64,000 nucleotides of DNA, taken from the NCBI GenBank assembly GCA_027214385.1, contig JAPVXR010000009.1, forward strand, positions 62,001 to 126,000, in the 5' to 3' direction. Within the stretch, counting starts at the first letter, position 1. Every line of letters begins with the position of its first letter. Of the stretch, positions 1-64,000 are shown one piece after another. The notes below the pieces were generated by a model. It saw only the letters and a list, made by a program, of their open reading frames with translations. It did not search any database and was not told where the DNA came from. The DNA is from Cryomorphaceae bacterium 1068. Lineage in GTDB: Bacteria; Bacteroidota; Bacteroidia; Flavobacteriales_D; Cryomorphaceae. The position numbers and the translations under genes were made by a program.

Positions 1-1193
1 AATAAATCGGGATGATCAAAGTCTTGTTCACGAAAAGTCCGTTCACAAACCCGCGCGCATCGTTGTCAATTTGATTACAGCTCGTGTAATAACTCCCATT
101 GTCAGCTAGTGGCATGGGTATGCGAACAATGTTAAATGGTGACCCATAAACTGAGGTTTCCCCTTCATATAGATCAACATTATTTTCGATGATTGTTTTG
201 TCCTGTGCTGTAACGACAGAAGGATATTCAGACACGAACAATGTTTCCTCATCTACCAACTTAGACCACATATCAATATGTCCTGTTCCTCCATCACAAT
301 CTAGGCGAGTAGGCTCAGTGACATCAGTGGTCCTAAAAAGATCCTGGTGTGCTTGACGCGTAGTTTGCGTAGACCATCCTAAAATGGCTGCATTATTCTG
401 GAACAAAGAAGTGGTATGAAAAGCATGACCAAATCCGTCGACCATAAGATTTCCACCTTCGTGTCTTATTTCAGAGGTATAATGATCCAAACCCATGTAG
501 TTGGCTATAAAAGCGGGAACCGCATTATCAAGCGGACGAGAAGAGTAGTACTGCATATCAATCATTGACAAACTATCCTGATCGGTATAATAGAATCCCC
601 ACGGGCCGTAATCTCTCGTCCAAATAGAATTGGTAGGAACGACCAAAAACTCGTAGTTGGAAAGTGTAACTCCATAAGTAGCCAAATTGCTGATTACTCC
701 CGTACTATCTGATCCGTTATTGATCATTATCCATACGGGAAGCTCCTGCTGGATAGCATCTATGAGTTCCGCATAAAGCCTCTTAAATGAGTTACTCGAA
801 CCGTTACCAGTCCATCTTAAAAGCACTGCTTGTGACTCATCAAATTCTCCGGGGACATAAAGATCCTCAGGTGTAGGCGTAAAGTTTTGGTTTAGGCAAA
901 ACTCCTCGTAATCGTCGCAGCAATCTCCATAACCTTGACATTGGTCATCACACCAACATCCTGAATCAGCCTGCTCTCCGCAAATATCTTCGCAGCTATC
1001 GGGTCCAGCTTTAGCTTCGTTACCACTACCTGGTCTTTTGGGTTTATTTTTCGACATCAATGCTTGAGCCTTTGCTTCTATGTAGGAGCGCTCAGCAGCG
1101 GTGGGGTATTTGGGCAGAAGCTCTTCCTGAGCCATAGCGTTCATTGACAACAATAAGGTAGCTAAGGCTACGAAAGTCTTGAATACATTCATC
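1..1193 (-). CDS. Secreted peptidylarginine/agmatine deiminase family protein with somatomedin-B-like module (3' end truncated by window)
   Basis: The ORF starts at ATG 1193 and runs off the left edge with 397 readable codons. Residues 1-21 are a signal peptide ending in an Ala-Met-Ala-Gln site. Residues 67-99 hold eight cysteines spaced C-x3-C-x7-C-x-C-x3-C-x5-CC-x6-C, which is the somatomedin B (SMB) pattern of vitronectin except for a slightly shorter second loop. From about residue 115 the protein matches the PAD_porph/agmatine deiminase family: RDYGPW (D194), HEGGN (E245) and GHIDMW (H305, D307). The catalytic Cys of this family lies near the C-terminus and would be outside the window, as would any T9SS tail. 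The family hydrolyses guanidino groups (agmatine, or peptidyl arginine in Porphyromonas PPAD). The substrate here is unknown; export and the SMB module favour an extracellular role. The family call is strong. Confidence 0.88.
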
Positions 1194-1232
1194 TTATATA
1201 AAATTGATTGGATGGTAAAAATAGCCTAAAAA

Positions 1233-1883
1233 TCAATAAGATTCTATCTCCTTTCCCCCCTTCAAAACCAAGATAAGGCTAACGATAGCAAATACATGAA
1301 CAGCGTCTTTATTGGTAAACCACCCATCGAGCAGACTAAAGGGAAACAAGTAGAAGAATCCCGAAACCAGAGCAATCAGGAAAGATTGTTTGAGGTACTT
1401 CACTCCTACTCTATCTGTCTTATTCCAAGTGATGACGAGAATAGCGATGTAAGTAATTGCCAAGTCAACGACAGCCGGAAGAAAATCGAATGCGACAAAC
1501 AACAAGAAAGCAGCAAGAACAAATTTCGCTACCAGAATGTAGGTCAACTTTCGAATAGGAAAGTCCGTTAGAGAAAAAACAGCCAAAGAAGAAAACAGGT
1601 TTGCGAGCAGCACAAAGTCGTTTTTCACCCACCAAACGGCAAAGTACTCCTCCGGGGTTAAATATGTAGGAAACCCATGACTAAGAACTCCGCCAGTTGC
1701 TGCCACTCCTAAACAGATGATAAAAAGAACCCAGAATCTAGACTCTCTTTTTTTTACATTTCGAGAGAGTATCGCAATCGTGAAACATGTGAGCGCAATG
1801 GCAATATTTGAAACCAATGCTCCCGGCTCATGGATATAAATCCCACCTATTTCTTGACCTGTAAGTTCAGTTGGGTACTTCAA
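1233..1883 (-). CDS. Multi-pass membrane protein, unknown function (possibly ceramidase-like fold)
   Basis: A 216-residue protein with about seven predicted hydrophobic helices and no signal peptide. The only upstream in-frame start is TTG at 1883, because the reading frame has no Met elsewhere. The N-terminal segment reads HEPGALVSN before helix 1, a second-helix His sits in SHGF, and a His follows an Asp before the last helix (KDAVHVF). This sparse Glu/Ser/His pattern is reminiscent of the CREST superfamily of membrane hydrolases (ceramidase/hemolysin III types), but that is inference from a few residues. It follows ilvC on the same strand after an 80 bp gap and may be its own unit. I do not recognise a named family with confidence. 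Confidence 0.7.
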   Translation of the reverse strand: MKYPTELTGQEIGGIYIHEPGALVSNIAIALTCFTIAILSRNVKKRESRFWVLFIICLGVAATGGVLSHGFPTYLTPEEYFAVWWVKNDFVLLANLFSSLAVFSLTDFPIRKLTYILVAKFVLAAFLLFVAFDFLPAVVDLAITYIAILVITWNKTDRVGVKYLKQSFLIALVSGFFYLFPFSLLDGWFTNKDAVHVFAIVSLILVLKGGKEIESY

Positions 1884-1963
1884 TTCTCTCCAAAATATAT
1901 TTATTCCACTTATCGATAATCGGAAAAAAGATGCGCGAATAAAACAAATGTTTAGAAATCGAA

Positions 1964-3445
1964 CTATCCGAGATCGGTTTTAATTTTCTTCATGGCGGTC
2001 ATAGCACTTCTCAAATCTTTACCAATAGCTTCAATGGGATGGTTTCGGATGGCAGCGTTCACACGTATAAGCTCAACATTGTCTGCTGCATTTGAGTCTG
2101 AAAAAGACTGACCAATCACTTCAACTTCAATCGATTTCATGAAGTCAACCAACAATGGCTTGCAGGCGTGATCAAATAAATAACAACCATATTCGGCAGT
2201 ATCTGAGATGACTCTGTTCATTTCATAAAGCTTCTTTCTCGCGATGGTATTGGCTATTAACGGCAATTCATGTAAAGATTCGTAATACGCTGATTCCTCA
2301 ATGATACCGGTGCTAACCATCGTTTCAAACGCCAATTCCACACCAGACTTTACGAATGCCACCATAAGAACTCCATGATCAAAATATTCCTGCTCGGGAA
2401 TGGCATCATTGGTGAGCGGAGTTTTCTCAAAAGCGGTTTCCCCGGTTTCAGCCCGCCAGCGCAATAAATCAGCGTCATCATTTGCCCAGTCGGCCATCAT
2501 TGTGGCAGAAAAGTGACCCGAGATGATATCGTCCATATGCTTTTCAAACAATGGCTTAAGTATTTCCTTTAATTCTTCTGAAAGTTGATGTGCTTTAATT
2601 TTCGCAGGATTGGAGAGGCGATCCATCATATTGGTAATGCCTCCTTGCTTAAGAGCCTCTGTTATCGTTTCCCATCCATATTGAATCAGCTTTGCGGCGT
2701 AATTCGCATCAACGCCTTTCTCCACCATTTTATTGAATGCAAGTATAGAGCCTGTTTGAAGTACACCACAAAGAATGGTTTGCTCACCCATTAAATCGCT
2801 CTTTACTTCAGCAACAAAAGATGACTCCAATACACCCGCGCGGTCACCGCCCGTAGCTACAGCATAGGCCTTCGACTGATCCCAGCCTTTTCCTTCTGGA
2901 TCGTTCTCAGGATGAACAGCGATCAAAGTCGGAACCCCAAACCCTCTTTTGTACTCTTCTCTTACTTCGGTACCGGGACATTTTGGCGCGACCATGATAA
3001 CCGTAATATCTTCTCTGATTTTCATCCCCTCTTCAACAATATTGAAACCATGTGAATACGACAAAGTAGCTCCATTCTTCATTAAAGGCATTACCGCCTT
3101 GATAACATCGGTGTGCTGCTTATCAGGTGTAAGGTTGAGAACCAAATCTGCAGTTGGAACCAAATCTTGGTATGTTCCAACTGTAAACCCATTACTAGTG
3201 GCATTCTTAAAGGATGCACGTTTCTCATCAATGGCTGCCTGACGCAATGCATAAGAGATATCCAATCCCGAATCGCGCATATTCAAACCCTGATTGAGGC
3301 CCTGTGCACCACAACCTATGATCACGATCTTCTTCCCGAGCAAGGCTTTAACGCCATCCTCAAATTCTGAAGCGTCCATAAATCGACATTTGCCTAATTG
3401 ATTTAGTTGCTGTCGGAGAGACAGAGTATTGAAGTAGTTTGACAT
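1964..3445 (-). CDS. ilvC: Ketol-acid reductoisomerase, class II (IlvC)
   Basis: 493 residues, the length of the long (class II) KARI of E. coli (491), with the duplicated C-terminal knotted domain. It converts acetolactate or acetohydroxybutyrate to the dihydroxy acid with NADPH and Mg2+. The Rossmann motif [19 protein letters not shown] lies near residue 42, preceded by a class II-type N-terminus. A conserved [17 protein letters not shown] stretch holds active-site residues, and [12 protein letters not shown] supplies metal-binding acidic residues. It is the last gene of ilvD-ilvB-ilvN-ilvC, starting 11 bp after ilvN, so translational coupling is likely. Confidence 0.97.
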
Positions 3446-3456
3446 GGAGATGTGGT

Positions 3457-3984
3457 TTATTTGTTAAATGCTTCGAGCATTTGAGTTATGTTCATTTTTT
3501 CTTTTGACACGGCAATGCGTCCTGATCGGGAAAACTGCATAATACCATAAGTACTGAACTCTTCGAAGAGTCGATCAATTTCTTCCTTCCTACCTGATTT
3601 TTCGACTACAAAGAACTCCCTGTTGACGGTAACAATTCGAGAATTGCTTTCTTTTACAATGTTTTGGATTTGCCGATCCTCAAAAAGCAGGTCAGATTTT
3701 ATCTTGAAGATGCACGACTCCTGATAGATAATCTCATCATCAGTATGGTAGACGGCTTTAATCACTTCAACTTGCTTGGTGATTTGCCCGATGATTTTCT
3801 TCATCTGAGTTTCACTCATCTTGACCACAATGGTAAAACGTGATACGTTTGGTATTTCAGAAATCGATGAGTTGATGCTCTCAATATTGATGTGTCGGCG
3901 CTGAAAAATCGCTGAAATCCGATTGAGTAAACCGATGTTGTTTTCGGTGTAAACCGAAACCGTATATAATATTGTTTCTTCCAT
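3457..3984 (-). CDS. ilvN: Acetolactate synthase small (regulatory) subunit
   Basis: 175 residues with an N-terminal ACT domain (about residues 5-80, containing [19 protein letters not shown]) and a C-terminal ALS regulatory domain. This subunit binds valine in known enzymes and sets feedback inhibition and activity of the catalytic subunit. The ATG at 3984 lies one nucleotide after the ilvB stop codon (3986-3988), so the two subunits are almost certainly co-translated. Length is typical for IlvN/IlvH (about 160-180). The symbol ilvN is used here; ilvH would be equally defensible. Confidence 0.95.
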
Positions 3985-3985
3985 T

Positions 3986-5746
3986 TTAATCGAGTCTGAT
4001 TTCAGAGACAGAAGCTCCTGTTGGAATCATCGGAAAAACGTTGTCTTCTTTTTCCACACAAACTTCCAGGAAATAAGCGTCTTTACTCGCCATCATTTCT
4101 GCTACAGCAGCTTTAAGATCTGCACGTTTTTTTACTCGTTTTGCTTCTATAGCGTAGCCTTTGGCAATGGTCACAAAATCAGGATTGGTCATTTCTGTAG
4201 AACCATAGCGCTTATCGAAAAACAGCTGCTGCCATTGGCGTACCATTCCCAAAAATTCGTTGTTCAAGACCACAATCTTTACCGCGGTTTTCTGCTGAAA
4301 AATGGTACCTAGCTCTTGTATGGTCATTTGATAACCACCATCGCCTATGATGGCCACGACCTCTCGATCAGGCGCGGCCATTTTAGCCCCGATAGCCGCA
4401 GGTAAAGCAAATCCCATCGTTCCTAAACCACCAGAGGTAATGTTGCTTTTGGTCGTGGTGAACTCAGCGTATCGACAGGCAATCATCTGGTGTTGCCCCA
4501 CATCGCTTACTATAGCAGCATCGCCATTTGAGCAACTATTTATCTCTTTGAGAACCTCTCCCATTGTGAGGCCTTCCTTGGTCGGGTTGAGGTCAGAACT
4601 GATTACCTTCTCATATTCGATGGCGTATAGATCTTTGAACTTTTGATGCCACTCCAAGTGCTCATTCTTTTCGAGCAAAGGAATGAGCTTTGTTAATGAC
4701 TCCTTTGCATCACCAACCACGGCGACATCCGTTTTGACATTCTTATCAACCTCTGCAGGGTCAATTTCAAAGTGGATTACTTTGGCTTGTTTGGCATAAG
4801 AGTTCAGATTTCCTGTCACGCGGTCATCGAACCGCATTCCGATCGCAATGAGCACATCACACTCATTTGTCAATACGTTAGGACCGTAATTGCCATGCAT
4901 CCCCACCATTCCTACATTCAATGGGTGAGAAGTGGGAAGCGCCGATGCGCCGAGAATTGTCCACGCTGCAGGTATCCCTGCTTTCTCGACTACCTCTATA
5001 AGTTCTTTTTCTGCTTTACTAAGGATTACGCCTTGTCCCCAAACTATCAGTGGCTTTTTAGCTCCATTAATCAGCTTTGCTGCTTTGGCTATGGCTTCAT
5101 CATCTGATGCAGGTATGGGTGTGTAGCTTCTTACGCCTTTGCATTTCTCGTAAGAAAAATCGAATTCCTCAAACTGAGCATCTTTCGTAATATCAACCAG
5201 CACAGGCCCGGGCCGGCCGCTTTTAGCGATATAAAAGGCTTTTGCCAGGACCTCCGGGATTTCGGATGCCTTGGTGACTTGATGATTCCATTTCGTCACA
5301 GGTGTAGAAATTCCGACGATGTCCGTTTCTTGAAAAGCATCGCTTCCCAAGAGGTGTGATGCTACTTGACCTGTAATACAGACCATTGGAGTAGAGTCAA
5401 TTTGCGCATCCGCAATGCCTGTAATCAAGTTGGTTGCTCCGGGACCTGAGGTAGCCATCGCTACACCTACCTTCCCCGAGATTCGGGCATAGCCTTGAGC
5501 CGCATGAGTAGCACCTTGTTCATGTCGAGTCAAGACGTGATGAATCTTTCCCTGGTACTTGTACAATTCGTCATAGACAGGCATAATCGCCCCTCCGGGG
5601 TAGCCGTATAAAATGTCAACTCCCTCTTCGATCAAACAACGCACAATGGCCTCGCTTCCTGAAATTCGAACCGTTGCTTTCGGCTCTTGCTGATTTTCGG
5701 ATAGAGTCACTTCCTCTATTTCCGTTTGTGAAGCTTCCTTCTTCAT
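3986..5746 (-). CDS. ilvB: Acetolactate synthase large (catalytic) subunit
   Basis: Thiamine diphosphate-dependent enzyme condensing two pyruvates, or pyruvate and 2-oxobutyrate, at the first common step of Val/Leu/Ile synthesis. Visible motifs are HEQGATHAAQGYAR with the catalytic Glu near residue 55, TSGPGATN, an FAD-type central domain, and the ThDP motif GDGGYQMTIQEL followed by NNEFLGMVRQWQ. The frame opens at a TTG (5755), but an ATG three codons later (5746) is the likelier start, giving 586 residues. The first 25 residues are a charged extension before the conserved domain. It lies 39 bp downstream of ilvD. Confidence 0.97.
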   Translation of the reverse strand: MKKEASQTEIEEVTLSENQQEPKATVRISGSEAIVRCLIEEGVDILYGYPGGAIMPVYDELYKYQGKIHHVLTRHEQGATHAAQGYARISGKVGVAMATSGPGATNLITGIADAQIDSTPMVCITGQVASHLLGSDAFQETDIVGISTPVTKWNHQVTKASEIPEVLAKAFYIAKSGRPGPVLVDITKDAQFEEFDFSYEKCKGVRSYTPIPASDDEAIAKAAKLINGAKKPLIVWGQGVILSKAEKELIEVVEKAGIPAAWTILGASALPTSHPLNVGMVGMHGNYGPNVLTNECDVLIAIGMRFDDRVTGNLNSYAKQAKVIHFEIDPAEVDKNVKTDVAVVGDAKESLTKLIPLLEKNEHLEWHQKFKDLYAIEYEKVISSDLNPTKEGLTMGEVLKEINSCSNGDAAIVSDVGQHQMIACRYAEFTTTKSNITSGGLGTMGFALPAAIGAKMAAPDREVVAIIGDGGYQMTIQELGTIFQQKTAVKIVVLNNEFLGMVRQWQQLFFDKRYGSTEMTNPDFVTIAKGYAIEAKRVKKRADLKAAVAEMMASKDAYFLEVCVEKEDNVFPMIPTGASVSEIRLD

Positions 5747-5785
5747 CACTTCCAACTTTTGGTTAGTACTAATAATCGATATTAG

Positions 5786-7465
5786 TTAAAATTCATCTGT
5801 AACGCAACCCTCTGACGCCGAGGAGACTGTTCTGGCGTATTTATATAGCACTCCACGATCAAACTTGAGTTTGGGGGCAACCCATTTTTTCCTTCTTTCT
5901 TCGAGTTCTTCCTCTGACACCTCTAAGTTTATGGTATTGCTATTTGCGTCTAATGAAATAATATCTCCATCTTTCACCAAAGCTATGGCACCTCCTTCTT
6001 GGGCTTCAGGAGTAATATGTCCGACTACAAAGCCGTGCGTGCCACCCGAAAAACGGCCATCGGTAATCAATGCTACTTCTTTTCCCAGGCCGGCACCCAT
6101 AATAGCCGCAGTGGGCTTAAGCATTTCCGGCATACCCGGACCACCCTTAGGACCTTCATAACGAATCACGACAACGTCTCCTTTTTCAACCTTTCCTGCA
6201 CGAATTCCTTCATTGGCATCATATTCTCCTTCAAATACTTTAGCCTTTCCTCTAAAGCTAAGTCCTTCTTTTCCGGTAATTTTTGCAACACTTCCTTTCA
6301 GAGCTAAATTTCCATAAAGCATTTGTAGGTGACCGGAAATTTTGATGGGCTTTTCGATGGGCTTAATCACATCTTGTCCTTCTTCCAAATCAGGTACCTC
6401 AGATAAATTTTCCGCCAAGGTCTTTCCGGTAACTGTCAGACAATCTCCATGTAGCAACCCTTTTCCCAGTAGGTACTTCAGTACGGCAGGAATTCCTCCA
6501 ACGGCATGAACATCCTCCATTAAATATTTTCCACTTGGCTTTAAGTCTGCCAAAAACGGTGTACTGTCACTCACATCTTGAAAATCTTTGAGTGTAAATT
6601 CAATTTGCGCGGAGCGAGCTATCGCTAAAAAGTGAAGCACTGCATTGGTAGAACCTCCCAAAATAGTCACCAATCTAATAGCATTCTCCAAAGATTTTCG
6701 AGTGATGATATCGAGTGGTTTAATGTCTATCTCCAGCAATAATCGCATGGCTTCACCTGCTCTTATAGACTCTTCTCTTTTTTCCTCGCTCAGTGCAGGA
6801 TTAGAAGAATTGTAAGGCAGGGCCATTCCCAAAGCTTCAATAGCAGAGGCCATCGTATTTGCGGTGTACATCCCGCCGCAAGCTCCTGCTCCGGGACAAG
6901 CTTTTTCAACAATGCATTGAAATTCTTTCTCGGTCATGGTTCCAGCTACTTTGCTACCCCATGCCTCAAATGCAGATACCACATCCAGTTTCTTTCCTTT
7001 ATATGAGCCTGAGTCTATCGTGCCGCCATAGACCAAAATACTCGGACGATTTAAACGAATCATAGCTAATAAAGCACCAGGCATATTCTTATCGCAACCA
7101 ACAACGGTAATCAGTCCGTCATAGCTCATTGCTTGAACAACGGTCTCCATCGAATCGGCGATAACATCTCTTGACGGCAAAGAATATCGCATTCCCGGTG
7201 TTCCCATAGAAATCCCGTCACTCACTCCGATTGTATTGAAAATAAGCCCTGTAGTGTCTTCATTCAGCGTTCCTTGCTTTACCAATTTCGCTAAGTCATT
7301 CAAATGCATATTACATGGATTGCCTTCATAACCTGTGCTGGCTATACCGATCATCGGCTTCTTCAAGTCTTCCCTCGTTAATCCAATGGCGTGAAGCATG
7401 GCTTGCGCCGCGGGCTGAGTAGGGTCCTGAGTAACAGTTTTACTGTATTTATTCAATTCTTTCAT
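5786..7465 (-). CDS. ilvD: Dihydroxy-acid dehydratase
   Basis: 559 residues, typical for IlvD, which dehydrates dihydroxy acids to the 2-oxo acids of Val and Ile synthesis using an Fe-S cluster. Candidate cluster ligands are visible in [18 protein letters not shown] and [16 protein letters not shown]. The conserved C-terminal [19 protein letters not shown] segment is intact. It is the first gene of the ilv operon. A TATCTTTG box 51 bp upstream is the probable promoter. I looked for a leader peptide rich in Ile/Leu/Val codons in the short 5' region and found none, so regulation is not evident from sequence. Confidence 0.97.
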
Positions 7466-7515
7466 GCGGTACTTTACTTCACTGTAATTATTTCAACTTT
7501 CAGAACTCTTATATG

Positions 7516-7523
7516 CAAAGATA
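7516..7523 (-). promoter_or_regulatory. Predicted -7 box of the ilvDBNC operon
   Basis: Reverse strand TATCTTTG is an exact match to the Bacteroidota -7 consensus TAnnTTTG. It predicts a transcript start near 7510 and a 5' leader of about 45 nt before ilvD. No TTG at the usual -33 spacing is visible, so this is supported by the -7 element only. Confidence 0.45.
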
Positions 7524-7570
7524 TCAGTGATGGCAATAATAGTTCGAATATCTTAAATCAAATCAAGCTT

Positions 7571-7598
7571 ATCAAGAAAATACCACATCAGAATGTGG
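7571..7598 (-). terminator. Possible weak terminator of the Kelch protein gene
   Basis: CCACAT (7583-7588) and ATGTGG (7593-7598) form a 6 bp stem with a 4 nt loop that overlaps the stop codon at 7588-7590. On the minus strand the stem is followed by a moderately T-rich TATTTTCTTG. It would separate the Kelch gene from ilvD. The stem is short, so confidence is low. Confidence 0.35.
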
Positions 7599-8898
7599 AT
7601 ATTTTAAAATTAGCAAAACTTCCCCCTCTACCTTCAGCTTGCTGTATAGCAAGTAAATAAATCCCGTGGGGCAGAGACGACATTGAAATGGAATGGCTTC
7701 CACCTAAGAGGATTCTGTTCAAAACGAGTCGGCCCGAGATATCAAATAGATTCATTTGGTAACTCCCTTCAGGCAAAGCTTCAATGGTAAGTCGATCTGC
7801 ACTGCTGTATACTTTCAATCCCGGAATACCTTGATTCTCTGTATCGACAGTAGCTCTGTGAATTCTGTAAACGGCACCCGTCACTTGAGCATTTGTGGTC
7901 ATTCCACCGGCTATGATCCACTCGTCATCCGACACTCTAGCGATTCCCCTTAAGTCCATAATAGCGAATGGTGAGTTCTCGAAAATTGCCCAAGTATTTG
8001 CAATAGCATCGTAAGTTCTGATTTCTTGGTGCGGTTGAACCACAGCACCTCCGGAGTATGCCAGTCCATCGAAATTATAAGCTGTCTCTGCACCTCCTAT
8101 CCAAATCACTTCGTCTCCGAAAGAAGTGCAAGCCATACGGTAGCCGTCAGGCAGATTTATATCAGGCTCCAAAGACCAAAGTATATCCGTAGGGTCCTCA
8201 GGATTGATAATACCTTTCCTGAACTCATTGGACGCAATGAAGTTGAATCCCGAAATCTTTGTTCCTCCGTAGTAATAAATCGTATCTCCGATAATAGTTC
8301 CTGAAGCTCCAAAGGCCTCAAAAGTATTTGAGTTTGGTGTGGAGGTTGCAGCAGTCCATGTGTCATTGGTAGGATCATAGATCTGAACATCATTCACATT
8401 TGTGTTTTGGCTCCAGCCTGTAATCACGTAGATAAGGCTATCACGCCAAACTGCTTGAACATGATCGTCAACCGGAACAGGAATATCAGCCCCATCCTCT
8501 AACCAAACATTGGCATCGGCATCAAAGCGATGAACCTTTTCAGAAGTCTGCTCGCTGAAATTTGGAAAAACGTGATACCCTCCGATCAGATAAATGATAT
8601 TATTCACAGTAGATGCTCCTGCAGCTATCTTTCCTTGAAAGTCATCCACATCGGGAAGTTGTGTCCATTCATCTAAAATGTAGTTGTAACGCCAAGATTT
8701 CAGATGAATGTCTTCTGGCTCCAACCCTTCTGAAATTCCTGTAAAGCTGTATACACAAAGCGTATCTCCTGCGAAAGCTTCAACAACTGAATTATTGGAA
8801 ACGGGTTCAGGCATTGACGGTAGGACATCCCAGTCCCACCCACCTTGGGAAAAACCCAATAAAGGCATTAAAGCAAAAAGTATCAATGGTCGTTTCAT
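7588..8898 (-). CDS. Secreted Kelch-repeat protein with T9SS type A sorting domain
   Basis: 436 residues. Residues 1-18 are a signal peptide (cut near GFSQ). Residues about 25-350 contain repeated Kelch-like blades with GG doublets followed by Tyr and Trp (for example YLIGGYHVF, YYYGGTK, WIGGAETAYNF, WIIAGGM), expected to form a beta-propeller. The last ~75 residues (ISGRLVLNRI, LPHGIYLLAI) match the Por secretion tail used by the type IX secretion system, so the protein should be exported to the surface or medium. Binding partner and function are unknown. It is upstream of ilvD on the same strand but probably transcribed separately. Confidence 0.88.
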   Translation of the reverse strand: MKRPLILFALMPLLGFSQGGWDWDVLPSMPEPVSNNSVVEAFAGDTLCVYSFTGISEGLEPEDIHLKSWRYNYILDEWTQLPDVDDFQGKIAAGASTVNNIIYLIGGYHVFPNFSEQTSEKVHRFDADANVWLEDGADIPVPVDDHVQAVWRDSLIYVITGWSQNTNVNDVQIYDPTNDTWTAATSTPNSNTFEAFGASGTIIGDTIYYYGGTKISGFNFIASNEFRKGIINPEDPTDILWSLEPDINLPDGYRMACTSFGDEVIWIGGAETAYNFDGLAYSGGAVVQPHQEIRTYDAIANTWAIFENSPFAIMDLRGIARVSDDEWIIAGGMTTNAQVTGAVYRIHRATVDTENQGIPGLKVYSSADRLTIEALPEGSYQMNLFDISGRLVLNRILLGGSHSISMSSLPHGIYLLAIQQAEGRGGSFANFKISTF

Positions 8899-8991
8899 AA
8901 TTGAAAAGTTTTCGGCATTGACAAATCAAGTGTTTCTTTTCTCAGCAACAAAAGCTAACATGTAAAAATGAGCCTTTCCTGAAACGAAACC

Positions 8992-9021
8992 TTGAATATT
9001 GAGTAAAAGGTAATAGATTTA
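8992..9021 (+). promoter_or_regulatory. Predicted promoter of the phhA leader
   Basis: TTG at 8992-8994 and TAGATTTA at 9014-9021 are separated by 19 bp, the typical Bacteroidota -33/-7 spacing. The -7 box has one mismatch (final A for G). The predicted transcript start falls on or next to the ATG at 9026 of the leader peptide, so that peptide would be translated from a leaderless mRNA. Confidence 0.55.
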
Positions 9022-9025
9022 ACAC

Positions 9026-9082
9026 ATGATTTTGAGCCCGACGTATTATTACAGCCCGCTCCCTATCGGGTTTATGCAGTAA
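9026..9082 (+). CDS. Putative Tyr-rich leader peptide of the phhA attenuator
   Basis: An 18-codon ORF reading MILSPTYYYSPLPIGFMQ, stop TAA at 9080-9082. Codons 7-9 (9044-9052) are three consecutive Tyr codons (TAT TAT TAC) and there is a Phe at codon 16. The ORF sits between a predicted promoter and a terminator hairpin directly upstream of phhA, which is the arrangement of a ribosome-stalling leader peptide. It is too short for standard gene prediction. Translation is unproven; the case rests on the Tyr run, position and alternative RNA structures (see the attenuator entry). Confidence 0.6.
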   Translation: MILSPTYYYSPLPIGFMQ

Positions 9083-9133
9083 GTGTGTCAAAATAACTTA
9101 TTCGATCCGATTCTATTTGAGTCGGGTTTTTTT
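9055..9133 (+). promoter_or_regulatory. Predicted transcription attenuator upstream of phhA
   Basis: Terminator: CCGATTC (9107-9113) pairs with GAGTCGG (9119-9125), including one G-U pair, then G and seven T (9127-9133). Antiterminator: ATCGGGTT (9065-9072) can pair with GATCCGAT (9104-9111), 8 bp with two G-U pairs, and this destroys the 5' arm of the terminator. Protector: CCCG (9055-9058) can pair with CGGG (9067-9070) and sequester the antiterminator. A ribosome stalled at Tyr codons 9044-9052 would cover CCCG and free 9065-9072, allowing readthrough. A ribosome that reaches the stop codon would mask 9065-9072 and allow termination. Pairings are directly visible; the mechanism is inference from classical attenuators. 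Confidence 0.6.
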
Positions 9134-9147
9134 ATATCCAAAAATTG

Positions 9148-9888
9148 ATGAATCAGAATTACAGGAAGTACACGGCAGAAGATTTTAAGGTATGGGAAAC
9201 CCTCTTTGAGAGGCAAATGGAGATTCTACCTGAGCTGGCCTCTCAATCGTATTTGGAAGCAGTAGATGTGGTCAAATTCAAGAGTGATAAAATTCCCGAC
9301 TTCCAAGAGGTAAATGCCATTCTGAAAGAAGAATCGGGCTGGCAGCTGAAAGTAGTACCGAATATTATTCCCAATGAAGAGTTCTTTCCTCTCTTGTCAA
9401 ATCAGACCTTCAGCGCAACGACTTGGCTCCGAAAAATGTCACAACTCGACTACCTGGACGAACCTGATATGTTTCATGATGTTTTCGGTCATGTACCACT
9501 TTTGAGTAATCCTACTTTCTGCGCATTCTTCAAAGGACTGGCGGAGATCGCAATGAAATATATTGATGACTCTAAGGCAATTGAGATGCTTGGAAGAATG
9601 TATTGGTTTACCATAGAGTTTGGCTTAATCAGAGAAAATGGCTCCCTCAAAATATACGGCGCGGGAATACTTTCCTCCCATGGAGAAACAAAATTCAGTC
9701 TTTCAGACGAACCTGAACATCTCGAGTTTGACGTAGCAGCTGTACTCGAGCAAGACTACGACAATATGAAAATTCAGGACAAGTATTTTGTCATTGAAAG
9801 CTTTGATCAATTGTTTCAAAGTTTAGATAAAATTGAAGAATATGTGCAGTCAAAAGTTGAGACGCCCATTCAAAACCCAGTCGCCTAA
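9148..9888 (+). CDS. phhA: Aromatic amino acid hydroxylase (phenylalanine 4-monooxygenase)
   Basis: 246 residues counted from ATG 9148 (a TTG directly before it is in frame but unnecessary). This is the single-domain bacterial form lacking the ACT domain of animal enzymes. The iron site is intact: FHDVFGHVPL supplies H110 and H115 and FTIEFGL supplies E157. The enzyme hydroxylates Phe to Tyr with a tetrahydropterin and O2. No pterin-recycling genes (phhB) or homogentisate-pathway genes are adjacent, although a FAH-family gene lies far away at 58.3 kb. The predicted Tyr-responsive leader upstream suggests a role in making Tyr rather than degrading Phe. Tyr or Trp hydroxylase specificity cannot be excluded from sequence. 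Confidence 0.93.
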   Translation: MNQNYRKYTAEDFKVWETLFERQMEILPELASQSYLEAVDVVKFKSDKIPDFQEVNAILKEESGWQLKVVPNIIPNEEFFPLLSNQTFSATTWLRKMSQLDYLDEPDMFHDVFGHVPLLSNPTFCAFFKGLAEIAMKYIDDSKAIEMLGRMYWFTIEFGLIRENGSLKIYGAGILSSHGETKFSLSDEPEHLEFDVAAVLEQDYDNMKIQDKYFVIESFDQLFQSLDKIEEYVQSKVETPIQNPVA

Positions 9889-9957
9889 ACGACAAAAAGA
9901 ACGGGGCTGTAGTAGTTTCTACAGGGAAGCTAAACAAACCTATTACATTTATTCAAA

Positions 9958-10689
9958 ATGCTTAAAATGAAACACTTCTTTACCCTGATTTTGATTGCCC
10001 TTTCAGCAGTTGCTACCGCACAAGTTGACGACAGAACAGAAACCAATTGCGACGGAAACATGCGCAGTATCTATCAAGTCGGAGATGAAGGTTTACCATT
10101 AATCGTTGCTTCAAAAGGATTTGACTGCTCTATTTGCATTAGTCAAGCAGACGATGTGAAAGAATTTGCAGATGCCAATGAAGGTATTGTCGAGATTTGG
10201 GGGGCTATGACTTTTCTAAATCCTTCTTCCACTCCTACTTGTGGAAATGTCGCAGAATGGAACAGCACTCACTCTTGGGGAGAGACTATTTTTTCATTTG
10301 CTGATGTAGATGAGTTTTGGTTTGTAGGAGGTACTCCGAGGTACTATGTCATACATCCATCTACTCGTGAAATTGTTTACCAAGGATCTAGTTTCTCAAC
10401 TGCATCAACAACAGCCTTGGGTTTAGGAACTACTAATACTGATAATGCCATTGATGATGGAGATTTTCAAGTATATCAAAGAAACACAGGACTTGTCGTT
10501 AAAAAGCCTGCAACCCTTTCGGGTGAATTAAGAATATTCAATATCGTAGGTCAGGAAGTATTTTCAACCATTCTAAATTCAGAAACGGAGCAATCAATAT
10601 TAGATTTTGCACCTAGCGAGGGAGTCTACATCTCCAGCTTTTATTCTGAAGGGCTTCAATTGAGTACTAAGTTTATTTTCAAAAATTGA
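9958..10689 (+). CDS. Secreted thioredoxin-fold protein with T9SS type A sorting domain
   Basis: 243 residues with a signal peptide (residues 1-21). Residues about 40-160 look like a thioredoxin/redoxin fold: a CxxC motif at C57-S-I-C60 and GGTPRYYVIHPSTREIVYQG near residue 124, which resembles the cis-Pro loop and following strand of redoxins. The last ~70 residues (LRIFNIVGQEVFST, EGVYISSFYSEG) are a T9SS type A tail, so the redox domain would be exported. Its substrate is unknown. An ATG three codons downstream is an alternative start. A TACATTTA box at 9944-9951 could be its promoter, ending 7 nt before the start. Confidence 0.8.
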   Translation: MLKMKHFFTLILIALSAVATAQVDDRTETNCDGNMRSIYQVGDEGLPLIVASKGFDCSICISQADDVKEFADANEGIVEIWGAMTFLNPSSTPTCGNVAEWNSTHSWGETIFSFADVDEFWFVGGTPRYYVIHPSTREIVYQGSSFSTASTTALGLGTTNTDNAIDDGDFQVYQRNTGLVVKKPATLSGELRIFNIVGQEVFSTILNSETEQSILDFAPSEGVYISSFYSEGLQLSTKFIFKN

Positions 10690-10912
10690 GTCTGACCTAA
10701 ACTCTTCCGATCATAAATTCTGAATTTATTTTGTTTTCGTAGTGATGAATATTTCGTTCGTCAGGCTATTGGATGGCTCTATCTAAAATTTAGGTATTGC
10801 GATGGTTTGATTAATAAATTGCACGTAAAAGAAAGTCAGAGGAGGCTTAGCTTTAGAAATCAAATTAGCGCATAAAACCCGTTTAGCTAACAACGTGAAT
10901 ACGCGAACTGAG
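10690..10912. other. Intergenic region without recognised gene
   Basis: About 220 bp between the thioredoxin-like gene and the histidine kinase. A short inverted repeat (ATAAAT and ATTTAT near 10713-10730) followed by a T-rich stretch could be a weak terminator. I see no convincing TAnnTTTG box, RNA gene or conserved ORF. Confidence 0.4.
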
Positions 10913-12796
10913 ATGGCGAAAGAGTTGAATTTATATCCCGATCGTAATCCAAACCCTGTATTTACTATCGATGGCAATGGAGATTTGACTTACTCTAACG
11001 CCGCCGCACTGAATGTTCTGGAACTCTGCGGAAGTGAGCCAGAGTATACGGTTTACCCGCAAGGGTTTATCGAATCCGCCATAAAGGCTATCAAAAGCAA
11101 AACAGTTCAAAAAAGCACTTCTTCTGTAGAAAATTGCCATTTCAGCTTCACCTTCTGCCCTAGGAAAAACGAGAACTTGGTGGATGTTTTTGGAAAAGAC
11201 ATCTCTGAGGAAGTAAAGCTCCAAACTCATCTATCGATCATCAGCGATTTTGCAACTGCTCTGCTCGATGCGCAAACAGAAGACGATGTAGCACGGACAA
11301 TTGCTAGTGAAGCCATCGCAAAACTCTCATTAGTTGATTGTGTGGTCTACATTGTAAATCGTAAAAATGGCTCACTTGAGCAAAGAGCTGCTCATGGACC
11401 AAAGAGTCCCAAATCCTTGAGAAATTCTGTGAAGGATCCCATCAGTCTCAATTTCGGAGAGGGCATTGTAGGCTTGGCAGCAACTGAAAAAAGAACGGTT
11501 ATCATCGATGATGTCTCTCAGGATAGTCGTTATGTGCTAGATGATGAACAAAGGTTTTCAGAAATAGCGGTTCCACTAATAGCTGATGACGAAGTGATTG
11601 GAGTCATAGATTCCGAACATCCCGAAAAGAATTACTTCACCGGTGATGATGCAAAAATCCTTGAGGCTATAGCATCCATAGCCTCTTCGAGGATTCAGCA
11701 CTCACGCACCCTTGAAGAGTCAAAATACACTGAGGTCAAATACAGAAGCTTCGTAGAAAATGCCTTTGGAGGACTTTACATCCTTCGCGATGAAGTTTTT
11801 GATTATGCGAATGATCAGTTTTGTGCAATGACCGGCTATTCCTTGGAAGAACTCAGGTCGCCTGATTTCGACACTCAGAAACTGATATTTGAAGCCGATC
11901 AGAGAGCTCTCCTTGCCATGCAAGCCAGAACACGCGGTGATAATTCTCCTAAATCCTATCAATTGGAGATTAGAACAAAAAAGGGCAATCTGAGCTACTT
12001 AGCAATTAATACGTGTGTTCTCAAGGATGAAAAAGGTTATTTCACCCTGGGTATTGCACTCGACATTACTGAAACGATTCAGTCTCGCGTTCAGCTCGAA
12101 GAAGTGATCGCAACGCTAGAGAAAAAGACCGAGGAGCTCAATGAATTCGCTCATCTTGCCAGCCACAATTTGAGGGCTCCCGTGACTAACCTAATTGGAC
12201 TTCTGGAGCATTTCAACTACACTAACCCTAACGATTCTACAAATGAAATTATTCTCGATAAGTTTTCGAAAACAGTTATCCAACTGAATTTGACACTGGA
12301 AGAAATGCATCAAGTTTTGCGTGTTCGAGCAAAAGACACTGTTGAATTCAAAACCATAAATCTGAATGATATCGTAGACGGAGTAAAACATCAACTCAGT
12401 GAATCGATCAGAGAGGCCAATTTTAAAATTCAAACAAACTTCGAGTTGGAGACCATCCATTACGAGAAAGCTCACATTGAGAATCTCTTCTTAAATCTAA
12501 TCTCCAATGCCTTAAAATACCGAAAGAATGAAGTTGATCCGATTATTGATATCCACGCATCCAAAATGAACGAGCATGTAAGGCTTATTTTTAAGGACAA
12601 CGGACTGGGAATTGATTTAGACAAACATGGAAAGAACCTTTTTGGGATGTACAAGCGCTTCCACAGCAATCCCGACGGCCGAGGAGTAGGATTGTATTTG
12701 GTGAAAAGACAACTAAATGCTTTGGGAAGCACTATTTCTGTGGAAAGTGAACCCAACCTAGGAACTTGTTTCACCATATTTTTAGCAAAAAAATAG
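10913..12796 (+). CDS. PAS-GAF-PAS sensor histidine kinase
   Basis: 627 residues from ATG 10913 (a GTG six codons earlier is also in frame). Order: N-terminal PAS-like domain (about 8-65), GAF domain (about 105-260), second PAS (about 275-390), a short coiled linker, a HisKA-like dimerisation segment with FAHLASHNLRAPVTN holding the phospho-acceptor His (about residue 418), and a HATPase domain with N-box NLFLNLISNALKY, G1 DNGLGID and G2 GRGVGLYLVK. There are no membrane helices, so it should be cytosolic. The next gene, 15 bp downstream, is a lone receiver protein, the obvious partner. The signal is unknown; GAF and PAS domains often bind small molecules or haem. Confidence 0.92.
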   Translation: MAKELNLYPDRNPNPVFTIDGNGDLTYSNAAALNVLELCGSEPEYTVYPQGFIESAIKAIKSKTVQKSTSSVENCHFSFTFCPRKNENLVDVFGKDISEEVKLQTHLSIISDFATALLDAQTEDDVARTIASEAIAKLSLVDCVVYIVNRKNGSLEQRAAHGPKSPKSLRNSVKDPISLNFGEGIVGLAATEKRTVIIDDVSQDSRYVLDDEQRFSEIAVPLIADDEVIGVIDSEHPEKNYFTGDDAKILEAIASIASSRIQHSRTLEESKYTEVKYRSFVENAFGGLYILRDEVFDYANDQFCAMTGYSLEELRSPDFDTQKLIFEADQRALLAMQARTRGDNSPKSYQLEIRTKKGNLSYLAINTCVLKDEKGYFTLGIALDITETIQSRVQLEEVIATLEKKTEELNEFAHLASHNLRAPVTNLIGLLEHFNYTNPNDSTNEIILDKFSKTVIQLNLTLEEMHQVLRVRAKDTVEFKTINLNDIVDGVKHQLSESIREANFKIQTNFELETIHYEKAHIENLFLNLISNALKYRKNEVDPIIDIHASKMNEHVRLIFKDNGLGIDLDKHGKNLFGMYKRFHSNPDGRGVGLYLVKRQLNALGSTISVESEPNLGTCFTIFLAKK

Positions 12797-12811
12797 AGCC
12801 TATTCGATAAA

Positions 12812-13255
12812 ATGGAAACAGGAAAAAAACGTCGTAAAGAACAAGAAAGCTACAGAACTATGAGAATAATGGTAATTGATGACGATTCTACTTTTCTCTT
12901 TATTTTTCGAAAACAGATCGAAAAATTAGAAGAAATTATGATAGTCAATGAATCAAGAAATGGTTCTGAAGCTATAAGTTATCTTAAAGGGACAATAAAT
13001 AATCTGGGAGAAATGCCTGATTTAATAGTTCTGGATTTGAATATGCCCGTTATGGACGGATGGGACTTTTTGGATGAATACGTAAAGATTTGTGAAAACG
13101 GAGCTCAAAAAGTTCCCGTGTGTATCCTATCCTCGACTATCAATCAAGCAGATTTTGATCGTGCCAATACCTACGAATCGGTTAAGAGCTTTTTTTCTAA
13201 ACCTATAACTTCAGAACAGCTCAAGACCATGAAAAAAATCTCTGAAATTTATTAG
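12812..13255 (+). CDS. Single-domain response regulator (CheY-like receiver)
   Basis: 147 residues comprising one receiver domain. The acidic pocket is IDDD (residues 22-25), the phospho-acceptor is D75 in VLDLNMPVMDGWDF, the Ser/Thr switch lies in ILSSTI and the conserved Lys is K130 in FFSKPI. There is no output domain, so it must act by protein contact or as a phosphotransfer intermediate. The highly charged first 16 residues may be dispensable; a Met at residue 17 directly before RIMVIDDD is an alternative start (12860). It is probably co-transcribed with the histidine kinase. Its 3' end overlaps the convergent aat gene by 4 nt. Confidence 0.92.
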   Translation: METGKKRRKEQESYRTMRIMVIDDDSTFLFIFRKQIEKLEEIMIVNESRNGSEAISYLKGTINNLGEMPDLIVLDLNMPVMDGWDFLDEYVKICENGAQKVPVCILSSTINQADFDRANTYESVKSFFSKPITSEQLKTMKKISEIY

Positions 13256-13935
13256 ACCGTCCACCTTCCTGTCTGAGTCGGCGCTTCCAAAGCCTTACGA
13301 AGCAATCGGAGGTATTCGGTTCTCGAAATATTCTCTGCTCCTAAGCTCTCCAGATGTGAAGTTGGCACTTGACAATCCACAAAATCAAAATCGCGCTCTT
13401 CCAAAAGCCTGCAAAATCTAATAAAGGCCAATTTGGACATATTCTTTTCAATGCTAAACATGCTTTCGCCAAAAAAGGCACGTCCAAGGCTCACTCCGTA
13501 TAGCCCACCAACCAGTTCTCCGTCACGCCATACTTCAGCACTATGAGCTACACCCATTTGATGTAAGGAGGTATAGACATTCATCATCTCTTCACTTATC
13601 CAAGTGCGGGATTTACCCCTTCCTGGGGCATTGGCACATGATTTCATCACTTGTTCAAAGGCCGTGTCCAGAGTAAAGATATATTCATCAGAGTTGAGGT
13701 AAGGACGCATGCTCTTTTGAACACGCAAATGATCAAAGAAGAGAACACTTCGCGGGTCAACGCTCCACCACAAAACCGGGTCTCTTTCGTTAAACCATGG
13801 GAAAATCCCCCTTTCGTATGCGCTTAGGATCCAATCTTCTCGGAGAAGTCCTCCTACGGCTAGAAGGCCATCTTCATTGGCATCTTCGGGGTTGGGGAAG
13901 AACAAGTACTCAGAATCTAAACCATATACGGGCAT
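13252..13935 (-). CDS. aat: Leucyl/phenylalanyl-tRNA--protein transferase
   Basis: 227 residues. It transfers Leu or Phe from tRNA to N-terminal Arg/Lys of proteins, marking them for ClpAP via the N-end rule. Diagnostic segments are FPNPEDANEDGLLAVGGLL, AYERGIFPWF, LWWSVDPRSVL, the central WISEEMMNVYTSLH and GGLYGVSLGRAFFGESMFS. Length matches E. coli Aat (234). A TATATTTG box at 13940-13947 ends 5 nt from the ATG, predicting a leaderless mRNA. Confidence 0.96.
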   Translation of the reverse strand: MPVYGLDSEYLFFPNPEDANEDGLLAVGGLLREDWILSAYERGIFPWFNERDPVLWWSVDPRSVLFFDHLRVQKSMRPYLNSDEYIFTLDTAFEQVMKSCANAPGRGKSRTWISEEMMNVYTSLHQMGVAHSAEVWRDGELVGGLYGVSLGRAFFGESMFSIEKNMSKLAFIRFCRLLEERDFDFVDCQVPTSHLESLGAENISRTEYLRLLRKALEAPTQTGRWTV

Positions 13936-13939
13936 AGGG

Positions 13940-13947
13940 CAAATATA
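13940..13947 (-). promoter_or_regulatory. Predicted -7 box of aat
   Basis: Reverse strand TATATTTG is an exact TAnnTTTG match. Its last base is 5 nt before the first base of the aat ATG, so transcription would start at or next to the start codon. No clear TTG at -33. Confidence 0.5.
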
Positions 13948-13998
13948 GAATTCACTAAACGAACTAAGGGAACGGTTTAAAGAAGTAATTTTATCCTC

Positions 13999-14625
13999 GT
14001 GGATGAACTTATTTTAAGGATTCAAACAGCCATGGAGAAACCTCTTCCGGGCTGGGATGCTCATAGCAAGATGATCAATTACATCAGACCCAGTGCCATT
14101 GATGTCGAAAAGGTAGACCCCGAAGCGAGGCATGGAGCAGTGCTGGCCCTTATCTATCCTGTAGATAACATACCTCACGTAGCTCTGATGTTGCGAAACA
14201 CTTATGAAGGCACCCATAGTGGACAGGTGAGCTTCCCCGGGGGTAAACGCGAACAGATTGACAAAGATTTGATCCAAACGGCTCTCAGAGAAGCACACGA
14301 GGAGATGAATATCCGGCCCGAAGAGGTTACTGTGGTAGGACCACTTTCCAAAGTGTATATACCCCCTAGTCGATTTCTGGTTGCTCCTTTCGTCGGGTAT
14401 TCGCAAAAAAGACCCAACTTCAAACGCGATCCATTGGAGGTAGCTGAGATTATCGAAGCTCCGCTTCACATCATTTTAGAAGAAAGTTCTATAAAGCAAA
14501 AACCCATATTCGTGCAGGTGACCAACTCCGAACTTGAAGTCAAATATTTTGATATTTTGGGACATACTGTATGGGGAGCCACAGCAATGATGCTTAAAGA
14601 GCTCGCTGAAATATTGACCGAATAA
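13999..14625 (+). CDS. Nudix hydrolase, CoA pyrophosphatase-like (NudL family)
   Basis: 208 residues from a GTG start at 13999. The Nudix box reads GGKREQIDKDLIQTALREAHEEM, with Asp in place of the first Glu as is usual in CoA pyrophosphatases, and it is preceded by HSGQVSFPGG, the family-specific UPF0035-type signature. These enzymes cleave CoA, acyl-CoA or related nucleotides to phosphopantetheine and 3',5'-ADP. It is divergent from aat across a 63 bp gap and followed 12 bp later by the channel gene, with which it may be co-transcribed. Confidence 0.9.
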   Translation: MDELILRIQTAMEKPLPGWDAHSKMINYIRPSAIDVEKVDPEARHGAVLALIYPVDNIPHVALMLRNTYEGTHSGQVSFPGGKREQIDKDLIQTALREAHEEMNIRPEEVTVVGPLSKVYIPPSRFLVAPFVGYSQKRPNFKRDPLEVAEIIEAPLHIILEESSIKQKPIFVQVTNSELEVKYFDILGHTVWGATAMMLKELAEILTE

Positions 14626-14637
14626 ATCTCCGTTAAG

Positions 14638-15732
14638 ATGCGTATACTATTATCTTTTCTGCTACTACTTACTGCTACAATTGCCAGTTACGGCCAAACT
14701 ACGAACCTTGATACATATCCCAAATTTTCATACGACAGGGTCGTTAAAGTCGGTATCAAGATCAGTGAACCGTTTATTATTGAATCGGCAGGAGAGGCGC
14801 AATATGAAGGACTCAGTATTTTTCTTTGGGAACGCGTAGCTTCTGATCTAAATGTGAATTATGAGTACCGCACCTTCGACAACTTGACCGACTTGCTCGA
14901 GGCCGTTCAGAATAATGAGGTAGATATTTCAATCAACCCTCTAACCGTCACCCCCGAACGGTTAACGAACATGGAGTTCACCCAACCATTTTTCATTACA
15001 AACCTAGCCATCGCAGTTAAGAAAGAGCAACAGGGACCGATCATGCGATTGCTTCAAAACATTTTCTCTTGGAAATTCTGGACCGCGATAGCGCTTTTGG
15101 CCTTTGTCATTTTAATCTTTGGGTTTTTCGCATGGATATTCGAGCGCAAGCATAACGAAGAAGAATTTAGCAGAGACGCAAAAGGACTATGGGATTCTTT
15201 CTGGTGGAGCGCCGTTACTATGACCACGGTAGGCTACGGAGATAAGTCCCCAAAAAGCACTGGTGGCCGAATTGTTGGGTTGATCTGGATGTTCACCGCA
15301 ATTATTATCATTAGTGGGTTCACGGCTTCCATAGCGTCTTCGCTCACAGTAGGTCAGCTTTCTCTGGATATTAGTAATCTAGATGATTTGGAGGACGCAC
15401 GAGTCGTAGCTATAAGCGGATCTACGTCACATACATTTTTGAACTCTAAAATGATTGCTTCAAATGAAGTCGTATCTGTTGATAAAGCTCTGGAGATGCT
15501 ATCTTCAGGTAATGCCGATGCATTCGTATATGACGAGCCTTTGCTCAGGTATAAGATCAATCAAAATAAACTCCATAACGAAATAGACGTTGCCCCTGCA
15601 AGGTTTTTAACCCAATACTACGCATATGCCTTGCCTCTGGGTCAAGCCAGAAAGGCACTCAACCTTGCTATCATTCAGCGCATTGAAACGTTGGAATGGA
15701 AAACAGAATTGGCGTCGTTCGAGTTGGAGTAG
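14638..15732 (+). CDS. Prokaryotic ionotropic glutamate receptor-like potassium channel
   Basis: 364 residues arranged like cyanobacterial GluR0: signal peptide (1-20), first half of a periplasmic ligand-binding domain (about 33-135), helix M1 (148-168), pore loop with K+ selectivity filter TTVGYG (196-201) after WWSAVTM, helix M2 (211-238), then the second half of the ligand-binding domain (240-364). Ligand residues typical of amino acid binding are present: TPERLTNMEFTQPF with R108 to clasp the alpha-carboxylate, and D299 in VYDEPLLRY to bind the amino group. It should be an inner-membrane tetrameric channel gated by an extracytoplasmic amino acid. The natural ligand is unknown. Confidence 0.9.
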   Translation: MRILLSFLLLLTATIASYGQTTNLDTYPKFSYDRVVKVGIKISEPFIIESAGEAQYEGLSIFLWERVASDLNVNYEYRTFDNLTDLLEAVQNNEVDISINPLTVTPERLTNMEFTQPFFITNLAIAVKKEQQGPIMRLLQNIFSWKFWTAIALLAFVILIFGFFAWIFERKHNEEEFSRDAKGLWDSFWWSAVTMTTVGYGDKSPKSTGGRIVGLIWMFTAIIIISGFTASIASSLTVGQLSLDISNLDDLEDARVVAISGSTSHTFLNSKMIASNEVVSVDKALEMLSSGNADAFVYDEPLLRYKINQNKLHNEIDVAPARFLTQYYAYALPLGQARKALNLAIIQRIETLEWKTELASFELE

Positions 15733-15749
15733 CTTAGTATGCTTTCTAA

Positions 15750-16565
15750 TTATTTCGCGAAGCGACCAATCACATCTTCCGATACTCCGGTAAAGCTAAA
15801 ACCTCCATCGTGAAAGAGGTTCTGCATAGTCACGTACTTTGTAAAGTCGCTAAATAGGCTGATCACGTAGTTCGCACAATCCTCTGAACTAGCATTTCCC
15901 AGAGGGCTCATGCTTTCGGCGTAAGCCACAAACTCGTCAAAACCCTTTACACCGCTACCTGCTGTAGTTACTGTAGGAGATTGCGAAATAGTGTTGATGC
16001 GCACCTTCTTTTTCACTCCGTAGTGATACCCGAAGCTTCTGGTGATGCTTTCCAGCAATGCCTTAGCATCAGCCATGTCATTGTAATCAGGGAATACACG
16101 CTGTGCTGCGATATAAGAAAGCGCTACTACTGAGCCCCAGTTATTGATGGCATCTTTTTCATAGGCCGTCTTCAAGACTCTGTGCAAACTCATTGCTGAG
16201 ATGTCGAGCGTTTTGTGGTAAAAGTCGTAATTGGTTTCGGTGTAATGCTTGCCTTTTCTCACATTTGGAGACATTCCAATGGAGTGAAGCACAAAATCTA
16301 CCTTTCCGCCAAAATGCTCAGTGGCTTTATCAAAAAGGTTCGCCAAATCCTCATTGCTGGTGGCATCAGCAGGAATTACGGGTGCATTACCACACTTTTC
16401 AGCTAAAGTGTTGATTTCTCCCATTCGCAATGCGATCGGTGCATTGGTTAAGACAAATTCTGCTCCTTGTTCGTATGCTTGCTCTGCCACTTTCCAAGCG
16501 ATAGACATATCGTTGAGGGCTCCGAAGATGATTCCTTTTTTTCCTTTGAGTAGGTTATTGGCCAT
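15750..16565 (-). CDS. fabI: Enoyl-[acyl-carrier-protein] reductase (NADH)
   Basis: 271 residues of the short-chain dehydrogenase superfamily, FabI subgroup. It reduces trans-2-enoyl-ACP in the last step of each fatty acid elongation cycle. The N-terminal nucleotide-binding motif IIFGALNDMSIAWKVA and the Tyr-x6-Lys catalytic pair in DYNDMADAKALLES are visible, with QSPTVTTAGSGVKGF in the substrate loop. It has its own -7 box (16594-16601) in the gap downstream of recN. It is convergent with the channel gene; the 17 bp between them contain no terminator. Confidence 0.96.
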   Translation of the reverse strand: MANNLLKGKKGIIFGALNDMSIAWKVAEQAYEQGAEFVLTNAPIALRMGEINTLAEKCGNAPVIPADATSNEDLANLFDKATEHFGGKVDFVLHSIGMSPNVRKGKHYTETNYDFYHKTLDISAMSLHRVLKTAYEKDAINNWGSVVALSYIAAQRVFPDYNDMADAKALLESITRSFGYHYGVKKKVRINTISQSPTVTTAGSGVKGFDEFVAYAESMSPLGNASSEDCANYVISLFSDFTKYVTMQNLFHDGGFSFTGVSEDVIGRFAK

Positions 16566-16593
16566 GATTGTGACTTCTTAGTGATTAAGGCGA

Positions 16594-16601
16594 CAAATAT
16601 A
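16594..16601 (-). promoter_or_regulatory. Predicted -7 box of fabI
   Basis: Reverse strand TATATTTG is an exact match to TAnnTTTG. It lies in the 53 bp between recN and fabI and gives a predicted leader of about 24 nt. Confidence 0.5.
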
Positions 16602-16618
16602 GAAAAAGGGAGCAGGGT

Positions 16619-18271
16619 TCAGTTAGCCAGTAATAAATCTCTAGCATTATCCATGGCGGCAGCCGTAGTTTCTGCTCCACTAAGCATTTGGGCGATTTCT
16701 ACTACCCTCTCTTTCTCGTCCAATTTTTCAATTCGCGTTTTAGTATGGTTATCTGATTCCTCTTTAAAAACTTTGAAATGAGTCTTACCCTTGGAAGCAA
16801 TTTGAGGTAAATGAGTAATGCTGATTACTTGCTGATTGACGCCCATATCTCTCATGATTTTCCCCATTGAGTGAGCCACCTCTCCAGAAACTCCTGTATC
16901 AATCTCATCTAAGATAATCGTGCGGCCGCGAGAAGCAGACAGCTTCTTAATAGAAAGCATCAATCTCGATAGCTCTCCACCCGACGCCACATTTTTCAAT
17001 GGCTCAGGCTTTCGACCCGGATTGGCGCTAAAGCGCATTTCCAAGCGATCAAAACCATTTGGCGAAGGATTATCCATCTTATCAAAATTCAGCTCAAATG
17101 AAGCTTTCTTCATATTGAGCAGTCCGAGTAGCTCTTCCAATGAGTTGGTGAACTTTGAAGAATTTGTATTTCGCCTTTTACTGAGATCCTCTCCTGCCTT
17201 GCTAACCAATTCAAGTCCGTGTTTCACATCTTTTTTCAGTAACTCGATTGCTTCTTCGAGTTGCTCACTCCCGGAAATGCGCTGAGCTAGTTCATCTCGC
17301 CTAGCTTTGAGCGAGGAAACTCCCTGAACCATGTGCTTCTGTTCAAGCCTAAAAATGACGGATCTGATTTCGTCCAATTGTGCCAAACGTTCTGGGTTCA
17401 TCTCAATATCACCAGCCGCATCTTGAGTTTCGGAAGCGATATCGTCCAATTCGATGATGGCGCTCCTGATTCGATCATTCAAGTCCTTATATACCTGGGA
17501 ATATTCGGAGATATCATTCATCAATGCACCAAGCTCCTTCAAGCTGGAAAGAATCGGGCTTTCACCTTCAATCAGTACATCTACAGCACCATGAAGCTTT
17601 TGAGCGATTTCTTCGCTATTAGAAAGCATATGGTACTCTTCTTCTAACTCCTCCTCTTCAATTTGATCCAAATTAATTTCATCAAATTCTTTGAGTTGAA
17701 AGGTGACGAAATCCATCTCCCGTCTGTCTTGGGCCAGATTTTCCTCCAGTTCTTTCAGCTTCTTTTGAGCGGTCGCATAAGAATTGAAAGCTTTGAGGTA
17801 GTTCTTTTTCTCCCGGCCTGCCTTGGCAAAAGCATCGATTACTTCAAGCTGGAAATCGGGATTGTTAAGCTGGATAGTCTGATGTTGAGAATGAATATCA
17901 ACCAGTTCGAGGGCAATCTCACGCAGCAGTTTCAAATTAACGGGAGTATCATTGATGAAGGCGCGACTTTTTCCTGAGGCGAGAACTTCTCTTCGCAAAA
18001 TCGAAGTTACTTCAAAATCAAGGTCGTTTTCATCGAAAATGACTTTCCACTTTTCTGCATCGAGCGCAAACGCTCCTTCTACGATGCATTTCTTTTGCCC
18101 CTCCTTCACCACGCGTTTCTCAGCGCGCTCACCCAGAATCAAACTGAGTGCACCTAGAATGATGGATTTTCCGCTACCCGTTTCTCCGGTGATGATATTG
18201 AGACCATCAGAAAGATCAATCTCCAGATGATCAATCAGCGCATAATGCCGGATGGAAAGATGTGTAAGCAT
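16619..18271 (-). CDS. recN: DNA repair protein RecN
   Basis: 550 residues, SMC-like. Walker A is GETGSGKSI near residue 30, coiled-coil arms span about 150-370, and the C-terminal head has SGGELSRLMLSIK (ABC signature) and TIILDEIDTGVSGEV (Walker B). RecN acts in double-strand break repair by tethering DNA ends. It is the last gene of the bamD-rpoZ-coaBC-DUF4835-recN cluster, but a TATCTTTA box ending 5 nt before the ATG (18276-18283) suggests its own leaderless transcript. Confidence 0.96.
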   Translation of the reverse strand: MLTHLSIRHYALIDHLEIDLSDGLNIITGETGSGKSIILGALSLILGERAEKRVVKEGQKKCIVEGAFALDAEKWKVIFDENDLDFEVTSILRREVLASGKSRAFINDTPVNLKLLREIALELVDIHSQHQTIQLNNPDFQLEVIDAFAKAGREKKNYLKAFNSYATAQKKLKELEENLAQDRREMDFVTFQLKEFDEINLDQIEEEELEEEYHMLSNSEEIAQKLHGAVDVLIEGESPILSSLKELGALMNDISEYSQVYKDLNDRIRSAIIELDDIASETQDAAGDIEMNPERLAQLDEIRSVIFRLEQKHMVQGVSSLKARRDELAQRISGSEQLEEAIELLKKDVKHGLELVSKAGEDLSKRRNTNSSKFTNSLEELLGLLNMKKASFELNFDKMDNPSPNGFDRLEMRFSANPGRKPEPLKNVASGGELSRLMLSIKKLSASRGRTIILDEIDTGVSGEVAHSMGKIMRDMGVNQQVISITHLPQIASKGKTHFKVFKEESDNHTKTRIEKLDEKERVVEIAQMLSGAETTAAAMDNARDLLLAN

Positions 18272-18275
18272 GGAC

Positions 18276-18283
18276 TAAAGATA
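18276..18283 (-). promoter_or_regulatory. Predicted -7 box of recN
   Basis: Reverse strand TATCTTTA, one mismatch from TAnnTTTG. Its end is exactly 5 nt from the recN start codon, the same geometry as at aat, bamD and recR. Confidence 0.4.
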
Positions 18284-18309
18284 CGTCGGAAAAGAAAACA
18301 GCAATCAGG

Positions 18310-19215
18310 TTATTTACCCTTTTGCATCTTGTCATATTTGGCAAGATTTCCTGGGTCCACTTTCGAAACGACTTCGTAAACTTGGTTGCGTTCAGGCGGA
18401 TCGGCTTCTGTGAATAGATTCACGATCTCGTCACTTTTCGCCAAGAAGAATTGCTGAGTATTGTATGCCAGCGGCTTAACCCGGTGCACCTGCTCAAAAT
18501 TCTTGAGACTATTCATAATGGTTTGCCGCGCAGGACGCATCTTTTCACTCATTAAGTCCAGACCTTGTCTGTGATAAGTATACAGTGTCTCGCGCATGGG
18601 CTCAAAGGTTCTGTGAAGAATATCTTCTACCAACCAATACCTGTTCTTATCTCCTTCAAATGCCTTCCAGCCTTCAAAGTTTGAAACTTGGGCACTTTGA
18701 ACGATACGCTGTGCTTGTTGATAGTAAGGGGTGCCTCCTTTTTCGGAGAAAGTATCGTAATCAAAACCAATGATCATATACGCGTAGAATGCCAGTGTAG
18801 ACACCAAATTATTCCGAAACTGATCAGGATTGAAGTTGTACTGAGTGTTTTGAAAATAGTCAAAAGTGAGGTTGACATCTCTCACATTCAGTATGGGTGT
18901 GTGGTAATCTGTGCCGTATACGGGACGTGTAGAAATAACCTGCAATTCTGCACGATAAGTGTTTGAACTCGCTCTGGCCTCGGTAATATTTAAGACAATG
19001 CTGCATTCGATTCTTTCCTCAATCGAAAACTTATCATTGGTCCATTTCCGATTATTCATAAACTCGAAAATGTCGCTTTCCATTTGCTCAAAAATGGCGG
19101 GGTTCACACCTTGAATTTGCGGGTAGATAACATCCACTTGACAATTGAGCTCTTGAGCCTTAGAATTCAAAGTAAAGACACCAAGCACGGAAAGGATGAG
19201 TAGTAATTTTCTCAT
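18310..19215 (-). CDS. DUF4835 family protein, exported
   Basis: 301 residues with a signal peptide ending near SKAQ (residue 21). The region LNCQVDVIYPQIQGVNPAIF followed by a conserved block with Asn-Arg-Lys-Trp is characteristic of the Bacteroidota-restricted DUF4835 family, which some databases name PorD and connect with type IX secretion. I am not certain of that link. It is expected in the periplasm or at the outer membrane. It overlaps coaBC by 4 nt (19212-19215), so the two are translationally coupled, and it sits in a widely conserved bamD-rpoZ-coaBC-DUF4835-recN order. Confidence 0.85.
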   Translation of the reverse strand: MRKLLLILSVLGVFTLNSKAQELNCQVDVIYPQIQGVNPAIFEQMESDIFEFMNNRKWTNDKFSIEERIECSIVLNITEARASSNTYRAELQVISTRPVYGTDYHTPILNVRDVNLTFDYFQNTQYNFNPDQFRNNLVSTLAFYAYMIIGFDYDTFSEKGGTPYYQQAQRIVQSAQVSNFEGWKAFEGDKNRYWLVEDILHRTFEPMRETLYTYHRQGLDLMSEKMRPARQTIMNSLKNFEQVHRVKPLAYNTQQFFLAKSDEIVNLFTEADPPERNQVYEVVSKVDPGNLAKYDKMQKGK

Positions 19216-20408
19216 AAAAAATGTTCCTTGATAAAGTGAAGGAGGTCAACGGCAATTTCTCGCTTCGATTTTAACTCCGATTCTTCAATTTTATTGCCTG
19301 ACACGAAAGTAACCTTATTCGTATCAAAGCCAAAACCTGCTTTTTCATCAGCCAGGGTATTGAGCACGATCAAATCGCATTTCTTGTGCTCCAACTTCCC
19401 TTTTGCATTTGCCAGAGCATCATTGGTCTCCAAAGCAAAACCTACTAAGACTTGACTCGACTTCTTATCTCCAAGGGTTTTGAGAATATCAGGAGTTGGC
19501 TCTAGGTCAATGGTCAATAGATCAGCAGACTTCTTCAATTTATGATCTGCGACTGCTCTAGATCGATAGTCCGCCACGGCTGCAGAAAGTATCGCAACAT
19601 CACATGACTCAAAAAGTGGCGTTGTGGCCTCAAACATTTCTTGAGCGGTTTGCACACGAATGAGATTCACTCCTTTTGGAGGATCAAGACTTACAGGGCC
19701 TGAAACAAGATTTACTTCTGCCCCCATCGCCAAAGCAGCTTCAGCTATGGCATAGCCCATCTTACCCGTACTTCGGTTGCCTATGTAGCGCACAGGATCG
19801 ATAGGTTCTTGGGTAGGTCCGGCCGTGATTAAAACCTCTTTCCCAAAAAGAGGAGCTTTTCCTTTCAGGTCTTGCTCAATAAAGGCTCTGATTTCTTCGG
19901 GCTCGGCCATTCTACCTTGCCCTTTCAATCCACTTGCCAGTTCTCCGCTCCCGGAAGGAATATGAATATTTCCTCGTTCTACGAGTGTATCAATATTGGA
20001 TTTGTTCGCTCCATGGGCATGCATATCGAGATCCATGGCAGGAGCAAAATAGACAGTACATTTGGCACTTAAGTAGGTTGTGAGTAATAGGTTGTCAGCC
20101 TCTCCGTGAGCCATTTTGGCCAAAGTATTGGCAGAGGCGGGTGCTACCACCATGAGGTCGGCCCAAAGTCCGAGTTCAACGTGGTTGTTCCAAACACCGG
20201 CGTGAAGCGGCTCTTTAACAAAATTGTTAAGGACAGGACGTTTACTCAGGGTGCCTAGGGTTAAAGGCGTAACAAAAGAACTCGCAGCATCCGTTAGGAC
20301 TACCTGAACTTCTGCACCCGCCTTTATAAACTCTCTGACTAAAAAAGCTGACTTATATGCGGCTATGCTTCCCGTAACGCCTAATAGAATACGCTTACCT
20401 CGAAGCAT
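19212..20408 (-). CDS. coaBC: Bifunctional phosphopantothenoylcysteine decarboxylase / phosphopantothenate-cysteine ligase
   Basis: 398 residues catalysing two consecutive steps of CoA biosynthesis. The N-terminal flavoprotein CoaC domain (about 1-185) has GVTGSIAAYKS, the active-site His within WNNHVELG and the PASANT motif. The C-terminal CoaB domain (about 190-398) has ITAGPTQEPIDPVRYIGNRSTGKMGYA and the KLKK motif (DHKLKKS). It is downstream of rpoZ by 15 bp. Confidence 0.96.
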   Translation of the reverse strand: MLRGKRILLGVTGSIAAYKSAFLVREFIKAGAEVQVVLTDAASSFVTPLTLGTLSKRPVLNNFVKEPLHAGVWNNHVELGLWADLMVVAPASANTLAKMAHGEADNLLLTTYLSAKCTVYFAPAMDLDMHAHGANKSNIDTLVERGNIHIPSGSGELASGLKGQGRMAEPEEIRAFIEQDLKGKAPLFGKEVLITAGPTQEPIDPVRYIGNRSTGKMGYAIAEAALAMGAEVNLVSGPVSLDPPKGVNLIRVQTAQEMFEATTPLFESCDVAILSAAVADYRSRAVADHKLKKSADLLTIDLEPTPDILKTLGDKKSSQVLVGFALETNDALANAKGKLEHKKCDLIVLNTLADEKAGFGFDTNKVTFVSGNKIEESELKSKREIAVDLLHFIKEHFL

Positions 20409-20423
20409 GGCACCAGAAAAGAA

Positions 20424-20759
20424 TTACGCGTTTCCTTCTTCCTCTTCTTCGTGACGACGGAAGTAGATTTTATCATCCAAAAGCTCTTGAATGGAAATCG
20501 ATTGGGGCTTAGGAAGACGCTCGTAAAATTTTGAAATTTCGATTTGCTCTCGGTTTTCAAATACCTCCTCCAAATTGTCTTGGCTGGTAGCAAATTCTTG
20601 CAATTTAGCATTGAGCTCTTCTTTCATCTCACTGCTGATTTGGTTGGCACGCTTCGACATAACCACAATAGCTTCGTAGATATTGTTGGTTTGTTTTTCG
20701 AGGTTGTGCACGTCGCGCGTAATAGTTGTACGCGCTGCATTCGTATTTTTGAAATTCAT
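20424..20759 (-). CDS. rpoZ: RNA polymerase omega subunit (Bacteroidota form)
   Basis: 111 residues resembling the Rpb6/omega family of Bacteroidota: NIYEAIVVMSKRANQIS is the conserved helix that embraces the beta' subunit, followed by an extended acidic C-terminus ending in five Glu. Its place between bamD (9 bp gap) and coaBC (15 bp gap) matches the usual order of these genes. The family is divergent, but context and motif agree. Confidence 0.85.
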   Translation of the reverse strand: MNFKNTNAARTTITRDVHNLEKQTNNIYEAIVVMSKRANQISSEMKEELNAKLQEFATSQDNLEEVFENREQIEISKFYERLPKPQSISIQELLDDKIYFRRHEEEEEGNA

Positions 20760-20768
20760 ATCCCGGGT

Positions 20769-21572
20769 TTAAAACTTCATTTTATCCAGTTCGCGAAGGG
20801 CATCAGCATAATAGTCTTCTGCCTTTTTTACGTAATCGCTGTCCTGAAAAGTGTCCACAAATTTATGATAATGTTCGATGGTAGCGTTCAATCGCTCTTC
20901 TTTCTTTGAAGCAATGCTATTAATTGCCAGTAAATAAGAGCTTTTCACAACTAAAAATTCAATTTCTTCTCTGTGAGGGCTATCTGGGAAATCCACAAGC
21001 ATGTTCTGCAACGCTACCGTAGCCGACTTATAGTCTTCTGTGAGGTAATAGAGCTTTGAGTTGTCAAAAGCTTTCAACTCAAGCTTTAACCTCAACTCAT
21101 CGATCATAGTGTTGGTGCTATCTTTCAGCTCTGACTCGGGGTAGCGATTCAGAAATAACTGGAACTCATCTATCGCCAGTTCGGTATCCGTTTGATCCAA
21201 ATTGGAAACAGGCGAATTGAGATAGCTGCAATAAGCCGACTTAAATAAGGCCTCTTCCGCTCTGGAACTTCGAGGATAGGTCTTTGTAAAATTCTTGTAG
21301 TAATAAGCCGCGAAGTAGTAATCTTCTAACGCAAAATGTGAATTTGCTATGTAATAATGGATCTCTTGACTTCGATCTGACCCACGAAAAAGCGTCCCCA
21401 ATTCATCAAAGAGTGAAAGGGCTTTGCTGTATTGCCCTTTTTCATAATACTCCACAGCCTTTGTGTACTTGTATTCCACATCCGTGCTCTTAGTAACTTT
21501 CGCGTACTCAGAACAAGAACTAACAAGGACTACCAGAAGTATGAATATGAATCTCACGTTTCGCAAAATCAT
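20769..21572 (-). CDS. bamD: Outer membrane protein assembly lipoprotein BamD (YfiO)
   Basis: 267 residues. The N-terminal signal ends in a lipobox (LVSSC, Cys about residue 20). The remainder consists of tetratricopeptide-like repeats (for example YEKGQYSKALSLFDEL and YYIANSHFALEDYYFAAYYYKNF), the BamD arrangement of about five TPRs. BamD is part of the BAM complex that folds outer membrane beta-barrels. It is the first gene of its cluster. A TATCTTTG box ending 5 nt before the ATG predicts a leaderless mRNA. Confidence 0.92.
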   Translation of the reverse strand: MILRNVRFIFILLVVLVSSCSEYAKVTKSTDVEYKYTKAVEYYEKGQYSKALSLFDELGTLFRGSDRSQEIHYYIANSHFALEDYYFAAYYYKNFTKTYPRSSRAEEALFKSAYCSYLNSPVSNLDQTDTELAIDEFQLFLNRYPESELKDSTNTMIDELRLKLELKAFDNSKLYYLTEDYKSATVALQNMLVDFPDSPHREEIEFLVVKSSYLLAINSIASKKEERLNATIEHYHKFVDTFQDSDYVKKAEDYYADALRELDKMKF

Positions 21573-21576
21573 CGCG

Positions 21577-21584
21577 CAAAGATA
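21577..21584 (-). promoter_or_regulatory. Predicted -7 box of the bamD-rpoZ-coaBC cluster
   Basis: Reverse strand TATCTTTG exactly matches TAnnTTTG. It ends 5 nt from the bamD ATG at 21572. The -33 region has only a T-rich stretch, no TTG. Confidence 0.5.
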
Positions 21585-21661
21585 CTTTCTATTTTAAGAT
21601 TGAAAAGACATTTAGGATGAGTTAACAACGAAAGGTTGTTTGCAGTTATTTTAAGGATATT

Positions 21662-21697
21662 TTGCCATGAGTTAATTAAGCGGTATTTTCGCCGCTT
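21662..21697 (+). promoter_or_regulatory. Predicted promoter with perfect inverted repeat around the -7 box
   Basis: TTG at 21662-21664 and TATTTTCG at 21684-21691 (one mismatch to TAnnTTTG) have 19 bp spacing. The -7 box is bracketed exactly by AAGCGG (21678-21683) and CCGCTT (21692-21697), a perfect 6 bp inverted repeat with an 8 nt spacer. This could be an operator for a dimeric repressor, or a 5' hairpin if transcription began further upstream. The downstream gene starts at 21722. Confidence 0.45.
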
Positions 21698-21721
21698 GAA
21701 ATAACTGTCACTCATATTTTT

Positions 21722-22972
21722 ATGCAAGACATATTTGACAAAATCAAGAACAACAGAGGTCCTTTAGGCCGCCACGCCAAAGAGAGCCATGGATATTTCA
21801 CATTCCCAAAGTTGGAAGGTGAGATTGATCGAAAGATGCAATTTCGAGGGAAAGAAGTTTTGGTATGGAGTATCAATAACTATCTGGGCCTTTCGAATCA
21901 CCCCGCAGTTCGCAAGGTAGACGCTGATGCTGCCGCCGAATGGGGAATGGGTTATCCGATGGGTGCCCGAATGATGTCCGGCCACACGTCAAAGCACGAA
22001 GAGCTCGAAGAGCAGTTGGCCGACTTCATGCAAAAAGATGATGCTTTCTTGCTCAACTACGGATATCAAGGTTGCCAGTCGGCAATTGAAGCCTTGGTAG
22101 ATCGTAATGATGTAATCGTTTACGACTCTGAGTCACATGCGTGCATGGTAGACGGTGTTCGCCTTCACCAAGGAAAACGCTTTGTTTACAAGCACAACGA
22201 CATGGAGAGTTTCGAAAAGCAACTTGAAAGAGCTGCGAACTGGACGGAAAAAACAGGAGGAGGAATCCTAGTTGTAACTGAAGGTGTATTCGGAATGGCA
22301 GGAGACCAAGGAAAGCTCAAAGAAATCGTTGCTTACAAGGAGCAGTACAAATTCCGTCTATTCGTAGATGATGCCCATGGTTTTGGTACCATCGGTGAAA
22401 ACGGAAGAGGTGCAGGAGATTATCAGGGTGTGCAAGCAGAAATTGACATTTACTTCGGAACTTTTGCGAAAGCTATGGCTACCATCGGAGCATTCGTTGC
22501 AGGTGATGAGCAAGTAATCGAGTACTTGAAGTACAATATGCGTTCACAGACTTTCGCCAAGTCGCTTCCGATGCCAATTGTGGTTGGAGCGCTCAAGCGA
22601 TTGGAGATGATGCGCACCGAACCTGAGCATAAAGAAAATCTTTGGAAAATCGCTACTGCCCTGCAAACCGGATTGCGTAATGCAGGATTTAATTTGGGTG
22701 TAACCAATAGTCCTGTAACTCCTGTATTCCTTAAAGGAACTTTAGGAGAAGCAACTAACCTTACGATGGACCTGCGTGAGAATCACAATATCTTCTGTTC
22801 TATCGTGGTTTACCCCGTAGTGCCGAAAGAAGTGATTATGCTGCGCTTGATTCCTACTGCAGTTCATAAGCTGGAAGACGTGGAGTACACGATCGAAACA
22901 TTTAAGAAAATAAAAGTGAAACTCGAAGCGGGCGAATACGAAGCCGCTGCCGAGATCGTCGACTGGCGATAA
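21722..22972 (+). CDS. PLP-dependent alpha-oxoamine synthase family enzyme (serine palmitoyltransferase-like)
   Basis: 416 residues of the class II aminotransferase fold, alpha-oxoamine synthase family, which condense an amino acid with an acyl-CoA. Visible features are NNYLGLSNHP, DSESHACMVDGVR with the ring-stacking His, VDDAHGFGTIG with the Asp that binds pyridine N, and GTFAKAM with the internal aldimine Lys. Sequence alone does not separate serine palmitoyltransferase, 2-amino-3-ketobutyrate CoA ligase and the cysteate acyltransferase that makes sulfonolipids in gliding Bacteroidota. A sphingolipid or sulfonolipid role is the most natural guess. It is monocistronic, with a strong terminator downstream and a palindrome-flanked promoter. 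Confidence 0.85.
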   Translation: MQDIFDKIKNNRGPLGRHAKESHGYFTFPKLEGEIDRKMQFRGKEVLVWSINNYLGLSNHPAVRKVDADAAAEWGMGYPMGARMMSGHTSKHEELEEQLADFMQKDDAFLLNYGYQGCQSAIEALVDRNDVIVYDSESHACMVDGVRLHQGKRFVYKHNDMESFEKQLERAANWTEKTGGGILVVTEGVFGMAGDQGKLKEIVAYKEQYKFRLFVDDAHGFGTIGENGRGAGDYQGVQAEIDIYFGTFAKAMATIGAFVAGDEQVIEYLKYNMRSQTFAKSLPMPIVVGALKRLEMMRTEPEHKENLWKIATALQTGLRNAGFNLGVTNSPVTPVFLKGTLGEATNLTMDLRENHNIFCSIVVYPVVPKEVIMLRLIPTAVHKLEDVEYTIETFKKIKVKLEAGEYEAAAEIVDWR

Positions 22973-22994
22973 GTTTTTACATATTGAAAAATGG

Positions 22995-23025
22995 AAAGCC
23001 GCTTCTGAAAAGGAGTGGCTTTTTT
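22995..23025 (+). terminator. Rho-independent terminator after the oxoamine synthase gene
   Basis: AAAGCC (22995-23000) pairs with GGCTTT (23017-23022). The stem continues inward through a G/T and several pairs to a GAAA loop and is followed by a T-run to 23025. Position 20 bp after the stop at 22972 fits. Confidence 0.8.
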
Positions 23026-23182
23026 GATTTTGGGTTAGAGATTCACCCAATAAGTCATTTGTTCATAAATTAATGGCTCATTGATAACCGCCTAGCATTA
23101 GTTCTTCAAAAAATCTTCCAAAAATCAAGACCTTCCTGTAAGGATTCCTAAAATCTGCCACTAACCGATCAAAAGCCAGAAA

Positions 23183-23677
23183 TTGAGTAGTGATTTTTAC
23201 ATTTTATCCATTTTGCCTCACGCAGGAATCATCATCAAGATCTGCAGGGCGTACACCGATACTGAGGCAGATTTCGAAGACTACTACCAAGAAGTTTGCC
23301 TACAAATCTGGAGAAGTAAAGACAATTTTAAGGGACAGTCTGAATGGTCTACCTGGATTTACCGCCTCACTTTAAACGTTTGCCTCACATTGTTGAAGAA
23401 GTCTAAAAAGAAAAAGCAGCACTTCTCATCTGATCATGAACCAGTAGATATTCCTGATGAAAGCCAAACAGACTTTTCAGACGAATCTCTGGCAATGCTC
23501 TATACAGCAATCAGACAACTATCTGAAGTAGATCGGGCTGTAATCCTTCTCTATTTGGAAGAAAAGTCTTACCAAGAAATATCAGAAATCATTGGTACTA
23601 ATGCCAACAATATAGGGGTGCGCATAACCAGAATAAAAGAACGACTTAAAATATTATTAGATGGAAAAATCAATTGA
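23183..23677 (+). CDS. ECF-type RNA polymerase sigma factor
   Basis: 164 residues. Region 2 includes the DYYQEVCLQIWRSKDNFKGQSEWSTWIYRLTLNVCL segment with the -10-binding aromatic/Trp pattern. Region 4 reads LSEVDRAVILLYLEEKSYQEISEIIG, then the helix-turn-helix VRITRIKERL. The only plausible start is TTG 23183, giving MSSDFY, because an in-frame stop lies just upstream and no ATG occurs before codon 97. It overlaps the next gene by 17 nt, and that gene encodes a membrane protein likely to be its regulator. Confidence 0.9.
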   Translation: MSSDFYILSILPHAGIIIKICRAYTDTEADFEDYYQEVCLQIWRSKDNFKGQSEWSTWIYRLTLNVCLTLLKKSKKKKQHFSSDHEPVDIPDESQTDFSDESLAMLYTAIRQLSEVDRAVILLYLEEKSYQEISEIIGTNANNIGVRITRIKERLKILLDGKIN

Positions 23678-24302
23678 GAACATTTGGAAAGAGGGCTTCC
23701 TCAAAGGAGAAGCCTTGGTAGCACCTAAGGTTAATGACTTGTACAATCGGAAGTCGGTTCACATTATTGATAAGTTCATGCGAATGTTTCGAAAGAATAT
23801 TTGGGCCATTATCATTGCTGCGGTCATCATTCTTCTCACTTCTTTCATGGCGGGTGCACTTCTAGCAGGAGCCATAGTGTCAATCATGCTGATGTACATT
23901 GCTTACACCGCAAAGTTTGAAATGGACGCGCTAGCCAAAGTCGACAAAGGTCAAAACAGCTACAGTTACCTGAAGTCTTTTCAGGACTGGTTAAACCAAT
24001 CCATTGAACGCTATGGAAAAATGTATCGCGTTGTTTATCCCGCGCTGATTCTGTGCTTTTACTTCGGAATATGGTTCTCCGATATTTTTGGTGAAATGCG
24101 TCAAAAAGTGGCTGAAAGTTCAGATAATCTCATTTTTGGAATGCACGTCCCTACCACTGTTACAATGATCATCGCCGCCTTAACCATGGCGTTTTTTGCA
24201 AAGACCATCCACCGCGAAGACGTGAAGTTTATTTATGGAGGAATCTTGAAGAAGCTGGATGAAGCAATGACTGAAATGGATGAATTGAGGAAAGAGGGAT
24301 AG
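23661..24302 (+). CDS. Four-helix membrane protein, candidate regulator of the adjacent sigma factor
   Basis: 213 residues. A cytosolic N-terminus of about 45 residues (MEKSIENIWKEGFL) precedes two close hydrophobic helices (about 47-65 and 68-85), a charged loop and two more helices (about 125-142 and 165-182). The C-terminus is predicted cytosolic. The gene begins 17 nt before the end of the ECF sigma factor gene, so synthesis is coupled. By analogy to ECF operons it may be the anti-sigma factor, but there is no recognisable ZAS or RskA domain. That function is inferred only from position. Confidence 0.75.
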   Translation: MEKSIENIWKEGFLKGEALVAPKVNDLYNRKSVHIIDKFMRMFRKNIWAIIIAAVIILLTSFMAGALLAGAIVSIMLMYIAYTAKFEMDALAKVDKGQNSYSYLKSFQDWLNQSIERYGKMYRVVYPALILCFYFGIWFSDIFGEMRQKVAESSDNLIFGMHVPTTVTMIIAALTMAFFAKTIHREDVKFIYGGILKKLDEAMTEMDELRKEG

Positions 24303-24361
24303 CACAGCTAAATTTCACTCCGCATAAAACCAGAGACTTTGTGAATCCTCAGTTGCAAGTA

Positions 24362-24994
24362 TCACCCCAGCAAGTAGCCCAATCCGGGAGGCTGATGAAG
24401 CAGCCAGCCGGTAATGCTATACCTTGACGCTTTAGATGACAAGACTTCATGTGGTACGGCATCACTTTTAAAGAGAATCATTCTGCCTGGTAAGGGTGCT
24501 ACGTCTTGGTGAGTCCCATCTTTGGCATAGAGCCGCAGCTCTCCCCCATGCTCTGGCTTCCAATATTCGTTGAGGTAACAAATCATGGATATCAGTCGAT
24601 TGCTGCGAGAGTCGAATTGATCAAGGTGTCGCTTATAGAAGGAACCTTCAGGGTAGTGAGCCAAATGAAACTCACTGCCTGAAATACTTAAAAAGCAAAG
24701 TCGATTCAGATGTGCAATGGCTTCGTCTACCTGAGTAAAAAATCCGTGAAGCTCACTGTCGCGCTCTCGCTCGAGCCAAAAGATCTCATCACTCCTGATC
24801 CCTTTTTCTATTCGAAATTCGTTCAACGCACCGATGCCGGCTTGTTTAAACTCGTCCAGTTCTAATTTCTTTTTCAAGAAATTACGCGAAATCGTTAAGA
24901 CTTCGGTTGGCAAGAAGTCATCGAGGATCACCCAGTCGTTTTCGGCCAAATGATCGGCCCTGGTCTCCCAGGGATCCAATTGTAGATCTTTCAA
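24362..24994 (-). CDS. 2-oxoglutarate/Fe(II)-dependent oxygenase (prolyl hydroxylase-like)
   Basis: 210 residues. The double-stranded beta-helix iron site is visible: H123 and D125 in KRHLDQFD, H182 in AVPHEVL, and R191 (SRYSITGW) for 2-oxoglutarate. YPEGSFYKRH and LNEYWKPEHGGELRLY match prolyl 4-hydroxylase/SM-20-like enzymes. Bacterial relatives hydroxylate a Pro in elongation factor Tu or other proteins; the substrate here is unknown. The start is TTG 24994, with no Met until well inside the domain. It is convergent with the sigma operon. Confidence 0.87.
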   Translation of the reverse strand: MKDLQLDPWETRADHLAENDWVILDDFLPTEVLTISRNFLKKKLELDEFKQAGIGALNEFRIEKGIRSDEIFWLERERDSELHGFFTQVDEAIAHLNRLCFLSISGSEFHLAHYPEGSFYKRHLDQFDSRSNRLISMICYLNEYWKPEHGGELRLYAKDGTHQDVAPLPGRMILFKSDAVPHEVLSSKASRYSITGWLLHQPPGLGYLLG

Positions 24995-25149
24995 ATATCA
25001 AAGAATCATTGGGTGAAGGTAGAGAAAAGAAGGTCTCAATAACTCACTACTTTTCAGTGATTCTCGCCAAACAAAAAAGAATCATTTTCAGCTGAAAATG
25101 GATGTACTCTTCTGAACAGAATGATCTTTCTACTATGAACCCATAGAGC
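24995..25149. other. Intergenic region with palindromes
   Basis: This 155 bp gap holds no gene. It contains an 18 bp perfect palindrome (25083-25100) that serves as a terminator on the minus strand and, to its left, imperfect inverted repeats TGATTCT/AGAATCA (about 25057-25084). Confidence 0.5.
25073..25100 (-). terminator. Rho-independent terminator of the lipoprotein gene
   Basis: The palindrome at 25083-25100 has arms CATTTTC and GAAAATG around AGCT. On the minus strand it is followed by ATTC and six T (25073-25078 on the plus strand are A). It lies 50 bp beyond the end of the frameshifted tail at 25150, so the transcription unit seems to include that tail. Confidence 0.6.
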
Positions 25150-25296
25150 TCAGTCCAATTGAAATCGATAACATTCAGAAACTAATTTATCTTCAATAAA
25201 TATGAGTCTTTCTACTTTATCAAATAGCTCTTTGCTTACACGCTTGTCTTCAAAGCTCGAAATCTGAACGAATTGAAAGTTCAAACCGCTTAAGTC
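25150..25296 (-). pseudogene. Out-of-frame C-terminal remnant of the lipoprotein gene
   Basis: Immediately after the stop of the lipoprotein gene (25290-25292) a 48-codon open stretch in a shifted frame continues to TGA at 25150. It reads as protein-like sequence (DLSGLNFQFVQISSFED, then KELFDKVERLIFIEDKLVSE) with no start codon. Re-inserting one G after AAG at 25296-25298 would join it smoothly to the upstream ORF (ERIDSK then DLSG). This looks like a one-base deletion or a sequencing/assembly error. Confidence 0.6.
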
Positions 25297-25772
25297 TTAC
25301 TGTCAATCCTTTCTTTTAATGACGCTGTTACCTTCAATGAATCACCGGGAGCAATCAAGTTGAACTTGGGAAAACCAGTCTCCGCCGACTCTTTATACAT
25401 CCGACGATAACCAAAACCTCCGACCATTATAAAGCCTTTACCTGAAACTTTTTTTTCTGGCTGAAACAATAAAGAATCTGACAAACAACTTTTGAAGAAA
25501 GCAAGGTCTTTATATGTTCTAACACCGACGGAATCTGCACTTGTGTTAACGTACATAATCTGAATTGAAGAATCCGATACAGACAGAATGGTAGATTTTA
25601 TCCTTCCGTCATTTGCCTGACCCAATAAACTTCTCAAGTGTTGATCACCTTCGAGCATTTCTTTCGGTCCGGAACAGGAAAAAAAAATCATGGCAAGACT
25701 GATTAAAAGTGCCGCTAAAAACCCTCTCTGAAGCTGTTGTTCATTTTTGATTGAAGCTCTCCTGTTCTTCAT
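25290..25772 (-). CDS. Putative lipoprotein, apparently shortened by a frameshift
   Basis: From ATG 25772 the product is 160 residues with an N-terminal charged region, a hydrophobic helix and lipobox (FFSCSG). The upstream in-frame ATG at 25886 would give 38 extra residues overlapping the promoter of the divergent gene, so I prefer the internal start. The rest is small, beta-rich and not recognised: a repeated theme of Ser/Lys/Asp with VGGFGYRRMYKE near the middle. The stop at 25290 is followed by a well-preserved coding tail in another frame (25150-25296). Function unknown. Confidence 0.65.
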   Translation of the reverse strand: MKNRRASIKNEQQLQRGFLAALLISLAMIFFSCSGPKEMLEGDQHLRSLLGQANDGRIKSTILSVSDSSIQIMYVNTSADSVGVRTYKDLAFFKSCLSDSLLFQPEKKVSGKGFIMVGGFGYRRMYKESAETGFPKFNLIAPGDSLKVTASLKERIDSKT

Positions 25773-25849
25773 TTCAAAACGAAAGGTAGACAAAAGGTGT
25801 ATTACCCTGGAATGTAACCCAAGTCGCATTTTATCCAAAGGCCATCTGT

Positions 25850-25857
25850 TACCTTTG
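25850..25857 (+). promoter_or_regulatory. Predicted -7 box of the persulfide dioxygenase-like gene
   Basis: TACCTTTG exactly matches TAnnTTTG and gives a leader of about 25 nt before ATG 25888. No TTG at the expected -33 position. Confidence 0.45.
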
Positions 25858-25887
25858 TGATCATCAACCAGTAAAAAGTAATTCAAT

Positions 25888-27300
25888 ATGAAAATAGAAC
25901 AGATTTATACCGGATGCATCGCTCACGCAGCTTACTATATAGAAAGCAATGGCGAAGCGGCCATTTTTGACCCATTACGAGAAGTACAACCCTACATCGA
26001 TCGCGCCGAGAAAAGCAAAGCGAAAATCAAGTATGTTTTTGAAACGCACTTCCACGCAGACTTTGTCAGTGGTCACTTAGACTTAGCTGCAAAAACAGGA
26101 GCTAAGATCGTTTATGGCCCCACTGCCAAACCTGGTTTTGAAGCTTTGGTAGCTGAGGACAATCAAGAATTTAAAGTCGGTGGTGCAACCGTAAGAGTTA
26201 TCCACACTCCGGGACACACAATGGAATCGACAACATATCTCTTGATCGACGAAGATGGAAAAGAACACGGAATCATCACCGGAGACACCTTGTTCATTGG
26301 CGATGTTGGTCGTCCTGACTTGGCGCAGCATGTGATTGCCGATCTCACAGAGAAAAAGCTTGCTGCTCATCTCTATGATTCGTTGCGAAACAAGATTATG
26401 CCTTTGAGCGATGATCTCATTGTATACCCGAACCATGGTGCAGGAAGTGCTTGCGGAAAGAAAATGAGCAAGGAGACTACCGATACCTTGGGAAATCAAA
26501 AGAAAACCAACTATGCCCTCAATCCTGAATTGAGCAAAGACGAGTTTATTGACGTCCTCTTGGAAGGACTGACAGCTCCCCCGGCCTACTTCCCTAAAAA
26601 TGTTTTGATGAACATTCAAGGGTACGAAGCCCTCGATACAGTAATCGAAAGAGCTAGTAAGCCCCTAACGCCGGAGGCATTCGAGTTTGTAGCCAATGAA
26701 ACCAGAGCGCTGATATTGGACACGCGTGATGCCGAAGATTTTGCAAAAGGATTCATCCCCAATAGTATCAATATCGGCTTGGAAGGAAACTTTGCGATGT
26801 GGGTTGGTGAAATGATCAGGGACATCAAACAAGAGATTCTTTTGGTTACCGATAAAGGAGAACAGGAAGAAGCGATGATTCGACTTTCTCGTGTAGGATA
26901 TGACCACACCATCGGTTTCTTGGAAGGTGGATTCGACGCTTGGAAAGCTTCGGGAAAAGAAGTAGACAGCGTGAAGCGACTTTCTCCTGAGGAGTTTGCA
27001 GCTAAATATGACGAGAAACCGCTGGTGTTTGACGTTCGAAAAAAGAGTGAATTCGACTCAGAACACGTAGTAGATGCCGTAAATGTCCCGTTGAACCAAA
27101 TCAACGATCACTTAGCTGAATTCCCAAAAGACAAACCATTTATGGTGCATTGTGCAGGTGGTTACCGCAGTATGATTGCGGCGTCAATCCTCAAGCAAAG
27201 AGGCTGGGACAATTTTGTGGACATCCGCGGAGGCTTTAAGGAAATCGCTGAAACGAAAGTTCCGAAAACAGACTATGTTTGCCCGAGTACTTTGCTCTAG
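25888..27300 (+). CDS. Metallo-beta-lactamase-fold persulfide dioxygenase with two rhodanese domains
   Basis: 470 residues. The N-terminal MBL domain (1-~240) has THFHADFVSGH (H54, H56, D58) and a later HxxPGHTMES and GDTLFIGDVGRPD, as in ETHE1/CstB-type persulfide dioxygenases that oxidise glutathione or CoA persulfide to sulfite. Two rhodanese domains follow. The first (~265-350) lacks an active-site Cys (LLVTDKGEQEE), and the second (~365-465) has C422 in MVHCAGGYRS. The architecture matches CstB/PRF fusion enzymes used in sulfide detoxification. No sulfide:quinone reductase or CstR-like regulator is adjacent. Confidence 0.9.
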   Translation: MKIEQIYTGCIAHAAYYIESNGEAAIFDPLREVQPYIDRAEKSKAKIKYVFETHFHADFVSGHLDLAAKTGAKIVYGPTAKPGFEALVAEDNQEFKVGGATVRVIHTPGHTMESTTYLLIDEDGKEHGIITGDTLFIGDVGRPDLAQHVIADLTEKKLAAHLYDSLRNKIMPLSDDLIVYPNHGAGSACGKKMSKETTDTLGNQKKTNYALNPELSKDEFIDVLLEGLTAPPAYFPKNVLMNIQGYEALDTVIERASKPLTPEAFEFVANETRALILDTRDAEDFAKGFIPNSINIGLEGNFAMWVGEMIRDIKQEILLVTDKGEQEEAMIRLSRVGYDHTIGFLEGGFDAWKASGKEVDSVKRLSPEEFAAKYDEKPLVFDVRKKSEFDSEHVVDAVNVPLNQINDHLAEFPKDKPFMVHCAGGYRSMIAASILKQRGWDNFVDIRGGFKEIAETKVPKTDYVCPSTLL

Positions 27301-27310
27301 CATGAGTACT

Positions 27311-27350
27311 AGGAAAAAAAAAGGGCTACCTCATCGGTAGCCCTTTTTTA
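27311..27350. terminator. Bidirectional rho-independent terminator
   Basis: AAGGGCTACC (27321-27330) and GGTAGCCCTT (27336-27345) form a perfect 10 bp stem with a TCATC loop. A-rich sequence precedes it and T-run follows, so it works in both directions, between the convergent persulfide dioxygenase-like gene and the fasciclin gene. Confidence 0.92.
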
Positions 27351-27380
27351 TTGTCCAATAGTAATTGCAAACATTGGAAA

Positions 27381-27929
27381 TTAAGATGGCAATAAGACTG
27401 TGTCGATAACGTGAATTACACCATTACTCTGGTTCACATCGTATGTGGTGATATTAGCCGTATTTCCTGCTCCGTCCATTACTACGATGTTGTGCTTCCC
27501 ATTCATAGTGAAGGTCAATGTTGCTCCTTGAACCGTTTTCATAGTCGCTTTACCTCCACCTTTTCTAATTGCTGCGGCGATGTCGTCAAAACCGTAATTT
27601 CCTGCCAAAACATGGTAAGTCAAAACCGCAGTAAGCTTTGACTTAGCCTCGGGCTTGAGCAGACTAGCCACGGTTCCTTCAGGCAAATTTTCAAATGCGT
27701 CGTTTACGGGAGCCAAAACCGTAAATGGCCCTTCACTCTGTAATGTCTCAACCAAATCCGCTGCCTTAACGGCTGCTACCAAAGTGGTATGATCGGCTGA
27801 CTTAACGGCATTTGAAACGATATCCTTTTTTGGATACATGGCTTCGCCTCCTACCATTACTGCTTCTTTCTGAGAAAATACTGTTACAGCAAATGCTGCA
27901 AATGCGAATACTAATGCTAACTTTTTCAT
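27381..27929 (-). CDS. Secreted fasciclin (FAS1) domain protein
   Basis: 182 residues: signal peptide (1-19, cut near FSQ) and one FAS1 domain with the conserved H1 motif PFTVLAPVNDAFENLP, the YH motif (LTYHVLAGNY) and the H2 region GVIHVIDTVLLPS. FAS1 domains mediate cell adhesion or surface attachment. It lies 92 bp downstream of an ECF sigma factor/RskA-type anti-sigma pair, the same association seen for mycobacterial SigK/RskA and its FAS1 antigens MPT70/MPT83, so it may be a target of that sigma factor. Confidence 0.93.
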   Translation of the reverse strand: MKKLALVFAFAAFAVTVFSQKEAVMVGGEAMYPKKDIVSNAVKSADHTTLVAAVKAADLVETLQSEGPFTVLAPVNDAFENLPEGTVASLLKPEAKSKLTAVLTYHVLAGNYGFDDIAAAIRKGGGKATMKTVQGATLTFTMNGKHNIVVMDGAGNTANITTYDVNQSNGVIHVIDTVLLPS

Positions 27930-28021
27930 GATTCCTATTTTTTGATTTGTAATAGTTACGCCTCAAAAAGAAGATCAGATTTCAGTTTCAATAAATAAAG
28001 TGAAGTTCGTCTGTGATTGAA

Positions 28022-28840
28022 CTAGACAGTTCCCAGATACACGAGTTGATCCAAGGTAGGATTTTCCAATCCACCCAGTGGTTCAATAGTAATGGCAAAA
28101 GCATCACCGTCATTGGTTTGTGAATCGGCCAGATAAACATCTTGGAAGTCTTTTGGAAGCACTCCCATATCAGAAGGCACACCGTCTTTTAATACCCATA
28201 GTTGGTATTGCTTATCAGTAGGTAGCTCGGGAAGTGATGCCAAATTAATCTTGACCTTACCCGATTCTTTTTGCCAGAGCACAGAGACTCCGGTAGATCC
28301 TTCAACTTTTGTAGACTCAAGTACTATTTTTTTAAAACTGGGGTCAAAAGTATCTTGAACATCTTCACTCAAGTATTCAACTTCTCCTCTCAAGTACTCG
28401 TTATTGGCCAAGAGTTGTTCTTGTTCCTCTTTGGCTGCAGCCAATTCAGTTTCAGCATTTCCACGTTCTACAAATTGCCAAAAGGCCAAAAGTAAAGTGA
28501 TGGAAGCGGCGGCGGCCCATACTACAGGCCAAGTTGAGGAAGATTTGAACGGAACTGCAACTACCTCTTCTTCAACGCGAGTAGATTTTTCTTCCGCACT
28601 TGGAGGTAGTTGGTCGTGATTCGACAACTCGGCCATGATACTAGCCTTAATTCCTGAAGGGGCCTTTACAGCTCCTGCTTGTGCAAGCATCTCCAAATCA
28701 AGCTCGGCTCCTTCAAGAGCGGCTTTGATTTCGGGGTAAATTTTTGACAAACACTCGATCTCTTGACGTTCTTGTTCGGATACGTCTCCGAGAGCAAACT
28801 GCTCCAAAATACCTGATTCTATGTATGCCTTAACGTCCAT
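28022..28840 (-). CDS. RskA-type anti-sigma factor
   Basis: 272 residues from ATG 28840 (a TTG two codons upstream is also possible). The N-terminal ~80 residues form the sigma-binding region (IESGILEQFALGDVSEQERQEIECLSKIYPEIK, an anti-sigma-K-like zinc-free domain). One transmembrane helix follows near residues 115-135 (WPVVWAAAASITLLLAFWQF), then a coiled segment, and a periplasmic RskA domain (about 175-272, with LPELPTDKQYQLWVLKDG). It overlaps the sigma gene by 11 nt. It should hold its sigma factor inactive until intramembrane proteolysis. Confidence 0.92.
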   Translation of the reverse strand: MDVKAYIESGILEQFALGDVSEQERQEIECLSKIYPEIKAALEGAELDLEMLAQAGAVKAPSGIKASIMAELSNHDQLPPSAEEKSTRVEEEVVAVPFKSSSTWPVVWAAAASITLLLAFWQFVERGNAETELAAAKEEQEQLLANNEYLRGEVEYLSEDVQDTFDPSFKKIVLESTKVEGSTGVSVLWQKESGKVKINLASLPELPTDKQYQLWVLKDGVPSDMGVLPKDFQDVYLADSQTNDGDAFAITIEPLGGLENPTLDQLVYLGTV

Positions 28841-29363
28841 TTCCAAATATTGACCGTAGCTCCTTCATCGCGTTTCTTATTCGCGTTTTGACTGTACCTA
28901 ATGGCATATCAAACTTTTCTGCTATTTCGGGATGGCTGTAGCCTAAGATGTATGAATGCTCTATTAGTTCTCTTTGATCTTGATCTAAATTAGATAAAAC
29001 CGTGTTTAAATCATGTTCGAGGGTAGGATCTGTTGAATCCGACGCATCATCTTTATATACGATCTTAAGTTCTGTTTGGATTTCAGCTTTACGCCCCGTT
29101 TTGCGGATGCTATCGATCGCTTTGTTCTTTACAATTCTCAAAAGCCATGTAAACAATCGACCCTTCGAAGGATCATAGGAGCGTGAATTTTTCCAAATCT
29201 TAACGAAAGATTCCTGCAAAACATCCGATGCAAGAGCCTCGTCTCCGACCATTCGCAGCACAACACCATACAAAGCATCAGAATAATGGTCATAAAGAAG
29301 ATTCATGGCTTTCACATCACCTTCTTCAAATAATCTCAATATTTCTTTCTCTACGGGAGCCAC
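28830..29363 (-). CDS. ECF-type RNA polymerase sigma factor (SigK-like)
   Basis: 177 residues. Region 2: LYDHYSDALYGVVLRMVGDEALASDVLQESFVKIWKNSRSYDP and FTWLLRIVKNKAIDSIRK. Region 4: LIEHSYILGYSHPEIAEKFDMPLGTVKTRIRNAMKELR. The start is GTG 29363 (MAPVEKE). A TAAGTTTG box at 29378-29385 gives a very short leader of about 9 nt. Its partner is the overlapping RskA-like gene and its likely target the FAS1 gene downstream. Confidence 0.94.
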   Translation of the reverse strand: MAPVEKEILRLFEEGDVKAMNLLYDHYSDALYGVVLRMVGDEALASDVLQESFVKIWKNSRSYDPSKGRLFTWLLRIVKNKAIDSIRKTGRKAEIQTELKIVYKDDASDSTDPTLEHDLNTVLSNLDQDQRELIEHSYILGYSHPEIAEKFDMPLGTVKTRIRNAMKELRSIFGNGR

Positions 29364-29377
29364 GATCTAATAATGCT

Positions 29378-29385
29378 CAAACTTA
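29378..29385 (-). promoter_or_regulatory. Predicted -7 box of the sigK-like operon
   Basis: Reverse strand TAAGTTTG exactly matches TAnnTTTG. Predicted transcript start near 29372, 9 nt before the GTG start codon. Confidence 0.45.
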
Positions 29386-29413
29386 AAATAAAGTTTTGAG
29401 GCAGTTATTAATT

Positions 29414-30991
29414 CTAGTCATTCTTGCGATAAAGAATTAGCTTTAGGTCAGTGCCTCTGGTACCAAAAGCAAGAAGCGAATCCGCATTCTCCATTTGAAA
29501 TCCTTCTCGGACCAGATAATAAGAGCCAGATTCGGTTTCTGAGCGCAGCTCCAGAACCTCACCTCTCTCTCTTTCAATCATAAAAGAAGTTGCGCTGTGC
29601 ACGTAGTTTAGCCCTGTTATATAGAGGGGCTTTCCTTCGGTGATTCTGGCCACTTCCAAAGCCGCTTCCGCATATGTAGCACCTTTAGCATCGCGATTCG
29701 GCAAAACAAACCAATCAAAACCAATCCGGACAACGAGAAGAAAGATTCCTAAAATGATCCATCTTCTTTGCTTCTGCCGATAAAACACCAGAGCTATAAT
29801 CGCCATGGAAAGGCTTAGGATAGCCAATTTCACAATTGTTCCATTTACACCGAGCTCAGTGATTTGACCAATCGCAAACCATGGAGCAAGAGCACCCAGA
29901 ATCATGATGGCCATTAAAATCAATTGAACTACTGAGATAGAACGTTGTGAAGCATCCTCCTCTGCTTTAACCAGCAAAACAAAAAGTAGCGGTAAGAACA
30001 TGAAGAGGTAGCGAGGGTGGACACCGGGAGATGTCCAATAAACGATAATATTCAAGCCGAATACCAAGATGACAAATCGCCCGCATTGATCACGCCACAG
30101 AGACCTTGCAGCTCCTTTCCTAAAAAGGAAAACAACGAAAATGGTCCACGGTGCAAAATGGTAGAGATTTTCGAGCGGGAACTCATAAAGGGCTTTTAAT
30201 GTATCTCCAATGCCATGGTCGGTTACGGTTCTTTTACTCGACTCTGTCCAAAGGGTCTCAAAAAGATCAAGAAGCGATTGAGAATTCACCTGTATATAGG
30301 CCATGTAGTATAGTCCAACCGGAATGATAAAGAAGAGAGCTCCAAGAAAGTGCATTCGATGGAAGAGAATTTTCCAGTCCTTGATGTAGATGGCAAAAGC
30401 TATGATGGTGAATCCTTGAAAGACTATTGGTGGAAGCCCCTTCATCAAGTAAGCTATGGCACTCAGGAAATAAGTAATGGCAAAAAGAGCAAAATATCTT
30501 TTCTGCCTTCCGAAGTGATAAAAGAGCATAAAGTTGGTGAAGATCACAGCCGAAAAGGCGATGTCAATTAAACCTAAAAAGCTATCGTAAAAAAGAATAC
30601 GCCCGCTGGTGATGGTCATAATAGCCACTAACCACCCTACCCTTCTGCTGGTAGCTTTCCCAATCAGTCGAACAATTAGAAAGCCATAAATGAAAATGGC
30701 AACAGATACAGGAAAGCGCAAAGCAAACAGCGACGGTTCACCGAAGAGCCTGTAAGATCCGGCAATAATCCAGTTGTAAAGGGGCGGTTTATTGTAATAA
30801 AAAAGTCCATTTACAGTTGGTGCGATGAACTCTTCATTAAATAGCATCTCTAGTGCGATCAGGGCTCGAAGGCTCTCATCGGTATGGATGAAAATGTGGT
30901 GAACACCCAGATTGATAAGCAAAGCCGGAACAAGGAGCACGGCAAATAAGCCGTAGTAGAAATTGTCGCTTTGGAGTAGTCTGGAATTCAT
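29414..30991 (-). CDS. GT39-like (ArnT/PMT family) integral membrane glycosyltransferase
   Basis: 525 residues with about a dozen hydrophobic helices and a small soluble C-terminal domain. The first periplasmic loop has HTDESLRALIALEML, the conserved Asp-Glu of GT-C enzymes, followed by NGLFYYNKPPLYNWIIAGSYRLFG, as in ArnT-type transferases that use polyprenyl-phosphate sugars. The acceptor may be lipid A, a glycoprotein or another envelope polymer; it is not predictable. It follows the sigma operon with a 50 bp gap on the same strand but is upstream of it in transcription order. Confidence 0.85.
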   Translation of the reverse strand: MNSRLLQSDNFYYGLFAVLLVPALLINLGVHHIFIHTDESLRALIALEMLFNEEFIAPTVNGLFYYNKPPLYNWIIAGSYRLFGEPSLFALRFPVSVAIFIYGFLIVRLIGKATSRRVGWLVAIMTITSGRILFYDSFLGLIDIAFSAVIFTNFMLFYHFGRQKRYFALFAITYFLSAIAYLMKGLPPIVFQGFTIIAFAIYIKDWKILFHRMHFLGALFFIIPVGLYYMAYIQVNSQSLLDLFETLWTESSKRTVTDHGIGDTLKALYEFPLENLYHFAPWTIFVVFLFRKGAARSLWRDQCGRFVILVFGLNIIVYWTSPGVHPRYLFMFLPLLFVLLVKAEEDASQRSISVVQLILMAIMILGALAPWFAIGQITELGVNGTIVKLAILSLSMAIIALVFYRQKQRRWIILGIFLLVVRIGFDWFVLPNRDAKGATYAEAALEVARITEGKPLYITGLNYVHSATSFMIERERGEVLELRSETESGSYYLVREGFQMENADSLLAFGTRGTDLKLILYRKND

Positions 30992-31026
30992 GAGCGCCGA
31001 TAAACGCCCAAAAATACTATTTTGGA

Positions 31027-31569
31027 TCAGTCTTCCAGTGCGCTCAAAATAGCCTCATCCAATGGTGATGCACCAGATCGGTAGCGATGGATCAAATTTC
31101 CTTCTTCATCAATCAGAAACTTCTCAAAGTTCCAATTGATATCACCTGTGAAATCTTCGTTTTCTAATGCAGTCAGCCATTTGAAAAGCTCGTGTTGATC
31201 AGCACCTTTCACACTGACTTTAGCTGCCATCGGGAACGACACACCGTAATTTTTCTCACAGAAAGCTGCAATTTGCTCATTTGACCCGGGCTCCTGTCCT
31301 CCAAAATTATTGGCGGGAAAACCAACGATTACTACATTATCGCCCATCTCTTTATTCAACTCTTCGAGCTGCTTGTATTGAGGTGTATATCCGCATTCCG
31401 ATGCCGTATTAACAATAAGGATTTTCTTTCCTTTAAAGTCCTTAAAATCAATAGATCCACCTTCTAGGGCAGGAACTGAAAAATCATAGATCGTCATATT
31501 TGTCGTGTTTTGAGCAGAAATTGTAAGTGTGTAAAAGAGAGCTAGAATCAAGGTAATTTTTTGCATCAT
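31027..31569 (-). CDS. Glutathione peroxidase-family thiol peroxidase, exported
   Basis: 180 residues with a signal peptide (about 1-20). Peroxidase motifs: NTASECGYTPQYKQL with the peroxidatic Cys C59 (selenocysteine in mammalian enzymes), FPANNFGGQEPGS with Gln 92 of the catalytic triad, and WNFEKFLIDEEGNLI with the Trp-Asn. A second Cys in the AAFCEKNYG segment could be the resolving residue of thioredoxin-dependent forms. It should detoxify peroxides in the periplasm. Two adjacent Met codons give an equivalent start. Confidence 0.9.
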   Translation of the reverse strand: MMQKITLILALFYTLTISAQNTTNMTIYDFSVPALEGGSIDFKDFKGKKILIVNTASECGYTPQYKQLEELNKEMGDNVVIVGFPANNFGGQEPGSNEQIAAFCEKNYGVSFPMAAKVSVKGADQHELFKWLTALENEDFTGDINWNFEKFLIDEEGNLIHRYRSGASPLDEAILSALED

Positions 31570-31670
31570 ATGGTTTTGTAAGACTGATAGAAAAACTCTT
31601 GTTGTGGATAATTGTTTACCAAACTGAGCTTGATTTGAAGATTACAAGTGTAAATTGAAGGCAAAAAGGG

Positions 31671-32129
31671 ATGGATCGAACATTTAAAAAGATGGGAAGT
31701 CACACTAGAGTGGAGCTAGGCAGCTATGCTCAGGAAATGCTGTCCAAGAATCCCGGTGTGAAAATATATGTGGGAAGCGATAGTCAAAATTATTCTAAGA
31801 AGACTCTATATGCTACAACGGTAGTCTTTCGTTTTGAAAACAACGGAGCGCATGTCATCTATCACCGAGAAGCCACTCCAGTGGTAAAGGATATGTGGAC
31901 AAGATTATGGGGAGAGCTGCAGCGCAGTATTGATGTAGCGGGCTATTTAAAGTTTGAATGCGATGTACCGATAGAACAAATAGACCTAGACCTCAACTCC
32001 GATCCTGAGTTTCCATCCAATAAAGTTTTTCAAGCTGCTGTAGGTTACGCACAAAGCATGGGATATAAAGCCAAAACCAAACCTGATTTGCTCATGGCGA
32101 CTTGGGCTGCAAACGTTCTTGTAAACTAG
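31671..32129 (+). CDS. YkuK-like predicted RNase H-fold protein (DUF458)
   Basis: 152 residues. KIYVGSDSQNY early in the protein and the closing KTKPDLLMATWAANVL resemble the DUF458/YkuK family, predicted to adopt an RNase H-like fold with an active-site Asp in the first strand. YHREATPVVKDMWTRLWGELQRSI forms the middle helix. Biological role is not established. It overlaps the convergent gene by 4 nt. Confidence 0.75.
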   Translation: MDRTFKKMGSHTRVELGSYAQEMLSKNPGVKIYVGSDSQNYSKKTLYATTVVFRFENNGAHVIYHREATPVVKDMWTRLWGELQRSIDVAGYLKFECDVPIEQIDLDLNSDPEFPSNKVFQAAVGYAQSMGYKAKTKPDLLMATWAANVLVN

Positions 32130-32479
32130 AACTCGTCTTTCTCGGCTCTTGCTGATTTCTCAAAAGCTGAATTCATCACACTCAAAATGAGACTGAATAG
32201 CAATGCCCACCAAAAGTTGGTTACATAAAAATCATCGACTAGCCAAGCTGCCATTTGTATGACTACGGCATTAATTATCAAAAGAAACAAACCCAATGTG
32301 AGAATCGTCACCGGAATCGTTATGACAACGAGTATAGGTTTGACGAAAATATTGAGAAACCCAATAATAACGGCCACAACAAGGGCTGTCCAAAAATCCT
32401 CAACCTGAACCCCTGGCAAAGCCCAAGCAAGGGCAAAAACCAAAAGTGCATTAAGCAGTAATTTAATGATCATATTCAT
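32126..32479 (-). CDS. Small four-helix membrane protein (phage holin family IV / DUF360-like)
   Basis: 117 residues from ATG 32479. An ATG 9 codons upstream (32506) lies within a terminator hairpin and is unlikely. There are four hydrophobic helices, with motifs ALPGVQVEDFWTALVVAVIIGFLNIFVKPIL and the final FWWALLFSLILSVMNS typical of this ubiquitous family. The family name refers to a distant holin similarity; there is no phage context here. Function is unknown. Confidence 0.85.
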   Translation of the reverse strand: MNMIIKLLLNALLVFALAWALPGVQVEDFWTALVVAVIIGFLNIFVKPILVVITIPVTILTLGLFLLIINAVVIQMAAWLVDDFYVTNFWWALLFSLILSVMNSAFEKSARAEKDEF

Positions 32480-32494
32480 AAAGACCGAAAATAG

Positions 32495-32524
32495 AAAAAG
32501 CGACACACTTTGAGTATGTCGCTT
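32495..32524 (-). terminator. Rho-independent terminator after the 62-residue ORF
   Basis: AAGCGACA (32498-32505) pairs with TGTCGCTT (32517-32524), a perfect 8 bp stem. On the minus strand it is followed by TTT CTATTTT. It sits 22 bp past the stop of the small ORF at 32547 and supports that ORF being part of a transcript. Confidence 0.75.
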
Positions 32525-32546
32525 ATCGATAAATCGTGTTTTTATT

Positions 32547-32735
32547 TCAATTCAGCACCATCTCTACAGGGCCGCTCCTTCCATTTTTAACTTCCAGAGC
32601 ATTGGAGAAAGCTATCAAATTTGCGATGGTTTGCTTTTTCGGGCTTCTCACCTCTTCACCTCTATGAGATGAAAAACGGCGGCTAGCCTTTTGTTTGTTT
32701 GAATCAAATAAAAAATCAGAAGTAAAATTTGGCAT
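32547..32735 (-). CDS. Small basic hypothetical protein
   Basis: 62 residues, no signal peptide or membrane helix, with many Ser, Lys and Arg (SNKQKASRRFSSHRGEEVRSPKKQ). It lies 67 bp downstream of an ECF sigma factor gene and ends 22 bp before a strong terminator, which is the main reason to accept it as real. The segment TIANLIAFSNALEV is a plausible amphipathic helix. I do not recognise a family. Confidence 0.55.
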   Translation of the reverse strand: MPNFTSDFLFDSNKQKASRRFSSHRGEEVRSPKKQTIANLIAFSNALEVKNGRSGPVEMVLN

Positions 32736-32802
32736 AGGCGCTTTTTGTTTTTATGGAACTAAAACGACCTTCCAACTCTGATTATTATCCAACCATCGAA
32801 AA

Positions 32803-33387
32803 TTATTTTGTGAGCTTGATATCGTGCTTCTCTATCATCTTCCTCATATTGATGAGTGCATAGCGCATTCTTCCCAATGAGGTGTTGATACTTACATTGC
32901 TTCTTTCGGCAATTTCCTTGAAGCTCATACCTCCGTAGTGACGCATCATCACCACTTCTCGCTGCTCTTCAGGTAGCTCTTCTACCAGTTTTCTAACATC
33001 TTCGTTAATGACATCATCAATCCATTGATCTTCCACGTTCTTCTCATCGCGAGGAATTGCTGCAAATGGATCATAATCATCATTTTCTCTCACGAAAGGC
33101 ATTTTCTTTGACCTTCTAAAGTGATCGATTGAGAGGTTATGAGCTATTCGCATGACCCAAGGAAGAAACTTACCTTCTTCATTGTATCGTCCCAACTTAA
33201 GGGTGCGAATGACCTTTACAAATGTTTCTTGAAAAATGTCGTTTGCGAGCTCTTCGTCTCTCACCAACATATAAACCTGCGTGTATATTCGGTCTTTGTG
33301 TCTTGACAACAAAGCCTCAAATGCAGATTCATTTCCTTCTAAATATAGTCGAACCAATTCCTGGTCCGTAGCCGAGTTAGAATGCAT
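32803..33387 (-). CDS. ECF-type RNA polymerase sigma factor (SigW-like)
   Basis: 194 residues. Region 2: LLSRHKDRIYTQVYMLVRDEELANDIFQETFVKVIRTL and FLPWVMRIAHNLSIDHFRRSK. Region 4: LPEEQREVVMMRHYGGMSFKEIAERSNVSINTSLGRMRYALINMR. The linker is long and acidic. No anti-sigma gene is adjacent; the downstream 62-residue ORF is too small and basic to be a typical one. It is divergent from uvrA across a 206 bp gap. Confidence 0.94.
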   Translation of the reverse strand: MHSNSATDQELVRLYLEGNESAFEALLSRHKDRIYTQVYMLVRDEELANDIFQETFVKVIRTLKLGRYNEEGKFLPWVMRIAHNLSIDHFRRSKKMPFVRENDDYDPFAAIPRDEKNVEDQWIDDVINEDVRKLVEELPEEQREVVMMRHYGGMSFKEIAERSNVSINTSLGRMRYALINMRKMIEKHDIKLTK

Positions 33388-33550
33388 ACTTTCTCCTTTT
33401 TAATTAGTAGTAGTGATTTGAAAATTCAGGAGTAGATGTATGCTATAGGCTAAAAGAGTTTTGTGTTGTTTTCAAAAAAAATGTCCGCACTTTTATACGA
33501 ACAACTGGAGACTAAGATATGTTAATTCCTCGTTGCAGGCAAATATGTGA

Positions 33551-33558
33551 TAAATTTG
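33551..33558 (+). promoter_or_regulatory. Predicted -7 box of uvrA
   Basis: TAAATTTG exactly matches TAnnTTTG, with a TTG 15 bp upstream (33533-33535), slightly closer than usual. Predicted leader about 30 nt. Confidence 0.5.
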
Positions 33559-33593
33559 TCCCTCCAAAAAATGTTAATCTCCTGTGATCCTAT

Positions 33594-36404
33594 ATGAGTA
33601 CACAAACGGCTAAAAGCGTCGATTCCAAGACACACATCATCATTAAAAAAGCTCGTACTCACAATCTTAAAGGCGTCACCATCGCCTTGCCAAGAGGGAA
33701 ATTTATAGTAATTACGGGTCTGTCAGGTTCAGGGAAGTCTTCCTTGGCTTTCGATACACTCTATGCAGAAGGACAACGACGATATGTTGAAAGCCTATCC
33801 TCCTATGCCAGACAATTTATGGGTAAAATGGATAAGCCCGAAGTGGAGTCAATCGATGGAATTTCTCCGGCTATTGCCATAGAACAGAAAGTCACCACGC
33901 GTAACGCGCGTTCAACGGTAGGCACCTCAACTGAGATTTACGATTACCTAAAGCTACTGTTCGCTCGAATCGGTAAAACCATTAGCCCCATTTCAGGAGA
34001 AGAAGTGAAACGGGAAACGGTAAGCGATGTAATGGACTTCTTCCATTCTATTGAAGAAGGTACAAAATGCATGGTAATGGCTCCAATCCTTCCAAAAAAA
34101 GGTAGAACTTGGGAGCAAGAGTTTGACATTCTCAAGCAACAAGGGTTTGCTAGAGTGAAAATCGACAATACGGTGGTAAGGCTGGAAGAGGCCGAAGCCA
34201 AAAAAAATTCAAAAGTGCTAATCGTCCTTGACCGCGTAGTCCATAAACAAGACGATGAAGAAAACGATGCACGTGTTGCAGATTCTGTTGAAACAGCCTT
34301 TTTTGAAGGCCAGGGAGAATGCGACCTTGAGGTTCTGGATGGAAGAAAAAAGGGCAGTCATACCTTTACAAACCGCTTCGAACGAGACGGGATGACTTTT
34401 GAAATTCCTTCTGAACACTTCTTTAGCTTTAATAATCCAGTGGGAGCCTGTAAAGTTTGCGAGGGATTTGGAAGCGTAATTGGGATTGATCCCGATGCCG
34501 TTGTGCCAAATCGGGCTCTCAGCATATTCGAAGATGCTATAGTGCCTTGGCGAGGTGAAAAGCTTAGCACTTGGAAGGATGAGTTGATTTACAATGCTGA
34601 TAAGTTTGATTTCCCCGTACACCGGCCATTTAACAAGCTCACCGATGAGGAAGTAGAACTACTCTGGACAGGAAACAAATATTTTGCAGGCCTTAACGAG
34701 TTCTTCAAGTACTTAGAATCTAAGTCTTATAAAATTCAGTACCGCGTAATGCTCAGTAGGTATCGCGGTAAGACGACTTGCCCTGATTGTAAAGGATCGA
34801 GATTGAGAAAAGATGCAACTTATGTAAAGATAAGCGGTCATTCTATTGTAGATATTTTGGCAATGCCTGTTGGCAAAAGTGTCGCAGCATTTCAGAAACT
34901 TGGCCTTTCTGAAAATGATCGCCACATTTCTAAGCGCATTCTTACGGAAGTAACCAATCGATTGCAGTACCTCTGCGATGTAGGATTGGGATACCTCACA
35001 TTAAATCGACTTTCCAATACCTTATCGGGCGGAGAATCTCAACGAATTAAGTTGGCCACTTCTCTGGGAAGCAGTTTGGTAGGAAGCATGTATATTCTCG
35101 ATGAACCAAGTATCGGCCTTCACCCCCATGATACCAATCGATTGATCGAAGTATTGCGTTCGCTACAGCGCCTTGGAAATACTGTAATCGTAGTAGAGCA
35201 CGACGAAGAGATCATGAAGGCGGCAGACCAAATTGTAGACATGGGACCCGAGGCGGGAACTCACGGAGGAGAGTTGGTCTTTCAGGGAAACCACGAGGAA
35301 TTATTGATAGCGCAAAACTCCTTGACGGCAGATTACCTGACGGGACGAAAAGAAATTGCTCTCCCAAAGAAAGCAAGAAAGTGGAAAAACTCTATCTCCA
35401 TCAATGGAGCTCGACAGAACAATCTAAAAGATATAGATGTACAGTTTCCACTTGAATGTCTGGTGGCAGTCTCTGGTGTAAGCGGGAGTGGTAAGTCTAC
35501 CCTGGTCAATTCGGTCCTCTACCCTGCTCTGCAGAAACATCTCGGAGAATATGGGCAGAAAATGGGCGACTTTGATGATTTGGAAGGAGACTTGAAGATG
35601 ATCAAAGCGATTGAATTCATTGATCAAAATCCCATTGGAAAAAGCTCTCGGTCTAATCCTGTGACATATGTAAAGGCATTCGATGATATTCGTCAGCTCT
35701 ATGCATCGCAAAAATTGGCGAAGCTCAGAAACTACAAGCCTGGTGTCTTTAGCTTTAACGTGAAAGGCGGCCGCTGTGAAACTTGTGAGGGAGAAGGTGT
35801 TGTGAAAATAGAAATGCAGTTTATGGCAGATATCTATCTGACTTGCGAAAGCTGCAATGGCACTCGATTTAAAGACGAAACCCTTGAGATAAAATACCGT
35901 GATAAAAATATCGCTGAAATTCTGGCGATGACCGTTGCTGAGTCCATCGAATTCTTTCAAGAGGACACCAAAAGTGCTGCTGCAAAAAAAATAGTCTCTA
36001 AGTTAATCCCGCTCGAAAAAGTTGGGTTGGGCTATGTTCAGTTGGGACAGTCTTCCAACACATTAAGTGGTGGTGAAGCACAACGAACAAAATTGGCCGC
36101 CTTTTTGGCCAAAGGAGACTCAGAGCCGCACACCCTCTTCATCTTCGATGAGCCCACGACGGGGCTACATTTTCATGATGTAGCAAAATTGTTAGATAGC
36201 TTCAACGAGCTGATTCACCGAGGAAACAGCGTATTTGTAATCGAGCACAACACGGACGTACTGAAGTGCGCCGATTGGATCATAGACATGGGCCCGGAAG
36301 GAGGAGATGCAGGTGGCCAAGTAGTTTTCGCCGGAAGGCCTGAAGAACTGGCAAGTCAAAAAGGATCTTTGACGGCAAAGTATCTCTCTCCAAAGTTTTC
36401 CTAA
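33594..36404 (+). CDS. uvrA: Excinuclease ABC subunit A
   Basis: 936 residues (E. coli 940). There are two ABC ATPase modules: Walker A GLSGSGKSS near residue 43 and GVSGSGKST near 630, signature LSGGESQRIKLA and LSGGEAQRTKLA, and Walker B ILDEPSIGLH and FDEPTTGLH. Zinc-finger CxxC pairs are visible (CKVCEGFG, CPDCKGSR, CETCEGEG, CESCNGTR). UvrA recognises bulky DNA lesions and loads UvrB. It overlaps the convergent T9SS gene by 4 nt. Confidence 0.98.
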   Translation: MSTQTAKSVDSKTHIIIKKARTHNLKGVTIALPRGKFIVITGLSGSGKSSLAFDTLYAEGQRRYVESLSSYARQFMGKMDKPEVESIDGISPAIAIEQKVTTRNARSTVGTSTEIYDYLKLLFARIGKTISPISGEEVKRETVSDVMDFFHSIEEGTKCMVMAPILPKKGRTWEQEFDILKQQGFARVKIDNTVVRLEEAEAKKNSKVLIVLDRVVHKQDDEENDARVADSVETAFFEGQGECDLEVLDGRKKGSHTFTNRFERDGMTFEIPSEHFFSFNNPVGACKVCEGFGSVIGIDPDAVVPNRALSIFEDAIVPWRGEKLSTWKDELIYNADKFDFPVHRPFNKLTDEEVELLWTGNKYFAGLNEFFKYLESKSYKIQYRVMLSRYRGKTTCPDCKGSRLRKDATYVKISGHSIVDILAMPVGKSVAAFQKLGLSENDRHISKRILTEVTNRLQYLCDVGLGYLTLNRLSNTLSGGESQRIKLATSLGSSLVGSMYILDEPSIGLHPHDTNRLIEVLRSLQRLGNTVIVVEHDEEIMKAADQIVDMGPEAGTHGGELVFQGNHEELLIAQNSLTADYLTGRKEIALPKKARKWKNSISINGARQNNLKDIDVQFPLECLVAVSGVSGSGKSTLVNSVLYPALQKHLGEYGQKMGDFDDLEGDLKMIKAIEFIDQNPIGKSSRSNPVTYVKAFDDIRQLYASQKLAKLRNYKPGVFSFNVKGGRCETCEGEGVVKIEMQFMADIYLTCESCNGTRFKDETLEIKYRDKNIAEILAMTVAESIEFFQEDTKSAAAKKIVSKLIPLEKVGLGYVQLGQSSNTLSGGEAQRTKLAAFLAKGDSEPHTLFIFDEPTTGLHFHDVAKLLDSFNELIHRGNSVFVIEHNTDVLKCADWIIDMGPEGGDAGGQVVFAGRPEELASQKGSLTAKYLSPKFS

Positions 36405-39400
36405 CGAATCAACGTAACGAATCCCTTTTCTTCCAGTGTTTCACTTTGGCAGATACCGCTGTACTTCACATAGTAAGGATAAACTCCCGGTGGAACGAAA
36501 TAGTCAGATCCATTCGCAGCACCATTCCAACCTTGTGACGGGTCTGTCGTTTCAAACATTAATTCTCCCCAACGATTGTACACAGAAAACAAGTAGTCAT
36601 CCAATTCACTATCCGAAGTAGAAATCTTAAATAGATCGTTTATTCCATCACCGTTTGGTGAGAATGTATTCGGAATGTACACAATAGGCTCTGGCTCAAG
36701 ACCTTCCACAACGTATTGTCCTATTTGCTCGCAGCCTCCATTATCGATATACATGTAATTGTACATGCCACCTCGAGTGACTACAATCGAATTACCCGTC
36801 AAACCATTCTCCCAGAAGAACTCCTGGTGATTCACGGCAACAGTAATTCTCTCTCCAACACCTTCGCAAATTTCAGTTTCAAATGAGGTAGTTTCCTCAA
36901 CACCTAATCCAATCTCAATGCTTCTGGAATCGGAACAAAGGCCAGTCTGGACTTGCACGACATAGACACCTGGCTCAGTTACGACAAGATCAGGAGATGT
37001 AGCACCCGTGGGTTGCCACAAGTATGAAGCTTCAGCCAGATCGTATTCATTCTCGAGTGTAACGGAGGTAGCATTGTGACAAATATCTCTGTCCGGTCCA
37101 AAGTCCAATGGTAATTCACTCACCAGTGTAATGGTGTCACTGATAGTGAAAGGGTTATTACATCCAATAGGAATAATTTCTGCTTCAACAGTATAAAGCC
37201 CTGAGAAATCAGCATCAAATACGAAAGAAGTCTCCGTACCTACCTCATCTCCAGAAACAAACCAAGTATAGCTAGCCATGCCAGCCGTGTTGTCGAGCTC
37301 ACCTTCTAAAATTAACTCCCCGCATACTCCCGTTTGGTTTAGAGTCATCGTTCCATCGATGGCAGGTGGTTCAATGAATTCGATGGTAATAGAAGCTTCG
37401 TCCTGAACATTACAGGTCGAAGGGTTAATCGCAGTCAACGTAATGGTATAAGTCCCATAATCATCATATACATGAGTTGGACTGAAGATAGCAGAGGTTT
37501 CTCCATCACCGAAAGCCCATAAAAACTCTGTGGCATTTGCAGAAGCATTTAACAACTCAATGGATAGACCACATTCTGTATCGAATGTGTTGCCAATCTC
37601 AGCGGTGACATCTGCCAAATTTGTGATCTCCTCAACAACCGTTTCGTCAAGCTCACATCCTTCATCGACTGCATACAGGGCAACTGTATTGGTTAGGTCC
37701 AGATTAGCAAATTGATGAGATGCATTGTAAGACGTGTAAAGCGTATCTCCATTGATAATCCAGAAGAAATCGAGGAAATCATTTCCACCCGTAGTGTTAA
37801 ACATGGTGACCTCACCTGTTTCACAATCGATGGATGTATCGAATGTTGGTTGGAAGTCTTCGGGAGCGAATATGTCGATATTCAAGCTCACCGTATCAGC
37901 CAGGTTACAACTCAAGGAGTCACTGGCAATCATCGATACCGTGTAAGTTCCCGGTTCTTCAAATATATGTACGGGCTCAAACTCGGTACTACCTGTACCA
38001 TCCCCAAAGTCCCACTCAAAAGTGTCACCTATTGAAAAATTCGAGAAAGAGATTTCGTGTGGAGCACATCCATCTAACTCAGAAGGCGCATTGAACGCGG
38101 CATTGACTCCGCTTAACTCAAAGTCAATTTTGAAGACGCCTATATCCCATGAAGTGAACTGATCTTCAGCATAAGCCCCATCAGTAGTGGCAATACCAGC
38201 AGAACTCGAGCAGACACCTTGATAAACAATACCCGACTTGTCGAAGCGACTAGTTCCGCCGTCTACATGGGCACCACTGTAGTACGTAGCATATGCAAGG
38301 CTGTCTAAATCATCGATAAAAGCAGCCAAATAAAAACTTCCATTGTCAAATAAAGCATCATCAGTCAAAGGCAAATCAGCTGCAGCCTGAAAAGCCGAAA
38401 TGTATACCCTGTCACAACGATCAATTAGGAAGGCAACGGGTGCGCCGCCACCACCACCTCCAAAAATACCTTCAGCACCTATTGCCGTGCTCGCAAGAAC
38501 CTCCGATAATTGAGGATTAAACTTGGTGATAAATAATTCCTTAAAATCAGTGGTGAACACGCCGTCTGTTATTGGCCATTCGTCTCCCGCCTGAGTGCGA
38601 CCGTAAATCCAAACGTTATTGTCGTTGTCTAAATCCATGAAATAACCCTGTTCTCCTTGGGAAGTGCCCACATAAGTCGAGTAAATCAAATCACTTCCGT
38701 CGGGCGACAAAGTGCCGAGGATAGCATCGACATCTGTAGCATCACCAGGTTCGCCTTCTTGATAAACTCCAGCAGTTGTGGGATAATCAGAACTTCCCGT
38801 AGCACCGGAAAAGACAACATTTCCGTTTTCGGCAATTCTAACGTTTAATAGAGCGTCACTTTCGCTACCACCAATAAAAGTACTCCAGAATAACACGGTA
38901 AGATCTGAACTAAGTTTGGCGCAAACTCCATCCGCTGTGCCATCTAGAGTGGTTGAAAAAGCTCCCGATGTAACGGGGAAATCATCGGACTGGGTTGCAG
39001 AGGCAAGGTAGACATTGCCTTCAGAGTCTAGACTGACTTCGCCTCTTAGACCGTCATATCCGAAAAGAAATATTGGATTGTTTCCATCTAGTCCTTCTCC
39101 ACCCAAATAGGTCGAGGCTATGAGTTCTGTACCATCATCTGAAAGTCTTGAAATAAAGATATCTGTTCCCCCAGCTGATTCTTCTTGAAAAGCTCCAGGA
39201 GTAGTTGGGAAATTCTGGTCTCCAGTAGTTCCAAATACGACCAACTCACCAGAAAGATTTGCTGAAGCAGAATGTGGATAAGTTCCGCCACCACCGAGAT
39301 AAGTTGCGTAGATTTGCTCCGAAGCATCTGGGGTAAATTTATTGATCACTGCGTTTACTCCGCCGCCACCTCCCTCAAAACTTTCTTGTAGAGCACCATC

Positions 39401-40267
39401 ACTGGTGGGCAGCCCCGGACCAAAACCGATTCCAAAACTGAAAATATTGCCTTCCTGGTCATAGGCAGCTCCATGACCGTAATTATTATCGCCTGTCGAC
39501 CCGGTGAGCGTTGCTCCTACCAATAAAGGGTCTATAACCAATGTGAAGTTTTCATCATACTCAGCCACGGAAAACCCAAAACCTCGATCCAACTTCTGAA
39601 ATGAAACTTCAACCGGAACCTTCTTACCTGAAATGATTTGATACGCCTCAGGGATAATTTCCTTTACCCATCCATAAGGAGTCTCAAAAACTAGCTCATC
39701 TCCTGCTATTTTAGCTTCAATTCCTGACCATTCCCATTTTATGAGTGATGGGTCAGCATTAGGAGCAACGATAAAGTCGTACTCCAATTGATTTCTAGGA
39801 TGCAGCTTGTAAAGAACATCAATACCGGGATAAACTTCGGTTTTCCGTACTTGCTTCACATCTTTTACCCCTGAAACCCATTGATCGGGAGATCCAAAAA
39901 AGTAATTTCTGAGTGGTCCTGTTTGGCCTTCTCCATTGGCCGCAGCAGCCATATTATGGCCAATGAATTTCCAAGAAAAACCAAATAGCGGCACAGAAGG
40001 TGTTTCACCACTGTAGGCGTGGGCCGAATCGTGATGTGCCTTGAGGGCTTCAATGGGGGACATTCCTACTGTAAAACCTTCAGGCTTTAAGAATACCGCG
40101 TATCTAGGTGTGTAAATTACATGAGAGAAATCACCTTCAAATTGTCCTTGGTTTGGACGAAAGGCAATACTTTCATGAGAATGCGGTGTAAGAGATGGTT
40201 GCTGAGATAAAGCAATTTGAGAATAGGAAAGAAAACATAGGATCAACAGGCTCAATATACTTCTCAC
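36401..40267 (-). CDS. Large surface protein with SBBP propeller, PKD domains and T9SS type B sorting domain
   Basis: 1288 residues from a GTG start at 40267, signal peptide (1-21). Residues about 30-250 form a Bacteroidota N-terminal domain with FRPNQGQFEG and TPRYAVFLKPEGF. Residues about 255-700 hold SBBP-type repeats (YATYLGGGG, STYLGGEGLDGNN, STFIGGSESDALL), expected to fold as a beta-propeller. PKD/Ig-like domains follow (FEWDFGDGTGSTEFEPVHIF near 755 and FLWAFGDGETSAIFSPTHVYDDYGTYTITLTA near 930). The C-terminus is the gliding-motility-associated tail (IPNTFSPNGDGINDLFKI, YNRWGELMFE), a type B T9SS signal. It is probably a surface adhesin or scaffold. It lies 21 bp after the ABC exporter, so they may be co-transcribed. 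Confidence 0.93.
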   Translation of the reverse strand: MRSILSLLILCFLSYSQIALSQQPSLTPHSHESIAFRPNQGQFEGDFSHVIYTPRYAVFLKPEGFTVGMSPIEALKAHHDSAHAYSGETPSVPLFGFSWKFIGHNMAAAANGEGQTGPLRNYFFGSPDQWVSGVKDVKQVRKTEVYPGIDVLYKLHPRNQLEYDFIVAPNADPSLIKWEWSGIEAKIAGDELVFETPYGWVKEIIPEAYQIISGKKVPVEVSFQKLDRGFGFSVAEYDENFTLVIDPLLVGATLTGSTGDNNYGHGAAYDQEGNIFSFGIGFGPGLPTSDGALQESFEGGGGGVNAVINKFTPDASEQIYATYLGGGGTYPHSASANLSGELVVFGTTGDQNFPTTPGAFQEESAGGTDIFISRLSDDGTELIASTYLGGEGLDGNNPIFLFGYDGLRGEVSLDSEGNVYLASATQSDDFPVTSGAFSTTLDGTADGVCAKLSSDLTVLFWSTFIGGSESDALLNVRIAENGNVVFSGATGSSDYPTTAGVYQEGEPGDATDVDAILGTLSPDGSDLIYSTYVGTSQGEQGYFMDLDNDNNVWIYGRTQAGDEWPITDGVFTTDFKELFITKFNPQLSEVLASTAIGAEGIFGGGGGGAPVAFLIDRCDRVYISAFQAAADLPLTDDALFDNGSFYLAAFIDDLDSLAYATYYSGAHVDGGTSRFDKSGIVYQGVCSSSAGIATTDGAYAEDQFTSWDIGVFKIDFELSGVNAAFNAPSELDGCAPHEISFSNFSIGDTFEWDFGDGTGSTEFEPVHIFEEPGTYTVSMIASDSLSCNLADTVSLNIDIFAPEDFQPTFDTSIDCETGEVTMFNTTGGNDFLDFFWIINGDTLYTSYNASHQFANLDLTNTVALYAVDEGCELDETVVEEITNLADVTAEIGNTFDTECGLSIELLNASANATEFLWAFGDGETSAIFSPTHVYDDYGTYTITLTAINPSTCNVQDEASITIEFIEPPAIDGTMTLNQTGVCGELILEGELDNTAGMASYTWFVSGDEVGTETSFVFDADFSGLYTVEAEIIPIGCNNPFTISDTITLVSELPLDFGPDRDICHNATSVTLENEYDLAEASYLWQPTGATSPDLVVTEPGVYVVQVQTGLCSDSRSIEIGLGVEETTSFETEICEGVGERITVAVNHQEFFWENGLTGNSIVVTRGGMYNYMYIDNGGCEQIGQYVVEGLEPEPIVYIPNTFSPNGDGINDLFKISTSDSELDDYLFSVYNRWGELMFETTDPSQGWNGAANGSDYFVPPGVYPYYVKYSGICQSETLEEKGFVTLIR

Positions 40268-40288
40268 GGCGAATGTGGTGTTTAAGGT

Positions 40289-42040
40289 TTAGGTTTCTTC
40301 TTTAAACTGTAAATCAAATAGCCTCTTGTAATGCCCATCAGCCTCCAAGAGTTGTTGATGATTTCCTTGCTCCACGATTTCACCTTTTTCTAAAACGATA
40401 ATTCTATCGGCTTTTTGAATGGTGCTCAACCGGTGAGCAATGATGATACTGGTCCTATTAGCAGTTAGCTTATCAATAGCACGCTGTATCATTAATTCTG
40501 ACTCCGTATCTACCGATGAAGTTGCCTCGTCGAGGATTAAAACTTTCGGATTGTAAACATAAGCGCGAATAAAGCTAATAAGCTGACGCTGACCAACACT
40601 AAGCATACCACCTCTTTCCTTTACGTCGTAGTCGTATCCGCCGGGAAGTCTTTCGATAAATTGACTGGCTCCAACAGCTTCAGCTGCCTTTTTGACGTCA
40701 TCAATTTTAATCCTGTCATTTTGAAGGGTAATGTTCTCAGCTATGGAAGTAGAAAACAAGAAAACATCCTGAAGAACCACGGCAATCTCATTTCGGAGGT
40801 AATCCAAATTAAAATCACGAATCGGAATTCGATCAATTTTTATTTCTCCTTTTTGAAACTCGTAAAACCGATTTACAAGATTGACAATTGAAGACTTTCC
40901 TGCTCCTGTAGCACCTACGAAAGCTACCGTTTCACCCTCTTTCGCTTCAAAGGAAATATCTTTTAGCACCCACTCTTCATCGTTGTAAGCAAACCAGACA
41001 TTCTCGAATTTAATATTGCCCTTAATTCCCGAGTCAAGCGTACCCGCATCTTGAATCTCCTCATTGGTATCCAGAACTTTAAACACTCGTTCTGAGCCTA
41101 CCATCCCCATTTGTAGAACATTAAACCGATCTGCCAATTGGCGAATAGGCCGAAAAAGCATATAGATGAGAAGTATAAACATGACCAAGTCTCCCTGGGT
41201 GACTTCTCCTTCCAAGACTCCGCCAACTCCCCACCAAACCAAGAATGCCAAGGAAACGGCCGATAGAATTTCGACCACGGGAAAGAAAACCGAATAAGCC
41301 CAAACGCTTCTGATGTGTGCCTTTTTGTGCGCATCATTAATTTCTCTAAACTTTTCTTTTTCCCTTTCTTCCCTATTGAATACTTGAACGATCACCATAC
41401 CCGTGATGTGCTCTTGCACAAAGGCATTGAGTTTAGATACCTGCGTTCTCACCTCCTGAAATGCTCGCTTGATAGCATTCTTAAAAACGATCATGGCAAC
41501 GATCAAGAATGGAATTGGCGCCAAACTGTAAAGCGTTAATTTCCAGGAGACGAAGAACATAAAACCTATAACTGCGATGAGTTTAAGAAGCTCACCCATG
41601 ATAGAGAGGAGACCTTGTGAAAAGATTTGAGCGATTGTCTCAATATCGCTGATGCATCTGGTTACCAGCGTTCCGATGGCCGTTTTGTCAAAATACTTCA
41701 GCTTAAAAGAAGTGATGTGGGTAAACACCTTTGAGCGAAGATCGATAGTAACCGATTGCCCCAGCCAATTGCTATAGTAAGTTTGATAGAATTGCATAAA
41801 TGCTTCTACAAACAGCACTCCTACTATGATAAGCGTGAGTACCAGAAGACCGTTTGAATCGCCTGCCACAACATACTCATCCACTGCTTTACCAATGAGG
41901 TATGGACGCAAAACACCCACAACAGCCAGTAAAATGGTGAGCAGTAGCGCTTGATAGAGCACGCCCATGTATGGCTTGGCATAAACCATCACTCTGGAAA
42001 ATAATTTCGTGTCAAACGCCTTGCCCGTTACTTGCGCCAT
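40289..42040 (-). CDS. ABC exporter, fused membrane and ATPase domains (MsbA/MDR type)
   Basis: 583 residues. Six membrane helices span about 20-320 and the nucleotide-binding domain about 340-583: Walker A GATGAGKSS, signature LSVGQRQL, Walker B VLILDEATSSVD and H-loop IIAHRLST. A half-transporter that dimerises to export lipids, peptides or drugs. The ATG at 42040 abuts the stop of truA, and the large T9SS protein gene follows. The substrate is not predictable. Confidence 0.93.
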   Translation of the reverse strand: MAQVTGKAFDTKLFSRVMVYAKPYMGVLYQALLLTILLAVVGVLRPYLIGKAVDEYVVAGDSNGLLVLTLIIVGVLFVEAFMQFYQTYYSNWLGQSVTIDLRSKVFTHITSFKLKYFDKTAIGTLVTRCISDIETIAQIFSQGLLSIMGELLKLIAVIGFMFFVSWKLTLYSLAPIPFLIVAMIVFKNAIKRAFQEVRTQVSKLNAFVQEHITGMVIVQVFNREEREKEKFREINDAHKKAHIRSVWAYSVFFPVVEILSAVSLAFLVWWGVGGVLEGEVTQGDLVMFILLIYMLFRPIRQLADRFNVLQMGMVGSERVFKVLDTNEEIQDAGTLDSGIKGNIKFENVWFAYNDEEWVLKDISFEAKEGETVAFVGATGAGKSSIVNLVNRFYEFQKGEIKIDRIPIRDFNLDYLRNEIAVVLQDVFLFSTSIAENITLQNDRIKIDDVKKAAEAVGASQFIERLPGGYDYDVKERGGMLSVGQRQLISFIRAYVYNPKVLILDEATSSVDTESELMIQRAIDKLTANRTSIIIAHRLSTIQKADRIIVLEKGEIVEQGNHQQLLEADGHYKRLFDLQFKEET

Positions 42041-42772
42041 TTAATCAGGGTAGTTTATATGATTAAGAAATAGCCCTTGTGGATGAGCTGATTTACCAGC
42101 CGAAGAACGATCTTTTTTTTCCAATACTTTCAAAATTTTATCCGGTACTTCCAGTCCTTCTCCTATGGGAAGTAAGGTTCCTACAATTGCCCGAACCATA
42201 TTTCTCAAAAAACGATTGGCACCGATGGTAAGAACAAGGCCATCATCAATTGGTTCCCAAAAAGCAGTATGAACATGGCATATGTTTGTTTTCACCTGTG
42301 TATTGCTTTTGCTAAAGCTGGTGAAATCGTGTTCACCTAAGAGTAGTTTAGAAGCTTGATTGAGTAAATCCGGATCGAGCTCTTTGACATGGTACACGGA
42401 ATAAGCATTCTTAAATGGAATCTTCTTGAAGTGCATGAAATACTTGTACTCACGGTAATCGGCAGAAAATCGCGCGTGTAGCTGGGAATCAACTTCCTTG
42501 CATTCATAGACTGCAATATCTTTGGGTAGAATCGCATTAATCTTATAGAGAAACTCCGAGTGCAATGGTAGTTCCGTGTCAAAATGAGCGAAATACTCAG
42601 AGGCATGTACTCCCGTATCCGTGCGTCCACACCCTATCAATGCTCTAAAGTCTTTTACCAAGATTCTGAGGGCCTTTTCCAAGGTTCCTTGAACCGTCGT
42701 AACTTTCGGCTGAATTTGCCAACCTGAATAGTTGGTGCCATCGTAAGCCAGTTTTAAGAAGTAACGTGTCAA
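42041..42772 (-). CDS. truA: tRNA pseudouridine(38-40) synthase
   Basis: From a TTG at 42772 the product has 243 residues beginning MTRYFLKLAYDGTNYSGWQ, the normal TruA start. The ATG codons further upstream (42796, 42835) would overlap the divergent yfcE gene and lie before a TACTTTTG -7 box (42786-42793), so they should not be in the transcript. The catalytic Asp is in CGRTDTGVHASEYFAHF. KYFMHFKKIPF and MVRAIVGTLLPIGEG are further conserved segments. It isomerises uridines in the anticodon arm. Confidence 0.93.
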   Translation of the reverse strand: MTRYFLKLAYDGTNYSGWQIQPKVTTVQGTLEKALRILVKDFRALIGCGRTDTGVHASEYFAHFDTELPLHSEFLYKINAILPKDIAVYECKEVDSQLHARFSADYREYKYFMHFKKIPFKNAYSVYHVKELDPDLLNQASKLLLGEHDFTSFSKSNTQVKTNICHVHTAFWEPIDDGLVLTIGANRFLRNMVRAIVGTLLPIGEGLEVPDKILKVLEKKDRSSAGKSAHPQGLFLNHINYPD

Positions 42773-42785
42773 CTCAATTTTTTCG

Positions 42786-42793
42786 CAAAAGTA
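42786..42793 (-). promoter_or_regulatory. Predicted -7 box of truA
   Basis: Reverse strand TACTTTTG exactly matches TAnnTTTG. The predicted start near 42781 leaves about 9 nt before the TTG at 42772 and rules out the more upstream ATGs. Confidence 0.45.
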
Positions 42794-42794
42794 C

Positions 42795-43295
42795 ATGAAA
42801 CGAATCGGACTCTTATCAGATACACACGGATACATGGACGATCGAATTTTGCATCACTTAAAAGACTGCGATGAGATCTGGCACGCAGGCGATATTGGCT
42901 CCCATGAAGTAATGGAACCTCTTCACCAATTGGCCGAAGTTCGAGCGGTTTACGGAAATATTGACGACACCACTTTAAGAGCGACCTATCCCTTAAACAA
43001 TGCCTTTGAAACTGAAGGAGTCAGGTGCTTGATCACACACATTGCCGGAAGGCCAGGCAGATACCCCAGAAGGGTAAAAGCAGAAATAAGTGCGTTCAAT
43101 CCCAATATCTTCGTTTGTGGACACTCGCATATTCTATTGATCAAGCGCGATCCCAATTCAGGTTTAATCCATTTTAATCCAGGAGCTGCAGGAAAGCATG
43201 GCTTTCACAAAATTCGCACATTGATTCGCTTCAGTATCGATCACGGAAAAATTTTGAACCCCGAAATAGTTGAACTAGGAAAAAGAGGCTCTTAG
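42795..43295 (+). CDS. YfcE/MJ0936-type metallophosphodiesterase
   Basis: 166 residues of the calcineurin-like phosphoesterase fold. Metal ligands: D9 and H11 (LSDTHG), the Asp of HAGDIGS, the Asn of VYGNIDD, the His of ITHIAGRPG and GHSHI near the C-terminus. Such enzymes cleave phosphodiesters in vitro; their physiological substrates are unsettled. It is divergent from truA and overlaps DUF4293 at its 3' end by 4 nt. Confidence 0.92.
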   Translation: MKRIGLLSDTHGYMDDRILHHLKDCDEIWHAGDIGSHEVMEPLHQLAEVRAVYGNIDDTTLRATYPLNNAFETEGVRCLITHIAGRPGRYPRRVKAEISAFNPNIFVCGHSHILLIKRDPNSGLIHFNPGAAGKHGFHKIRTLIRFSIDHGKILNPEIVELGKRGS

Positions 43296-43768
43296 CGAAT
43301 TCTATCAAGAGATTTTACCAGGGCTTCGTCTTTTTTGATTCCTCGAATGGCCAAGAACAGAAAGGTGATGGCGATCACAGGCAAGTAAAACCCTACATGG
43401 TACAGAATAGATACTTCATCTCCATATAACATGCTGTGAATACTATCAATGGCAAAAAAGAGGTAAACGATAAAACCGAGATTCATCAGGAAGCCCAGCC
43501 TTGTCACCCTCAACTGAACGGGTCTCTTTTTGTACAAAAAGATCGCTATGGCGGGAAGCATAGTGACGAACAGACTCATTATCCAAGTAGGAAAAAGAAA
43601 GGGGCCCGCCATCTCCACCAAATCGCTTTGCACATTGAACACGCCAAAAACAGCGTATTCGGCCAACTTCACATCACCTTGGAGGTAATGTGCAAACGGT
43701 AAAAAGAAGGTGAGTAAGCCCGCTGTAGAGGCTAAGAAAAGATATATAGACTGCGCGCGCTGAATCAT
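43292..43768 (-). CDS. DUF4293 family membrane protein
   Basis: 158 residues from ATG 43768 (MIQRAQSIYLFLA, the usual family start). An ATG ten codons upstream (43798) overlaps the -7 box and is rejected. There are four hydrophobic helices. The opening IQRAQSIYLFLASTAGLLTFFLPFA is diagnostic of this Bacteroidota-restricted family, commonly located next to rho, as here. Function unknown. Confidence 0.9.
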   Translation of the reverse strand: MIQRAQSIYLFLASTAGLLTFFLPFAHYLQGDVKLAEYAVFGVFNVQSDLVEMAGPFLFPTWIMSLFVTMLPAIAIFLYKKRPVQLRVTRLGFLMNLGFIVYLFFAIDSIHSMLYGDEVSILYHVGFYLPVIAITFLFLAIRGIKKDEALVKSLDRIR

Positions 43769-43795
43769 ATTGAATACTTTGAAATAGTTTCGAGG

Positions 43796-43803
43796 CAAAT
43801 ATA
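43796..43803 (-). promoter_or_regulatory. Predicted -7 box of the DUF4293 gene
   Basis: Reverse strand TATATTTG exactly matches TAnnTTTG. It predicts a start near 43791 and selects ATG 43768 as the translation start. Confidence 0.5.
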
Positions 43804-43976
43804 TGACATAAAATAGGCGGGCTTTTCAACTTCTAATTGTGATATTTTTTTTAGCTTCGAACCAGCTTTGACACGAATTGTTGTATCATTGCATCATCAG
43901 TGAGCCGATAGATTTCTTCTCTCGCACTACCTTCAATACTACTTGAACACAACATCTTTAAATAATTTCTTAGTCG

Positions 43977-45737
43977 ATGTACGACATCATTGAATTAAAC
44001 GGCAAAAAAGTAGCCGATCTTAGAGCTATTGCTAAAGAGCTGAACGTCAAAAGAACAGAATCTCTTAAGAAGCAGGATCTCATCTACCGAATATTAGATG
44101 AGCAAGCAATCAACCCTCCAAAGAAGCAGCCGGCAGCAGCAACTGAAGAGAAGAAAGAATCCAGACCTCCGCGCAAGCCGAGAGAGGTAAAAGTGACAGC
44201 CAAGGAAGCAAAGGCTCCCGAGTCAAAGTCTTCTGAAGAAAAAACAAAAGAGGACAAAGATCTTTTCTCCTCAAACGATTCTGAAAAGAAGGAAGAGCGA
44301 AGACCGAGACCAGAGCGCAAACCAAGACCTGCACCCAAACGAAGGTCTGAAGGCGATGATGCAAAAGCAGATAATTCGAACAACAAAGATGCCTCGGATA
44401 ATCGCAAAGACAGCGAGGAGCGCAAAGGTCCGAGTGACAGAAGAAACAATGATCGGAACAGAAAAGACGACCGAAATGGGTCAAACGATCGAAGACGATC
44501 TTCTGACAGAAACGAGCGAACACGTGGAGAAGACGATAAGAATACACCACACCGTCCCAATCCAAGACCACAAAGGAATCAGCCGAGACAAGAACAACAG
44601 AAGCGAGAAGATTACTACAACTTTGATGGACTCGTTCAAACAGAAGGTGTACTCGAAGCGATGCCTGATGGTTATGGCTTTTTGAGATCCTCTGATTACA
44701 ATTACTTGAATTCGCCTGATGACGTGTATGTTTCTCAGTCGCAGATAAAATTGTTTGGCCTCAAAACGGGTGATACCGTAGTTGGTCAAGTTCGTCCCCC
44801 AAAGGAAGGTGAGAAGTATTTTCCGCTGATCCAGGTTGATGAAATTAACGGAAGAGATCCCGATTTTGTAAGAGATCGTGTTCCTTTTAAATACCTCACT
44901 CCTCTTTTCCCTCAGGAAAAGTTCAACTTGGCGGGTGACAATAAAAATGTCAGCACGCGTATCATGGATCTTTTTGCCCCTATCGGGAAAGGCCAACGTG
45001 GGTTGATTGTGTCTCAACCAAAAACGGGAAAAACAACTTTACTCAAGGATGTTGCCAATGGCATTGCTGCCAATCACCCCGAAGTATATCTGATCATATT
45101 GCTTATCGATGAACGGCCGGAAGAAGTAACGGACATGAAGCGCTCGGTAAATGCTGAGGTAGTCGCATCAACCTTTGATGAACCGGCATCTCAACACGTT
45201 AAGATCGCCAACATCGTTTTGGAAAAAGCCAAGCGAATGGTCGAATGTGGCCATGATGTCTGCATTCTTCTAGACTCGATTACGCGTTTGGCAAGAGCAT
45301 ACAATACTGTTTCACCTGCGTCCGGAAAAGTACTTTCAGGAGGGGTTGATGCTAATGCATTACAAAAGCCTAAACGCTTTTTTGGTGCGGCACGAAACAT
45401 TGAAAACGGAGGTTCACTATCCATACTTGCTACCGCATTGACCGATACCGGTTCGAAAATGGATGAGGTGATCTTCGAAGAATTCAAGGGCACAGGTAAC
45501 ATGGAGCTTCAACTCGAAAGAAAAATTTCGAACAGAAGAATTTACCCTGCCATCGACATCTTGGCGTCAGGAACTCGAAAGGAAGATCTACTTCTTTCAA
45601 AAGATATCCTTCAGCGCATCTGGATTCTTCGCAAGCACATAGCAGATATGAATCCTATAGAGGCTATGGAGTTTATCAAAGGACGCGTAGAACAGACTCG
45701 TTCTAACGAGGAATTCTTGATCTCAATGAACGGATAA
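43977..45737 (+). CDS. rho: Transcription termination factor Rho with a long charged insertion
   Basis: 586 residues against 419 in E. coli. The N-terminal Rho_N helix bundle (about 5-40) is followed by a ~155-residue low-complexity insertion rich in Arg, Lys, Asp, Asn and Ser, then the RNA-binding OB fold ([22 protein letters not shown]) and the ATPase core: Walker [10 protein letters not shown], Walker [13 protein letters not shown]-loop and R-loop. Charged insertions are known in Bacteroidota Rho and some are linked to extra RNA contact or phase behaviour in this phylum. The next gene starts at the last base of the rho stop codon. Confidence 0.97.
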
Positions 45738-46219
45738 TGACTCATCCGAGTGTGAATATTTCTGTGCGAGTCGCATTGGGCTTTATGGCTCTGCGACTCG
45801 TTCTTTTTTTCATCAATGCCGATTTTCCGTATCAGGAAGAAATCTTCCTTTTTCTACTCTTAGCGGCTTTTCCTGGCTTGACGATCTACGCCATTTGGCC
45901 TAGAGTTGAGAAGAAATCATTTAAAGATGATGCTCTCAATGCTTTGCGTCTGAATGTGATTTTTGCGGTCGCGATGTCAATTTTCATCTACGCCTTCTAC
46001 GCTTTTGCGGATACCAATTATTTTCCAAATATGAGGGATATGATTGTCGCGAGAGAGCTGGCCGCCAATCCTGGTTTGCCCGAGGAAGATATGAGGCGTG
46101 GTGTAGAGCAGTTCTTTTCACTGAGAAACTTCTCCATTCTGGCTATTCTGTTCTTTATGGTGATGGGCGTTTTCTATTCCGTTCTCTTCTCCGCTATAAA
46201 GCGACTGGTGATTAAGTAA
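45737..46219 (+). CDS. DUF4199-like four-helix membrane protein
   Basis: 160 residues with four hydrophobic helices and a conserved-type loop between helices 3 and 4 rich in charged residues. Its A of ATG is the last base of the rho TAA, so the two are translationally coupled. It resembles the DUF4199 family by topology and the ALGFMALRLVLFF start, but similarity is weak. The role is unknown. Its 3' end overlaps mpl by 8 nt. Confidence 0.7.
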   Translation: MTHPSVNISVRVALGFMALRLVLFFINADFPYQEEIFLFLLLAAFPGLTIYAIWPRVEKKSFKDDALNALRLNVIFAVAMSIFIYAFYAFADTNYFPNMRDMIVARELAANPGLPEEDMRRGVEQFFSLRNFSILAILFFMVMGVFYSVLFSAIKRLVIK

Positions 46220-47567
46220 AAAGCTCCTTCGCTACTTCTTTAAAGTCAATACCGTCAAAATTCCCTGAGCTCATCATCAAGAGGTTTTTATTCTTCCAAT
46301 TGATCGACCGAAGCTCAGCTAGCAATGCCTTAGACTTTGTAAATATTTCAACATTGGTTCCACCAAAAGCCGTGATGACGTCTTTCTCGCTCAAAGATTC
46401 CAATCGCTTATGCTCCACCACCTCAGGGCTGAAGTAGATCAAAGCGCGATCGGCCTTAGCCATTGTACCTGCATATTGAGGCAAAAACTTTTTGTTCAGA
46501 CTGCTGAAAGTGTGCAGTTCCATACAAGCAATCAGTTTCCTATTGGGAAATTGTTCTTTTAAGGCTGAGGTCGTCGCCCGCAGTTTGCTTGGCGCGTGTG
46601 CAAAGTCTTTGTAAAAAAGCGATGATTCAGTTTCACCTACTTTTTCAAGCCTTTTGGAAGCACCGGTGAAGTCTTTGATCGCGTTTAAAAAGTCTCTTGG
46701 TTGAATTTGAAGTGCTCGGCATATTTCCATAGCACCGCGAAGATTGGCCATATTGTGAGCACCGAATAATTCCGATTGAAATTCCTCTCCTTCAAAATGA
46801 ATAATCGTCTGACCATTTCTTATTTCGCTATTCAATTGCCCATAAGGAACAACAGTTAAATCACCTCTCCGATTCGCCATATTGCGGAGCTCGGCATCTT
46901 CTTCGAAATAGATTAGCGTACCATTCTTAACTATCAAATCAACGAAAGTGGAAAATTGCTCCACGTAATTTCCAAAGGTCGGGAACACATTGATGTGATC
47001 CCAAGCTACTCCTGTGAGAATAGCTATATGAGGTTTATAGAGATGGAACTTAGGCCTTCTGTCAATGGGTGATGACAAGTACTCATCCCCTTCTAAAATG
47101 ACCACATCAGCCTTATCTGTAAGCTTCACCATACAATCCATTCCCTCTAACTGAGCGCCTACCATATAATCGACGTTTTTTCCCAGTCGATTCATAACAT
47201 GTAGTAAAATCCCGGTGATAGTTGTTTTGCCATGGCTTCCGCCAATGACTACCCGAGTCTTGTTTTTGGTTTGCTCGTAGATGTATTCGGGGTAAGAGTA
47301 TAGTCTTATTCCCAAATCTTTGGCTCTAGTCAATTCAGGATTGTCAGCTCTGGCATGCATTCCCAGCACTACAGCATCCAAATCTTCTCGAATATTGTCG
47401 GCATTCCAACCAAGTTCTTTTGGAAGAATCCCTTCCTTTTTGAGTCTGGATTTTGAAGGTTCAAAAATTTCATCATCGCTTCCGCTAATGTCAAAACCTT
47501 TTCTTTTCAAGGCAATTGCAAGATTGTGCATTGCGCTTCCACCAATGGCTATGAAGTGAATTTTCAT
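46212..47567 (-). CDS. mpl: UDP-N-acetylmuramate--tripeptide ligase-like (Mpl)
   Basis: 451 residues of the Mur ligase family. The N-terminus reads MKIHFIAIGGSAMHNLAIALKRKGFDISGSDDEIFEPS, with the ATP site GGSHGKTTITGIL and metal/substrate segments DVVILEGDEY and FAHAPSKLRATTSALKEQFP. Mpl recycles murein tripeptide by linking it to UDP-MurNAc; MurC would have slightly different core motifs. It is convergent with the rho operon. Confidence 0.88.
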   Translation of the reverse strand: MKIHFIAIGGSAMHNLAIALKRKGFDISGSDDEIFEPSKSRLKKEGILPKELGWNADNIREDLDAVVLGMHARADNPELTRAKDLGIRLYSYPEYIYEQTKNKTRVVIGGSHGKTTITGILLHVMNRLGKNVDYMVGAQLEGMDCMVKLTDKADVVILEGDEYLSSPIDRRPKFHLYKPHIAILTGVAWDHINVFPTFGNYVEQFSTFVDLIVKNGTLIYFEEDAELRNMANRRGDLTVVPYGQLNSEIRNGQTIIHFEGEEFQSELFGAHNMANLRGAMEICRALQIQPRDFLNAIKDFTGASKRLEKVGETESSLFYKDFAHAPSKLRATTSALKEQFPNRKLIACMELHTFSSLNKKFLPQYAGTMAKADRALIYFSPEVVEHKRLESLSEKDVITAFGGTNVEIFTKSKALLAELRSINWKNKNLLMMSSGNFDGIDFKEVAKELFT

Positions 47568-47659
47568 GACTTGAACTTACCTGTTTTAAGGCAAGTCTCT
47601 ATAATTCATTTGCGCTCTTTTACACAGCGTATTGTTACATTCGCTTCAAAGCAAGATTT

Positions 47660-48520
47660 ATGCAAATACATACTATAGAAACGGGCAACTTCAAGCTGGA
47701 TGGAGGAGCTATGTTCGGAGTAGTTCCAAAATCACTATGGTCTCGATTCAAAACGCCTGATGAAAACAATATGTGCAGTTGGTCCATGCGCTGTCTTCTC
47801 GTCGATTACGGTGACAGGCTGGTATTGATCGATACGGGAATGGGTGACAAACAGAGTGAAAAATTCTTTGGATACTATTACTTGTTTGGTGAGGATTCGC
47901 TCTTGAAATCGGTTGAGAACAAAGGATATTCCAAAGAAGATATTACTGATGTTGTCCTAACACATTTACATTTTGATCACTGCGGTGGTGCTGTTTCTCT
48001 GGATCGATCGAAAGAGCGATACTACCCCACTTTTCCAAATGCTACCTATTGGTCGTGTCAGGAACATTGGGACTGGGCCATAAATCCGAATGATCGAGAG
48101 AAAGCTTCCTTCCTGAAAGAAAATATACTTCCCATCCAAGAAGCTGGTCAGCTCAAATTCGTGACGAGAAATGAGAGGTGGAGTAAGGAAGAATTGTTTC
48201 CGGGATTCCGTCTCTTCTTTGCAGATGGGCACACAGAAAGTCAAATGATACCATACATCGAGTACGAGGGAAAGACCTTGATCTATGCTGCAGATTTACT
48301 GCCTTCAGCGGCTCATGTTCCTATGCCGTATATAATGGGATACGACGTACGGCCATTAGAAACGCTAAAAGACAAAAAGATATTCCTGGATGATGCTGCC
48401 GCTAAGGAGCAAATAATCTTTCTGGAGCACGACATTGACAACGAGTGTATTTTAGTTCAAAACACGGAAAAAGGCATACGCCTGAAAGAGTCATTTAGAT
48501 TTAGCGAGATTTTCACTTAG
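47660..48520 (+). CDS. Metallo-beta-lactamase-fold hydrolase (lactonase-like)
   Basis: 286 residues. The zinc site THLHFDHCGG near residue 105, HTESQM and the later EHD are intact. LLVDYGDRLVLIDTGMGDKQSEKF and YYPTFPNATYWSCQEHWDWA are typical of the family that includes AHL lactonases and related hydrolases, but the substrate cannot be assigned. It has no signal peptide. It is followed by a terminator at 48535-48562. A TACATTCG box at 47636-47643 with a TTG 23 bp upstream may be its promoter. Confidence 0.85.
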   Translation: MQIHTIETGNFKLDGGAMFGVVPKSLWSRFKTPDENNMCSWSMRCLLVDYGDRLVLIDTGMGDKQSEKFFGYYYLFGEDSLLKSVENKGYSKEDITDVVLTHLHFDHCGGAVSLDRSKERYYPTFPNATYWSCQEHWDWAINPNDREKASFLKENILPIQEAGQLKFVTRNERWSKEELFPGFRLFFADGHTESQMIPYIEYEGKTLIYAADLLPSAAHVPMPYIMGYDVRPLETLKDKKIFLDDAAAKEQIIFLEHDIDNECILVQNTEKGIRLKESFRFSEIFT

Positions 48521-48534
48521 AAAGAGACAAAAAA

Positions 48535-48570
48535 AAGATCCCACAAATCATTGTGGAATCTTCTTTATTG
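48535..48570 (+). terminator. Probable terminator after the MBL-fold hydrolase gene
   Basis: Arms AAGAT-c-CCACAA (48535-48546) and TTGTGG-a-ATCTT (48551-48562) form an 11 bp stem with one mismatch and a 4 nt loop, followed by CTTTATTG, a weak T-tract. Confidence 0.6.
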
Positions 48571-48622
48571 TAATCACTTTCAGTTCTGAAGAGTGATTCT
48601 AGTAGAAATACTACGTAGTCGT

Positions 48623-48907
48623 TTAATCGAAATTGTAGGTGTAAGTAGAATTTACTGAGTGCATTCTCACAGGGCTCCTTGGAATCGTGATAGAACTGTA
48701 ATTTAGATCCTGCTGTTGATCATCATTACGAACAGCATTTTCTTGTTCTTCTTCCTTCTCATCTTCTTCAATCTCCATGATTTCAGATTTGATGACCTCT
48801 ACGTCATATTGACTTCCTGTTGGTAAAGGAGATCTGGATTGACCATAAACCGTCGAAGAGAGCGCGGCAAAAACGAAAACTGATAGTATTCGGTTAATCA
48901 TCTTCAT
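48623..48907 (-). CDS. Small acidic exported protein (paralogue of the gene at 49262)
   Basis: 94 residues. Signal peptide 1-22 (AALSSTVYGQ). The mature part has a short start with Leu-Pro, then an acidic run (EIEEDEKEEEQE) and a C-terminal region with Ser/Arg/Pro (IPRSPVRMH). It has no Cys and no recognisable family. The same plan (signal, LP-containing segment, acidic cluster, Arg/Pro tail) recurs in the gene at 49262-49543, so the two are probably related by duplication. Function unknown. Confidence 0.65.
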   Translation of the reverse strand: MKMINRILSVFVFAALSSTVYGQSRSPLPTGSQYDVEVIKSEIMEIEEDEKEEEQENAVRNDDQQQDLNYSSITIPRSPVRMHSVNSTYTYNFD

Positions 48908-49261
48908 AAATAATTTGAATTTATTGATTCGAACGGTGATACTGTAATATCAGTCTTCAGGTTTCAATAGATTTACAGATACGGGGCAAATCAAGGCTCA
49001 AAAAAATAGTACACTCGTCAGGACCAACCCTTCTTTCTTCCTTATAATCAGAGAAAAAGAGATCAGGTTTAAAAATTGACTTAAACAGCAGTACCCAAAT
49101 GAAAATTATTTTTTTCAGTCAGCATTAAAAAAAAGAATGAAGATTTTAAATCAAACCAGACTTTAAGACAAAGAAAAATCCCGCACCACCATGCGGGATT
49201 TAAAAAATGTTGCCTCAGAATTAAAGCCTATGAAAATCAGAGAACAACAAGGCAGTTGGTT
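48908..49261. other. Intergenic region between the two small acidic protein genes
   Basis: 354 bp, AT-rich. The only clear structure is the terminator hairpin at 49176-49201. Most of the remainder (48908-49170) presumably holds the promoter of the 48623 gene, but I could not find an exact TAnnTTTG box or a conserved RNA. Confidence 0.45.
49169..49201 (-). terminator. Strong rho-independent terminator
   Basis: AAATCCCGCA (49176-49185) pairs perfectly with TGCGGGATTT (49192-49201) over 10 bp with a 6 nt loop. On the minus strand it is followed by TTCTTTG. It is 61 bp past the stop of the 49262 gene. Confidence 0.85.
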
Positions 49262-49543
49262 CTAGTCACGATTTGGCATCCACATAGAGTCACCAGTATA
49301 AATTTTCGCCGTACTAGGGTTAAGTGGTCTTTTAGTCGTTTTGAAGTATCGAATTTCTTCAGCAATGTCTGTAGACTCTCCGTCATCTTCGTCTTCATCT
49401 TCCTCAGGTTCATCATACTTGAATCTGGTGTCATTATTAACTTTTACCGTGCTTTCCGGCAAAGTTGTGCTTGACTGTGCAAAACCCACTGAAGAGAATG
49501 CAACAAAAAGTAGGACGAGTAATACTTGATTAATGGTTTTCAT
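49262..49543 (-). CDS. Small acidic exported protein (paralogue of the gene at 48623)
   Basis: 93 residues. Signal peptide 1-22 (AFSSVGFAQ). The mature part contains LPESTVKV, then a highly acidic run (PEEDEDEDDGES), then a basic/aromatic C-terminus (RYFKTTKRPLNPS). It shares its plan and part of its signal sequence with the neighbour at 48623. It has no lipobox, no sorting tail and no known domain. A strong terminator follows. Possible roles such as ion binding or a structural periplasmic protein are guesses. Confidence 0.65.
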   Translation of the reverse strand: MKTINQVLLVLLFVAFSSVGFAQSSTTLPESTVKVNNDTRFKYDEPEEDEDEDDGESTDIAEEIRYFKTTKRPLNPSTAKIYTGDSMWMPNRD

Positions 49544-49787
49544 AATAGCCTGTTTGTTTAGTTTGTTTAATGTTTAACCTTTTAAAAATCCTCCAGCTTA
49601 GTTTGAGCTATTGGTGCCTATTGTTTGTTTGTATGTCTGACGACTAAGCTACCGGATTTGTTACTCGGTGATTTTCGATTTTGGTTTCTTTAACTTTGAT
49701 TAACACGAATCGTATCGCTTTAACAGATTTATTACCAAGATCATAGGCACTCTTTAACAAAATCATTTTAAGCGTAGATGTAAATGG

Positions 49788-49795
49788 TAGTTTTG
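49788..49795 (+). promoter_or_regulatory. Predicted -7 box of recR
   Basis: TAGTTTTG exactly matches TAnnTTTG and ends 5 nt before the recR ATG at 49800, predicting a leaderless transcript. Confidence 0.5.
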
Positions 49796-49799
49796 TGCC

Positions 49800-50414
49800 A
49801 TGATTTCTTCAAAGTACATCGAGAATGCCGTGAACGAGATTGCTTCGCTGCAAGGTGTAGGAAAACGCACTGCCTTGCGTTACGTCTTGGACCTTGCAGG
49901 AAGGTCTGATGAAGACATCGCTCGTTTTATTAGATCTATTCAGGATTTAAAAGACCATGTGAAGCCATGCAAGAGCTGCCATAATCTGTCTGATACAGAT
50001 ATCTGCAATATTTGCAGTAACCCGAGCAGGGATCAATCCATCATTTGTGTAGTAGAAGATATAAGAGATGTAATAGCCATAGAGGCCACTCACCAGTACA
50101 AAGGCCTTTATCACGTTTTAGGTGGAAAGATTTCGCCTATGGACGGCATCGGCCCTTCTGATCTGAATGTGGGGACCTTATTGGAACGAGTGGATCACGA
50201 AGAGGTAAAAGAACTCATATTAGCTCTTTCCGCCACAATGGAAGGAGACACCACATCCTATTACGTTTACAAAAAGCTTGAGAAAAACGATCATCTAGTT
50301 ACTTCAACCCTTTCCAGGGGAGTACCTGTAGGTGATGAACTCCAGTACACGGATGAGGTGACCTTAGGAAGGTCTATCGTTCAGCGGACCCCATATGATA
50401 AAAGCCTGCAATAA
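49800..50414 (+). CDS. recR: Recombination protein RecR
   Basis: 204 residues. Helix-hairpin-helix LQGVGKRTALRYVLDL at the N-terminus, the four-Cys zinc finger CKSCHNLSDTDICNIC, and a Toprim domain beginning IICVVEDIRDVIAIE with YHVLGGKISPMDGIGP. RecR works with RecF/RecO to load RecA on gapped DNA. The next gene begins 2 bp after it. Confidence 0.97.
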   Translation: MISSKYIENAVNEIASLQGVGKRTALRYVLDLAGRSDEDIARFIRSIQDLKDHVKPCKSCHNLSDTDICNICSNPSRDQSIICVVEDIRDVIAIEATHQYKGLYHVLGGKISPMDGIGPSDLNVGTLLERVDHEEVKELILALSATMEGDTTSYYVYKKLEKNDHLVTSTLSRGVPVGDELQYTDEVTLGRSIVQRTPYDKSLQ

Positions 50415-50416
50415 GT

Positions 50417-52360
50417 ATGGTAGATCTTACGGTCGTAATAGTCAGCTATAATGTGTCTTACTTCTTGGAGCAGTGCCTGCACAGCGCACTCAAAGCTTCA
50501 GAGAGACTAAGCTGTGAGGTAATTGTAGTCGACAACAATTCTGTCGATGGATCAGTAGCTCTGGTCAGACAAAAATTTCCTACGGTAAAACTTATTGCAA
50601 ACAAAGACAATGTAGGTTTTAGCAAAGCCAATAACCAAGCGATTCGCGAGAGCAATGGAGAATACGTACTTCTTTTAAATCCTGACACCTTGGTTGAAGA
50701 GGATACTTTCGCTAAAACGGTGGCATTCATGAATGAGCATCCCGATGCAGGTGGCCTTGGTGTGAAAATGATTGACGGCAAAGGACGATTTCTACCCGAA
50801 AGCAAAAGAGGCCTACCTACTCCATCCGTTGCATTCTATAAAATATTTGGTCTTAGTGCACTTTTTCCAAAATCGAAAACTTTTGGGAAATACCACCTCG
50901 GTTATTTGAGCAAAGAAGCGACCCACAGCATTGAGGTGCTCTCGGGAGCATTTATGCTTATGAGAAAATCAGTATTGGATAAAGTAGGATTACTTGACGA
51001 GGATTTCTTCATGTATGGTGAAGACATCGACCTTTCATACCGAATTATTTTAGGAGGTTACAAGAATTTCTACTTCCACGACGCTCGGATCATTCACTAC
51101 AAAGGAGAAAGCACAAAAAAGAGTAGTGTAAACTACGTGTTCGTGTTTTACAGAGCTATGGTGATTTTTGCCAAGAAGCATTTCTCCAAAAGAAATGCGA
51201 AAACTTTTGGCTTCTTTATCAATCTGGCTATCTACATCAGAGCGGGGCTGGCCCTATTACAACGGTTCATTTCCAAGACCTTTATCTATCTCGCTGATTT
51301 TGCCATAGTTTTCTCGCTTTTGCTTTTGCTAAAAACTTGGTATGTATCCGTTTCGGGAATTACTTACCAAACCGAGTTGCTCCTCGCCGCCTTTGCTGCT
51401 TACACGGGTATTTGGTTGATCAGCAGCTACCTGAATGGAGGATATGACAGGCCATATTCCAATTTTAAAAACTTACGTGGAATTGCCATCGGCACACTCA
51501 TCATCTTGATGATTTACGCTCTGCTTCCTGAGAGCCTTCGCTTCTCGAGGGCGTTGATCCTTCTAGGCACACTCACTACAACTGTTTATTTCCTTTTGAG
51601 TCGTAATCTACTCAATGCCATATCACCAAGCGAGGCGCAACTGCGCGAAGGGAAAATCGGAGTGATCGCAAGCGAAACGGAGTTTGAACGAATAGAAAAA
51701 CTACTGACCGAATCAGGATTTCGGGGTATCAAGCCGCTTCGAATCTCTCCCGAAAAGGATAAAAGAGGAGAAGAAGCTCATGCAGATAGGCTGGCAGAAA
51801 TCGTTTCTATTTACAAACTACAAACAGTCATTTTCAGCGGACTGGATGTTGCTTCTCAAAAAATTATTGGCCTAATGGCGAATACCGAATCAAAGGGGTT
51901 GCAGTTTAAAATCGCTCCACCGGAAAGTGCTTTCATCATTGGCAGCAACTCGATAGAGAGAGGTGGAAACGTATTCTTGATGGACTTAAACGCTGTCAAT
52001 AAAGCCTCGAATAAGCGCAGAAAGAGGTCTTTAGACTTTGTTTTAGCGTTGGCCTTTCTATTTTTCTACCCCATTTTGGTTTGGGGCGTTCAAGAAAAAT
52101 TCGGCTTTTTAAGAAATGTACTTTCAGTGCTCAGCGGCAGAAAATCATGGGTTGGCTATGCAAAAACTAAAACCAGCCAGCCGGATTTACCGAAGATCAA
52201 AATAGGAGTGCTCAACCCAATGGACAGAATCCGATTTCTAAAATCGCCTGAAGAGACGGCGAAAAAGCTCAATGCTATCTATGCCAGAGAGTACGGTTTA
52301 AGAAAGGATTTGGCCATTATATCATCAGGTTTCAGTCAATTAGGCAGAACTGATGCCTAG
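50417..52360 (+). CDS. Family 2 glycosyltransferase fused to a membrane / phosphoglycosyltransferase-like C-terminus
   Basis: 647 residues. Residues 1-~235 are a GT-A family 2 domain (VVIVSYNVSYFLEQCL, VDNNSVDGS, LLLNPDTL and GEDIDLSYRI). Residues about 270-395 contain several membrane helices. Residues about 410-520 resemble a nucleotide-binding CoA_binding_3-type fold (IGVIASETEFERIEKLL). The C-terminus (KRSLDFVLALAFLFFYPILVW, then GRKSWVGY) is like the membrane anchor and start of polyprenyl-phosphate sugar transferases of the WbaP/WcaJ type, but it appears truncated. It is probably an envelope polysaccharide enzyme. Enzymatic competence of the second half is uncertain. Confidence 0.82.
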   Translation: MVDLTVVIVSYNVSYFLEQCLHSALKASERLSCEVIVVDNNSVDGSVALVRQKFPTVKLIANKDNVGFSKANNQAIRESNGEYVLLLNPDTLVEEDTFAKTVAFMNEHPDAGGLGVKMIDGKGRFLPESKRGLPTPSVAFYKIFGLSALFPKSKTFGKYHLGYLSKEATHSIEVLSGAFMLMRKSVLDKVGLLDEDFFMYGEDIDLSYRIILGGYKNFYFHDARIIHYKGESTKKSSVNYVFVFYRAMVIFAKKHFSKRNAKTFGFFINLAIYIRAGLALLQRFISKTFIYLADFAIVFSLLLLLKTWYVSVSGITYQTELLLAAFAAYTGIWLISSYLNGGYDRPYSNFKNLRGIAIGTLIILMIYALLPESLRFSRALILLGTLTTTVYFLLSRNLLNAISPSEAQLREGKIGVIASETEFERIEKLLTESGFRGIKPLRISPEKDKRGEEAHADRLAEIVSIYKLQTVIFSGLDVASQKIIGLMANTESKGLQFKIAPPESAFIIGSNSIERGGNVFLMDLNAVNKASNKRRKRSLDFVLALAFLFFYPILVWGVQEKFGFLRNVLSVLSGRKSWVGYAKTKTSQPDLPKIKIGVLNPMDRIRFLKSPEETAKKLNAIYAREYGLRKDLAIISSGFSQLGRTDA

Positions 52361-52361
52361 C

Positions 52362-52388
52362 CCCAATCAAATTGTGTATTGGGAATTT
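52362..52388 (+). terminator. Possible weak terminator after the glycosyltransferase gene
   Basis: CCCAAT (52362-52367) and ATTGGG (52378-52383) form a 6 bp stem with a 10 nt loop, followed by AATTTT. It overlaps the -33 element of the next gene. Confidence 0.35.
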
Positions 52389-52401
52389 TCCGCTAATTTT
52401 G
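52372..52401 (+). promoter_or_regulatory. Predicted promoter of the E2 acyltransferase gene
   Basis: TTG (52372-52374) and TAATTTTG (52394-52401) with 19 bp spacing, an exact match to the Bacteroidota promoter. Leader about 20 nt before ATG 52427. This is the cleanest promoter in the window. Confidence 0.7.
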
Positions 52402-52426
52402 CGCCACCACAATAGAACTGAAATTT

Positions 52427-53770
52427 ATGCCACAATTTGAAGTCTTACTTCCCAAAATGGGAGAAAGCGTAGCCGAAGCCACAATCATCAAATGGGTCTT
52501 GGAAGAAGGCGATTCTGTAGAGGCCGATGAGCCTCTGGTAGAAATAGCCACCGATAAGGTAGATAGTGAAGTCCCTGCTCCTGAGGATGGAGTTTTGGTA
52601 AAGAAGCTTTGCGAAGAAGGTGATGTGGTAGAAGTGGGTAAACCAATCGCCATATTTTCAACAGATGGTGATGGAGGTACGGCAACACCTGCTCCCGCAG
52701 CAGAAAGCAAACCTAAGGCCGTACCAGCTTCTAATGGAACAGAAAAAGTACAGAACGAACCTGTCCTTGCAGAGGCAGGAAGCAGCGAAAAAATTTCAAA
52801 GACAGGACCATCAGGTCGATTCTATTCGCCTTTGGTTAGAAATATCGCTGAAAAAGAAGGAGTCTCCATTAAAGAACTGGAGCAATTGGAAGGTAGCGGT
52901 GCTGAAGGCAGAGTTACCAAGAAGGACATCTTAAACTATATTCCAAACAGAGAAACTACAGCTCTTGTGGAGGCAAAAGCAGAAGCGAAGTCTCCGCCTA
53001 AGCAAGCCGCAGCATCGACAGGAGGAATCTCCATAAAGGCTCCGAACATTAAGGTTGGTCCTGATGACGAGATCGTTGAAATGGATCGAATGAGGAAAAT
53101 CATTTCCGAACACATGGTCACATCTAAGCACGTTTCACCTCATGTTACCTCTTATGTAGAAGCCGATGTGACGAACATAGTAATGTGGAGAAACAAGTGG
53201 AAGAACAAATTCTTAGAGCGTGAAGGGGAAAAACTCACCTTCACTCCTATTTTCATCGAAGCCATTGCTCAAACAATCAAGGAGATGCGCGGAGTCAATG
53301 TGAGTACTGATGGTGAAAACATCATTAAGCGGAAGCATATCAACATTGGTATGGCTGCAGCCCTTCCTTCCGGTAATTTGATTGTACCCGTTATTCACGA
53401 TGCTGATCAGTTAAATCTACTCGGAATAACAAAGAAAGTTAATGACTTGGCCGCAAGGGCGAGAGTAAATAAGTTGCTTCCGGAGGAGATTCAAGGTGGA
53501 ACTTACACGCTCACAAATGTGGGAACCTTTGGAAATGTAATGGGCACACCGATCATAAATCAGCCCCAAGCGGCTATCATGGCCGTTGGAGCTATTCGAA
53601 AAAAGCCCGCGGTTATTGAAACTCCGGAAGGTGATTTTATTGGCATCAGACACATGATGTTCCTTTCGCACGCTTACGACCATCGCATCATTGATGGAGC
53701 ATTAGGAGGCAGTTTTGTGCGCAAAGTGGCCGATCTTTTAGAGAGTTTTGATATCAATAGGGAAATTTGA
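52427..53770 (+). CDS. Dihydrolipoamide acyltransferase (E2) of a 2-oxo acid dehydrogenase complex
   Basis: 447 residues: one N-terminal lipoyl domain with the lipoylated Lys (EIATDKVDSEV, K44), an Ala/Pro-rich linker, a peripheral subunit-binding domain (SPLVRNIAEKEGVSIKELEQLEGSGAEGRVTKKDI), and a catalytic domain ending in AYDHRIIDGALGG with the conserved His and Asp. It transfers acyl groups to CoA. Branched-chain 2-oxo acid (BkdB-like) specificity is most common for this single-lipoyl form in Bacteroidota, but pyruvate or 2-oxoglutarate cannot be ruled out. No E1 or E3 gene is adjacent. Confidence 0.93.
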   Translation: MPQFEVLLPKMGESVAEATIIKWVLEEGDSVEADEPLVEIATDKVDSEVPAPEDGVLVKKLCEEGDVVEVGKPIAIFSTDGDGGTATPAPAAESKPKAVPASNGTEKVQNEPVLAEAGSSEKISKTGPSGRFYSPLVRNIAEKEGVSIKELEQLEGSGAEGRVTKKDILNYIPNRETTALVEAKAEAKSPPKQAAASTGGISIKAPNIKVGPDDEIVEMDRMRKIISEHMVTSKHVSPHVTSYVEADVTNIVMWRNKWKNKFLEREGEKLTFTPIFIEAIAQTIKEMRGVNVSTDGENIIKRKHINIGMAAALPSGNLIVPVIHDADQLNLLGITKKVNDLAARARVNKLLPEEIQGGTYTLTNVGTFGNVMGTPIINQPQAAIMAVGAIRKKPAVIETPEGDFIGIRHMMFLSHAYDHRIIDGALGGSFVRKVADLLESFDINREI

Positions 53771-53804
53771 TAAAGTTTCTATAAGTCATCCTAACGGTTT
53801 ATAT

Positions 53805-53812
53805 TAGCTTTG
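53805..53812 (+). promoter_or_regulatory. Predicted -7 box of the PorE-like gene
   Basis: TAGCTTTG exactly matches TAnnTTTG. Leader of about 17-20 nt to ATG 53835. Confidence 0.45.
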
Positions 53813-53834
53813 GAACGATTATTTCCCCTGTTGG

Positions 53835-55865
53835 ATGAATAGAACTCTACTTCTGAGCACTTTCTTTTTAGGTTTATTCTGCGCTACGGCTTCTGCTCAA
53901 AGCTTGTCATACAATCAGCGTTTTGAAGAAGCCATTCGCCTCGAGGCTGAAGGTGAGAAGCGTCAGGCTTTTGATGTCTGGACATCTCTCGCTTCTGATT
54001 TTCCAGAAAATGGAAACCTTCAATACCGTGCAGGTCTGGCACATTTACAATCATTTAATCAGCAAGCAGGAGCGCTTCCTTACTTAAAGCTCGCTGAAGG
54101 AATAGGAACTGATGGGAAATATGATCCGATCAGCCCGCAGGAGAAAAAATCGCCGATTACCCTCTATTTCTATCTTGGAAAAGCCCACCACCTCAACTAC
54201 AACTTGGATGAGGCAGAGCTTTATTACGAGAAATTCACCAAAATTGCTCCAGCTAAGCATTTTCTTTTTGATGATGCCATACTGGGAATCCAGCAAGTTG
54301 AAAATGCTAAAGAGATCACCGCCAATCCGGTAGCTTTCAATATTCAAAACCTTGGTGACACCATAAATACTCCTTACCCTGATTACAGTCCGGTCATTTC
54401 AATTGATGAAAATTCAATCTTTTACACTTCAAGGAGACTTCGGGCTGATAGCAGCAACATTAATATTCTAGATCGAAATACAGGGGGGTATTATGATGAC
54501 ATTTACGTCTCTTACAAAGATAGGAGAGGAAACTGGCAAGAGCCTGAACTCTTGAATATCAACTCGGACATTCACACTGCCACGATGAATGTTTCGCCAA
54601 ATGGCCAGACTCTTTATATCTATCGGGATGAAGATGGAGGCTCTATTTATGAAAGCACTCTGGTCGGAGAAACCTGGACCAGCCCTATAAAGTTACCTGC
54701 CCCCATTAATTCAAGCGCATGGGAAACACATCTTGCCGCTACGGCTGATGGAAGTACCGTTTATTTTGTCAGCAATCGAAAAGGTGGATTGGGAGGTAGA
54801 GATATCTGGCGATCAAAAAAATTGCCCGACGGCACATGGGGAGAGGCATACAACATGGGAGCCATTCTTAACACCCAGTACGAAGAAGATGCTGTGTTCA
54901 TTTCGCCTGATGAGAACACACTCTACTTCAGTTCTCAAGGTCACAATAGTATTGGAGGCTTTGATGTGTTCAGCACTACAAAAGATACTGAAGGAAACTG
55001 GGGCACTCCAAAAAATATTGGTTATCCCATTAATACAACCGATGACGATGTGTTTTTCGTGACCAGTGCAGATGGAAAAAGAGCGTACTTCTCTTCTTTT
55101 CGTAAAGAAGGCTATGGAGAAAAAGATATTTATCTGCTGGACCTACCCGAACCACAAGAGGTTAGGTTGGCGCTATTAAAAGGAGTGATTATTCCTGCTC
55201 CGGGCGAAAAGCTCCCAAAAGATATTTCAGTAGCTGTTACGAATAAACAAACAATGGAGACGTCTTTTTATACGCCTCGTGAGCGAGACGGTAATTTCAT
55301 CGCCATACTACCACCCTGTTTCGATTATGATGTTGAATATTTCATAGATGGTAATACCGCTGGAACGGACTCCTTCAGTGTTGATTGCGAGAGCGCTTAC
55401 AGAGAAATAGAGAAAATTCTGCTACTCAATCCTGTTCTTGTGGGAAGCGATGGAAAATCAATATTCGTTTCTACGACAACAGAGGACAATGAACCTGCCA
55501 CTTTCAAGAAATTCTTTGGCTATAATGCGAATGAGGTTGCGATGGAGGAAGAAATTTTCAAAAATTTCATGAAGCAACTAAAATTGAAAGCTGCAAAGAA
55601 TGGTACGGTAGAAATTACAATTGTGGGTAGTGCTTCCCAAGTTCCAACCAAGACTTTTGGAAGGAACAAAGTATTAGCCGATCTGAGAGCCAGCAATGCA
55701 AAGGAAAGAATACTCAATGTGGCCAAAGAGTTGGAAATTGATCCTGATGTAATCGTTTTCAAGACTGTAGAAGGAAAGGTTCAAGGACCTACCTACAAAG
55801 GAGACTTCTTGGAGAATGAAGACACATACCGCAAATTCCAATACGTGGAAGTAACTGCCAAATGA
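53835..55865 (+). CDS. PorE-like protein: TPR, PD40 propeller, carboxypeptidase-like and OmpA-like domains
   Basis: 676 residues, signal peptide (1-21). Order: TPR region (about 25-140), a PD40/WD40-like beta-propeller (about 170-430) with repeats such as DYSPVISIDENSIFYTSRR, VYFVSNRKGGLGGRDIW and LYFSSQGHNSIGGFDVF, a carboxypeptidase-regulatory-like beta domain (about 435-520), and a degenerate OmpA-type peptidoglycan-binding domain (about 545-676, with FGRNKVLADLRASNAKERIL). This four-part order is that of PorE, a periplasmic T9SS-associated protein that binds peptidoglycan. A close paralogue follows directly. Confidence 0.82.
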   Translation: MNRTLLLSTFFLGLFCATASAQSLSYNQRFEEAIRLEAEGEKRQAFDVWTSLASDFPENGNLQYRAGLAHLQSFNQQAGALPYLKLAEGIGTDGKYDPISPQEKKSPITLYFYLGKAHHLNYNLDEAELYYEKFTKIAPAKHFLFDDAILGIQQVENAKEITANPVAFNIQNLGDTINTPYPDYSPVISIDENSIFYTSRRLRADSSNINILDRNTGGYYDDIYVSYKDRRGNWQEPELLNINSDIHTATMNVSPNGQTLYIYRDEDGGSIYESTLVGETWTSPIKLPAPINSSAWETHLAATADGSTVYFVSNRKGGLGGRDIWRSKKLPDGTWGEAYNMGAILNTQYEEDAVFISPDENTLYFSSQGHNSIGGFDVFSTTKDTEGNWGTPKNIGYPINTTDDDVFFVTSADGKRAYFSSFRKEGYGEKDIYLLDLPEPQEVRLALLKGVIIPAPGEKLPKDISVAVTNKQTMETSFYTPRERDGNFIAILPPCFDYDVEYFIDGNTAGTDSFSVDCESAYREIEKILLLNPVLVGSDGKSIFVSTTTEDNEPATFKKFFGYNANEVAMEEEIFKNFMKQLKLKAAKNGTVEITIVGSASQVPTKTFGRNKVLADLRASNAKERILNVAKELEIDPDVIVFKTVEGKVQGPTYKGDFLENEDTYRKFQYVEVTAK

Positions 55866-55934
55866 TCTATACTTTAAATCAAAAAGCTCAATTGAAGTGA
55901 ATGTACCTGAATTGAGAGATGTAAATTCTACATA

Positions 55935-57491
55935 TTGACAGCACCAATCCGCCTCTTATTACTATTTACATTATTCCTCTTTGCGTTTAGAAGTTCTGCT
56001 TGGTCTCAAAATCATGACGTTGCCAATGCCGCATTCAATGAAGGAAATTATTTGGTGGCTGTGGAACAATATTCCAAGTTGATTGACAGGGAACCTGACA
56101 ATCCTATGTACAACGAACGTTTGGGTAAAAGCTATCTTAAAACATACATCGACCCTCTGTTGGCACTGGACTATTTGCTTCAGGCCGAGAGCTATGATAA
56201 ATTCGATAAAAGTCTATACCTCGACATTGCCAAAGCCAGCACCTATCATCTCGACTTCGATCAAGCTCTATTCTATCTCAATAAGTTTGAAGAAGCAGGC
56301 GGAGTGAAAAAGAAGAAGCGCTCCGAATTCTATAAAATGAAAGATGACTGTATTGCAGCGCAGGATCTTTTAAAATACCCTGTTGATGTAAATTTCAGTC
56401 GCCTGAGCGAGAATGTGAACTCCATTTATCCCGATTATCACCCATTCGTTACTAAAGATGGAAAAACCCTTTACTTCACCTCAAGACGAAAACTAAAACC
56501 AGGAGCAAAACCTGAGTTTGACGGATACTTTCCTTCTGACATATTTGTAAGCGAACGAACTGAAACAGGATGGGCTGAAGCTGAAGTATTACCAAGTCCT
56601 ATAAATACTCCTTACGATGAGCAAGTCGTAGGTATTACAGATTCCGGTGATAGCATCTTTTTCTACATCGATCACGTGGATAATTATGGCGATATTTTCT
56701 TATCCACCAAAGAAGTAGGACGATTTAGCAAACCCAAAAACTTAGGTGAACAGGTTAACTCGGGAAGCGTGGAATCTGCCTGTTCAGTATCAAAAGACGG
56801 TAAGATTATGCTGTTCAGCTCCGAAAGGGATGGAGGGTTTGGCGAACTCGACATTTACATGGTAAAGAAATTGCCAAGTGGAAATTGGGGTGAACCGGAA
56901 AATCTTGGTGAGGAAATTAATACACCGCTCAACGAGGACTTCCCTACCCTCTCGGGAGATGGGCTGACCATGTACTTTAGTAGTGACGGCCATCCGGGTA
57001 TGGGAGGCTACGATCTGTTTTTTTCCACCTGGGACGTTCAGAACAAGGTTTGGTCAAAGCCCCAAAATCTGGGTTACCCCTTGAACTCGCCATTTGACAA
57101 TAAAACCATTTCCTACACTCAAGATGGTGAAACGGCTTATGTAACTCGGATGGAGCCAGGTTCAAATACTCAATTAGATATTTACGAAGTGAGATTCAAT
57201 AAAATGGCGACGGATGACCCAGCCATATTTCTCATCAACATACCGGCTTCTGCGACCATTGAAGGCGCAGCCCCTGAAATCGTGATCAAAAATGATTTGG
57301 ATGAAGTAGTGGGCAAGTACATGCCAAATAAAATTTCCGGAAGATACATCTTGGCACTCTACCCGGGAAAATACTTCCTCTATGTAGATGCAGAAGGTTT
57401 CTTGCCTTATACGGAAAAATTGGTGGTGAACAATTACCACACAAAGCAAGACGCCAATGTCAAGCTCATTAAATTGACTGAAACAGAATGA
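55935..57491 (+). CDS. TPR/PD40 propeller protein, PorE-like paralogue lacking the OmpA domain
   Basis: 518 residues from a TTG start (55935); no ATG is available near the signal peptide (residues 1-25, ending SAWSQ). TPR region about 28-130, PD40 propeller about 150-420 (YPDYHPFVTKDGKTLYFTSRR, IMLFSSERDGGFGELDIY, MYFSSDGHPGMGGYDLFF), then a beta-rich carboxypeptidase-like domain (about 425-510). It lacks the OmpA-like tail of its upstream neighbour. It is probably periplasmic or on the outer membrane face and a partner in the same complex. It overlaps the next gene by 4 nt. Confidence 0.8.
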   Translation: MTAPIRLLLLFTLFLFAFRSSAWSQNHDVANAAFNEGNYLVAVEQYSKLIDREPDNPMYNERLGKSYLKTYIDPLLALDYLLQAESYDKFDKSLYLDIAKASTYHLDFDQALFYLNKFEEAGGVKKKKRSEFYKMKDDCIAAQDLLKYPVDVNFSRLSENVNSIYPDYHPFVTKDGKTLYFTSRRKLKPGAKPEFDGYFPSDIFVSERTETGWAEAEVLPSPINTPYDEQVVGITDSGDSIFFYIDHVDNYGDIFLSTKEVGRFSKPKNLGEQVNSGSVESACSVSKDGKIMLFSSERDGGFGELDIYMVKKLPSGNWGEPENLGEEINTPLNEDFPTLSGDGLTMYFSSDGHPGMGGYDLFFSTWDVQNKVWSKPQNLGYPLNSPFDNKTISYTQDGETAYVTRMEPGSNTQLDIYEVRFNKMATDDPAIFLINIPASATIEGAAPEIVIKNDLDEVVGKYMPNKISGRYILALYPGKYFLYVDAEGFLPYTEKLVVNNYHTKQDANVKLIKLTETE

Positions 57492-58303
57492 ATTTAAATC
57501 TGAAAAAACCTCTCGCCTTTTTTGACCTTGAAACAACGGGGGTTAATGTGGCTTCAGATAGAATAGTAGAAATCGCTATACTCAAAGTCTTTCCCGACGG
57601 GAGAATCGAGAAAAGACCAAGTACTGAAAACGAAAGATTTCTGATCAATCCACAAATGCCTATTCCTATCGAAACATCGATGATCCACGGCATTTACGAT
57701 GAAGATGTGAAGGATGCTCCGAGCTTTTCGGATGTAGCAGACAAAATATTCAAGTTTCTCTTTGACTGTGATTTGGCAGGTTTCAATTCCAACAAGTTTG
57801 ATGTACCCATTCTGGCTGAGGAATTCTTGAGATGCGGTATTGACTTCAGCATTGAAGATCGAAACTTAATCGATGTACAAAACATCTTCCACTTAATGGA
57901 GCAACGCACGCTGAAGGCCGGATATAAGTTTTACACGGGTAAGGATCTGAATAATGCCCATGAAGCCATGGCAGATGTCGAAGCAACATATGAAGTTTTT
58001 CTAGCTCAGATAGAAAAATACAAAGAAGCGGAATATGAAGACCGCGACGGCAACAAGACAGTTCCCATCGTAAATGATATGGATAAGCTTCACACCGTGT
58101 CTCAACGGCACAGGAATGTAGATTTCTTAGGGCGATTTGTTTACAACGATGACAACGTTGAGTGCTTCAACTTCGGTAAACACAAAGGAAAACCCGTCAC
58201 TGAAGTATTGCAATCAGAGCCAGGCTATTATGGCTGGATGATGAACGGCGATTTCCCATTATATACGAAGAAGGTTCTGAAGTCGATAAGAGAAAAAATG
58301 TAA
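57488..58303 (+). CDS. DnaQ-like 3'-5' exonuclease
   Basis: 271 residues. Exo I FFDLETTGV (D and E), Exo II FNSNKFDVPILAEE, and Exo III HEAMADVEATYEVF (H and D) form an intact DEDDh active site. A C-terminal ~60-residue module (FNFGKHKGKPVTEVLQSEPGYYGWMM) resembles DUF3820/exodeoxyribonuclease-X-type tails. It may act in DNA repair or as an RNA/DNA trimming nuclease rather than as polymerase epsilon. It is coupled to the preceding propeller gene by a 4 nt overlap. Confidence 0.92.
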   Translation: MNLNLKKPLAFFDLETTGVNVASDRIVEIAILKVFPDGRIEKRPSTENERFLINPQMPIPIETSMIHGIYDEDVKDAPSFSDVADKIFKFLFDCDLAGFNSNKFDVPILAEEFLRCGIDFSIEDRNLIDVQNIFHLMEQRTLKAGYKFYTGKDLNNAHEAMADVEATYEVFLAQIEKYKEAEYEDRDGNKTVPIVNDMDKLHTVSQRHRNVDFLGRFVYNDDNVECFNFGKHKGKPVTEVLQSEPGYYGWMMNGDFPLYTKKVLKSIREKM

Positions 58304-58305
58304 GC

Positions 58306-58920
58306 ATGAAGATTATCTGTATTGGAAGAAACTACGCAGACCATGCACTAGAGCTGAAGAATGAAATCCCATCTGAACCTGTCATTTTTTGTAAGCCTGA
58401 CACTGCACTTTTACCAAAAAATCATCCCTTCATTTATCCTGAGCACACCAACGATTTAAATTTTGAATTGGAATTGGTGCTGCGGATTAAGAAAGTAGGA
58501 AAGCATATTAATGCAGTGTTCGCTCATAAATATTATGATGAAGTTGGCTTGGGAATAGACTTCACCGCACGAGACACTCAGCAAAAATGCAAAGAGAAAG
58601 GTCTACCCTGGGAAAGAGCCAAAGCTTTTGACCACTCCGCCCCCCTTGGAAAGAAATTCGTAAAACTGAAAGACCTGCCCGATTCAACCAATATCCATTT
58701 TGAACTAAAGAAAAATGGTGAAACCGTTCAAGTAGGAAATTCGTCGCTGATGCTATTTCCGTTTGACGCTTTGGTATCGGAAGTATCCAAATTTTTTACT
58801 TTAAAAATCGGTGACCTGATTTTCACCGGAACCCCTAAAGGAGTAGGTGCCGTAATTAAAGGAGATGTCCTAGAAGGATTTCTCGAAGGGGAAAAGTTGC
58901 TGCACTTGGAAGTGAAATAA
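58306..58920 (+). CDS. Fumarylacetoacetate hydrolase family protein
   Basis: 204 residues. IGRNYADHALELKNEIPSEPVIFCKPDTALL and LGIDFTARDTQQKCKEKGLPWERAKAFDHSAPLG, with metal-binding Glu in LNFELELVLRI, are typical of small FAH-family enzymes (acylpyruvase/oxaloacetate decarboxylase type, FAHD1-like). Hydrolysis of acylpyruvates or decarboxylation of oxaloacetate are the likely activities. It begins 2 bp after the exonuclease gene. Confidence 0.92.
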   Translation: MKIICIGRNYADHALELKNEIPSEPVIFCKPDTALLPKNHPFIYPEHTNDLNFELELVLRIKKVGKHINAVFAHKYYDEVGLGIDFTARDTQQKCKEKGLPWERAKAFDHSAPLGKKFVKLKDLPDSTNIHFELKKNGETVQVGNSSLMLFPFDALVSEVSKFFTLKIGDLIFTGTPKGVGAVIKGDVLEGFLEGEKLLHLEVK

Positions 58921-59005
58921 AACTCTAGTTGTTTTATTCAAGGAAATTCCGCAATTTCATGGGCTTATCGGCTCTTACCAAGGCCTTAACCAATCTTGGC
59001 AATTT

Positions 59006-60925
59006 ATGGGTGAATTGAATGTGTATGTGGTTGAAACAAAAGATCAAAGAAAGAAGTTTGTTTCTGCCATCTTGAAAGATATGCTCGCATTGGAGACGAT
59101 GCTCGAACGTGGAATGTTCGAATCGGGTATAACCAGAATCGGCGCAGAACAAGAATTTTGCTTTGTCGACAAAAATTTAAGGCCATCAATTATAGGCCTA
59201 GAGGTTCTCGAGGATCTGAACGATGACCATTTCACTACAGAACTTGCCAAGTTCAACCTAGAGGCTAACTTGGACCCTCTCGTTTTCACAGGAGGAGCCT
59301 TGAGCCAATTGGAAAGTGACCTAAGGGGACTTCTGGAACACGCCGATGAAAAGGCAAAAGCAAGAGGAGCCAGGGTTTTATTAACAGGTATTCTGCCCAC
59401 CATTCTTAAAGATGATCTCGAATTTAGAAATATCACTCCTTACGAGCGCTATAGAGCACTGAATGATGCTATGATTAAACACCGTGGCGGTGATTTCGAA
59501 TTTCACATCAAAGCCACTGACGAGTTAATCACGAAGCACAACACCATGCTTTTCGAAGCTTGCAACACGAGCTTCCAAATCCATCTGCAAATAAACCCCG
59601 ACGAATTTGTAGATAAGTACAATTGGGCCCAAGCTATTGCAGGTCCTGTTCTGGCTGCTTCTACCAACTCTCCTCTCCTTTTTGGAAAAAGACTTTGGGA
59701 TGAAACACGCATTGCTGTTTTCGAACAAACGGTAGATCTAAAAAATCAGCGAAACCCGGATCGTGAGCAAAAAAGCCGCGTAGACTTCGGCACGGATTGG
59801 CTCAAGGAGAGTGTAACCGAGATATTTCAATACGACGTTTCTTATTACCGGCTATTGCTCGCAAGCGATATACAAGAAGATGCCATGCACGTACTGAAGT
59901 CAGGTAAAATTCCAAAACTGAAAGCTCTCTCTCTACACAACGGCACCATCTACAAATGGAATCGTCCCTGCTACGGTATTACCGATGGTAAGCCCCACCT
60001 TAGAATAGAAAACAGGTATATTCCTGCAGGCCCGACCATTATTGACGAAATAGCCAATACAGCTTTTTGGCTCGGGTTGATGGAAGGAATGCCGGATGAT
60101 ATTGGTCAAATTTCAGAACAACTTGACTTTGATAACGCCAAGCTCAACTTTCATAAAGCTGCCCAAATGGGACTATCAGCCCAGTTCAGATGGACCGATG
60201 GAAAAGTACACACTGCCGAAAGCCTTTTGCTGGAGCAGCTGATTCCCATGAGCCGTAAAGGGTTGCAGAAAATGAAAATCAATGAGGAGGACATATCTCG
60301 GTACATTGATGTCATCGAAGCAAGGGTGAAAAAGCACCAAACAGGTTCAATCTGGTTGGTACAATCATTCAATAAACTCAGAAAGGACGCAAACATCGAA
60401 GAAGCTGTTGTAGCTGTAACTTCGGGAATGCTCAAACGTCAATACAGCGGCTTGCCGGTTCATGAATGGGATTATCCTACGAAGCAAGAAAGCGGGTCGT
60501 GGGCTAGCAAGTATCGATATGTCCACCAAGTGATGAGCAAAGAGCTCTACACCGTTCAAGAAGATGACCTAGTTGAACTGGTCTCCAACGTAATGAATTG
60601 GCGAAAAATTCACCATGTTCCCGTTGAGAATGAGGAGGGTGAAGTAGTCGGAATAATTTCAGCCGGAGACATTATCAAGTATTATTGCAAACATGCTGAA
60701 GACGAAACGATTACTGTGGATCATATGATGATTAAAAATCCGATTACTGTAACCGCACAGACTGAAGTGGTCGAAGCACTGAAAATTATGCGCAGGAGCA
60801 ATTTAGGCTGTCTCCCCGTAGTGAAGGAGAAAAAGCTCATTGGAATTTTGACAGAGTTTGATTTCGTTTACATGGCCGAATACCTTTTTGAAGAACTACA
60901 AACTATTGAAGCCGAAAGAGATTAA
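59006..60925 (+). CDS. GCS2-family glutamate-cysteine ligase-like protein fused to tandem CBS domains
   Basis: 639 residues. The first ~480 match the GCS2 ATP-dependent carboxylate-amine ligase fold (RIGAEQEFCFVD with catalytic Glu, FNLEANLDPLVF, FQIHLQINPDEF and the RIENRYIPAGPT segment). The C-terminal ~120 residues are two CBS motifs (MSKELYTVQEDDLVELVSNVMNWRKIHHVPV and DHMMIKNPITVTAQTEVVEALKIM), which usually bind adenosine nucleotides and regulate the enzyme. The amine substrate is unknown; in other genomes this type sits beside an aspartoacylase-like gene, as here. Confidence 0.86.
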   Translation: MGELNVYVVETKDQRKKFVSAILKDMLALETMLERGMFESGITRIGAEQEFCFVDKNLRPSIIGLEVLEDLNDDHFTTELAKFNLEANLDPLVFTGGALSQLESDLRGLLEHADEKAKARGARVLLTGILPTILKDDLEFRNITPYERYRALNDAMIKHRGGDFEFHIKATDELITKHNTMLFEACNTSFQIHLQINPDEFVDKYNWAQAIAGPVLAASTNSPLLFGKRLWDETRIAVFEQTVDLKNQRNPDREQKSRVDFGTDWLKESVTEIFQYDVSYYRLLLASDIQEDAMHVLKSGKIPKLKALSLHNGTIYKWNRPCYGITDGKPHLRIENRYIPAGPTIIDEIANTAFWLGLMEGMPDDIGQISEQLDFDNAKLNFHKAAQMGLSAQFRWTDGKVHTAESLLLEQLIPMSRKGLQKMKINEEDISRYIDVIEARVKKHQTGSIWLVQSFNKLRKDANIEEAVVAVTSGMLKRQYSGLPVHEWDYPTKQESGSWASKYRYVHQVMSKELYTVQEDDLVELVSNVMNWRKIHHVPVENEEGEVVGIISAGDIIKYYCKHAEDETITVDHMMIKNPITVTAQTEVVEALKIMRRSNLGCLPVVKEKKLIGILTEFDFVYMAEYLFEELQTIEAERD

Positions 60926-62123
60926 GTTATTCGATTTTATAGAAGGCCGCTCTGTAAATATTCAGCGCGAAATTGCAGCTATCAAGGGCGATAAGCCCGG
61001 GCCTAATATCGTTTTCATCGGTGGTATGCATGGCAACGAGCCAACCGGAGTTTTGGCACTTCACCATGTAATGGAGCAACTGCACCAACTCAAGCCACTC
61101 ATTTCCGGGAATGTATATGCACTAGTAGGAAACCTAACTGCTCTGGAACGTGGAGAACGATTCATAGTCAATGACCTCAACCGCATATGGCAAGCCGATA
61201 AGGTCGAGAGGGCGCGAAAACGCGACTATCATCCTGATGAGATGATCAATGAGGTAGAGGAGCAAATCGAGCTTTGGGCATACCTGGATGGACTCTTGAA
61301 AGAAAGCAATCAGAAGTTCTATTTCGTCGACTTACACACAACTTCAGTGAAGTCTGAGCCGTTTATTTTCATGAGTGATACCTTGATGAACCGTCAGTTC
61401 ATCAGAAAAATGCCGGTACCGGTTGTGATAGGTATCGAAGAACACTTGGACGAACCACTCCTGAGTTACGTAAATGACTTGGGATACCCTTCTCTTGCCT
61501 TTGAAGGCGGCCAACACACCGACCCTGAATCTGTGAGAAACCATGAGGCGATGATTTGGCTTTCATTGGTTAATGGTGGATTGATGAAGAAAAGGGAAGT
61601 ACCCAAGTACCGAAAATACTACCACCAACTCTATCATGCTACGGAAGGAAACAAGAAGGTGTATGAGATCAGAATGCGCCAAGCCATACATCCAGGCGAC
61701 AGCTTCAAGATGGTGAGTGGTTTTAACAATTTTCAAAAAATAAAGAAAGGCGAACCTTTAGCTACACTAAACGGGCACAAACTCAAAGCCAATGAAAATG
61801 CGCAGATTTTCATGCCGCTTTATCAAGAAAAAGGGGAAGATGGATTCTTCATCATTCGAATAATTGCGCGGTTTTGGCTTTCTGTTTCTTATGTTTTTCG
61901 CAGGTTAAATCTTTATCGGATACTTGGCTATCTGCCGGGTGTCCGTCGTTTTATGGGTAGTGACCACGTTATGGTGGTAAACCGACAAGTAGCCAAATGG
62001 TACAGTGTGGAAATTCTCCACTTAATGGGATACCGACGCAAAAAGAAGCAAGGTCATTTGACACTTTTCATCCGTCGAAAATTTGATCTGAGAGGTCCTT
62101 GGAACGGCAAAAAACAGAGGTAA
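60906..62123 (+). CDS. Succinylglutamate desuccinylase/aspartoacylase family zinc hydrolase
   Basis: 405 residues from TTG 60906; further TTG candidates at 60858 and 60888 overlap the upstream gene more deeply and no ATG precedes the fold. Zinc ligands: GGMHGNEPTGVLAL (His, Glu) and VDLHTTSVKSEPF (His). The later ALVGNLTALERG and the FEGGQHTDPES segment carry the catalytic Glu. The family deacylates N-acyl amino acids (succinylglutamate, N-acetylaspartate). It overlaps the GCS2-CBS gene by 20 nt, so the two probably act on the same compound, for instance forming and cleaving a gamma-glutamyl or acyl bond. That is inference. Confidence 0.82.
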   Translation: MKPKEIKLFDFIEGRSVNIQREIAAIKGDKPGPNIVFIGGMHGNEPTGVLALHHVMEQLHQLKPLISGNVYALVGNLTALERGERFIVNDLNRIWQADKVERARKRDYHPDEMINEVEEQIELWAYLDGLLKESNQKFYFVDLHTTSVKSEPFIFMSDTLMNRQFIRKMPVPVVIGIEEHLDEPLLSYVNDLGYPSLAFEGGQHTDPESVRNHEAMIWLSLVNGGLMKKREVPKYRKYYHQLYHATEGNKKVYEIRMRQAIHPGDSFKMVSGFNNFQKIKKGEPLATLNGHKLKANENAQIFMPLYQEKGEDGFFIIRIIARFWLSVSYVFRRLNLYRILGYLPGVRRFMGSDHVMVVNRQVAKWYSVEILHLMGYRRKKKQGHLTLFIRRKFDLRGPWNGKKQR

Positions 62124-62248
62124 CAATTCCTTCTTTTTAACGTATTGCAATAACAAAAGTCAAAGAGTTCCGTTGATTTTCAACTGCAATGAAAACCTGT
62201 ATGTGAGCATCTTTTTATTTGGCTCTCTTTTTGCTACTAGCGCCTGAA

Positions 62249-62256
62249 TATTTTTA
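62249..62256 (+). promoter_or_regulatory. Predicted -7 box of the M23 peptidase gene
   Basis: TATTTTTA (one mismatch to TAnnTTTG) with TTG at 62231-62233, 15 bp away. It ends 6 nt before ATG 62262, giving a nearly leaderless mRNA. Confidence 0.35.
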
Positions 62257-62261
62257 TCCCC

Positions 62262-63128
62262 ATGAAACCACTGTTTTCCGTCATCACATTACTTCTTCTG
62301 ACAACTGCAGGAGTTGCTCAAAGCCCTATCGCCGAGAGTACTACTACATTCAATATTTACAGAGATGGCAAAATGCCATCATCTTCGAGTGAGGAAGTTG
62401 AAAGTTGGAATATCAACGACTCACTTCTTTATATTCCCTCTTATGATACGTATTGCTCTTGGAATACGGAGCGTGTACATCCTTACAAGGATGACTTGAG
62501 ATTCATGAAGGACACTGTTGTACTTGTTTTAGCTCCTGATAGTTGCGACTTTGTTTCGCCTTACACAGGTAGAAAAACAAGTGATTTCGGTTATCGACGA
62601 TACCGCTACCACTACGGTGTAGACATCAAGCTCTATCGAGGCGAAGAAGTAAAATCTGCCTTTGAAGGCGTGGTGCGAATAGCTCAGTACGACGGCGACT
62701 ATGGAAAAGTAGTAGTAGTACGACACCCAAATGGACTAGAAACCCTTTACGCTCACCTCTCGAAACTCGAGGTGAAAGAAGGGGATAAAGTTGAAGCAGG
62801 AGATGTTGTCGGCCTTGGTGGAAGTACTGGAAGGAGTACAGGAAGCCATCTGCATTTTGAAGCACGCTACAAAGGAGAACCTATCGACCCCAACGCTTTG
62901 ATAGAATGGGAAACAGGTTACCTATGTCACGATACACTTTCCTTGAATCAAGAGCATTTCGAGTATCTGGTAGAAGTACGAAAACGCAAATACCATAAGA
63001 TACGCAGCGGTGACACCCTTTCAGGAATAGCCAGAAGATATGGTACTTCTGTGAGAAATATTTGCAGACTCAATGGAATTAGGAGTACTACTACCTTGCG
63101 CATAGGTAGAACGCTCCGCTATAATTGA
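62262..63128 (+). CDS. M23 metallopeptidase with C-terminal LysM domain
   Basis: 288 residues, signal peptide (1-20). The M23 domain has HYGVDIKLYRGE (His and Asp zinc ligands), VVVRHPNGLETLYAHLSKL and the HLHFEAR catalytic motif. A LysM module at the C-terminus (YHKIRSGDTLSGIARRYGTSVRNICRLNGI) binds peptidoglycan. It should be an endopeptidase that cuts cell wall cross-links. The next gene, a penicillin-binding protein, begins 6 bp later. Confidence 0.93.
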   Translation: MKPLFSVITLLLLTTAGVAQSPIAESTTTFNIYRDGKMPSSSSEEVESWNINDSLLYIPSYDTYCSWNTERVHPYKDDLRFMKDTVVLVLAPDSCDFVSPYTGRKTSDFGYRRYRYHYGVDIKLYRGEEVKSAFEGVVRIAQYDGDYGKVVVVRHPNGLETLYAHLSKLEVKEGDKVEAGDVVGLGGSTGRSTGSHLHFEARYKGEPIDPNALIEWETGYLCHDTLSLNQEHFEYLVEVRKRKYHKIRSGDTLSGIARRYGTSVRNICRLNGIRSTTTLRIGRTLRYN

Positions 63129-63134
63129 TAGACC

Positions 63135-64000
63135 TTGGCCAAGAAATCCACACCTAAGCCACGAAAATCACCAACCAAAAAGAAAAAGTCGAAAAGTAAA
63201 TCCAATTGGAAAAGGCGAATTATCAAATTCAGCCTTTTCGCATTTTTTGGAGTGCTGCTTCTGCTCTTTTTACTTTTCGGTGCCGTTTACATCGGGTTGT
63301 TTGGGCCGTTACCTTCCAAGGCTGACCTCACGGGAATCAAACAAGAAAATGCCAGTGAAATTTATTCGTCCGATGGCGAGCTGCTCGGAAAGTACTTCAT
63401 TAAAAATCGTTCAAGTATTAGCTTTGGGGAAATTCCTCAAAACGCAATTGACGCACTTGTTGCTACTGAAGATAGTCGGTTCTTTGAGCACGAAGGAATA
63501 GACTTTTACAGCATTCCGAGGGTTGTTATTAAAACCATCATCTTGGGAGATAGGTCGGGTGGTGGCGGTAGCACCATTTCACAACAGCTGATCAAAAACC
63601 TATTTGGACGAGCAGATCACGGAGCCCTTTCAATGCCTGTGAACAAACTCAAGGAAAACATCACAGCGCTTAAGCTCGAGGACATCTATTCGAAAGAGGA
63701 AATCATTACCCTCTATCTCAATACAGTGAGTTTTGGCGAGAACGTTTACGGCATTAAAGCAGCCGCTCAGCGGTATTTCGATAAAACTCCCGATGAACTT
63801 GAACTCACAGAAGCTGCCACTCTGATAGGGATGCTCAAGGCCAATACATCGTATAACCCTCGATTATACCCCGAAGCTTCAAAAGAACGACGAAACGTTG
63901 TACTCGCGCTGATGGTGCGCGAAGGTTCTCTCCCACCCGACGAGCTCATTCAGCTTCAGGCCGAGCCTATAAAATTAGATTATCAAAAACTCGAAGGTCA
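63135..64000 (+). CDS. Class A penicillin-binding protein (N-terminal part, 3' end outside window)
   Basis: The ORF starts at TTG 63135 and runs off the right edge with 288 full codons. There is a basic cytosolic N-terminus with many Lys, one transmembrane helix (about 31-54), then the glycosyltransferase domain: ATEDSRFFEHEGID with the catalytic Glu, GGGSTISQQLIKNLF, and YLNTVSFGENVYGIKAAAQRYFDKTPDELELTEAATLIGML. No ATG lies before the domain. The transpeptidase half should follow outside the window. It polymerises peptidoglycan, consistent with the adjacent M23 endopeptidase. Confidence 0.93.
   Translation, partial: MAKKSTPKPRKSPTKKKKSKSKSNWKRRIIKFSLFAFFGVLLLLFLLFGAVYIGLFGPLPSKADLTGIKQENASEIYSSDGELLGKYFIKNRSSISFGEIPQNAIDALVATEDSRFFEHEGIDFYSIPRVVIKTIILGDRSGGGGSTISQQLIKNLFGRADHGALSMPVNKLKENITALKLEDIYSKEEIITLYLNTVSFGENVYGIKAAAQRYFDKTPDELELTEAATLIGMLKANTSYNPRLYPEASKERRNVVLALMVREGSLPPDELIQLQAEPIKLDYQKLEG

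Follow-up and report, generated by a model that had tools for sequence, protein, structure and literature searches.

The phhA locus and its leader region

The window analysed here is a 64,000-nucleotide stretch of the genome of Cryomorphaceae bacterium 1068, and it carries the phhA gene for phenylalanine 4-monooxygenase (phenylalanine hydroxylase, PAH) on its forward strand (Table 1). Curated-family scores place the predicted protein in the phenylalanine 4-hydroxylase family, above the cut-off of NF008877 (E 7.5e-85, 284 bits; cut-off 247) and level with that of TIGR01267 (264.7 bits; cut-off 264.75). The ATG at 9148 is most likely the start codon, and the TTG at 9145 is the start of the mechanically called ORF. 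The gene upstream (7588-8898) is on the opposite strand, and phhA must therefore have its own promoter. The next gene downstream in the window, at 9958, encodes a T9SS-sorted protein and not pterin-4a-carbinolamine dehydratase. The ilvD-ilvB-ilvN-ilvC operon for branched-chain amino acids (1964-7465, minus strand) adjoins phhA; the sequence directly upstream of ilvD in the window showed no obvious leader ORF of the Leu/Ile/Val type followed by a terminator.

Table 1. Coordinates of phhA and of its leader features in the window
Feature	Position	Strand	Description
Promoter (predicted)	8992-9021	+	-33 TTG at 8992-8994, 19 nt, -7 box TAGATTTA at 9014-9021
Leader ORF	9026-9082	+	18 codons, MILSPTYYYSPLPIGFMQ; ATG 9026, TAA 9080-9082
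Regulatory codons	9044-9052	+	TAT TAT TAC (Tyr-Tyr-Tyr), from sequence reading
Segment 1	9033-9041	+	1:2 protector helix with 9066-9074, 9 bp, -13.1 kcal/mol
Segment 2	9065-9074	+	Antiterminator strand in the 3' part of the leader ORF; two partners
Antiterminator extension (possible)	9078-9102	+	9078-9084 with 9096-9102, from nascent-RNA fold with stalled ribosome
Segment 3	9104-9113	+	Terminator 5' arm, target of segment 2; from sequence and comparative pairing
Intrinsic terminator	9104-9133	+	3:4 hairpin 9104-9128, then U tract to 9133
phhA, phenylalanine 4-monooxygenase	9148-9888	+	246 aa from ATG 9148; NCBIfam profile scores

A preliminary description of this DNA had proposed a tyrosine attenuator upstream of phhA. 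Reading of the sequence confirmed the coordinates that it gave for an 18-codon ORF containing TAT TAT TAC, and also the terminator that ends 15 nt before phhA, which has a stem of 10 bp, a 5-nt loop and an energy of -13.2 kcal/mol. The 8 bp alternative pairing that it described between 9065-9072 and 9104-9111 is likewise present (two G-U pairs, -9.4 kcal/mol). The small protector hairpin of the same description (9055-9058 with 9067-9070) exists as a 4-bp helix but is weak (-4.9), and a far better pairing had been overlooked, in which 9066-9074 of segment 2 pairs with segment 1. Segment 1 lies 5' of the Tyr codons, the place expected for it in a classical attenuator. The region thus holds, as trp-type attenuators do, a short leader ORF that contains consecutive regulatory codons, and an intrinsic terminator between this ORF and the gene.

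In the window alone, neither of the two competing pairings reached significance on its own (p = 0.13 and 0.14, composition-preserving segment shuffles), and the fold energy of the whole leader region, no better than that of shuffles (z -0.92), was uninformative. The single-sequence case for an attenuator is suggestive only. Rfam covariance models for T-boxes and other cis-regulators had no match at the gathering score, either in the window or in eight relatives; three sub-threshold matches were to unrelated sRNAs and were set aside as chance matches.

Conservation of the leader in relatives

The comparison covered the regions upstream of 149 phhA genes in Flavobacteriales and Cytophagales; about 70 came from a draw of 399 Flavobacteriales genomes and the remainder were loci of named genomes, mostly Cytophagales, after removal of a Cryomorpha duplicate. 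The nearest relative was Cryomorpha ignava, at 67% identity. Leaders were detected by a mechanical rule that called a short ATG ORF with clustered Tyr codons followed by a hairpin and a T run; the strict form of the rule required three Tyr within seven codons. A Tyr-run leader with a terminator was found upstream of phhA in 72 of the 149 regions under the loose rule and in 68 under the strict one, and in dinucleotide shuffles in 4/720 and 2/720, respectively. Applied to the 57 large ORFs of the window, the detector called phhA and none of the 56 others. In relatives, Tyr run, short ORF and terminator therefore occur together far more often than chance allows, and this set went undetected in about half of the 149 phhA genes examined.

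The leader occurs, among other genera, in Cryomorpha, Marivirga, Roseivirga, Fulvivirga, Microscilla, Echinicola, Algoriphagus, Litoribacter and Hymenobacter, and 10 of the 11 Echinicola genomes carry it (VKYYSYYYHF and variants). At least three Tyr were present in 65 of 68 non-redundant leaders, the length of the Tyr run varied from 1 to 7, and the distance from the leader stop codon to the start of the terminator was confined to 17-42 nt. By inspection, without a formal conservation score, no residue outside the Tyr cluster was common to the leaders. This indicates that it is the codons that matter, and not the peptide. Several leaders of Cyclobacteriaceae (L097, L100, L104, L123 and L187-L196, from Algoriphagus and Echinicola) have His codons mixed with the Tyr codons (YHSYYYH, HHSYYH).

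Covariation of the competing helices and modelled switching

To compare pairing within and between species, we calculated duplex energies for the 68 non-redundant leaders with cognate segments and with segments exchanged between species (2000 permutations). The antiterminator, formed by the 3' part of the leader and the 5' arm of the terminator, was more stable with cognate segments (-12.2) than with swapped ones (-9.4; z -9.5), as was the 1:2 helix between the Tyr region and the stop region (-9.4 against -7.1; z -8.2). The arms of the terminator, which served as a positive control, gave z -21.6. In none of these three comparisons did a permutation reach the cognate value (0/2000 each), counts which are not formal probabilities since the species in the set are related. 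For unrelated upstream segments, the negative controls, z was -1.0 and -0.8. Shuffling one partner with its composition preserved led to the same result, with combined Fisher values of 3.5e-26 for the antiterminator and 1.6e-18 for the 1:2 helix and 0.075 for the negative control. Since pairing is stronger within a leader than between leaders of different species, the 1:2, 2:3 and 3:4 helices change together between species, the signature of selection on pairing. The check that the preliminary description had named for its reading thus came out in its favour: the Tyr run, the terminator and the antiterminator and protector helices are kept in relatives, with sequences that change yet stay complementary.

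We then modelled switching by folding the nascent RNA before the 3' arm of the terminator is made, with ribosome footprints blocked out. In these folds the 5' arm of the terminator was sequestered on average to 70% with a ribosome at the Tyr codons, to 32% with a ribosome at the stop codon and to 39% in naked RNA. The shift was in the expected direction in 58 of 67 leaders and in the opposite direction in none, which together with the comparative energies marks 9033-9041:9066-9074 as the protector. When segment 2 was scrambled, modelled sequestration in the stalled state dropped to 46%. For the window leader, the stalled state is predicted to form an extended antiterminator that is abolished in the stop state. 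One weakness is that in free RNA of the window leader the terminator is not clearly favoured.

Promoter geometry and the start of the leader ORF

No Shine-Dalgarno sequence is apparent for the leader ORF, and the phylum Bacteroidota is largely without Shine-Dalgarno-driven initiation. In 47 of 72 leaders the ATG is preceded, at 4-9 nt and mostly at 4-5 nt, by a perfect TAnnTTTG box, compared with a rate of 1.7% at random positions of the same regions (counted within 3-8 nt). The window's -7 box, TAGATTTA, has one mismatch to this consensus, the missing final G. In Flavobacterium psychrophilum, the TAnnTTTG box is located at -12 to -5, and leaderless mRNAs are reported as a minority of 5.5% (PMC9723704). 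By analogy with this box position, transcription would start at about 9026, with the AUG of the leader at +1 or a few nucleotides from it. The leader ORF is therefore probably leaderless or nearly so, its AUG lying at or close to the 5' end of the transcript. Such near-leaderless ORFs would offer a clean system for studies of attenuation in Bacteroidota.

Amino acid specificity of phhA and pheA leaders

The phhA leaders contain 17% Tyr and 4% Phe. The pheA gene of the same genome, which encodes prephenate dehydratase and lies outside the window (G000:C6:44569-45390, locus L173), is preceded by a Phe-rich leader, MSKPTNFYSRFCFYFSQ, and a terminator. Most of the relatives examined likewise have a Phe or Phe/Tyr leader in front of pheA, which in L179 is dominated by Phe, MTQNFNFFFFSFFHKCD; where tyrA is in the operon (L172, L182) the leaders are mixed (NFYFYFFW). 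Since pheA leaders are Phe-rich and phhA leaders Tyr-rich, each attenuator appears to read the product of the gene it controls, and for phhA this product is Tyr, from the assignment to the PAH family. A Tyr leader was looked for upstream of the tyrA gene of the window genome and not found, which suggests that PAH, and not TyrA, is the Tyr-responsive branch in this organism.

Routes to tyrosine in leader-bearing genomes

In bacteria, annotation usually makes phenylalanine hydroxylase the opening step of phenylalanine degradation, and animals use the enzyme to make tyrosine. We surveyed the alternative route through prephenate dehydrogenase (TyrA) by six-frame search. With weak hits set aside, TyrA was detected in 13 of the 399 Flavobacteriales genomes, and an independent TyrA profile agreed where applied. 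Weak PDH_N matches (E 1e-4 to 1e-7) occurred in many genomes; those that were opened proved to be ProC, and the rest were not counted. Among the 43 leader-bearing Flavobacteriales genomes, TyrA was recognisable only in the window genome and was not found in the other 42, although in draft genomes such absence is not proof. PAH is thus usually the sole visible route to tyrosine where the leader is present. In the window genome both tyrA and pheA are present, and phhA is one of two tyrosine routes. The view of the preliminary description that PAH would be the cell's tyrosine source is accordingly too strong for this genome and fits the other 42 better.

Prephenate dehydratase was found in some leader-bearing genomes and not in others (six-frame search of drafts, in which absence is not proof), so that some would make Phe and others must import it. 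The PAH route requires oxygen, and this may be the reason that some genomes keep TyrA too. Echinicola vietnamensis has both enzymes, and mutation of either one costs fitness, though not in the same defined media; the authors of that study proposed that both routes make tyrosine (PMC7311316). From its genus, we infer that E. vietnamensis itself carries the leader.

Mutual exclusion of TyrA and PhhA across the order was considered and is unsupported, because most of the drawn genomes show neither. Many of these Flavobacteriales also lack prephenate dehydratase in the six-frame search, and those without all three enzymes would be aromatic amino acid auxotrophs.

Proposed mechanism and alternative explanations

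On the evidence of the sequences, phhA is very probably controlled by tyrosine supply through a trp-type, ribosome-mediated attenuator that senses Tyr-tRNA. RNA polymerase would start at about 9026, and a ribosome would load at the extreme 5' end of the transcript. When charged Tyr-tRNA is scarce, this ribosome is expected to stall on the three Tyr codons and mask segment 1, and segment 2, thus freed, would bind the terminator's 5' arm, which would keep the terminator from forming and let phhA be transcribed. When Tyr-tRNA is plentiful, the ribosome would reach the stop codon and mask segment 2; the terminator would then form and end transcription about 15 nt before phhA. PAH would in this way be regulated as a tyrosine-making enzyme that converts Phe to Tyr.

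The p values of about 0.13 for the competing pairings in the window, and a region that folds like its shuffles, would also be expected if the hairpin served to end a neighbouring transcript and the Tyr ORF were a product of chance. The upstream gene is on the opposite strand, however, leaving no upstream transcript to terminate, and conservation and covariation in relatives refute this explanation, which we regard as extremely improbable. Only slightly less remote is sensing by the leader peptide itself, in which free tyrosine or some other ligand would arrest the nascent chain in the manner of TnaC or Erm peptides and the charging of Tyr-tRNA would not be the signal. The peptide is short and Tyr-rich, and arrest peptides also stall at fixed codons. 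They keep specific residues besides the stall codon, though, whereas the phhA leader peptides are unconserved beyond the Tyr run, and a run that varies from 1 to 7 Tyr is what codon sensing predicts.

If the switch served catabolism of Phe and Tyr, from PAH to HPPD and homogentisate, the Tyr attenuator would be product feedback against an overflow of tyrosine. All 56 phhA-positive genomes that were tested contain the tyrosine-degrading HPPD, 55 of them with a score above the cut-off, and PAH can therefore also feed catabolism, which weakens a purely anabolic reading. Even so, switching PAH off when tyrosine is plentiful has the wrong sign for a degradative route, nearly all phhA-bearing genomes lack TyrA, PAH matters to E. 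vietnamensis in some defined media (PMC7311316), and the logic of the attenuator is the same as that of pheA in the window genome. A catabolic role for the switch thus seems unlikely to us, and control of PAH as a biosynthetic enzyme is the reading that we prefer.

Relation to known regulatory systems

The phhA leader resembles the enterobacterial trp, his and pheA attenuators in its run of regulatory codons within a leader ORF, its mutually exclusive 1:2, 2:3 and 3:4 helices, its U-tract terminator just upstream of the gene, and a regulatory amino acid that is the product of the enzyme. Unlike them, it precedes a gene for phenylalanine hydroxylase and not for an enzyme of the chorismate branch, it uses Tyr codons only, and it lacks an apparent Shine-Dalgarno sequence, with an AUG apparently near +1 behind the TAnnTTTG box of Bacteroidota. 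Closer at hand, the pheA leaders of the same and related genomes share its architecture and order and its phylum, with a short ORF, a terminator and similar spacing, but they are Phe or mixed Phe/Tyr leaders (FYFYFFW where tyrA is in the operon), whereas those of phhA are dominated by Tyr. The study of F. psychrophilum describes a structured element 5' of pheA and leader-peptide clues upstream of amino acid operons, with pheA named (PMC9723704). Putative attenuators upstream of tyrA operons, taken from the Merino database and including pheA>hisHb>aroA-aroQ>tyrA of Bacteroides thetaiotaomicron (PMC1173090), also tie attenuation to tyrosine synthesis, but they sit on the prephenate route and the phhA leader does not. 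The same article assigns phhA to a catabolic module, which in some Gammaproteobacteria is under PhhR, and reviews phhABC of Pseudomonas aeruginosa, where PhhR and sigma-54 control Phe/Tyr catabolism (PMC1173090). There the same enzyme is controlled by an activator protein, with the opposite physiological sign.

In the literature searched on phhA or phenylalanine hydroxylase, attenuation, leader peptides and Bacteroidetes, we met no account of a Tyr attenuator on phhA, although the F. psychrophilum study may list one without remark among its structured 5' regions (PMC9723704). The mechanism is classical; its target, phhA, is probably new and would reassign the physiological role of the enzyme, and leader ORFs that are probably leaderless would be an unusual feature. 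An attenuator that answers tyrosine shortage, widespread in Flavobacteriales and Cytophagales, would by regulation alone say that these bacteria use PAH to make tyrosine. It would explain the supply of tyrosine in many genomes that lack prephenate dehydrogenase, given oxygen and phenylalanine, it could aid the annotation of pathway gaps, and it agrees with the E. vietnamensis fitness data (PMC7311316). Whether PAH serves across Bacteroidota as a regulated tyrosine-biosynthetic enzyme, in many genomes the sole one, under a Tyr-tRNA attenuator on a leader ORF with a 5'-terminal AUG and no UTR, we consider evenly balanced. If true, this would mean an animal-like, oxygen-dependent supply of tyrosine in the phylum, and a kind of attenuation in which initiation is tied directly to the end of the transcript.

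Variation in gene arrangement

All 22 phhA-bearing genomes that were tested encode pterin-4a-carbinolamine dehydratase, the enzyme that recycles the PAH cofactor, and in roughly half of them its gene is adjacent to phhA. This gene lies directly 3' of phhA in G108, G126, G129, G186, G199, G217, G235, G277 and G348. Where the leader is present and the dehydratase gene follows phhA, the two genes probably form a phhA-phhB operon under the attenuator. In two leaders from one genus (L042 and L053, of G217 and G108), the Tyr-rich ORF and the terminator are found about 240-280 nt upstream of phhA, and the extra sequence between leader and gene is possibly a repeat insertion.
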